Source: Acidobacteriota bacterium (GTDB lineage: Bacteria > Acidobacteriota > Terriglobia > Bryobacterales > Bryobacteraceae). Taken from it: 33,095 nt of DNA. Positions 1 through 33,095 of the stretch are shown one piece after another. A program made the translations under genes and the position numbers. The stretch covers positions 1-33,095 of the forward strand of contig SYKU01000399.1 in assembly GCA_005808865.1 (NCBI GenBank). The letters run 5' to 3'. Position 1 is the stretch's first letter. The number at the start of each line of letters is the position of its first letter. The notes beneath the pieces were generated by a model. It had not been told where the DNA came from. It searched no databases and saw only the letters and a program-made list of their open reading frames with translations.

Positions 1-1707
1 ACTCAGCGTAGCGTTTCCGACAATAATCGTCTGCTGCGACGACGAGACGCCGCCAACCAGCGAACCTCCAATGAAGGACGCTGTTGCGATGCCATTTACG
101 TCAGTCTGAGCCAGGGCGTCCACAATCGTTCCCGTACCTTGTAACGACCAGGTGACCGGGCTATTGGGGACGGGTGTCCCGTTGCCATCCCTCAGCAGAA
201 CGCTGATCGGAAGACTGGTTTTCGTATTCGGGAGCGTCACCTGTCCGTTGCCGCCCGCGCCTTCAATCGTAGTGGGGACTCCGGCCGCTGCGCCTCCAGT
301 GATGGAAAGTGCGAAAGTCGCGACCAGGCTTCCGGCAATGGTGGCGTTGACTGTGCCGGACCCTGTAGTCGCTGGTAGCAGGACTGTGGTTGAAGCGATG
401 CCCTCTCCGTTCGTCGTCGTGGATTGGCCCTGAATGACCAGGCCGGTTGACGGCGAACTGAACGTGACGGGTGCGTTGATTACAGGAAGACTGTCTGCGT
501 CCACGACGCGAAGAACCAATGCCTGCGGCCCCTGGAGGGCAGTGAATGTCTGAATTCCGTTGAAGACCGAGAAAGAAGCCGGCGAGGCCGTGGAAGCGGG
601 CCCGGTGAAAGCCAGACCGCTCGCAGCCGTGGTAAGGGTGAGTTGCCCGGCCGGTGAGTTCGTCGTAAGTGAGACTCGTGTCAATGCGCCGGCCGTTGCG
701 ATGTAGGCGTACCTCGCCAGTCCTTGCGCCGTAACGGGTTGCTCGCCGGAGACAGCAACATCGATAACGGAAACAAAACCTCCGATCACACCGAGAGTCG
801 CCACGGTACCATTTGCCGGATTAATTCCTATATCGTAAAGAATGCGGGATCCCGCGGATATCCCCAGCGCGCGATTGTTTCCGGCAACCACTATCTTTTC
901 CAGGGTTACGCCGGGCAGTTGCGCGGTTGTGAGCTTTGTCACGGTGCGGGTCGCGGTCTCGAACACAACGAGGACGGACCCGGTCACAGTTGTGGAATTG
1001 ACGGCAATCCCCCTCGTGCCGTCTGGCGTAAAGGCCAACTTGCCTGGAATCTCATTAAGTGGTATCTCATTCCGAATGGATCGCGTCCGGCCGTCGATTT
1101 CGAAGATTCTGTTCTGGGCGGTCACGTAGAGCAGGTCGTTCGGAGCCCGCGTGATACCAGTCGAAACGCCGGGAATCGAGATCGCGTTGCCCAGTTGAGT
1201 GTTGCCGAATAAGTCGATGGTCGTGACGCGGTTCGACGCGCTGCTAAGCACAAAAGCGCGATTGGAGTCATGACTGACGGCAACGTCTATAGGGGTGGTC
1301 CCCACGTCAACCGGCGGGATGCTAAGAAGCGCGTCGGATGTTGTGTCTATGACAGAGACTCCGGCTCCCACCAGCACGAGGCGGCGGCCGTCCGGCGTCA
1401 AGGCGGCGGCGGTGACGCCTGTGGGAATGGAAATCCGGCGCAGAATGCTGGTCAGGCTCGCGTCAATAACCAGAACCGTGTCCACGGCGCTCCGGGAAAC
1501 GGCGTAGTATTTCGTCCCTGCCGGATGCGCCAGTATCTGGAAGGTCGACGGCGAGACCGGTACGGTTCCGGAAGCGGCGAAGGGTTCGCCTGTAAAAATG
1601 CTGGAGGCAGTGCTGTTGCTGCCTGGAAGAACAAATACATTTCGCGCTTTGGATGCGGGAGTGTAGGCACAGAGGCCAAGCAACAGTGCCAGCGTTTTTG
1701 TTTTCAT
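1..1707 (-). CDS. Secreted beta-propeller/Ig-like repeat protein, C-terminus cut by window edge
   Basis: The frame is open for 569 codons from an ATG at 1707 to the left edge without a stop, so the protein is incomplete. It begins MKTKTLALLLGLCAYTPASK, a short signal-peptide-like stretch. Residues from about 40 to 330 carry repeated segments such as VLVIDASLTSILRRI, VSVIDTTSDALL and RVTTIDLFGNTQLG, the pattern of YVTN-type beta-propeller blades. After that come Ig-like (Big_1/invasin type) segments marked by VLRVVDADSLPVINAPVTF and PVTWSLQGTGTIVDALAQTD. GAGGT lies about 5 bases upstream of the start. It is probably a cell-surface or exported structural/adhesion protein; the exact role is unknown. 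Family assignment rests on repeat appearance only. Confidence 0.72.
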   Translation of the reverse strand, partial: MKTKTLALLLGLCAYTPASKARNVFVLPGSNSTASSIFTGEPFAASGTVPVSPSTFQILAHPAGTKYYAVSRSAVDTVLVIDASLTSILRRISIPTGVTAAALTPDGRRLVLVGAGVSVIDTTSDALLSIPPVDVGTTPIDVAVSHDSNRAFVLSSASNRVTTIDLFGNTQLGNAISIPGVSTGITRAPNDLLYVTAQNRIFEIDGRTRSIRNEIPLNEIPGKLAFTPDGTRGIAVNSTTVTGSVLVVFETATRTVTKLTTAQLPGVTLEKIVVAGNNRALGISAGSRILYDIGINPANGTVATLGVIGGFVSVIDVAVSGEQPVTAQGLARYAYIATAGALTRVSLTTNSPAGQLTLTTAASGLAFTGPASTASPASFSVFNGIQTFTALQGPQALVLRVVDADSLPVINAPVTFSSPSTGLVIQGQSTTTNGEGIASTTVLLPATTGSGTVNATIAGSLVATFALSITGGAAAGVPTTIEGAGGNGQVTLPNTKTSLPISVLLRDGNGTPVPNSPVTWSLQGTGTIVDALAQTDVNGIATASFIGGSLVGGVSSSQQTIIVGNATLS

Positions 1708-1873
1708 GGCTACCTCGAAGGGACTTCGTTCACAACAGGTTCCGGGTACTTTTCAATTTTAACATTCTATAAGCCGGGCCAGACGGGACTGTTTCCATCG
1801 AATTGCCGGAATGGGACCGGCCTTGCAGCCGGTACAGGCCAAGCCAATTGCCCCGCATGCCCGGTTCGCGGAC

Positions 1874-1908
1874 AAAAAAAATGGAGGGGAGATTTCTCTC
1901 CCCTCCAT
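1874..1908 (-). terminator. Rho-independent terminator of the secreted protein gene
   Basis: A perfect 12 bp stem (1881-1892 paired with 1897-1908, loop TTTC) is followed, reading the minus strand, by eight T's (1881-1874). It begins about 20 bases after the stop codon of the gene ending at 1929 and lies before the next minus-strand gene starting at 1707, so it separates the two transcription units. Confidence 0.93.
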
Positions 1909-1928
1909 CTCAGACTGCAAGGTGTTGC

Positions 1929-3638
1929 TTACTGCGCGAACGCCTCACCCGTGGTCTTGGTGTCGCGGGGGGATGTACCCGGATCCATGACCAGCGCGAG
2001 GTAACCCATCGCTACGTTACGAGCCCCGACATCGCTCACAAAGCCGAAGCCGTGACCGAAGCGGAACTGGCACTGTGCGATCACGTAGCCCTGGAAGCCC
2101 GGCGTTGCCGTTGCGCCCAGATTGCCACCCGAAGACAGTGTCCAAACCAGCTGACCGCCGGCCGCCACGGACTGCGTGGTCACCGCGGCAGGAGCCGCGC
2201 CGCCACCCGTGGTGGAGCCGTAGTAGTTCAGCGTGCAAGTGCCTGCCTGGCCGGACGTTCCGAAAGGATCGCTCGAGGTATTCGAGATCACCAAACCGGT
2301 GTCGAAGCCGCCCTGATTCGTCACGTACGGGAATAGCAGGTTCGTGGCGCAGGGGGCGAGTGTGAAGGCGTTGGTCGCCGAAGATACATCGGTGAACCGC
2401 GGAATTGCCTGACCCGCCGGCGGAGCGCCGGGAAGCACAGGAACCTTGCTGGTGCTTACAGGTCCCAGGTTGTTGTTAACAGTAGCCGTACCCAGGGCCG
2501 GCTGACCAGCCTTGAAGGCCAGAATGAATCCAACGCTGAGGTCTTCAGTCGCGTTCGGATCGGTACCGACGATCTCCCAGGTAGCCGTCGCGGTGCCATT
2601 GCTGACAGTCAACTGCTGAATGGCATAGCGCTGCCCGACGGCTGCGGAAACTCTAGCGTCACCGCCGCTGCCCGCGGGGCCAATGACGGTTGCGGGGGCC
2701 GGGTCGCCACCTCCAGGGGCGATTCCGCCCGCACCAGTCGAATCTGCGCTGACCAGTTCCAACTTCCTAACATGGGCCGAAAAACCCGTGGTGCCTAAAG
2801 CAACGTCACGCGTCGTGACAAACAAAGCCACGTTCGCCGGAATGCCGTTGAACACTGACCGCAGACGTGTGCCGTTTGTCGCCGCGCCAAAGCCAGCCGC
2901 AACGAAGCTGCCCGCTTCCTGGGCGGCTGTCTTGAACGCAGCCTGCTGCTGTTCGCGGAACTGAATGTTCCCGCTAATGGTCTGGTTAGTCTTGGTTGCG
3001 TCGCTAAACAGATCACCATTGTTGCTGGCGCACTGCAGACCGGAGAAGACCTTCGTGTCGCTGTTATCGGCGAGCCGGATGCGGGACGTCAAGCTGGTGC
3101 TCGGCGAGCCGACCGTGAACGTCGTGTTGTTAAGGGTCAGCGGCGTGCCGCCAACCGTCGTGTTGTTCGAGGTAACGAACGCCGTGATCGGCGAACCTGC
3201 GGTGACGCCGCTTGCGTTACCACGGAGGTTGCTGATCTGGATGTTCGATGTCGTGCCGCCCGGGGCTACCGGGAGTGACACCGCCAGGAACGAAACCGAC
3301 GTATCCGAAGCCTTGCGGCCACGGGTGCTGACTGTCGCGCCCGCTACGCCACCCGGCGTGGGCGTCACATTCAGAACCGTGTCGATCAGAGGATCGGCAT
3401 TGAACGCTGCGGTCGAGTTCGTATTCAGCGAAACCTGAATGTTGAACGTCGCGACTCCGACGAGGCCGGCCGTACCGGTGCACTGTAGAAAGATGTCGCC
3501 GAGCAGTTCGGTGATACCTTCCGTACGTACGATGTTCGAACCGGCGGTACCGTTACACGACACCGTTTGTGCGCTGGCCGTAGCCGCCGCGAGGGCGACC
3601 ACAACTAGCGCTAAAAATACTTTGCGAAAAGCTGCCAT
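1929..3638 (-). CDS. Secreted hypothetical protein of Acidobacteria type
   Basis: A 569-residue protein. The ATG at 3638 is chosen because AAGGAGA sits 5 bases upstream; the frame extends further upstream but without such support. The N-terminus MAAFRKVFLALVVVALAAAT ending in ASAQ is a clear signal peptide. The body is rich in Thr, Ser, Gly, Ala and Asn, with paired cysteines (VSCNGTAG, FLQCTGTAG) and no enzyme motif I recognise. A C-terminal block from about residue 430 contains NLLFPYVTNQGGFDTGLVIS, GTCTLNYYG and WTLSSGGN, a pattern I associate with lineage-specific secreted proteins of Solibacter relatives. It is monocistronic: a promoter candidate lies upstream and a terminator downstream. 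A surface or biofilm-matrix role is possible but not shown. Confidence 0.85.
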   Translation of the reverse strand: MAAFRKVFLALVVVALAAATASAQTVSCNGTAGSNIVRTEGITELLGDIFLQCTGTAGLVGVATFNIQVSLNTNSTAAFNADPLIDTVLNVTPTPGGVAGATVSTRGRKASDTSVSFLAVSLPVAPGGTTSNIQISNLRGNASGVTAGSPITAFVTSNNTTVGGTPLTLNNTTFTVGSPSTSLTSRIRLADNSDTKVFSGLQCASNNGDLFSDATKTNQTISGNIQFREQQQAAFKTAAQEAGSFVAAGFGAATNGTRLRSVFNGIPANVALFVTTRDVALGTTGFSAHVRKLELVSADSTGAGGIAPGGGDPAPATVIGPAGSGGDARVSAAVGQRYAIQQLTVSNGTATATWEIVGTDPNATEDLSVGFILAFKAGQPALGTATVNNNLGPVSTSKVPVLPGAPPAGQAIPRFTDVSSATNAFTLAPCATNLLFPYVTNQGGFDTGLVISNTSSDPFGTSGQAGTCTLNYYGSTTGGGAAPAAVTTQSVAAGGQLVWTLSSGGNLGATATPGFQGYVIAQCQFRFGHGFGFVSDVGARNVAMGYLALVMDPGTSPRDTKTTGEAFAQ

Positions 3639-3903
3639 TTGTTTCTCCTTGTAGATTTGCCAAAATTGAAATCGGTCGAAGTTCTCTTTCACCTGAGCCT
3701 CAGACTACTTCGAAAACCTTTTCACAACCGGGGAACTTCTCCGTGTCGGGCGGAGAGCCCGCCGTCCTCAAGTGGACTGGCGGGGTGCTGCAAACTGCAC
3801 CTGCGAGTTCTTCTGATTTTAACTTCTCGTTCCTGCCTCAACTGCTCTTCATGCTCGCGGGAGTGAAGCGCAAAATTGCACGCACAACGGCGCGGTCAAC
3901 ATA

Positions 3904-3933
3904 TTGATACCGCATGGAACGAACCCATGTCAA
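3904..3933 (-). promoter_or_regulatory. Candidate sigma-70 promoter for the secreted protein gene
   Basis: On the minus strand a perfect TTGACA (3933-3928) is separated by 18 bases from TATCAA (3909-3904). It would give a 5' leader of roughly 260 bases before the ATG at 3638. The rest of the gene-free stretch 3639-4026 shows no gene; it is less GC-rich than its surroundings. Confidence 0.45.
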
Positions 3934-4026
3934 GTCAATCTCTTGAGCCGCACCCACCCAAGATATACTACTACCTCAGGCTTGAACACTCATTACAGCA
4001 CCAAATTGCCGCTGCGTCAACGGTTT

Positions 4027-7000
4027 TCATTGAACTGAAACCAGCACGGTATTACTGTCCACTCCTGCTTGCCGGATGGCAAGCGGCAAGTCGAGACCCG
4101 GAGGCACCGCCTGCGGAAGCGCCAGATTTACCTGGTAAAGCCCAATGAATCCAGGCGTGAGGCCCGCAAACGCCACCGGGAATTCCTGTCCGTTCAAAAG
4201 CGCGGTCACCCGGTTGCGGGCCACCGAAACGTTACCCTGCCGGCTCACGGATCCAAGCCCCGTTCCATATATCACGACCACTTGACCGCGTCTCGCCGCG
4301 GTAACCGGTGAATTGATCTTTCCGTCCTGGTTCACAACCGCTCCGCGGCCAGGTCCGCCGATCAGGAAAATGCCCGGAGCCGACTCGCTTACGTTCACCG
4401 GCTGCTCAGATACGCCGAACGCCGAGCGGATACGCAATGTATATGTTCCCGCGCCCAAATCCGCCGGGACTTCCGCGTTCACCTGGAACGGCGTTGCGGC
4501 GATGGTGCGAACCGTGGCCCCGTTCATCTCCACCGTGGTGTCCTTCCCGCCGCCCGCCAATCCTGATCCGAAGATCGCCATCAACCCTCCAGGTGCAATT
4601 CCTGTGCCAAACGTGGCGGCGTTTACCACGCCGGTCGCGGAGAAGGTAGCCGCAAGTGGCGAGACGGCAATTTGAGAAGCTGTTCTTGTGACACTGTAAG
4701 ATGTTGATTCCAGAGCCTGGATCTCTTGTCTTGCACCGGCACTGGAAAGGTCGGTAATCGTGAAACGGTAACCGGCGTTACTGGTCAGTTGGTAGGACGG
4801 CTGGACACCGTCACAAAAGAGGAAGAATGACACAGGCGGTGGGACAGATGGGACATCTCCGGTTGCAACGGCCATATCCGGAAGCATCAGAGGTCTCCCG
4901 CAGGCGCCTGCGCTCGAAGCGAGGCCGGGAGGAGTGCCACCGCCGATCGAAGGAGCCGCAAGCAGAAAACCCGTCGCACTGGGCGCTCTGGGCAGTAGCC
5001 GCACCACGTTCCCGATCGTCCCGCTCCACTTCGCGGAGCCGATCGCAAAGCCTGACAGATACTCCCCAAGAGTGCGGCGGCCAAATGAGGGGTTCGGATC
5101 GTGAATGAGCAGCTCACCGTCCCCGGCGGCGCCAATCGCGACTACGGCGTGTCCACCGGCCGCAACACCGTCCCGCGAAAGCGCCAGAACGATAAGGACT
5201 GGATCGCCGGCCGATACCAGATCGCGGATGGCGGTCTCCGCGGGATTTTCAACTGAGATGTCGAGCGCTCCTCCAACAAACGCACCCGCGCGCCACAGAT
5301 TCAATATCTGATCGCCCGATGCCGCGCCATTCGAAAGGAAACCGTCACAGACCTTTTCGCCCTGCGTGTCAAGCGCGCAGAACGTCTTCAGGTAATTGTT
5401 CATCTGAGCGACCTCGGCAGGGCCGTTGGGGGAAGGCAGCTCGGCGCGAATCTGATGGTAGCGGAGCAGAGAAGCGGTCGCGGCAAGCAGCGCCCCTTTT
5501 TGCGCGATGCCTGCGGAACCGTTTCCAAGCGCTCCGTCCACAGCCTGCGTCAGCCTGGGAAAATCGTTCAAGGACGACGCGGCCGCGCGCTCGCTAAACG
5601 TGCTCACCTGGCCCGCGGATTCCGCGGTCACCAAGGTGATTCCTTCAACCCGCGGAAGCCGGAGAGCCGTTTCGGCCTGCCCGTTTTCGTCTGTTGCGGT
5701 GGAGGTTATGCCTAGTGATGCCCCCGATGACGCGCGAAACACGACTTGTGAACCGGCAATGGGGTTGCCGGCATCGTCCTGGAGCCGGACGCGCAGCGTG
5801 GCTGGCAGCAGCGACCCGGGCACGCCTGCCTGCGCGTCTCCGCGAACCTTGGATAACCGGAGCCGGCTATCGGCCACCGACCTGATCTGGTAAACCACTT
5901 GCGCGGTAGCGGTACCGCCAATCTCGACGGCTCTGATGGTGATTGAAGCCGTGGCTGCATTACCCGGGATGAAGGATTCCCAGGAGTACGCCCCGTTGGC
6001 TGTGCTAACGACAAAATCCGGCTGGCCGGTTACGGAGACGCGCAGGGTCGCACCCACGCTGAATCCGTTGACGGATACCCTGACGCGCCCGCCCGCCACC
6101 GCCGCCGGAGGAGTCGCCGCGACCGACGGCCTGCGTTCGCTCTCGTGAGCCTGAGCCGTCGTCGAGCCGGCCGCGTAATCGAAATACCCGCCTTCGAAAT
6201 TCTGCCTGCGTAATCCCGCCGCCGCAAACTCATCGCTCACAGGTGCGCCGAAGATTCCCGCGGCGCCGTTGAGCTCGCGATAGCGCGCCAGAATGGGTCC
6301 GGCGACGAAATACGCCTGGCCGGCGCGCGGTCCGCCCGAGATCCCAAGCAGCATGCCATTCCGGAATGACTGCGCGATTCCGGGCGTGGAACTGAAGGTA
6401 AGGAAAACGGAGGACTCTTCAACCGGCAGGCCGGCTGCGCCGGTTTCGTATCCGAGATTGGCCCACTTTGTAAGAATGATTCCCGACACGGTACGGGCGG
6501 GAGTCCCCGCCAACGCCGCATTTTCAAAAAGCTGCCGGCCCGTTGCCGTGGCGTCGGAAATGGGGTGCCCGAGGCTGCCCGCGGGTCCCCCCAACTCCTC
6601 GTAGCGGGGAAGGAACTCCCCGCCAATCACGAACGCCGCGGAGAGCCTGTCGGGCTTGGCAACAAGGTAACGAACCGCCGTGGCTGCTCCGGCAGACTGA
6701 AGATCCTGCACGTAGCCGGTGCCCGCGCGGCGAACGGGATTCGCGGCCGGCACTTGAACTTTGAGACCGTTACGGGCGACCGCGTCCTGAAAGGATTGCT
6801 CGATCGCGGAAGACGGCGCCCCTTCTCCGATCTGGCAACACGGCGCGGTTACGATCACCTGCAGCGACGGACTTACCTTGCCCTCGCTACTCGCGGCGAT
6901 AAGAGCCGTCCCGCCGCCCGCCGCACGCACGACTGCCGTGAGGCCGCTCGCCTGAACCGTCGCAACGCGGCCGTTCGTCGTTGTCCAGTTGACCTGCCGG

Positions 7001-7980
7001 TCCGTCAACGTCGTCCCGTTTGGTGCGAGCAGCAGGGCGCTGATGTTTGCGGTTTCTCCTAACTTCAGGCGAAGGACGCCGCCGGACGCTTGCCCGCCCA
7101 GCGAAACCGAGTTCACAGGGAACTTCACCTGGGGTGTGGGTGACGGCCCTGGCCTGTACTCAATAGCTCCTCCCTGAAAGGTCTGCCGCCTGTTTCCATC
7201 GGCGGTAGTGGTTTCCTCCGAGGTAGGCAGTCCCAGGAAAGCTTCGTGCCCACCGTTTGCCGCATAGAACGTGTAGACGGGTCCCAAAACGGTGAACGCA
7301 CTCCCGCTCTGTGTGCCGGAGGTGACGTTGTAGATCGCACCGCTCAGATATACCTGCGCGGTCGCCGTCACGCTCGAGAGGCCCGTAACCGAACGCTCCA
7401 GATCGATGCAGGCACCGATCGTGTTGATTCCGCCCGCTGTCGTCCATTTCGTATAAAAGGGATTGCGGATCGCGCAATCCTGTGCGGCGCCGTTCGATTT
7501 ATAAGCGACAAGGACGTAGGTCTTGTCGAAGAACTGGTGGCCGCAGCCGGCCGCTCCCGCCGGCGCGGCGCATAGTAACGTATCGGTCGTCGGAAAGCCG
7601 ACCGTGTTCACCCCTTGTTGATTGAAAAACGCGTACATGTCCGGTGTCATTTGTACGATGTCATTCGTGCCCTCTATCACCACGGGTGACGAGTTCGCCC
7701 GAATAAGCGCGTAGGTAACGCCTTTTGTCTTCGCCGCGTCGGAGAATTCCTGAACCAGGCCTGTCGTGGAACCGAGGCGGCGGACTTCGCCGTTGGCCGG
7801 CAGCGAGACCAGGTTCTGAAAATTTCCGCGGAAGTAGGCGTTGACAAAGCGCTGCCTGATCCCATCGTTCGGGGCCCCTTGGCCCACATCCTGCGCTCTT
7901 CCCGCCAGTACCACGGCAAAATACAGGACGAGCGCTCGAAGAGCCGCGAGGGGGACACGATTGCGAGAGATGGGAAACAC
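4027..7980 (-). CDS. Large mosaic surface protein: LGFP-like repeats, Ig-like domains, C39-like domain, TIGR03437-like C-terminus
   Basis: A 1317-residue exported protein with a GTG start at 7980 and a signal peptide (about residues 1-29, ending GRAQ). Residues ~100-275 and ~385-605 hold LGFP-like modules (for example FLGLPTSEE, GSLGHPISDATATG, GIFGAPVSDEF, with RQNFEGGYFDY-type strands). Residues ~290-378 look like a Big_2 Ig domain and ~700-790 like Big_1. Residues ~820-995 resemble a C39-like papain-fold domain: His944 in GGHAVVAIG and Asp961 in HDPNP are present, but the usual Cys (IAQKGC) is Ala830 (IAQKGA), so it is probably inactive. Residues ~1118-1317 match the repeated two-part TIGR03437-like domain (VNAATFGTGIAPGGLMAIFG, VVIYGTGLG). 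It begins 62 bases after the methyltransferase stop and may be co-transcribed. It is probably a wall-binding or surface adhesin protein; the ligand is unknown. Confidence 0.85.
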   Translation of the reverse strand: MFPISRNRVPLAALRALVLYFAVVLAGRAQDVGQGAPNDGIRQRFVNAYFRGNFQNLVSLPANGEVRRLGSTTGLVQEFSDAAKTKGVTYALIRANSSPVVIEGTNDIVQMTPDMYAFFNQQGVNTVGFPTTDTLLCAAPAGAAGCGHQFFDKTYVLVAYKSNGAAQDCAIRNPFYTKWTTAGGINTIGACIDLERSVTGLSSVTATAQVYLSGAIYNVTSGTQSGSAFTVLGPVYTFYAANGGHEAFLGLPTSEETTTADGNRRQTFQGGAIEYRPGPSPTPQVKFPVNSVSLGGQASGGVLRLKLGETANISALLLAPNGTTLTDRQVNWTTTNGRVATVQASGLTAVVRAAGGGTALIAASSEGKVSPSLQVIVTAPCCQIGEGAPSSAIEQSFQDAVARNGLKVQVPAANPVRRAGTGYVQDLQSAGAATAVRYLVAKPDRLSAAFVIGGEFLPRYEELGGPAGSLGHPISDATATGRQLFENAALAGTPARTVSGIILTKWANLGYETGAAGLPVEESSVFLTFSSTPGIAQSFRNGMLLGISGGPRAGQAYFVAGPILARYRELNGAAGIFGAPVSDEFAAAGLRRQNFEGGYFDYAAGSTTAQAHESERRPSVAATPPAAVAGGRVRVSVNGFSVGATLRVSVTGQPDFVVSTANGAYSWESFIPGNAATASITIRAVEIGGTATAQVVYQIRSVADSRLRLSKVRGDAQAGVPGSLLPATLRVRLQDDAGNPIAGSQVVFRASSGASLGITSTATDENGQAETALRLPRVEGITLVTAESAGQVSTFSERAAASSLNDFPRLTQAVDGALGNGSAGIAQKGALLAATASLLRYHQIRAELPSPNGPAEVAQMNNYLKTFCALDTQGEKVCDGFLSNGAASGDQILNLWRAGAFVGGALDISVENPAETAIRDLVSAGDPVLIVLALSRDGVAAGGHAVVAIGAAGDGELLIHDPNPSFGRRTLGEYLSGFAIGSAKWSGTIGNVVRLLPRAPSATGFLLAAPSIGGGTPPGLASSAGACGRPLMLPDMAVATGDVPSVPPPVSFFLFCDGVQPSYQLTSNAGYRFTITDLSSAGARQEIQALESTSYSVTRTASQIAVSPLAATFSATGVVNAATFGTGIAPGGLMAIFGSGLAGGGKDTTVEMNGATVRTIAATPFQVNAEVPADLGAGTYTLRIRSAFGVSEQPVNVSESAPGIFLIGGPGRGAVVNQDGKINSPVTAARRGQVVVIYGTGLGSVSRQGNVSVARNRVTALLNGQEFPVAFAGLTPGFIGLYQVNLALPQAVPPGLDLPLAIRQAGVDSNTVLVSVQ

Positions 7981-8042
7981 GGGTAACCGACCTATCTTAA
8001 TATGCTATTAACCCTAAGCGCCCTTTGGAGTTGTGTGGACCT

Positions 8043-8810
8043 CTATGGCCGCCGCAGAAGGAAGTAGCGTGTGACCGGCTCCGTTCCCTCCTCGACAACC
8101 TGGAAGCCCGCATCCCTTACCCGCGCCCTCCACCATTCCGGACCGCGCGTCCCGCCGTGCGAGAGTATTGGCCCGAAGAGAAATTTCGCCCACTTGTCGT
8201 TGGAGACAAGTATCAGAAGGAATTCCCCGCCCGGCTTCACTACGCGCGCGGCTTCGTCGAGCGCCTGCTTGATCCCGTCCCGGCCCAGATGATCTACCGC
8301 ATAGGCGCTGACGATTGCGTCGAAGCTCGCGGCTTCGAACGGAAGCTTGCGCATATCGCTCGTTTCGATCGTCGCGCGTTGATCCACACCCGCGGCTTTC
8401 AGATTTCGAAGCAGCCTCTGCTGGGGACTCTCTCCCCGGCCGAAGTGCCGGTCGAAAGATTCGCCGAACAGATCGAGAGCAACCAGCGTTGCCTGCGGGC
8501 GCGCTCCGAGCACCATAATGGACGATCTGCCGGTGCCCGCCCCCAAATCGAGCACTCGTCCCGTCCCGGAGCGAAGAAAGCTTTGTGTAGGCAAAGCGGG
8601 GCGCCCATTGATATCGCCGCCGAAGCGTATCAATAGAAATCCGCAGCCTGACCAAAGCGTCACTGCGCCAACGAACACCATCGGCCACTTGGACCACTTG
8701 CGGGCATATCCAAGTAGCAGGAATACGGCGGCGGCGCCGAAGATCGCCAAATGGCCGTAGCTGAGCCACCACGGATATCCAAAATCGAGAGTGCTTGCGG
8801 AAACGGACAT
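8043..8810 (-). CDS. Membrane-anchored class I SAM-dependent methyltransferase
   Basis: A 255-residue protein with two predicted membrane segments (about residues 20-37 and 43-62), then a Rossmann methyltransferase domain. Motif I is VLDLGAGTGRSS (~86-97), the acidic end of strand 2 is in LVALDLFGES, and the late motif is FDAIVSAYAVDHLG followed by ARVVKPGGEFLLIL. The fold predicts methyl transfer from S-adenosylmethionine with the catalytic domain held at the inner membrane; the substrate (lipid, quinone or other) cannot be told. GGAG lies 7 bases before the ATG at 8810 and is the last four bases of repeat copy A (8818-8966), so that repeat supplies the leader of this gene. Confidence 0.85.
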   Translation of the reverse strand: MSVSASTLDFGYPWWLSYGHLAIFGAAAVFLLLGYARKWSKWPMVFVGAVTLWSGCGFLLIRFGGDINGRPALPTQSFLRSGTGRVLDLGAGTGRSSIMVLGARPQATLVALDLFGESFDRHFGRGESPQQRLLRNLKAAGVDQRATIETSDMRKLPFEAASFDAIVSAYAVDHLGRDGIKQALDEAARVVKPGGEFLLILVSNDKWAKFLFGPILSHGGTRGPEWWRARVRDAGFQVVEEGTEPVTRYFLLRRP

Positions 8811-8817
8811 TCAGTTG

Positions 8818-8966
8818 CTCCAATCCAACTATTCTCACCCATCGCGTCTCAACAGCGCCTGGTTCTTGTTACCGGCCGTGAGATTCTGCACATCGGTAAC
8901 GGCCCGTTTGTTTTTCCGCCGTTGAACCGGACTAGGCTGCGGATGAAACACTTCTTCCCGGTTAAT
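8818..8966. repeat. 149 bp direct repeat, copy A
   Basis: Aligns without gaps to 10410-10558 at a constant offset of 1592 bases. I count about eight substitutions over the first ~144 bases, after which identity fades. Inside it GTTACCG and CGGTAAC form a 7 bp inverted repeat. On the minus strand both copies share an open frame ending in ARLRRDG or ALLRRDG then TGA. Copy A abuts the methyltransferase start and provides its ribosome binding site. Confidence 0.88.
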
Positions 8967-9454
8967 TAACTAAGTCGGCAGGGATTTGGGATGTTCGAAA
9001 TGCCTTCACCGTGCGGGGAAGAACCGCAATGGCGATACGATGGCCCGCCCGCCAGTTAACGCCGGACCATTTCTCTGAATGTGCTACGAACCCTTGAAGT
9101 CATGCTATGACGACTGCATGAAACCGAAGAAATCGCAATGTCGTTGGCGCGCCGGTATTGGTTCAACGGCATGTCGTGAGTCCGATTTCGCGACCGCTCA
9201 GGACCCGGTCTGCTAACCAACGGGTGCAGCAACGTTAACCGCGTCGGGTGGCGCGGCCTCGGTCGATCTCCACCGCTGCAGCGGAATAAGGCGGCGGCCG
9301 CCTCATTCCGCCTTTATTCCGCCCTATTGTCGCCAAGCCTCCGCACGATGAACCATGTGGCGCCCCGGTTCCCGGCCGTGCAATCCGATCAGGCCGCTAT
9401 TTCAAGTGCGAACCGTCGTCCGGTCGGGGCGCTGCAGGGGTGAGGGCGACCGGC
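8967..9454. other. Gene-free stretch between repeat copy A and the toxin-antitoxin pair
   Basis: No convincing gene. The only small reading frame with a plausible start is 9118-9216 plus, 32 codons beginning MKPKKSQCRWRAG, with no recognisable family. The main structure is the palindrome at 9281-9311, listed separately. Confidence 0.5.
9281..9322. repeat. 31 bp near-perfect palindrome with an extra third arm
   Basis: 9281-9295 (GCGGAATAAGGCGGC) pairs with 9297-9311 at 14 of 15 positions around a one-base centre. A third arm at 9308-9322 (CCGCCTTTATTCCGC) can also pair with the left arm with a one-base bulge. It lies about 150 bases upstream of the antitoxin start. It could be an operator, a processed RNA hairpin or the end of a decayed mobile element. 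Confidence 0.7.
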
Positions 9455-9460
9455 TATAAT
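9455..9460 (+). promoter_or_regulatory. Consensus -10 box of the toxin-antitoxin operon
   Basis: TATAAT at 9455-9460, with 7 bases before the ATG at 9468. A transcript from it would start at or next to that ATG, so the mRNA may be leaderless. No good -35 box is visible at 17 bases upstream. GAGGG at 9442-9446 would be an alternative ribosome site for an ATG at 9459. Confidence 0.45.
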
Positions 9461-9467
9461 GGCAGCC

Positions 9468-9740
9468 ATGGAGCCCTTGCACATCAGCGAAGCCGATGCG
9501 GTGCGTGACCTTGCCGCCATTCTGCAACGTGTGCAGGCCGGTGTCGAAGTCGTGATCGAACGCGACGCACAACCGTTTGCCGTGATCCGCGCTGCCGCTC
9601 CGCCGCGTCGGACCATCTCCGAGTGCATCGCTTTGATGCCAGCCGAGTCCACTGCGACCATTGATCCCGACTTCGCGAAGGATGTCGAAGCCGCTATCTT
9701 CGCGCATCGGGAACCGTTGGAGCCTACCGCTTGGGACTGA
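9468..9740 (+). CDS. Phd/YefM-type antitoxin
   Basis: A 90-residue protein from the ATG at 9468 (93 from the alternative ATG at 9459). The N-terminal half, MEPLHISEADAVRDLAAILQ then GVEVVIERDAQPFAVIRAA, has the Phd/YefM layout: a short strand, a helix, then VVI-R-QPFAVI strands. The C-terminal part (DPDFAKDVEAAIFAHREPLE) is the usual toxin-wrapping tail. The family dimerises, binds its own operator and neutralises a toxin. The TGA stop overlaps the ATG of the PIN-domain toxin by one base, so translation is coupled. The antitoxin is inferred to neutralise that PIN toxin. Confidence 0.85.
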   Translation: MEPLHISEADAVRDLAAILQRVQAGVEVVIERDAQPFAVIRAAAPPRRTISECIALMPAESTATIDPDFAKDVEAAIFAHREPLEPTAWD

Positions 9741-10144
9741 TGCTCGACTCGACGGCCGCCGTCGCCGCCGAACGCCAAGGCAAGAACGCCCGCCAACTTC
9801 TGGAAACAGTGGCGCGAGGAACTGGGGACGAAGGGATCGCCATTTCAGTAGTGACGGTACTCGAACTGGCCCACGGGATCACGCGCGCCGACACAGCCGA
9901 ACGTCAGGAACGGCGGCAACGCTTCCTCCACGAGTTACTGACCGGTGTCCCTGTCCAGCCAGTGACGGTCCAGATCGCCCTCCGTGCGGGACAGATCGAT
10001 GGCCAGAGCCAAGCGCGAGGCATCCGCATTCCGCTATCGGATCTGCTGATCGGGGCGAGTGCCCTGGAACTCGGCTACAGAGTCGGCACAGCCAATGTCC
10101 GGCATTTTCAACTGATCCCGGACCTGCACGTGATCTCGCTTTGA
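9740..10144 (+). CDS. vapC: PIN-domain VapC-type toxin ribonuclease
   Basis: A 134-residue PIN-domain protein. The ATG at 9740 gives the standard start MLDSTAAVAA with the first acidic residue Asp3. Further family acids are Glu42 (TVLELAHG) and Asp101 (IPLSDLLIGASAL). The fourth site is TANVRHF, with Arg-His where many relatives have an Asp. VapC toxins cut RNA using metal held by these acids, and are held inactive by the antitoxin. It overlaps the antitoxin gene by one base (TGATG). A TTG at 9731 is in frame but less likely. The pair lies between the two copies of the 149 bp repeat. Confidence 0.87.
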   Translation: MLDSTAAVAAERQGKNARQLLETVARGTGDEGIAISVVTVLELAHGITRADTAERQERRQRFLHELLTGVPVQPVTVQIALRAGQIDGQSQARGIRIPLSDLLIGASALELGYRVGTANVRHFQLIPDLHVISL

Positions 10145-10304
10145 TTCAGACAGGAGACAGGATTCTCGTCGGTGGGGGCTAGTAGCACGCTGTGGCGGCG
10201 AATAATAGCAGGAGCGCACCCGTACCTCGGTGCCCAGCGGGAGAATCCGTTCGAAAGTGGGCATGTTTGAAACCCGCCTCATCGCGCCGCAATTGTGTCG
10301 GGTC

Positions 10305-10403
10305 CTAAGAAAGGCGTCCCGGCGACGTTTCCGGGTCGGCTGCTTGGCGATGTGAAGCGCGTGGCTGCCTCGCCGTGGTGATCCGATCCCACCGCATGCT
10401 CAC
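10305..10403 (-). CDS. Possible 32-residue small protein downstream of repeat copy B
   Basis: Reading the minus strand out of repeat copy B, the repeat ends in GGAGG, followed after 5 bases by GTG and a 33-codon frame beginning MSMRWDRITTARQPR and ending with TAG at 10307-10305. Only the well-placed ribosome site supports it. The layout parallels repeat copy A, which supplies the ribosome site of the methyltransferase. No family is recognised, and it may be chance. Confidence 0.2.
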   Translation of the reverse strand: MSMRWDRITTARQPRASHRQAADPETSPGRLS

Positions 10404-10409
10404 GGTGGC

Positions 10410-10558
10410 CTCCAATCCAACTATTCTCACCCATCGCGTCTCAACCGCGCCTGGTTCTTGTTACCGGCCGTGAGACTCTGCACATCGGTAACGGCCCGTT
10501 CGTTTTTCCGCCGTTGAACCGGGTTTGGGTGCGGATGAAACACTCCTTCCCGGCCAAT
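10410..10558. repeat. 149 bp direct repeat, copy B
   Basis: Second copy of the repeat at 8818-8966, same orientation, about 95% identical over ~144 bases. The internal GTTACCG/CGGTAAC inverted repeat is conserved. The surrounding gene-free region 10145-10720 holds no other feature except a possible TATGAT at 10701-10706 ahead of the ceramidase-like gene. Confidence 0.88.
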
Positions 10559-10720
10559 CCCCCGCTTGTCCGCTCTTGCGATGGACGCAACATCGCCCGC
10601 GGTCTCTGCTTTGGGTTGCGGGCCCGGTGCTTCCGCGGCGCGCCGGGCGGATGGCGCCAGGTTAGTGACGGATGCCTGCACGGGAACCGCCGCCGCGGTA
10701 TATGATCTGGAAGTAGATCG

Positions 10721-12106
10721 ATGACTCATCAAATCGCAAGAAGGAAGATTCTCGCTTCATGCGGAGGAACGCTGCTTAATGCCGCGTCCCCACACGCGGC
10801 CGGGGCGCAAGGCAAATTCCGGCTGGCTTCGTTTAGCGCCGATATCACACCGCCCGTCGGAACGCCCGTGCTGAACGGCGTGCGGAGCCGGTCCGTCGCC
10901 GACCCGCTATTCGCGAAGGGACTCGTTCTGCTTGGAACCGCGGAGCCGATCGTCGTGGTTGCGCTCGATTGGTGCGAGATCCGCAACGAATCCTATGAGC
11001 GCTGGAGGTCTGTCCTCGCGAAAGCCGCGGGCACAACCAGAGAGCGTGTTCTTGTTTCGTGCGTTCACCAGCACGACGCTCCCTATGTTGATATCGGCGC
11101 CCAGCAGCTTCTCAAGGCTCACCGTGTGGATGGCGGCCTCTGCGACCCCAAGTCGAACGAGGAAGCGCTACGCAACGTCGCGCGTGCACTGCGGTCGTCG
11201 CTCTCAGGCGCGAGAGGCATCACGCACATCGGGTGTGGGGAAGGAAAGGTCGGGCAGGTCGCATCCAATCGCCGTTACGTCACCGCCGCCGGCGGGATTT
11301 CCTTCGGCCGAACAAGCGCCGCGCGCGATGCCGCCATCCGCTCGAAGCCAATAGGGACGGTCGATCCGATGCTGAAGACGATCAGCTTCTGGGCGGAGGA
11401 TCAGCCCGTAGCCGCCGTGCATTGTTTCGCCACCCATCCCATGAGTTACTACGGCAAGGGCGATTTGTCGGCCGATTTTCCAGGCATCGCGCGTGCCCGC
11501 AGGCAGAAGGATTTTCCTTCCGTCGCACAGGTTTATTTGTCGGGATGCGCCGGCGACATCATGGCGGGCGCGTTCAACGACGGCGATCCCAAGAACCGCG
11601 CCCTCCTCGCCAATCGCCTCTACGAAGGGATGGTGGCCGCGTGGGAAGCGACGAAGAAGCACCCGCTCGAAAGCGTCCGCTTCCGCTGCGGCTCCATGAA
11701 ATTTTCCCCCCGCCAGACGCCCGGTTTCTCGCTTGACGAGATGAAGAAGCAGCTCGCCGGCCCGTCCGAGCCTTTCCGCGTGAAATACCAGGCGGCTCTC
11801 GGTCTGAGTTGGCGGAAACGCCTGGATTCCGGTCACCTTATCGACGTGCCATCCGTCGACTTTGGCGCCGCTCATCTGGTGCTCATGCCCGCCGAGGCTT
11901 TTGTGCAATACCAGCTCTGGGCCCAGCAGATGCGCCCCGACGCGTTCGTCATGGTTCCTGCCTACGGCGAATGCGCGCCGGGTTATATTCCGACGGCGGA
12001 ATCCGCCGCGGAGGGCTACGACGATCACTATTGCTGGGTGGCGTTTCCCGATTGCGAACGCGTGATGCGGGGAGCGCTGGAGGCGGCTCTCGCGCGCCGG
12101 GGCTGA
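10721..12106 (+). CDS. Neutral/alkaline ceramidase-like exported hydrolase
   Basis: A 461-residue protein. The N-terminus ARRKILASCGGTLLNAAS has paired arginines before a hydrophobic stretch ending near AGAQG, which suggests Tat export. FSADITPPVGTPVLNG is the characteristic opening of neutral ceramidase-type domains. Likely zinc ligands and active-site segments are VSCVHQHDAPYVDIG and HCFATHPMSYYGKGD; YLSGCAGDIMAGAFN follows and PAYGECAPGYIPTAESAAEG comes near the end. True neutral ceramidases split ceramide into sphingosine and fatty acid. This protein is shorter than those enzymes and lacks their C-terminal Ig-like domain, as in many environmental homologues, so the real substrate is uncertain. 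GGAAG lies 7 bases before the ATG. A two-component system starts 43 bases downstream and may be co-transcribed. Confidence 0.82.
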   Translation: MTHQIARRKILASCGGTLLNAASPHAAGAQGKFRLASFSADITPPVGTPVLNGVRSRSVADPLFAKGLVLLGTAEPIVVVALDWCEIRNESYERWRSVLAKAAGTTRERVLVSCVHQHDAPYVDIGAQQLLKAHRVDGGLCDPKSNEEALRNVARALRSSLSGARGITHIGCGEGKVGQVASNRRYVTAAGGISFGRTSAARDAAIRSKPIGTVDPMLKTISFWAEDQPVAAVHCFATHPMSYYGKGDLSADFPGIARARRQKDFPSVAQVYLSGCAGDIMAGAFNDGDPKNRALLANRLYEGMVAAWEATKKHPLESVRFRCGSMKFSPRQTPGFSLDEMKKQLAGPSEPFRVKYQAALGLSWRKRLDSGHLIDVPSVDFGAAHLVLMPAEAFVQYQLWAQQMRPDAFVMVPAYGECAPGYIPTAESAAEGYDDHYCWVAFPDCERVMRGALEAALARRG

Positions 12107-12149
12107 AGACCTTTTCACGCCGCGCCCGATCCTCTGGCATGCTAGTAGT

Positions 12150-13079
12150 ATGGTCGCTGGCGACCGCCGAAGATCCGTCGTTATTTTCATCACCCTGGGC
12201 TCGTGCGTCGCCGCAATCGCCGTGGCGTTTAACATCGGCTGGGTGGTGCTGAACTGGCGCGCCGGAGTGCTCCTGCTTCTGGGCCTCCTGTTCTTCCCAT
12301 TAATTATCACCGGCATCGTACTGAACACTGTCTTTCTGGTGCGCGAGATCCGCCGCAACGAACAGCACGACGCTTTCATCAACGCCGTCACGCACGAATT
12401 GAAAACGCCCGTTGCCTCGATCCGCCTCTATCTCGAGACGCTTCAAAAACGCGAAGTCGACGAGGCCAAGCGCAGGGAATTCTACAGCATCATGCTCGCC
12501 GATAGCGAAAGGTTGTTGAACACCATCGAGCAGGTGCTGCGCGCGGGCCGTTCGTCGCCATCGAAGCGGCGCATCGAACGCATCCCCATCGACCTGCCCG
12601 AACTGGTTCGCGAGTGCATGCTGCTCGCGAGGACGCGGCACCATCTTGCCGGCGATTCAATCCACTTCACGCAGTCGGTTCCGGCGGATGCGCCGGCGAC
12701 CGTCGTGGGCGACCTGGAGGAGATCAAGGCGGCCGTCTCCAACCTCCTCGACAACGCCATCAAGTACTCCGGCGCGAACGTACAGGTGCGCGTGGAGACA
12801 GCGCGCGTCGACGAGAAGCATGTCGCCGTGCGCGTAACGGACCAGGGCGTCGGAATTCCGAGCCTCGAATTGAAGCGGATTTTCCGGCGCTTCTACCGGA
12901 TTCCAGGATCCGTCGCCATGCGCGTCAAAGGCACGGGACTGGGACTCTTCATCGTGCGCTCAGTGGCGGAGCGGCACGGAGGCCGCGCCTTCGCGGAGAG
13001 CGCCGGAGCGGGCCTCGGCAGCACGTTCACGCTGCAACTTCCAAGCCACGCGCCGAAGGAAATCGTTAAAGCGCAATGA
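12150..13079 (+). CDS. Membrane sensor histidine kinase
   Basis: A 309-residue kinase. Two membrane helices lie at about residues 9-31 and 38-63 with almost no periplasmic loop, so it probably senses within the membrane or through a partner. The HisKA phosphoacceptor is His82 in VTHELKTPVAS. The ATPase domain shows the N box LLDNAIKYS, G1 box DQGVGIP, F box RIFRRFYR and G2 box GTGLGLFIV. It would autophosphorylate and pass phosphate to the regulator encoded next, with which it overlaps by ATGA at 13076-13079. No clear ribosome site precedes the ATG at 12150. Confidence 0.93.
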   Translation: MVAGDRRRSVVIFITLGSCVAAIAVAFNIGWVVLNWRAGVLLLLGLLFFPLIITGIVLNTVFLVREIRRNEQHDAFINAVTHELKTPVASIRLYLETLQKREVDEAKRREFYSIMLADSERLLNTIEQVLRAGRSSPSKRRIERIPIDLPELVRECMLLARTRHHLAGDSIHFTQSVPADAPATVVGDLEEIKAAVSNLLDNAIKYSGANVQVRVETARVDEKHVAVRVTDQGVGIPSLELKRIFRRFYRIPGSVAMRVKGTGLGLFIVRSVAERHGGRAFAESAGAGLGSTFTLQLPSHAPKEIVKAQ

Positions 13080-13789
13080 CCCGGGTCTTGATCGTCGAGG
13101 ATGAGCGGCATCTGGCGGACGGCTTGCGCTACAACCTGGAAGCCGAAGGCTTCGAAGTGGAAACCGTTGACACCGGGGAAGCGGCGCTGTCGCTGCTCCT
13201 TCCGCCCGCCGCGCGTTTCGACCTACTGGTGCTGGACGTGATGCTCCCGGGCAAGGACGGCTTTACGGTAATCTCGGAAGTCCGCCAGGCAGGCCAGTTC
13301 ATTCCGGCTCTGATGCTGACCGCCAGGGGACGCCCGGAGGATGTGCTGCGCGGTTTCGCCGCCGGCGCGGACGACTATCTTTCGAAGCCCTTCGACTTGT
13401 CGATTCTGACCGCGCGGCTTCACGGCCTGCTTCGCCGCCATCAATGGATCAGCCGGACTCAGGCGCCCGCGGCGGAGGCCGACGTTTTCACTTTTTCCGG
13501 CCGGACCATCGACTTCAACGCGCTCGAGCTGCGCGCGCGCGGCCAGACGTTTCCACTCACCTTGATGGAGGCCAATCTGCTGCGCTATCTGATCCGCTAC
13601 GAAGGCAAATCCGTCACCCGCAAGGCGATGCTCGAGGAGGTCTGGGGCGTTCGCGAAGACACCGACACGCGCCCGATCGATAATTTCATCGTCCGCCTCC
13701 GCCGCTACATTGAAGATGAACCGTCGCGCCCGCGCCATCTGCTTACCGTGCGCGGCGTGGGCTACCGGTTTCTCGCCGAACCCGCCTGA
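13076..13789 (+). CDS. OmpR/PhoB-type response regulator
   Basis: A 237-residue regulator. The receiver domain has acidic residues at VEDE (8-10), the phosphoacceptor Asp54 in LLVLDVMLPGKDG, Thr82 in LTARG and Lys104 in LSKPFD. The C-terminal winged helix (~140-235) has the OmpR-type LTLMEANLLRYLIRYEGKSV, the recognition-helix region TDTRPIDNFIVRLRRYIED and the wing VRGVGYRFLAEP. It is translationally coupled to the kinase (ATGA overlap). Its last 28 bases overlap the 3' end of the opposite-strand TPR gene. Targets cannot be read; the ceramidase-like gene upstream is a candidate. Confidence 0.95.
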   Translation: MTRVLIVEDERHLADGLRYNLEAEGFEVETVDTGEAALSLLLPPAARFDLLVLDVMLPGKDGFTVISEVRQAGQFIPALMLTARGRPEDVLRGFAAGADDYLSKPFDLSILTARLHGLLRRHQWISRTQAPAAEADVFTFSGRTIDFNALELRARGQTFPLTLMEANLLRYLIRYEGKSVTRKAMLEEVWGVREDTDTRPIDNFIVRLRRYIEDEPSRPRHLLTVRGVGYRFLAEPA

Positions 13790-15585
13790 TAGGCATGACT
13801 TCCGCCCTCTGTATCCTGTTTTAGCGACTTCGCCCGCGCCTCAATCTTCTTCGCCTCAGCCGCGCGGCGATTCTTACGCATCGTCTCCGCCAGGTTCCGA
13901 AGCACAACCGCCAGGCTGCGGTCTGAAGACCCCAGCGCCTTTTCGGTGAGCCCGGCCGCCCGCTGAAACAGCGGCTCCGCTTCGGCGAAACGGCCCGTCC
14001 GGCTGCAAATCATGGCGAGGTTGTTCAGAGTGCTGGCCTGGAGCGCGAGATCGTTTTCGGGAAACGCTTCCCAGATCGCGAGGGCGCGCCTGTAAAGTGG
14101 CTCCGCCGCGGCGGGTCGCGAGTCGAGTTGATAGGCGTTGCCGAGCGCAGCCAGCGATGGCGCGAGTGACACGTGCGACGGACCGGACAGCGCCTCCCTG
14201 ATCGCCAGCCCTCTTGCGTAATAGCGTTCCGCCTCCGTATAGCGCCGCAGTGCTGCCAGCGCCATAGCCAACCGGTCCGAAGCATCGGCCGTGGCGCCAT
14301 GAGTCTCGCCGAAGGATTTCCGTGTGATGTCGAGCGCACGGCGGCAGAACGCCTCGGCAAGCTCGAAGTTTGACCGCGCGTAATGCAGGTCCGCGAGATT
14401 CGTCAGGACCAGACCCGTGTCGGGGTGCTCCGGCCCCAGAGCCTTTTCGAAGTTCGCGAGCGCCTTCCTGTAGAGCGCGGCGGACTCCTCCGGGCGTCCT
14501 TCCTGGCGCGAAATTGCCGCGAGGTTATTCAATACCCTCCCTACGCTCGAATGCTCCGGTCCGAGTGCCTTCTCGTAGATTCCCAACGTTCGCAGGTACA
14601 ACGCCCTCGCTTCCGGAAACCGTCCTTGCAGCCGGTGGAGGTCGCCAAGATTGTTCACAACGGCCGCCGTCGAAGGGCGCGAAGGGCCGAGCGCTTTCTC
14701 GTCCACAGCAATCGCGCGGCGATACATCGACTCCGCTTTTGCAAGCCGCCCCTGGTTCGCGTAAACGCCCCCAAGATTACTCAGCAGCCCCGCAACCAGC
14801 GGGTGCTCCGGCCCGAGCGCTCGCTCGCGGATTGACAGTGCGCGGAGGTATAGCTCCTCCACGCCCTCGAAGACCCCTCGCTTTACGTGGATTTCCGCGA
14901 GATTGGCTAGCCCTGTCGCCACACTCGGACTCTCCGGGCCAAGAGTCTTCTCCCAGATTTCGAGTGCCCTTCTTTCCACTTGCTCCGATTCGCTGTACTT
15001 GCCCGCTTTGCTCAGGACCACCGAGAGATTGTTGAGTGTCGTTGCGACGCGCGGACTCCCGGCTTCAAGCACCTTCTCCAGGATACCCAGGACGCGCCGG
15101 TGAATTTCTTCGGCCTCCGCGAGCGCGCCCTGGGCGGACCGGTTGAAAGCGAGGTTGTCGAGAAGGTCTGCAATCTGAAGCTCGTCGCGCCCCGGCGCCT
15201 TCTCCCGTATCGCAATGGCGCGCCGGACGATCGCTTCCGCTTCGGAGTAGCGCCCCATGGCGCTGAACGCCGCCGACTGGTTGTTCATCGTGGCCGCAAG
15301 TTGGGGGTAGCCCTCCCCGACGCTGGTCCGCCAGATTTCGAGCGCCCGTTCGTAGTAGGCAACCGCTTCGGCGTAGCGTGCTGTTTCGTAGCAGACTACA
15401 CCGAGGCTGTTTAGGCTTCGCGGCGTGTCCGAGCCCTCGTCAAGCGCGCGGCGATACCACTGCTCGGCTTCAACATGCTTGTTCTCGCGGCGCAACGCGT
15501 TACCCCTCGCCATGAATTCTTCCCACTGTTCCGTTTGCGCGGAAGCGGCCGCGCAAACGAGTACCGTCAAGACAAGACTCCGCAT
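13762..15585 (-). CDS. Secreted tetratricopeptide-repeat protein, kinesin-light-chain type
   Basis: A 607-residue protein with signal peptide MRSLVLTVLVCAAASAQ and then nearly continuous TPRs of ~42 residues of the TPR_10/TPR_12 type. The recurring text is like LNNLAAISRQEGRPEESAAL, YRKALANFEKALGPEHPDTG. About a dozen units span residues 20-590. Such arrays are protein-binding scaffolds; no catalytic domain is seen. GGAG lies 8 bases before the ATG at 15585. It follows the HEAT protein gene after 122 bases, in line with the sigma/anti-sigma block, and may be its last member. The terminal 28 bases overlap the response regulator's 3' end. Confidence 0.88.
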   Translation of the reverse strand: MRSLVLTVLVCAAASAQTEQWEEFMARGNALRRENKHVEAEQWYRRALDEGSDTPRSLNSLGVVCYETARYAEAVAYYERALEIWRTSVGEGYPQLAATMNNQSAAFSAMGRYSEAEAIVRRAIAIREKAPGRDELQIADLLDNLAFNRSAQGALAEAEEIHRRVLGILEKVLEAGSPRVATTLNNLSVVLSKAGKYSESEQVERRALEIWEKTLGPESPSVATGLANLAEIHVKRGVFEGVEELYLRALSIRERALGPEHPLVAGLLSNLGGVYANQGRLAKAESMYRRAIAVDEKALGPSRPSTAAVVNNLGDLHRLQGRFPEARALYLRTLGIYEKALGPEHSSVGRVLNNLAAISRQEGRPEESAALYRKALANFEKALGPEHPDTGLVLTNLADLHYARSNFELAEAFCRRALDITRKSFGETHGATADASDRLAMALAALRRYTEAERYYARGLAIREALSGPSHVSLAPSLAALGNAYQLDSRPAAAEPLYRRALAIWEAFPENDLALQASTLNNLAMICSRTGRFAEAEPLFQRAAGLTEKALGSSDRSLAVVLRNLAETMRKNRRAAEAKKIEARAKSLKQDTEGGSHAYQAGSARNR

Positions 15586-15707
15586 TTCGTGCTCCAGGAA
15601 TGAAGGCGCGACAAAGACAGAAACGGTGAAAGCTACATGCGGAGATACGAGTTCTCCGCGCGCTTTGTTCCCTGAGTTAGACGATGCAGGCGGGGAAACG
15701 CTTTGCT

Positions 15708-16592
15708 CTACTTCACGAATTCTTCGACGAAGGCGCGAGCGCGCGTGTCCTTCGATTGCCCGAGCCGCCGCAGCGCCTCTTTGCGGGCCGGCGGATTGTC
15801 TTTCAAGCGGGCGATCTCAATCAGCGCCGGTACGCCAAGTTCGTCGCCCACTCGCGCGAGGCCCTGTATCGCTTGCCTCATCACTTCATCGGCGGGATCG
15901 TTCCTGATAATCGCCGTCAACGTTCGAACAGCTTCGCGCCCGCCGCGGTCCGCGAGCTTTCCCACCGCGTACGAACGCATCTTCATGTTCTTGTCGTCGC
16001 GTGCGATCGCAGTCAGCGCCGCAAGCGCTTTCGGCTCCCGGTTCCGGGCAAGCGCCGAGATCGCGCGCTCCCTCATCCAATCCGGTTCCGATGCGTCCGC
16101 CAGCCGTTCAAGCGCCTGTTCCGCTTCCGGGCCTGAGTGCTGCGACATCACCTGGATCGCCGATTCCCTCGCCCGTTGCCGTTCGCGAGTGGCGGAATCC
16201 GAGGCCTTTACGATCCTCGTGAGCAGCGCCACGCTCTGCGCCTGCGTAACTCCGGTGAACACTGTAAAGTTCTGTCCGCCTGCATCGATCTCGCATTCCG
16301 GAGGCAGCGTCCGTATTCTCGTCACCACTCCGCTCTCCAGGCGGACCAGCACCAGTGCGCGTTCCGCGCCGTCGAGATGAACCACGTTCGAGCAGCTCTG
16401 CCATCCGCCGTCCGCGATGCCGGCGAAGTAGCCGAACCAGCCGGTCGGCTGCTGGCGCGCGAGCCCGGCCGCGGCCGCGTCCAAACCTCCGGCGGCCGCG
16501 CGCGTCTCGAGTTTCGCGTTTCTTACGCGCGGTTCTTGTGCCGCCGCCAAAAGGCACACGAATCCAAAAGTGGCAAGTCTCAAGGTCTTCAT
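15708..16592 (-). CDS. Secreted HEAT-repeat protein (short)
   Basis: A 294-residue protein. The second of two adjacent ATGs (16592) is preferred because GGAG is 6 bases away; the first is 16595. A signal peptide ends near LLAAAQ. Residues ~40-130 form a non-repeat domain (TGWFGYFAGIADGGWQSCSN, PPECEIDAGGQNFTVFTGV), and residues ~140-294 are HEAT repeats, for example RERAISALARNREPKALAAL and MRQAIQGLARVGDELGVPAL. It is likely a periplasmic scaffold without catalysis. It begins 25 bases after the stop of the longer HEAT protein, so it is almost certainly in the same operon. Confidence 0.86.
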   Translation of the reverse strand: MKTLRLATFGFVCLLAAAQEPRVRNAKLETRAAAGGLDAAAAGLARQQPTGWFGYFAGIADGGWQSCSNVVHLDGAERALVLVRLESGVVTRIRTLPPECEIDAGGQNFTVFTGVTQAQSVALLTRIVKASDSATRERQRARESAIQVMSQHSGPEAEQALERLADASEPDWMRERAISALARNREPKALAALTAIARDDKNMKMRSYAVGKLADRGGREAVRTLTAIIRNDPADEVMRQAIQGLARVGDELGVPALIEIARLKDNPPARKEALRRLGQSKDTRARAFVEEFVK

Positions 16593-16617
16593 CATGGACT
16601 CCGTTCCGCTGGGAACT

Positions 16618-18072
16618 CTACTTGTTGAGTACTTCGAGCAGAAAATCCGTCGCTTCCTTCGACTTCATCCGCGACAGATTCTGTACCGCCTCGCGCTTCA
16701 ACGCCGGGTCTGCTTCCTTGCGTGCCAGATCCACCAGAATCTTCGCGTTATTCTGCCGCCCGATTGTGCGCAGAATTTCCTTCTTCACTTCCGCGTCCGC
16801 CTCGCCCGGGTAGATCGCCGCGATCGCTTCTCCACTTTTCGCCGCGTCGCGCCGCTGCAAGGCGCGCAGCGCTTCGAGGCGCAGTTTCGAGTCCTTCTCC
16901 GTCTTCAGAATCTCCAGCAGCTTGTCCGAATTGTCGCCGCCCGCCATCGCCCGCAGAATCTCCTGCCTGATGTCCGGTGCGGCTCCCTGATACATCTGCC
17001 ACAATTCAACGTAGGCCCTTGTTTCACCCATCAGCCGGATCGCGTCCCGTCGAAGTTCGGGCGAGGCCTCCGTCCTGGCCGCGTTCACGAGGCGCTCCCG
17101 GTCGCCGTTCGCGACGAAACCGCGCAGGATCTCCCGCTTCACCTCCACGCTCGCGGCTGAACTGTAAATCTCGGCCAGCACCTGTCTGCTCTCTTTGCTC
17201 CTCATCGCCGTGCCCAGATAGCGCAGCGCCTTCAACTGCAAATCCGGATTCGATTTCCCGCGTGCGATCTGCGTCAGTGTCTCGCGTCCCTTGGCGGACC
17301 CGCTTTGCGCCAGCACGAACAGCGCACGCTCCTTCATCTTCGGCGAGTGGCTTCCCATCAGCAGTTTTTCTATCAACGGAACGGCGCGCTCCGGGTCTGA
17401 ATTGACGAGTCCATTCAGAGCAATCAGCTTCAATTCGTCGTCGTCCTGGCTTTCGGGCGAAACCGGCTGTCCTGAAGCTTGGCTAATCTCGACCGAGAGC
17501 GCCTTCGAATCGTTCAGCCAGCCGCTCGCGGGATAACTCTTCGCCAGGTCCGCGAGCGCCGCCTGAGCATCGGGACGCCGTCCCAGTTTGTGCAGCGCGT
17601 ACGCCTTCCAGTAGAGCGCTCCATCGGATCGCGGGCCGCCGCGGGAAACGATGTTGGAGAACACGTCCGCCGCGCGCTCCCATTTGCGTTCGTCGAGCAG
17701 ACGCGTTCCCTCGCGGTAGAGGTTGTCTTCGCGGCCGCCCGGCTTCCAGTCGAACTTGAAGTCTTTGTCGAAGTTCTGCGCGATCAGTCCGAACGTCCTG
17801 GCCTTCTCCCTCACGGCCTCCACCTGCTCTCTCACCTGATTCATGACCTCCACGCTTACGGTCGCCTTGACGTCGGCCGCGATCCGCCGCGCCTCATCGG
17901 TGATGCGATCAAGCTCAAACCGGTCGATATCGGTTGCCGGCGCGGCAAGGCCGGGAACGGGCCCCGCCTCAGGCGCGGGCTCCGGAGCCGGGGGCTTCGG
18001 CGGCCGCGGCTGGGCCGTCACCGCCGCCGCGTAAAGAGTAGCCAGCAAACAAGTCTTCAAAATCCAGTTCAT
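16618..18072 (-). CDS. Secreted TPR/HEAT-repeat protein (long)
   Basis: A 484-residue protein from the ATG at 18072, which has GAGG 6 bases upstream; the frame stays open further upstream, but that part is the reverse frame of the anti-sigma gene. Signal peptide MNWILKTCLLATLYAAAVTAQ is followed by a Pro-rich linker. A helical stretch (~50-95) precedes a TPR-like pair (YREGTRLLDERKWERAADVF, GALYWKAYALHKLGRRPDAQ), and about eight HEAT repeats fill residues ~190-484 (KERALFVLAQSGSAKGRETL; LRLEALRALQRRD). It begins 17 bases after the anti-sigma stop. It is a probable exported scaffold produced together with the sigma/anti-sigma pair. Confidence 0.87.
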   Translation of the reverse strand: MNWILKTCLLATLYAAAVTAQPRPPKPPAPEPAPEAGPVPGLAAPATDIDRFELDRITDEARRIAADVKATVSVEVMNQVREQVEAVREKARTFGLIAQNFDKDFKFDWKPGGREDNLYREGTRLLDERKWERAADVFSNIVSRGGPRSDGALYWKAYALHKLGRRPDAQAALADLAKSYPASGWLNDSKALSVEISQASGQPVSPESQDDDELKLIALNGLVNSDPERAVPLIEKLLMGSHSPKMKERALFVLAQSGSAKGRETLTQIARGKSNPDLQLKALRYLGTAMRSKESRQVLAEIYSSAASVEVKREILRGFVANGDRERLVNAARTEASPELRRDAIRLMGETRAYVELWQMYQGAAPDIRQEILRAMAGGDNSDKLLEILKTEKDSKLRLEALRALQRRDAAKSGEAIAAIYPGEADAEVKKEILRTIGRQNNAKILVDLARKEADPALKREAVQNLSRMKSKEATDFLLEVLNK

Positions 18073-18089
18073 ATCGTCCTCACTACCTC

Positions 18090-18845
18090 TTATAGTTTGT
18101 CTTGCCGCGCGGGCGTTTCCCCGCGCTCTCGATCGCGAATTCTCGTGCCCGCGACGCGTACCTTGAACAAAATTCCTTCCGACTCCAGGCGCTTCCGCAA
18201 CCTTTCGAAATCCCCTCGGGTCAACGCCTCCGGGCTGTGCGCGATCTCGAGCAGCACCCGCTCCAGATCGTCGAGCAGCGACGTCACCGCGAAGTCCTCC
18301 GCCGACGCCGCTGTCTGCCGGTACAGGCGATTCGCGTCGAGCAGATCCTCCGCCGCCGCGCGTCCCGCCGACATGTCGACCGCGCGCCCGCCGCGTGCGT
18401 TCACGATCTCCATCAGCATCAGTTGCGACCGGTCCAGATGATCTCCCACCGCGAGGAGCAACACTCTTTCCCGAACCGCCGGCGCAGGTTGCGCGGCTGC
18501 CGAAGGCACGCGCCGCTCCATCGACATGCGTCCGGCAAAAAAAGCCACGGCCAGCATCGCGGTCATCGCCGCCAGCGCCGGCGCCCACTTCCACGCCCGT
18601 GGGAAGAACCATGTTCGGGCCCTGCGCTCCGGCAGGCGAGGCGCAAGACTTCGCCAAACTTCGCCGACGTAGTCGTCGCCGCGCTCGGGTACCGCCTCTT
18701 CTGTCACCGCGTTCAGTGCGGATTCGAAACGCTTGTACGCACGCCGGCAGTCTTCACACGTGGCCAGATGCGCACCGATTTCCCCCGGCGCGCCACTCTC
18801 TCCGTAGTAACGCAATACCAGTTGCTCTTCACTTGGGTGCTTCAT
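18090..18845 (-). CDS. Zinc-finger anti-sigma factor with one membrane helix
   Basis: A 251-residue protein. The N-terminal zinc-binding anti-sigma motif is His26-x3-Cys30-x2-Cys33 in IGAHLATCEDCRRAYK. A membrane helix follows at about 86-106 (PALAAMTAMLAVAFFAGRM), then an extracytoplasmic domain of ~140 residues with LDRSQLMLMEIVNARGG, LLDDLERVLLEIAHSPE and a basic end. The family holds its ECF sigma factor at the membrane until a signal releases it. Its ATG overlaps the sigma factor stop (18842-18845), so the two are translationally coupled. The outer domain is probably the sensing part, and the HEAT proteins downstream are possible partners. Confidence 0.9.
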   Translation of the reverse strand: MKHPSEEQLVLRYYGESGAPGEIGAHLATCEDCRRAYKRFESALNAVTEEAVPERGDDYVGEVWRSLAPRLPERRARTWFFPRAWKWAPALAAMTAMLAVAFFAGRMSMERRVPSAAAQPAPAVRERVLLLAVGDHLDRSQLMLMEIVNARGGRAVDMSAGRAAAEDLLDANRLYRQTAASAEDFAVTSLLDDLERVLLEIAHSPEALTRGDFERLRKRLESEGILFKVRVAGTRIRDRERGETPARQDKL

Positions 18846-19405
18846 CGTGTAACCCCGCTCAGAACCGGCTCAAGCGCCTGCCTCATCTTTGCCGCAGCCC
18901 GGAATATGGTGTTCTTGATCGCTCCGCGGCTTGGCCCGAGCGATTGGCTGATCTCCTCGATAGACAATCCGTCAAAGTGCCGGAGCGAAAACGCCGCCCG
19001 CTCCATCGGGCTCAACTCCCCGAGCGCCGCCGCGATCCGCTCGCGCAGTTCGCCGCTAAAGGCCAGCCGTTCCGGTTCGGGTTGGGGAGCGCGGAACACG
19101 TCGCTTTCCGGCATCGGAGTTGTCCGCCGCCGCTCCCTGGCCCTCACGAAATCGAGCGAACAGTTCGCCGCGATCCGGTAAAGCCATGTTCCGAAACTCG
19201 ATTCCACCCGGAACAAATCGATGTTCTTGTAAGCCCGCAAGAACGTCTCCTGGACTACATCTTCAGCGTCTTGTTCGTTTTGCGTCATGCGAAAGGCAAG
19301 TCGGAAGACGTTTCGGCTGTGGCGTTCCATCAGCGCGCGATAGGCACTCAGACCGCCCGCCTTTACGACAGCGACAAGCGCCGCGTCGTCCTCCATCGCT
19401 TCCAT
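18842..19405 (-). CDS. ECF-type RNA polymerase sigma factor
   Basis: A 187-residue group 4 sigma-70 factor. Region 2 is ALMERHSRNVFRLAFRMTQ with the core-binding/-10 element DAEDVVQETFLRAYK and FGTWLYRIAANCSLDFVRAR. Region 4 runs from about 110 to 178 with ALGELSPMERAAFSLRHFDG, LSIEEISQSLGPSRGAIKN and IFRAAAKMRQAL, the helix-turn-helix for the -35 element. The start at 19405 has AAGG 5 bases upstream; an in-frame ATG at 19396 is the alternative. It overlaps the anti-sigma gene by 4 bases. A promoter-like AACC-N16-GTCTAA lies just upstream, compatible with self-activation. Confidence 0.95.
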   Translation of the reverse strand: MEAMEDDAALVAVVKAGGLSAYRALMERHSRNVFRLAFRMTQNEQDAEDVVQETFLRAYKNIDLFRVESSFGTWLYRIAANCSLDFVRARERRRTTPMPESDVFRAPQPEPERLAFSGELRERIAAALGELSPMERAAFSLRHFDGLSIEEISQSLGPSRGAIKNTIFRAAAKMRQALEPVLSGVTR

Positions 19406-19412
19406 CCGACCT

Positions 19413-19439
19413 TTAGACTACACAGTTCGCCAACGGTTA
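19413..19439 (-). promoter_or_regulatory. Candidate ECF-type promoter of the sigma operon
   Basis: Reading the minus strand, TAACC (19439-19435) and GTCTAA (19418-19413) are 16 bases apart, similar in style to ECF promoters with an AAC-containing -35 and GTC-containing -10. The element is very close to the ATG at 19405, which would leave little or no leader. Confidence 0.28.
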
Positions 19440-19547
19440 GGTTCCGTCAGGAAGTGCCTCTTCGGAGTCCGCACTGGGAAGTGTGGTGGCGGTAAGGCAG
19501 GCCATTGTTGTTTGTGGCTCGCCACTTCCAAGGAAAACGGCATGCCA

Positions 19548-19628
19548 ATAGAAAACGATCGGGCCACGGAGCGTCGGGGTTATTCAGAAGCGGGCAAGCA
19601 TCCGGCCGTCGAGTTGAATTCGGGCTGA
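19548..19628 (-). pseudogene. Fragment of a sulfatase gene
   Basis: This stretch matches the intact sulfatase gene at about 20380-20460. Identical runs include a 17-base block starting AAACGATCGGG and a 19-base block CGGGGTTATTCAGAAGCGG. In translation it carries PLLNNPDAPWPDRFLL, against PLLNNPGAPWPDRFLF in the intact enzyme. The upstream part (LDGRML against PDGRSL) is in another frame, so the fragment is frameshifted and cannot be functional. Confidence 0.82.
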
Positions 19629-20069
19629 GAGTCCGGCCAGGCGGCGACATCGTCCCGAAGGCGGGCAGGGCGCCGCGACGGCGTCAACTTGCGCCGCTCC
19701 GCGATCCCCGCCAGTTATAGAAGCCCGGTCTCCCGCGCAACTGAAGTACGAGATGCGCCACTCGTTCGATGCCGATGAAGGCGTCTCCTCCAAGTCATGC
19801 CGAATCCATTGCCACTGCCGCCAACGAACCACACCCCCCACACGGGCGGCGCAGCCAGTTTTAGAAACCACACTTCAAGCCGGTGCCCCCGAACAAAGGC
19901 CGGAGCACCAATCAGGTCGCGAGCGGCCAGCGGGCGAGGCCACCCCTCCATCGCGCAGGCACCGCGCCAACGGCGAACTCAATCACGCCCGTGCGCAACA
20001 TCGTCATGCGACGAGGCTCCGGGAAAGGATGCCATTCGGATGTCATCGTTCCCTCCCGGCCTCCGCCCG
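19629..20069. other. Gene-free stretch downstream of the sulfatase
   Basis: No gene, tRNA or clear repeat is seen here. Reading frames in this stretch lack ribosome sites and protein-like composition. With the sulfatase fragment next to it, it looks like decayed accessory DNA. Confidence 0.4.
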
Positions 20070-21479
20070 TCAGCGGTGTCCGAACTGCCTTTCGTAGAGT
20101 TCCACGAACGGATTCACTTTCGGTGGGACGGCATTTTCGTTTTCGAGCAGCGGCAGAATCTCCGCCCACCATTTCTCGTACGCCGCGTCCATCCGCCTGA
20201 CCACCTCCGGAAACTCCCCGGCGACGTCCTTCGATTCGCCCGGGTCGGCCGTGAGATCGAATAGCATCCAGGTGGCCTCGCCCTTTCCGGGGTGCACGAG
20301 AGTGTAACGGGCGTCACGCACGCGGCAGGTCAGGTGTTTCGATTCGGCCGCCTTTCCGCGCTCCCATCGCCCTAAATGCGTAAACAGGAAACGATCGGGC
20401 CACGGCGCGCCGGGGTTATTCAGAAGCGGCACAAGACTCCGGCCGTCGGGCTGAACTCCGGCTGGAACCTTCGCTCCGGCGAGCTCGGCGAGCGTCGGGA
20501 ACAGATCAATGTGCGCCGCAAGCCTGTTCACGTTTCCCGGTTTCAGCCTCCCGGGCCAACGGAAGAACGCCGACGCCCTCGTTCCGCCCTGCCAGGCCGA
20601 ACCCTTCGCCCCACGCATCCCCGCATTGAAGATGCGGACTCCGTTCGTGCCGCCGTTGTCGTTCGTGAAAATCACCAGCGTGTCGCGATCAAGGCCCCAC
20701 GTCTTCAGGCCGCCGAGCAACCGGCCCACGGCGTCGTCGATATTCGTGATCATGCCGTAATACTTCGCGGCGTTCGCATCCACGTTGGGCAGGCCTTTGT
20801 ACATCGCTTCGTATTTCTCGGGACAATCGAGCGGCGCGTGCGGCGCATTGGGTGTAATGTAGGCGAAGAACGGAGTGGCCGCCTTGGCCCGGGCTTCGAT
20901 CCACTTCATCGCCTGACCAAAGAACACGTCCGTGCAGTAGCCCTCCGTTTTTTCAAAGATGCCGTTATGCAGGATCGTGGGGTTGAAATATTTGTTGCCT
21001 GGTGCGTCTCCGCAAGTGCCCGGATAAACCTGTCCAATCCCGCCGCAGCCGTGGATGAACACTTCGTCGAAACCACGCCGGTTCGGCTGGTACGGCGCAG
21101 CGTCGCCAAGATGCCACTTGCCGAAAACTCCCGTCGAATACCCGGCAGTCTTCAGCACCTGAGCAATCGTCGTGGCCTTCGGACTCATCCGCTCGCGTTC
21201 GAGAATCGTGTGGGTCACGCCGGACTTGAATTCGTGACGGCCGGTCATCAAAGCCGTCCGCGTGGGAGAGCAGGTCGGGCTGTTATGGAAATCCGTAAAC
21301 CGCACAGCCTCCGCATGGACTCGGTCGAGATTCGGTGTCTTGATAACGGGGTTCCCATGGCACGCCAGATCGCCGTAGCCCTGATCATCCGTAAGGATCA
21401 GAATCACGTTCGGCGGACGCGAAGCCTGGGCAACAGCAGCGCCCGCCGATGCCCCGATGAATTCCCGGCGATTGAGCAT
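20070..21479 (-). CDS. Exported Cys-type sulfatase (arylsulfatase A family)
   Basis: A 469-residue enzyme from the ATG at 21479, with AAGGAG 8 bases upstream. The N-terminus MLNRREFIGASAGAAVAQAS is a twin-arginine signal. The metal-binding Asp pair is in ILILTDDQGYGDLACHG (Asp31, Asp32). The signature Cys70-Ser-Pro-Thr-Arg in NSPTCSPTRTALMTGR is the formylglycine precursor. Further family segments are GYSTGVFGKWHLGD, AHIDLFPTLAELAGA and LVIFTNDNGG. The enzyme hydrolyses sulfate esters in the cell envelope, perhaps of sulfated polysaccharide; the substrate is unknown. No formylglycine-generating enzyme is encoded in the window, so it must lie elsewhere. A degraded relative sits downstream. Confidence 0.93.
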   Translation of the reverse strand: MLNRREFIGASAGAAVAQASRPPNVILILTDDQGYGDLACHGNPVIKTPNLDRVHAEAVRFTDFHNSPTCSPTRTALMTGRHEFKSGVTHTILERERMSPKATTIAQVLKTAGYSTGVFGKWHLGDAAPYQPNRRGFDEVFIHGCGGIGQVYPGTCGDAPGNKYFNPTILHNGIFEKTEGYCTDVFFGQAMKWIEARAKAATPFFAYITPNAPHAPLDCPEKYEAMYKGLPNVDANAAKYYGMITNIDDAVGRLLGGLKTWGLDRDTLVIFTNDNGGTNGVRIFNAGMRGAKGSAWQGGTRASAFFRWPGRLKPGNVNRLAAHIDLFPTLAELAGAKVPAGVQPDGRSLVPLLNNPGAPWPDRFLFTHLGRWERGKAAESKHLTCRVRDARYTLVHPGKGEATWMLFDLTADPGESKDVAGEFPEVVRRMDAAYEKWWAEILPLLENENAVPPKVNPFVELYERQFGHR

Positions 21480-21584
21480 TTTACTTCTCCTTTTTGTCTG
21501 ACACTCAGCAGGTGAAACCCGCGAGCCCTTATGAGGGATGACCTCTATTATGAGCACAACGGCCGCCCGGCAAAACTCTCCGCC

Positions 21585-21591
21585 AAAGAGA
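21585..21591. repeat. Target site duplication, left copy
   Basis: AAAGAGA at 21585-21591 is repeated exactly at 22550-22556, on either side of the inverted repeats. In-frame restoration of the recombinase text after deletion supports it as a real duplication. Confidence 0.85.
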
Positions 21592-21616
21592 GGGGTGTGC
21601 GTCTCAGAAGTGACGA
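21592..21616 (+). repeat. Left terminal inverted repeat of the insertion sequence
   Basis: Twenty-five bases, GGGGTGTGCGTCT at the outer end and AGTGACGA at the inner end, separated by CAGA-type variable bases. It pairs with 22525-22549. Confidence 0.88.
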
Positions 21617-21647
21617 TCAACGGGGTTTCTTTTTTTGTCCCACGGAT

Positions 21648-22524
21648 CACGCCGAGCAAATCGGAGCCGCGATCAGACGCATCGAACAGGCCGAAATCAA
21701 TCGTAGCGTCCAACTGCAGTTGCCGATTCCCGTGGGCGCCCCGATTCCGGTCCTCTATGTCGAGATCGACGGTACCGGCATCCGTGTCGTCAAGAAAGAA
21801 CTACAAGGCCCCTCCGGCATTAAATAGAGGGCCAACCGGCACGCACGCGCGAAGTAAAACTGAGCTGTGTCTTCACTTCCTCCAGCGTCGATGAGGAAGG
21901 CAATCCGATTCGAGATCCCCATTCCACCACCTACACCGGCGCCATCGACACCGCCGAGGAATTTGCCTGCCGCATCTACCGGGAGGCTTTTCAACGAGGC
22001 TGGAGCCGCGCCAAGATCAAAGTGATCCTTGGCTTGGCGATGGCGCTATCTGGATCTGGAATCTTGCCGCCGATCAATTCCCTGGTGCAATTCTTATCGT
22101 GGACTTCTACCACGCCGAACACCTTCACAAGATTTCCAGACTGCTGTCTCCTGGTGACGAAGCCGCACGCCTGCGTTGGGTGTCTTTCATCGTCGATCGA
22201 CTCAAAGCCGGCGACATCGAATCCATTGTGGCGACCCTTCGCTCTTTGGCCGGGGAGCGACCTGATCTTGCCGACAAGCTCAATACCGAAGCCGATTACT
22301 TCGAGCGAAATACCGAAAAGATGCGCTATCCCAAGTTTCGCGAGCAGGACCTTTTCATCGGCTCTGGCGTCATCGAAGCTGGCTGCAGGTCACTCATCGG
22401 CTCCCGGCTCAAGCAATCTGGCTTGTTCTGGACCGTCGAAGGCGCCAACCGAATCATCGCCCTTCGCTGCTGCCGCCTCAGCGGCAGGTTCGAGGATTTC
22501 TGGGAAGGGCAAGCGGCTGCCTAG
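21648..22524 (+). pseudogene. ISKra4-type transposase remnant, frameshifted
   Basis: Three segments lie in three frames. The first (to ~21823) reads HAEQIGAAIRRIEQAEINRS and PIPVLYVEIDGTGIRVVKKE and carries the first catalytic Asp. The second (from ~21830 to 22033) reads GQPARTREVKLSCVFTSSS and TYTGAIDTAEEFACRIYREA. The third (to the TAG at 22522-22524) reads GDGAIWIWNLAADQFPGAIL, VDFYHAEHLHK and FIGSGVIEAGCRSLIGSRLK, then QSGLFWTVEGANRIIALRCC. The second shift is caused by a tandem TTGGC duplication (22029-22033, 22034-22038). The first junction has an in-frame TAG at 21825. The N-terminal half is deleted. Not functional. Confidence 0.88.
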
Positions 22525-22549
22525 TCGTCACTCTTAAGACGCACACCCC
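22525..22549 (-). repeat. Right terminal inverted repeat of the insertion sequence
   Basis: Reverse complement of the left repeat at 22 of 25 positions. It starts directly after the transposase TAG stop and is followed by the right copy of AAAGAGA. Confidence 0.88.
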
Positions 22550-22556
22550 AAAGAGA
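22550..22556. repeat. Target site duplication, right copy
   Basis: AAAGAGA, identical to 21585-21591 at the other end of the insertion sequence. Confidence 0.85.
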
Positions 22557-22845
22557 TCCAGACCATCCGGGCACTGCTCAAAACCGCCGACATCCCGGTT
22601 GCGGAAATAGCCGCCCGCTTTGGTTTGGAGTCGCCCGGTCTACTCTGTACCGCGCCGTCGTCATCCCTGCCGCCTGACCCTCCAACCGGTAACCGAAGTG
22701 CCAGGGCAAAGAGCCTTTTGAGCGGAAAACACAGGAAAACTTCTACACTCCGCGTTCTCGGGTTCTATCTATCGGAACCATGCCAACTTCCGGATGCGTA
22801 AGCCAGGATCTGTCCGCGTTCAATCGAGGAAAACGGGTTCGCCGG

Positions 22846-23523
22846 TTACCGGGCCAATTCGATTTGCCGTCCGGCCAACCGCCACGCGAGCCCGCGCAAC
22901 TGATTCGGCCAGGCCCTTTCCATCCAGATGACGGCGGTGGCGGGAATCATCGCCCAGAGGGAGTGGCCGGCGGCCGCGCACACGAGCATCAGTGCCCAGC
23001 AACTGAGCCAGCAGTTGCCGCCGATCGTCAAACCGTAACGAAGGCAATCGAGGCTGGCGCGGATGCCCGCCGGCGCGAGCGGCGCGGTCCGATGGCAGCG
23101 GCGGAGGCCCGATTTCTTAAGGGGCGTCCACTGCCATGCCGCCGCCACCAGGAAGGTTAGGGCAAGGAATAACCGGGATTCTCCGCGCTGAGGGGTGACC
23201 AGCGTTTCCACGGCCACGCCGTACCCTAGCCACACCGCGCAGTAACCCGCGAGAAACAGGACAATGGCGCGGTTTCGCATCCGCCAGAGGCTGCGCGCGG
23301 CGACGAAGCGGACTGGTGCGATCAGCATCGGGAACATCATCGCGGACGTCATGTTCAGCCAATTCAGCGCCACCAGCGAGGGCGCGGCCTCGTGCCCCCC
23401 GTGGGCGTGATCCGCATGGCCGCCGGGGGTGAGGGCCGCGGCGGCAATCGCAAGCCATGCAGCGGCGCTCAGCACAAGGCTCCACCATTCCGGGTGGCGC
23501 CAGAACGCGAGCTGCCATCTCAT
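22846..23523 (-). CDS. DUF2182 predicted metal-binding membrane protein
   Basis: A 225-residue integral membrane protein with about six hydrophobic segments. A His-rich loop at residues 35-44 (GHADHAHGGHE) follows the first helix. The DUF2182 core follows: LNWLNMTSAMMFPMLIAPVR, GYCAVWLGYGVAVE, WQWTPLKKSGLRRCHRTAP, the GNCWLSCWALMLV segment and VIWMERAWP. The family is described as predicted metal-binding, function unknown. Its ATG overlaps the tyrosinase stop (ATGA, 23520-23523), so the two proteins are made together. I infer a copper-related role such as supply to the tyrosinase or sensing, but this is not shown by sequence. Confidence 0.85.
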   Translation of the reverse strand: MRWQLAFWRHPEWWSLVLSAAAWLAIAAAALTPGGHADHAHGGHEAAPSLVALNWLNMTSAMMFPMLIAPVRFVAARSLWRMRNRAIVLFLAGYCAVWLGYGVAVETLVTPQRGESRLFLALTFLVAAAWQWTPLKKSGLRRCHRTAPLAPAGIRASLDCLRYGLTIGGNCWLSCWALMLVCAAAGHSLWAMIPATAVIWMERAWPNQLRGLAWRLAGRQIELAR

Positions 23524-24992
23524 GAGTAGTAGAGGCTCACCCGCCCGACGGTGACCGTCTTTACGCCAACGCCCGCCCGGTCGACGCCCGGGCGTTCATG
23601 CGGCACGAAGGTGACTTGGAGCGAGTTCGGATTCCATTCTGCGGTCCGTAAGAGGCTGGTGACGTCGATTGAATAGTGCAAACCGTCACCGCGATGCCCG
23701 CGATCCTCCCGCGAAGCTTCCACCACGCCAAACAGCGGAATGATCCCCGCTTCGAGATCGGGACGGTCCTCGGGCCCGATGCCGGCGGGAAGATTGACAT
23801 ACACCAGATAGCTCTCCGTCGGGCCTTCCGCTGCGGTGATGTTCTCGAGGTTTAAATGAACGCTGGGAGATGGCGATTTGGCCGCCGGCCCGAGGGGCGC
23901 GGTTGTAGCGAACTGGACCGTGACCCGGCTCGCACCGAGGACAATCGGCGCGCTGGTCGCTCCAACCATTTCTGGGACGGCGCCCGGGTCCGGGGCCGCC
24001 GGCGTCACGACACCCGGAAATGGGTCGGACACGTCTTCATACTCATAGCCGAGTAAAGGCGCCGTGGTGTCCGCCAGTTGTTCGGACTTCACCCCCACGG
24101 CCTTGCCGTCCGCGTCGTGGAAGTACATGGTGAGAATCGAGCGCCACCCGGGTTCACCCGGATTCGCATTCGCCGAGCGGCGGAGCCACACTTCCCACAG
24201 GCGGTCAATGTTGCAGTGATGCACCCAAAATAGCGGATCAAGCCCAGCGGTTGTGAACGAGGAACTCATCCAGCCCTTGGGACCACCGACGGCAACGTGC
24301 ATGGTCCCATGCGGGCGGCTCTCGCAGGCCCCTGCGTGTCCATTGTTGTGGTTGAACCAGGTTCTGGGTCCACCAAATCCAACCTGGCCGCCGATGCTCG
24401 AGCTGGCGAACTGAGGCTTCAGAAGGCAGGACAAATCGACGTCGCTGGCGGTGGCGATGTCCAGGCCCTTGTTGGCGTTCGGGGATCGCGGGATGTCCGT
24501 TTCCGTGCCCAACGTTTGTTTATAGATACGCAGAGGGTTGGTGGTTCCATCCGGCAGAGTGCTTGCGTAGAATGCCGGTGGCAGGCGGCGCGCGTCCTTA
24601 TTGGTGGCGTCGCTGTAATTCCAGTAAGGCAGGGCCCAATCGGCAGGCCCCCCGAGTTGCCGCACCGCTTCGGCGACAATGCGCTCGAAGTACAGGAGAT
24701 AGGCCCGGTGGAAGGGAAAGAAAAACCACGAATCGTGCTGGCACTGCGTCCAGAACGTGGCCTGCTCCGATAGCGAGGGAAGCGTTTCGCCGGAGACGGC
24801 TAGCGGATCATTCGCAGGAAAATGTTCGTGAATTGCCGCCTGGTAGCGCCAACTGGTCGGATCCGTGATGGCCCGCCCCTGCATGGCGGCCACAGCTCGC
24901 GCGTACCAGAGCAGCACAGGGTGCCACGGGTCCTCATTGCTCAGCTTCCAGACATCCTGCCGGATTCGAATTCCTTTCTTCCCATTCTGCAT
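23520..24992 (-). CDS. Type 3 copper tyrosinase/catechol oxidase-like protein
   Basis: A 490-residue protein from the ATG at 24992, with GGAG 6 bases upstream; a GTG at 25004 is an in-frame alternative. The CuA site has His86 and His95 (CQHDSWFFFPFHRAYLLYFE), spaced nine apart as in tyrosinases, with the first CuA His at 55 or 57 (AIHEHF). Cys84, two residues before His86, may form the Cys-His thioether known in some type 3 copper enzymes. The CuB site has His228 and His232 (RPHGTMHVAVGG) and His258 in DPLFWVHHCNIDRLWEVW. The C-terminal ~160 residues form a beta-rich domain (SYLVYVNLPAG, NPNSLQVTFVPHERPG) resembling the lid domains of polyphenol oxidases. No signal peptide. It probably oxidises phenols to quinones. 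It starts 48-60 bases after mqnE. Confidence 0.92.
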   Translation of the reverse strand: MQNGKKGIRIRQDVWKLSNEDPWHPVLLWYARAVAAMQGRAITDPTSWRYQAAIHEHFPANDPLAVSGETLPSLSEQATFWTQCQHDSWFFFPFHRAYLLYFERIVAEAVRQLGGPADWALPYWNYSDATNKDARRLPPAFYASTLPDGTTNPLRIYKQTLGTETDIPRSPNANKGLDIATASDVDLSCLLKPQFASSSIGGQVGFGGPRTWFNHNNGHAGACESRPHGTMHVAVGGPKGWMSSSFTTAGLDPLFWVHHCNIDRLWEVWLRRSANANPGEPGWRSILTMYFHDADGKAVGVKSEQLADTTAPLLGYEYEDVSDPFPGVVTPAAPDPGAVPEMVGATSAPIVLGASRVTVQFATTAPLGPAAKSPSPSVHLNLENITAAEGPTESYLVYVNLPAGIGPEDRPDLEAGIIPLFGVVEASREDRGHRGDGLHYSIDVTSLLRTAEWNPNSLQVTFVPHERPGVDRAGVGVKTVTVGRVSLYYS

Positions 24993-25036
24993 GTTACGCT
25001 CCACGCTCCCGCTAAGTACCTTTCGGAAAAATGGGG

Positions 25037-25057
25037 TTACTAACTTAATAACTTATA
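25037..25057 (-). promoter_or_regulatory. AT-rich direct-repeat site ahead of the tyrosinase gene
   Basis: Reading the minus strand, AAGTTA occurs twice, two bases apart, within TATAAGTTATTAAGTTAGTA. This is the only AT-rich spot in the ~50 bases between mqnE and the tyrosinase. It overlaps the mqnE stop codon (25055-25053). It could be a promoter element or regulator site for the tyrosinase-DUF2182 pair. Confidence 0.28.
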
Positions 25058-26171
25058 CCAGTACGGTAAATGTCGATTCGGTGCGCGACACCGGGCGGTA
25101 AAGAGTATCGCGCTCCACCGGTTCCCGCCCCGCGGCGCGAATCAGCCGAAGCAACTCTCCCCGCCGCATCGACTGGCTCGTGGTCGCGCCGGCGTCGTGA
25201 TAAATCTTCTCTTCGACCACCGTTCCGTCCAGATCGTCCGCGCCGAAGCGCTGCGCAATTTGCGCCACCGATGGCGTCATCATCACCCAGTAGGCCTTGA
25301 TGTGCGGAATGTTGTCGAGCATCAGCCGCGAAATCGCGATGTTCCTGATATCCAGGAATCCGGTGGTCTTGGGAATGTGCCGCAGCGCCGTGTTGTCAGG
25401 ATGGAACGCCAGCGGAATGTAGGTCTGAAAACCCGCCGTTTCGTCCTGAAGCCCGCGAAGTTTCAGCAGGTGGTCCACGCGGTCTTCTTCATTCTCGATG
25501 TGTCCATACAGCATGGTGCAGTTCGAATGCAGTCCCAACCGGTGCGCGATGCGCGCCGTCTGGAGCCACTCCTCACCCGTAATCTTGTGGTCGCAGATGA
25601 TTCGCCGGACGCGGTCGGAGAAAATCTCCGCTCCGCCGCCGGGCAATGAATCCACTCCCGCGTCTTTCAGGCGCTGCAATGTCTCTTCGATGCTGATGCG
25701 GGTGCGCTCGGCGAAGTAGCCGACCTCGACCATCGTGAACGCCTTGAGGTGAACCTGCGGAAAGCGTTCCTTTAGCCCGCGCAGCATCTGGCAATACCAG
25801 TCGAGCGTGAGTTCCGGATGCAATCCGCCAACGATATGGAATTCGGTAATCGACTCGCTCCATCCCTGGCCTGCCACTTCCCAGACCTGGTCGAGCGACA
25901 TCGTGTAGGAGTTTGGATCCTTCGTCCGCTTTCCGAAGGCGCACAGCTTGCAACTCGCGACGCAGACGTCCGTGGGGTTGATGTGGCGGTTCACATTGAA
26001 GTACGTAACCGCGCCGTGCAGCCGTTCCCGCACCCGATTGGCCATGTAGCCGACCGTGAGGATGTCCGGCGTACGGAAGAGGGCAAGGCCGTCTTCGTAG
26101 TTGAGACGCACTCCGGCTTCGACCTTTTCGAGGATCGGCTTCAGCCGGTTATCGTCAATAACGACTTGCAT
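25053..26171 (-). CDS. mqnE: Aminofutalosine synthase (radical SAM)
   Basis: A 372-residue radical SAM enzyme of the MqnE/MqnC group. The iron-sulfur cluster Cys residues are Cys70-x3-Cys74-x2-Cys77 in PTDVCVASCKLCAFG. Other family segments are ITEFHIVGGLHPELTLDWY, GVDSLPGGGAEIFSD, HRLGLHSNCTMLYGHIE and FQTYIPLAFHPDNT. MqnE forms aminofutalosine from 3-[(1-carboxyvinyl)oxy]benzoate and SAM, an early step of the futalosine route to menaquinone, in the cytoplasm. The gene overlaps the preceding prenyltransferase gene by 17 bases and lacks its own clear ribosome site, so translation is coupled. The closely related MqnC is the alternative, but the text fits MqnE better. Confidence 0.9.
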   Translation of the reverse strand: MQVVIDDNRLKPILEKVEAGVRLNYEDGLALFRTPDILTVGYMANRVRERLHGAVTYFNVNRHINPTDVCVASCKLCAFGKRTKDPNSYTMSLDQVWEVAGQGWSESITEFHIVGGLHPELTLDWYCQMLRGLKERFPQVHLKAFTMVEVGYFAERTRISIEETLQRLKDAGVDSLPGGGAEIFSDRVRRIICDHKITGEEWLQTARIAHRLGLHSNCTMLYGHIENEEDRVDHLLKLRGLQDETAGFQTYIPLAFHPDNTALRHIPKTTGFLDIRNIAISRLMLDNIPHIKAYWVMMTPSVAQIAQRFGADDLDGTVVEEKIYHDAGATTSQSMRRGELLRLIRAAGREPVERDTLYRPVSRTESTFTVLV

Positions 26172-27060
26172 ACTGAAAGAAGAGAATATCGGCGGCCCAG
26201 AAGAAAAAGAATACCACGCTCACATACCCGTTCATGGTGAAGAAGGCCGCGTTGACACGCGAAAAATCCGTCGGCGATACCAGGCGGTGCTCCCATGCCA
26301 GCACCATCGCGACGGCGAAGATGCCGAGGTTTCCGGGCAGGTGGAGCTGAAACGCGGAACTGAGCAGCGTAAGACACACCAGCATGGCGAGATGCAGCAG
26401 GCGCGCCAAACGCAGAGCCCAGGCAAGGCCGAGCCAACTGGGAATGCTGAACAGACCTTCGTCGCGGTCGAATTCGAAATCCTGGCAGGAATAGATGATG
26501 TCGAACCCGGCGGTCCAAACGGTGACTGCCGCGGTGAGCCAGAGGATTCGCGGGTCGAGCGAGCCGCGAATCGCGATCCACGCCGCGGCGGGCGCAATGC
26601 CAAGCGCGAAACCCAGCACCAGGTGCGAGAATGGTGTGAACCGTTTTGTGAACGAATAGAAAAAGACGACGGCGAGCGCGAGCGGCGCGAGCGCGAGACA
26701 AAGCGGATTCAGTTCGCGCGCCGCGGCGAGGAAGACAAGCGACGACGCCCCGACGAACGCCCAGCCGAAGGCGGGTGTAAGCTGTCCCGAGGGAATATGA
26801 CGCATCCTGGTACGCGGATTGCGCGCGTCGGCGCGCGCGTCGACGAGCCGGTTGAACGCCATCGCCGCCGAGCGTGCGCCCACCATCGCGACGACGATCC
26901 AGCCAAGCTTTCCCCACGGAAATCGATCGCCGCCGTCTTCCCTGACGGCAAGCAGCGCCCCCGTTAGAGCGAACGGCAGCGCGAATATCGAGTGCTCGAA
27001 CTTGATCATTTCGAGCGTGAGCAGCAGGCGTTTGAGCATGAACGGAAAAGAGGTTACCAT
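26155..27060 (-). CDS. mqnP: UbiA-type prenyltransferase, probable menaquinone pathway MqnP
   Basis: A 301-residue integral membrane protein with about eight helices. The UbiA prenyl-diphosphate motif is Asn70-x3-Asp74-x3-Asp78 in NRLVDARADARNPRT, and the second Asp-rich motif is DFEFDRDEGLFSIP at 194-207. The family attaches a polyprenyl chain to an aromatic ring; next to mqnE the likely acceptor is the naphthoate intermediate of futalosine-dependent menaquinone synthesis. The ATG at 27060 is used; an in-frame ATG at 27039 (MLKRLLLTLEMIKFEHSIF) is also plausible. Its start is only 8 bases from the start of the opposite-strand DUF192 gene, so its promoter must lie inside that coding region. 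A 4-hydroxybenzoate role is the alternative. Confidence 0.87.
   Translation of the reverse strand: MVTSFPFMLKRLLLTLEMIKFEHSIFALPFALTGALLAVREDGGDRFPWGKLGWIVVAMVGARSAAMAFNRLVDARADARNPRTRMRHIPSGQLTPAFGWAFVGASSLVFLAAARELNPLCLALAPLALAVVFFYSFTKRFTPFSHLVLGFALGIAPAAAWIAIRGSLDPRILWLTAAVTVWTAGFDIIYSCQDFEFDRDEGLFSIPSWLGLAWALRLARLLHLAMLVCLTLLSSAFQLHLPGNLGIFAVAMVLAWEHRLVSPTDFSRVNAAFFTMNGYVSVVFFFFWAADILFFQYASRY
27032..27060 (+). promoter_or_regulatory. Candidate promoter for the DUF192 gene, overlapping the prenyltransferase start
   Basis: TTGAGC (27032-27037) and TACCAT (27055-27060) are 17 bases apart, each four of six to consensus. The ATG at 27069 is 8 bases downstream, so the transcript would be leaderless. 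TACCAT contains the complementary start codon of the prenyltransferase gene. Confidence 0.4.
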
Positions 27061-27068
27061 TTTATCTC

Positions 27069-27524
27069 ATGCGCTTTGTTCGGTTGCTCGCGCCCGGTGC
27101 GGCGTTTCTCCTGTTCTGCTCGTGCGGAGAAAAACCAGTTGACCCCGCCGACTTCGGGACCCGGCCGCTCACGCTGCCTAACGGGAAAACAATACGCGTC
27201 GAAGTAATGTCCCGGATGGAAGATATGGCGCGGGGCATGATGTTCCGCGAGTCTCTTCCGCCCAATCGCGGCATGCTTTTCATCCATGCTTCTCCCGGCC
27301 TCCAAAAGTATTGGATGTATCAGGTTAAGATTTCTCTGGATATTGTTTTCATCGGCCCCAACCGGCGAATCGTCGAAATTTCGGCGAACACGCCCCCGTG
27401 CACCACCAAGGCGAGCGACTGTCCCATGTTTGGCGGCGCCGCCCCGTCGCAATTCGTGCTCGAACTCGCCGCCGGCGAAGCGGCGCGAAACGGGCTGAGC
27501 GCGGGGCAGACGATCGTTTTTTGA
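27069..27524 (+). CDS. DUF192 exported protein
   Basis: A 151-residue protein. The N-terminus MRFVRLLAPGAAFLLFCSCG is a signal peptide with a possible lipoprotein cysteine. The DUF192 domain fills the rest: LTLPNGKTIRVEVMSRMEDM, RGMMFRESLPPNRGMLFIHA, MYQVKISLDIVFIGPNRRIV and QFVLELAAGEAARNGLSAGQ. The family is widespread and exported, with an unassigned function. No ribosome site precedes the ATG, and a promoter-like sequence ends 8 bases before it. It is divergent from the prenyltransferase gene. No functional link to menaquinone synthesis is shown. Confidence 0.88.
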   Translation: MRFVRLLAPGAAFLLFCSCGEKPVDPADFGTRPLTLPNGKTIRVEVMSRMEDMARGMMFRESLPPNRGMLFIHASPGLQKYWMYQVKISLDIVFIGPNRRIVEISANTPPCTTKASDCPMFGGAAPSQFVLELAAGEAARNGLSAGQTIVF

Positions 27525-27971
27525 TCGGGGGAAGCCACCATAGGCTTTAAGATAAGTCGCCACCAAATGTTCGCAGCTGCGCACGATCATCTCCAAACCC
27601 ACGTTTTTTGCGCCACTTCCCAGACTGGGACTTCGCGCCCGTGTCAGCGTGATCCGAGCTTTGTACGAGTAGCGCGTCTTCCGACCGGCGCGGGTTTCCG
27701 CTTCTACAGGCCCAGCCTGTAAGTCCCTTACTGGTACGAAGGGGATTTCACAACAGGAATCGCGATCACCAGGGCCAACCCGGCGCGTGGGCCATTCTCC
27801 GAGTGGCCGATGTACAGGACTGAACCCCAAACCAAAGACCACAAACCTCCCACAACCCAACTTCCAGCCCGCTTGGTGCATGGCGAGTCCGGAGGACGCA
27901 ATCGACAGCTGCGGAAACTTCTTGAGCAACGCGGGCTGCGCCGCAGATGCCGTGGCTTACACTCGAACTAT
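27525..27971. other. Gene-free stretch between the DUF192 and RluA-like genes
   Basis: No supported gene. A long frame on the minus strand runs through it and on through the DUF192 gene but has no ribosome site or recognised motif. Base composition becomes C- and A-rich from about 27800 onward, the same shift as in the following gene. TACACT at 27958-27963 ends 8 bases before the RluA-like ATG and could be a -10 box. Confidence 0.4.
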
Positions 27972-28901
27972 ATGCTCAACCGGGGCTATGCCTACACCAC
28001 AAGCATCAGCAGCAAATACCATGGACAAACCCTGCTCTCGCACTTGGCAAGCCTTTACCACCACTCAACCCCACAAGCCTGGCAACAAAAACTGAATAAC
28101 GGCGAAGTCACCCTCGACGGCGTCACCGCCACCGGAAACGAATCGGTCACTTCAGGCCAAACCCTTGTCTGGAACCGTCCACCCTGGATCGAACCAGACT
28201 CCCCTCAGCACTTCGAGGTCTTGTTTGAAGACCCCCATCTGTTGGCCGTCAACAAACCCAGCGGGCTGCCCACCCTCCCCGGCGGCGGCTTCCTGGAAAA
28301 CACCCTCCTCCGCCTGGTGCAAAAGCAAACCCCAAACGCAAACCCTGTCCACCGGTTGGGCCGGACCACCACCGGCATCGTCCTCTTCGCCAAAACACCG
28401 CAGGCGGCGTCTACTCTATTCGCAAACTGGAACACACCCAAAATTCAAAAAATCTACCGGGCGCTGGCTCAGAACATTGCACAGCACGACGCCTACGAGA
28501 TCCTCACTCCCATCGGCTTCGTACCGCACCCGCTCATCGGCTCCGTGTGGGCCGCCAACCCAAGTGGCAAACCGTCAAAGTCATTGGCAAAGGTGATCTC
28601 ACGCTCCACCAGCACCACAACTTTTGAGGTAAGCCTTAATTCGGGCCGCCCTCATCAAATCAGAATCCATTTGGCATCCATCGGCCACCCCCTGGTAGGC
28701 GATCCTCTGTACGGCTCAACCGGCCAGCCTCTTGAAAATCTCCCCGGCCTTCCCGGCGATGGAGGATATTTCCTTCACGCCCAATATCTGAAATTCCACC
28801 ACCCCATCACCGGAGAACAAATCAATCTTGAGGCAGCTTTGCCATCTGGACTTCTTGAAAGCGTGGTGGCGCCCACTGGATTTGCGCTGGACGGACAGTG
28901 A
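27972..28901 (+). CDS. RluA-family pseudouridine synthase-like protein with altered catalytic motif
   Basis: A 309-residue protein from the ATG at 27972; the frame is open further upstream without support. Residues ~18-70 are an S4 RNA-binding domain (QTLLSHLASLY, LNNGEVTLDGVTATGNESVT). The synthase domain has LLAVNKPSGLPTLPGGG, ISRSTSTTTFEVSLNSGRPH then QIRIHLASIGHPLVGDPLYG. RluA enzymes convert uridine to pseudouridine in rRNA or tRNA with an Asp in the HRLDR motif; here it reads VHRLGRTTTG, with Gly130 in the Asp position. It may be inactive, or belong to a variant group in which another residue serves. The coding strand is richer in A and C and poorer in G than neighbouring genes, suggesting transfer. 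It ends one base before the greB start. Confidence 0.85.
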   Translation: MLNRGYAYTTSISSKYHGQTLLSHLASLYHHSTPQAWQQKLNNGEVTLDGVTATGNESVTSGQTLVWNRPPWIEPDSPQHFEVLFEDPHLLAVNKPSGLPTLPGGGFLENTLLRLVQKQTPNANPVHRLGRTTTGIVLFAKTPQAASTLFANWNTPKIQKIYRALAQNIAQHDAYEILTPIGFVPHPLIGSVWAANPSGKPSKSLAKVISRSTSTTTFEVSLNSGRPHQIRIHLASIGHPLVGDPLYGSTGQPLENLPGLPGDGGYFLHAQYLKFHHPITGEQINLEAALPSGLLESVVAPTGFALDGQ

Positions 28902-28902
28902 G

Positions 28903-29523
28903 ATGCGAAAAGGGTTTACGAGAAGACCGAAAGCGGACGAGCCCGGGACGCCAGGCACGAACTACATCACTCCGAGTGGGCTGCGGCGTCTCCAGGATGA
29001 GCTCCGGTTTCTGCTTACCAGGGAACGCCCGGCCGTGACGGAGGTGGTGGCGTGGGCCGCCAGTAACGGCGATCGGAGTGAAAACGCCGACTATCAGTAC
29101 GGCAAGCGGCGGCTGCGGCAGATCGATGGGCGGATTCGCTTTCTCGGGAAGCGGATCGAAGCTGCGGAAGTGGTGGACCCGGAAACTCCGAGAACGGGGC
29201 AAGCGGCCACGAGAGCATTCTTCGGCGCGACCGTGCGCTATGCCAACGCCGCGGGAGTGGAGCGAGTGGTGAGCATCGTGGGCACCGACGAAGTCGATCT
29301 CGACCGAAACCACATCAGTTGGATGTCGCCTTTGGGGCGCGCGTTGCTGAAGTCGGCAGCAGGCGACAGCCGTGTACTCCAGGCGCCTGGCGGTACAGAA
29401 TACCTGGACGTGCTGGACGTGTGTTACCGGCGCATTTCAGTGGAACCGTTCCGTGAGCCGCCTGGATCCGAGTCCTCGTCAAAGCGCCCCTCTCGCCGAC
29501 CCATTCCAACTAAAGAAGGTTAA
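28903..29523 (+). CDS. greB: Transcription elongation factor GreB
   Basis: A 206-residue Gre factor. The N-terminal coiled coil is YITPSGLRRLQDELRFLLT through GRIRFLGKRIEAAEVVD, with the acidic tip at NGDRSENADY (Asp57, Glu60), which rescues backtracked RNA polymerase by stimulating transcript cleavage. The C-terminal FKBP-like domain is FFGATVRYANAAGVERVVSI, VDLDRNHISWMSPLGRALL and ending EYLDVLDVCYR. The tip and YQYGKRRLRQID favour GreB over GreA. A basic tail of about 30 residues follows the usual end. The ATG is one base after the RluA-like stop, so the two are coupled. Confidence 0.93.
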   Translation: MRKGFTRRPKADEPGTPGTNYITPSGLRRLQDELRFLLTRERPAVTEVVAWAASNGDRSENADYQYGKRRLRQIDGRIRFLGKRIEAAEVVDPETPRTGQAATRAFFGATVRYANAAGVERVVSIVGTDEVDLDRNHISWMSPLGRALLKSAAGDSRVLQAPGGTEYLDVLDVCYRRISVEPFREPPGSESSSKRPSRRPIPTKEG

Positions 29524-29956
29524 CAAGGCGACACACGAAAACTCCACGTCGCGAGCAAGGACGAATTGTGAGCCGACTACTAGGGCCTTCGTTCCGCTCT
29601 CATCCCTCCCCATTTGAGGATCGCTCGTATGCGTTCAGCCACTCCCGAAAAACGGGGTTGTCGGAGATGACTCCCGTGATGTCGCCATGTCGGACATGTG
29701 CCGTTTGTCGCCGCCCAGAACTCCTGGCGACCACAGCCCTTCCATCCAGCAATCGGGTAGGAATACGCCAGCATCGATGGGGGACCCCACTGCTCCGGGC
29801 AAATCGGCTACTCGCACAAAGCTTCCTGTTGAACCCTGTAGCGTCGCAGTCCGGGCAGGGGGTCCGGAAACGGCGTTCTGGGAAGTTGCGATCAATCCGA
29901 CGCGCCCGGAAGGAATCGCTGGGGATCACTCTGGCGGGGCGCTTATCTTAGCGCCT

Positions 29957-29995
29957 GTGAAAAAGGGGAAGCCCCGTGGCCACGGGGTTGAAAAC
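29957..29995 (-). repeat. Single CRISPR-repeat-like palindromic element
   Basis: On the minus strand the element begins GTTTTCAACCCCGTGG, continues through the perfect 16-base palindrome (29972-29987, CCCCGTGGCCACGGGG) and ends CTTCCCCTTTTTCAC. Length (39 bases), the GTTTTCAACCCC start and the internal palindrome are like CRISPR repeats, but only one copy is present, so no array is called. Confidence 0.4.
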
Positions 29996-30027
29996 GCTGC
30001 CCCTTGGATGCACGGCGTGGTCAGCGG

Positions 30028-30051
30028 GAGCACCGCGGGGTTGCGGTGCTC
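30028..30051. repeat. Perfect 9 bp hairpin
   Basis: GAGCACCGC (30028-30036) pairs with GCGGTGCTC (30043-30051) around the loop GGGGTT. No T tract follows on either strand, so it is not a standard terminator. Confidence 0.65.
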
Positions 30052-30571
30052 GATGGGAGGCTTCGCCGCCGGCCTGCGGCGGGTCGTCCTAGTCCAATGC
30101 CGTCGTACCCGATCCCATAATGCACTGATCGTCGTCTCCGGGGGGTCTCGCCGGCCATCCACTGCCGGAACGCCCTCGTCCTCCTCCGATTTGCCGGCTT
30201 GACTCGCCATGGTCTGACTGTTGATGGCCGTCGCGGCGTGTCGTTTCACTCTCGCGTCAATTCGGCCGCCCATCGTCCTGGCATCGCCTGGGTCGCTTCC
30301 ACTCGTTGAATGGAACGCTCCGCACAGGTGTTATCACATTGACGAGATCCGTGCCGGCTTGCGGAAATATCGCTTCGGATTGCAACACCTGGAGAGATTT
30401 TCCCTTTCCATTGCGACCTCGCGGCGCCAGCATCCACCCCGCCCCGGCGCCTGGCATTCCCACTCTCTCGCCCTCCCGCAGTTGCGCCTGCAGGCCCAAA
30501 GCGGTAACTTTAGCCAAGGGACAAGCGCCCCGTCTGAATCAAGCCGATATCCCTATTTAAAGGAGGGAGTG

Positions 30572-31858
30572 TTGTCGAAATCGCAACTCCTGAAGCTTTC
30601 GTGTCTCGCAGCCATCGCCGCCGCACTCCTCCTGGCGTGTAACAAAGCGCCCGCTCCCTCAGGTGGCGGAGCCGGAAAGAAGGGTGGCGGCGACGTGCCC
30701 GTTACGATCGCGAAAGTTACCCGGAAAGACGTCCCCGTTGAGATCCAGATCATCGGGAACGTCGAAGCTTACGCCACCATCACCATCAAGGCTCAGGCGG
30801 GCGGGGAGTTGACAAAAGTTCACTTTCAGGAAGGGGCCTACGTCACGAAAGGCGATCTCCTGTTTACCATCGATCCGCGCCCCCTGCAGTCTCAGTTGAG
30901 CCAGGCTGAAGCCAATCTGGCGCGCGACCTGGCGCTCGAGGCACAGGCGGAGGCGAACCTCGCCAAAAACATCGCGCAGGAGCAGTACGTGCGCGGTCAG
31001 TCCGGACGGTTCGAGCGGTTGTTCCAACAGGGCATCGTTTCAAAGGACCAGTCCGAGCAGCTCCGTACAAACGCGGATGCGCTCGCTTCCGGCGTCAGCG
31101 CGGACCGGGCCGCGATTCAGAGCGCGAAGGCGGCCACCGTCGCGGGGCGGGCCGCCGTCGATAACGTGAAGTTGCAGCTCGCCTACACCACGATCCGCGC
31201 GCCCCTCGATGGGCGCACCGGCAATCTCAACGTCAAGCAGGGCAACATCGTCAACGCCAATACCACCGACCTCATTTCCATCAATCAGGTGCAGCCTATT
31301 TATGTGACCTTCGCCGTACCCGAAGCTCAACTCGCGCCCGTGCGGAACTACATGAATTCCGGCAAGCTTCAGGTCGTCGCGACGCCTCAGGAGGATGGCG
31401 CGACACCCCAGACGGGTGTTCTGACTTTCGTCGACAACGCGGTCGACGTTTCAACGGGCACGATCAGGATGAAAGGCACGTTTCCGAACACCGACCGCAA
31501 GCTGTGGCCGGGGCAGTTCGTGCGCGTTGTCCTGCGATTGACCATGCAGCGCGACGCGCTTGTGGTTCCAAACCAGGCAGTGCAAACCAGCCAGGACGGC
31601 GCCTACGTATACGTCGTGAAGGAAAACCAGACGGTTGAGTCGCGGCCAGTGGTGACGGGATCGCGGCTCGATCAGGAACTCGTGATCGATAAGGGCGTGG
31701 AAGCCGGCGAGAGCGTCGTGACCGAGGGTCACTTACGGCTCGCTCCAGGGATGCGCGTCCAGCAGCGGGACGCGCGCGGCGGAAAGAAGGGCGGTAAGGG
31801 ACCTGCCGAGGTGCGTAAGGACGCCGGCCCGGACGGACAAAAGAAGGGGGCGGATTGA
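30572..31858 (+). CDS. RND efflux periplasmic adaptor lipoprotein
   Basis: A 428-residue membrane fusion protein. TTG at 30572 is chosen because AAAGGAGG ends 5 bases before it; GTG at 30569 is possible but only 2 bases away. The lipobox is LLLACNKAP. Domains in order are the lipoyl half (VPVTIAKVTRKDVPVEIQII, GGELTKVHFQEGAYVTKGD), the alpha-hairpin (~90-190, RFERLFQQGIVSKDQSEQL), the second lipoyl half (TTIRAPLDGRTGNLNVKQGN), the beta barrel (QPIYVTFAVPEAQLAPVRNY) and the membrane-proximal domain (DALVVPNQAVQTSQDGAYVY). A Lys/Gly-rich tail follows. It would link an inner-membrane RND pump to an outer-membrane channel. Its TGA overlaps the pump's TTG start. Confidence 0.93.
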   Translation: MSKSQLLKLSCLAAIAAALLLACNKAPAPSGGGAGKKGGGDVPVTIAKVTRKDVPVEIQIIGNVEAYATITIKAQAGGELTKVHFQEGAYVTKGDLLFTIDPRPLQSQLSQAEANLARDLALEAQAEANLAKNIAQEQYVRGQSGRFERLFQQGIVSKDQSEQLRTNADALASGVSADRAAIQSAKAATVAGRAAVDNVKLQLAYTTIRAPLDGRTGNLNVKQGNIVNANTTDLISINQVQPIYVTFAVPEAQLAPVRNYMNSGKLQVVATPQEDGATPQTGVLTFVDNAVDVSTGTIRMKGTFPNTDRKLWPGQFVRVVLRLTMQRDALVVPNQAVQTSQDGAYVYVVKENQTVESRPVVTGSRLDQELVIDKGVEAGESVVTEGHLRLAPGMRVQQRDARGGKKGGKGPAEVRKDAGPDGQKKGAD

Positions 31859-33095
31859 ACATCTCGGCGACATTCATCAGCCGGCCGATCGCAACCAGCC
31901 TTTTGATGCTCGCGATCGCGTTTTTCGGCGTGCTGGCGTATACCAAACTGCCCGTCTCCGATCTGCCGAACATCGACTTCCCCACCCTCGTCGTGACGGC
32001 GAGCCTTCCCGGTGCGAGCCCCGACAATATGGCTTCCTCTGTCGGGACGCCTCTTGAACGGCAGTTTACAGGCATCGCGGGTCTCGACTCGATGACGTCG
32101 GTGAACTCCATGGGCATCACCCAGATCACGCTCCAGTTCGATATGGTGCGCGACCTCGACGGCGCAACCGTTGACGTTCAGACGGCGATCAGCGCCGCCA
32201 TGCCGCTGCTGCCTCCCGGCATGCCCAATCCGCCTTCGTTCCGCAAGGTCAATCCCGCCGATTCACCGGTCATGTTCATGGGCCTCACGTCCTCCACCGT
32301 GCCCATGCCCGTCCTTAACGAATTCGCCGAGACGATGATCGCCCAGCGCATCTCCGCCGTAAACGGAGTCGCCCAGGTCCAGGTCATGGGCGCGCAAAAA
32401 TTCGCTGTCCACGTGCAGATGGACCCGAGCAAGATGGCCGCCAAGCAGGTCGGCATCAACGAAGTGGAGCGCGCCATTCAGGCCTGGAATGTGAACGTCC
32501 CGACCGGCTCGCTACATGGCGCCCGGCAGGCCTTTAACATCAAGGCGAGCGGGCAGTTGATGAACGCGGCCGGATACCGGGAGGCCATCGTTGCCTATCG
32601 CAATGGGTCTCCCATACGGTTGAAGGAACTCGGTACGGTCATCGACGGCGTGGAGGACGATAAGTCCTCCTCCTTCTTGTTTAACGAAGGGAAGTTTCAG
32701 CGGGCCATCACCGTCGTTGTGATGCGGCAGCCGAACAGCAATACCATTGAGGTGATTGACGCCATCAAAAAACTGATGCCGTCCTTCAACGCCCAACTGC
32801 CGCCGGCCGCCACGCTGACCATTCGCGGTGACCGGTCGATGAATATCCGCGAAGCCTTCGCCGACATCCGGTTCATGATGTGTCTCACGGCTGCTCTCGT
32901 CATCATGGTGATCTTCCTGTTCCTGCGGAATGGCCCCGCGACGCTGATTCCCAGCCTTGCGCTGCCTATCTCGCTGCTCGGGACGTTCGCCGTCATGTAC
33001 GTTTTGGGATACAGCCTCGACAACCTGTCAATGATGGCTCTTATCCTTTCCATCGGGTTCGTTGTCGACGATGCCATCGTCCGGCGCAGTCGACG
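31855..33095 (+). CDS. RND efflux pump, HAE1/MdtBC-like, C-terminus cut by window edge
   Basis: 413 complete codons are present. The TTG at 31855 overlaps the adaptor stop (TTGA) and gives the family's N-terminus MNISATFISRPIATSLLMLA; a later ATG would lose half of the first membrane helix. Further family text includes DLPNIDFPTLVVTASLPGAS, SSVGTPLERQFTGIAGLDSM, QTAISAAMPLLPPGMPNPP, then periplasmic porter domains and helices such as LTAALVIMVIFLFLRNGPAT. It ends in SIGFVVDDAIV, the start of the proton-relay helix. It should export drugs or other hydrophobic compounds using the proton gradient. The last ~14 bases read RRSR instead of the expected xLEN, see findings. Confidence 0.92.
   Translation, partial: MNISATFISRPIATSLLMLAIAFFGVLAYTKLPVSDLPNIDFPTLVVTASLPGASPDNMASSVGTPLERQFTGIAGLDSMTSVNSMGITQITLQFDMVRDLDGATVDVQTAISAAMPLLPPGMPNPPSFRKVNPADSPVMFMGLTSSTVPMPVLNEFAETMIAQRISAVNGVAQVQVMGAQKFAVHVQMDPSKMAAKQVGINEVERAIQAWNVNVPTGSLHGARQAFNIKASGQLMNAAGYREAIVAYRNGSPIRLKELGTVIDGVEDDKSSSFLFNEGKFQRAITVVVMRQPNSNTIEVIDAIKKLMPSFNAQLPPAATLTIRGDRSMNIREAFADIRFMMCLTAALVIMVIFLFLRNGPATLIPSLALPISLLGTFAVMYVLGYSLDNLSMMALILSIGFVVDDAIVRRSR

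Follow-up and report, generated by a model that had tools for sequence, protein, structure and literature searches.

The analysed stretch of DNA, hereafter the window, comprised 33,095 nucleotides of contig SYKU01000399.1 from an acidobacterial genome of the Bryobacteraceae (GCA_005808865.1). A gene for a PpoB1-type tyrosinase is followed in it, on the same strand and directly, by a gene for a PpoB2-type membrane protein, and the two share the bases ATGA (Table 1). The profiles of the two families, PF00264 and PF09948, each gave one match in the source genome, which is 87% complete, and further copies may lie in the missing part. Scans for promoters and terminators around the gene pair yielded nothing above chance.

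Table 1. Features of the tyrosinase-ppoB2 locus (window coordinates)
Feature	Position	Strand	Details and basis
Tyrosinase, PpoB1-type (type-3 copper phenol oxidase)	23520..24992	-	490 aa ORF, PF00264
Lid domain (PF25271/DUF7868) at tyrosinase C-terminus	23526..23975	-	Residues 340-489; Pfam and HcTyr1 alignment
Membrane copper chaperone, PpoB2-type (PF09948, formerly DUF2182)	22846..23523	-	225 aa, six predicted transmembrane helices
ATGA overlap of ppoB2 start and tyrosinase stop	23520..23523	-	Sequence
His-rich loop GHADHAHGGHE, PpoB2 residues 35-45	23389..23421	-	Predicted outside; variable among relatives
Helix 2 Met motif W55..M58...M62-M63.P65	23329..23361	-	Conservation
Cys143-His144	23092..23097	-	Conservation in the tyrosinase-linked clade; predicted cytoplasmic
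Helix 5 C171...C175...M179	22987..23013	-	Conserved 98-100% in both PF09948 clades

The surroundings of the pair were also inspected. The upstream neighbors of the tyrosinase, at a distance of about 60 bases, are mqnE and an mqnP-like prenyltransferase gene of the futalosine menaquinone pathway (25053-27060, reverse strand). No phmmer match to either was found in the loci from other genomes, although this was a weak test, since the contig of the nearest relative begins at the tyrosinase; a link with the menaquinone genes was therefore dropped and their position was treated as incidental. Past the 3' end of ppoB2 lies the C-terminal remnant of an ISKra4-family transposase (22099-22524, forward strand), followed at approximately 22550-22675 on the same strand by what resembles the end of a recombinase helix-turn-helix. 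The stretch 22099-22675 thus reads like decayed mobile DNA.

The assignment of the tyrosinase rests on a PF00264 domain with six copper-binding histidines and on a C-terminal lid, both of which are present. The Pfam matches were 9.9e-35 for PF00264 (residues 46-271) and 6.1e-28 for DUF7868. The copper ligands H55, H86, and H95 (CuA) and H228, H232, and H258/H259 (CuB) were invariant among nine aligned relatives, and a CQH motif was also found. No signal peptide was apparent on visual inspection of the N-terminus (MQNGKKGIRIRQDVWKLS...), which is also true of nearly all relatives. The residue after HB1 is Gly (H228-G229, window 24306-24311); among 85 relatives, this position was occupied by Gly in 28 and by Asn in 48. 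Glycine at this place has been tied to weaker monophenolase activity. Its presence after the first CuB histidine suggests that the enzyme may act as a catechol oxidase rather than possess strong monophenolase activity.

The product of the downstream gene matched the PF09948 profile with 84.6 bits (1.1e-23), against a cut-off of 28.7. Further features in line with the family are a predicted polytopic membrane topology, seen from the helices and the charge pattern, and the presence of the conserved Met, Cys, and His residues. AlphaFold2 gave a confident six-helix model, with a pLDDT of 89.8 and a pTM of 0.85. A search for fold relatives of this model returned none at E <= 0.001 with Foldseek and none at Z >= 5 with VIA, which does not prove a new fold; with no solved relative at hand, a metal path through the protein would be without structural precedent, and there is no mechanism to borrow. 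All 81 PpoB2 sequences examined had their lysine and arginine residues clustered at the two termini and in loops 2 and 4. According to the positive-inside rule, this pattern would make both termini and Cys143-His144 cytoplasmic and put the His-rich loop outside. A tyrosinase without a signal peptide would share the side of the membrane with Cys143-His144.

The conservation of individual residues was calculated for 82 tyrosinase-linked PpoB2 proteins. In helix 2, the values were 98% for both M58 and M62 and 82% for M63; C143 and H144 were conserved at 91 and 93%, respectively, and C171, C175, M179, and M192 at 100, 98, 100, and 93%. The residues of these three kinds that are conserved are found in and beside the predicted membrane helices. 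The His-rich loop behaved differently: 28 of the 82 proteins had no histidine at all among the 45 residues preceding W55, and 32 had at least three. Because of this poor conservation, the loop was rejected as the copper site. An earlier note on this DNA had correctly recorded the ATGA overlap, the GHADHAHGGHE loop, and the lack of a visible signal peptide in the tyrosinase; however, it took the loop as the key copper feature, which is not supported, since one in three of the relatives linked to a tyrosinase lacks histidines there and the positions conserved instead (82-100%) are the Met, Cys, and Cys-His residues elsewhere in the protein.

The adjacency of the two genes, for which the earlier note had proposed a genome survey, was explored at two levels. 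The window's class was surveyed in 299 genomes; a tyrosinase match was found in 31, a PF09948 match in 44, and both in nine. In eight of these nine, the genes were adjacent, on the same strand, and with the tyrosinase first, which gave nine pairs in all. No PF09948 gene was found within 1.5 kb of the other tyrosinase types of the class in the loci examined. A scan of approximately 85,000 species genomes with the tyrosinase alignment was then used to select the best 80 loci, and a PpoB2 homolog lay directly 3' of the tyrosinase in 77 of them. The best 80 loci belonged to Acidobacteriota, Pseudomonadota, Actinomycetota, Bacteroidota, Chloroflexota, Armatimonadota, Gemmatimonadota, Verrucomicrobiota, Myxococcota, and Vulcanimicrobiota. 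The three loci without a detectable PpoB2 were L097, L121, and L136, the last of which is cut by a contig end. After de-duplication, 82 distinct pairs remained, of which 78 were separated by no more than 30 nt, 29 overlapped, and 26 overlapped by exactly four bases, as measured with the start codon taken closest to the stop of the preceding gene, a choice that favors short gaps. The pair was also present in four plasmid records, where it is annotated as "tyrosinase family protein" and "DUF2182 domain-containing protein." Thus, the pair recurs massively, across about ten bacterial phyla, and the refuting condition set by the earlier note, absence of the pair from other genomes, clearly fails. 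That the two genes are chance neighbors without a functional link could be argued from the upstream mqnE and mqnP, whose absence from the loci of other genomes shows that neighbors here can be incidental; nevertheless, recurrence on this scale, both in the class and among the best related tyrosinases, refutes such an explanation, and its probability is close to nil.

A two-gene unit of this kind was described more than 15 years ago in a marine bacterium, and the pair of the window belongs to this known system. In Marinomonas mediterranea, PpoB2 transfers copper specifically to the tyrosinase PpoB1, encoded in the same operon, and not to the other copper oxidase, PpoA (PMC2855505). The source is a review by the group behind the Marinomonas work, and the primary papers cited in it are of 2004 and 2007. 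The Pfam name of PF09948 (COG5486) is accordingly "PpoB2, Copper chaperone"; therefore, the family is not unassigned, as the earlier note had it, its role having been published by 2010. No mention of DUF2182, PF09948, or DUF1326 was found in the literature searched. The ppoB operon of M. mediterranea and the pair of the window have in common the two-gene organization, the protein families, the membrane partner, and the tyrosinase type, the last being likened through the enzyme HcTyr1. The Marinomonas host belongs to another phylum, and copper transfer, which is published there, would apply to the pair of the window by homology.

HcTyr1 from Hahella sp. CCB-MM4 (PDB 8b74) was the closest solved relative of the window tyrosinase (E 1.2e-68). 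It is reported to be 44.5% identical to the M. mediterranea tyrosinase Q5VM57 (PMC11609597), which we read as PpoB1. HcTyr1 has the same tyrosinase-plus-lid architecture over nearly its full length; however, the residue after HB1 is Asn instead of Gly. In the lid of HcTyr1, Phe397 plugs the active site (PMC11609597), and the LFG motif of the window lid aligns with the region of this placeholder residue. At the HcTyr1 locus (L148:5001-7152), we found a PpoB2 gene (109.8 bits) directly downstream of the tyrosinase gene. The words "chaperone" and "operon" do not occur in the HcTyr1 paper according to a text search, and the downstream gene seems to be unmentioned there. Crystallisation itself can strip copper from a protein. 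HcTyr1 was expressed alone in E. coli, without PpoB2, and gave a copper-free crystal, while the enzyme was still active (PMC11609597). The copper-free crystal fits a need for PpoB2 but is no proof of it, and since the enzyme made alone was active, it may depend on PpoB2 only under copper scarcity.

Taken together, homology, operon structure, and conservation point to a ppoB-type operon, in which a cytosolic enzyme, a tyrosinase or catechol oxidase bearing a lid, would be served by a copper-handing PpoB2 of the inner membrane; we give this reading a probability of about 0.85. The copper-supply partner suggested by the earlier note was probably right in substance, given the Marinomonas precedent and the recurrence of the pair. 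The arrangement resembles MelC1/MelC2 of Streptomyces, where a dedicated helper from the same operon supplies the tyrosinase with copper. However, MelC1 is a small beta-rich caddie encoded upstream, whereas PpoB2 is helical, resides in the membrane, and is encoded downstream. A search of the source genome with PF06236 (MelC1) gave no match, and no control genome matched either.

A comparison of PF09948 proteins showed that the family is divided into two groups. Profile scores from the survey of the class were 61-103 bits for tyrosinase-linked proteins and 115-231 for the unlinked ones, with the exception of a short fragment (59) and a match below the cut-off (20). On a quick maximum-likelihood tree, for which the unlinked set was drawn only from the window's class, the two groups were split by one branch with an SH-aLRT of 100, and the window PpoB2 fell into the tyrosinase-linked clade. 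Judged by score, Hahella has one protein of each kind. A motif search revealed a neighboring gene of the DUF1326 type, with a CxC...CxC motif, for 24 of 30 unlinked proteins (L035-L064, L073). The DUF1326-linked proteins share the Pfam family and the helix-5 Cys/Met motif with the window PpoB2 but differ from it in extra Cys residues at 139 and 174 and in the absence of a tyrosinase nearby. The position of H144 is occupied in them by Arg or Gln; therefore, the Cys-His pair marks the tyrosinase-linked group. No assigned role was found for the DUF1326-linked clade, which is possibly part of a separate metal-handling pair.

This division bears on whether PpoB2 might be a general copper importer or a copper-resistance protein that merely lies beside the tyrosinase. 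Six membrane helices and a set of candidate copper ligands would suit such a role, and the other clade indeed adjoins DUF1326-like genes and not tyrosinases. However, the tyrosinase-linked clade is almost obligately found beside this tyrosinase type, and the selectivity of the Marinomonas transfer for PpoB1 over PpoA likewise contradicts a general function, which we regard as very improbable.

Besides its place at the tyrosinase C-terminus, as in the window, the lid domain occurred in other arrangements. In two acidobacterial loci (L070/L125 and L071), the tyrosinase has no lid, and the lid is encoded by a separate gene. The PpoB2 of L125 (P0003) combines PF09948 (5e-19) with a C-terminal DUF7868 (PF25271, 4e-22); its gene (L125:6472-7662 = L070:2680-3870, reverse strand) lies beside the lid-less tyrosinase and the separate lid gene. 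The fusion, found in one genome only, hints at a joint function of PpoB2 and the lid. In L071, a stand-alone lid gene with a lipoprotein-like signal (4510-5097, reverse strand) is located between the lid-less, signal-less tyrosinase and PpoB2, and its product is possibly a caddie-like exported partner. Extra stand-alone lid genes were observed beside complete pairs in Bacteroidota, Verrucomicrobiota, and Acinetobacter (L096:7498-7971, L114:6947-7426, L144:7369-7863, and L137:4520-4957).

The fused lid and the operons with free-standing lid genes suggest contact between the lid and PpoB2, and this tyrosinase type lacks signal peptides; PpoB2 could therefore serve chiefly as a dock or scaffold keeping the tyrosinase at the membrane via its lid, with copper binding being secondary. 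However, Met and Cys residues conserved at 98-100% within the helices fit metal handling better, the published role of the Marinomonas protein is copper transfer (PMC2855505), and the fused lid comes from a single genome; such docking thus appears improbable. Under the preferred reading of a copper-handing PpoB2, the protein would take up copper on the outer face, aided by the His-rich loop where it is present. The metal would then pass along the Met and Cys residues of helices 2 and 5 (M58, M62, M63, C171, C175, and M179) to the cytoplasmic Cys143-His144, from which it would be handed to the apo-tyrosinase, made alongside through coupled translation. We infer this route, its direction, and direct contact between PpoB2 and the tyrosinase. 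More tentatively, the DUF7868 lid might itself be the point of contact, with the chaperone recognizing the lid and loading copper via Cys143-His144, after which the lid would open or be cleaved; we consider this possible but rather doubtful. If true, it would represent a membrane-based counterpart of the Streptomyces caddie mechanism and would explain why lids are found as separate genes or fused to PpoB2.

In conclusion, what is new here is the massive recurrence of the pair, the variability of the His-rich loop, the split of PF09948 into two clades, the separate and fused lids, and the PpoB2 gene downstream of HcTyr1. The copper-delivery partner described in one marine bacterium accompanies a large class of bacterial tyrosinases as a rule, although annotation pipelines still call it DUF2182. 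Tyrosinases of the PpoB1 class that are made without PpoB2 may carry too little copper. The conserved residues of PpoB2 and its fusion with the lid offer direct handles on how a membrane protein would load a cytosolic copper enzyme.
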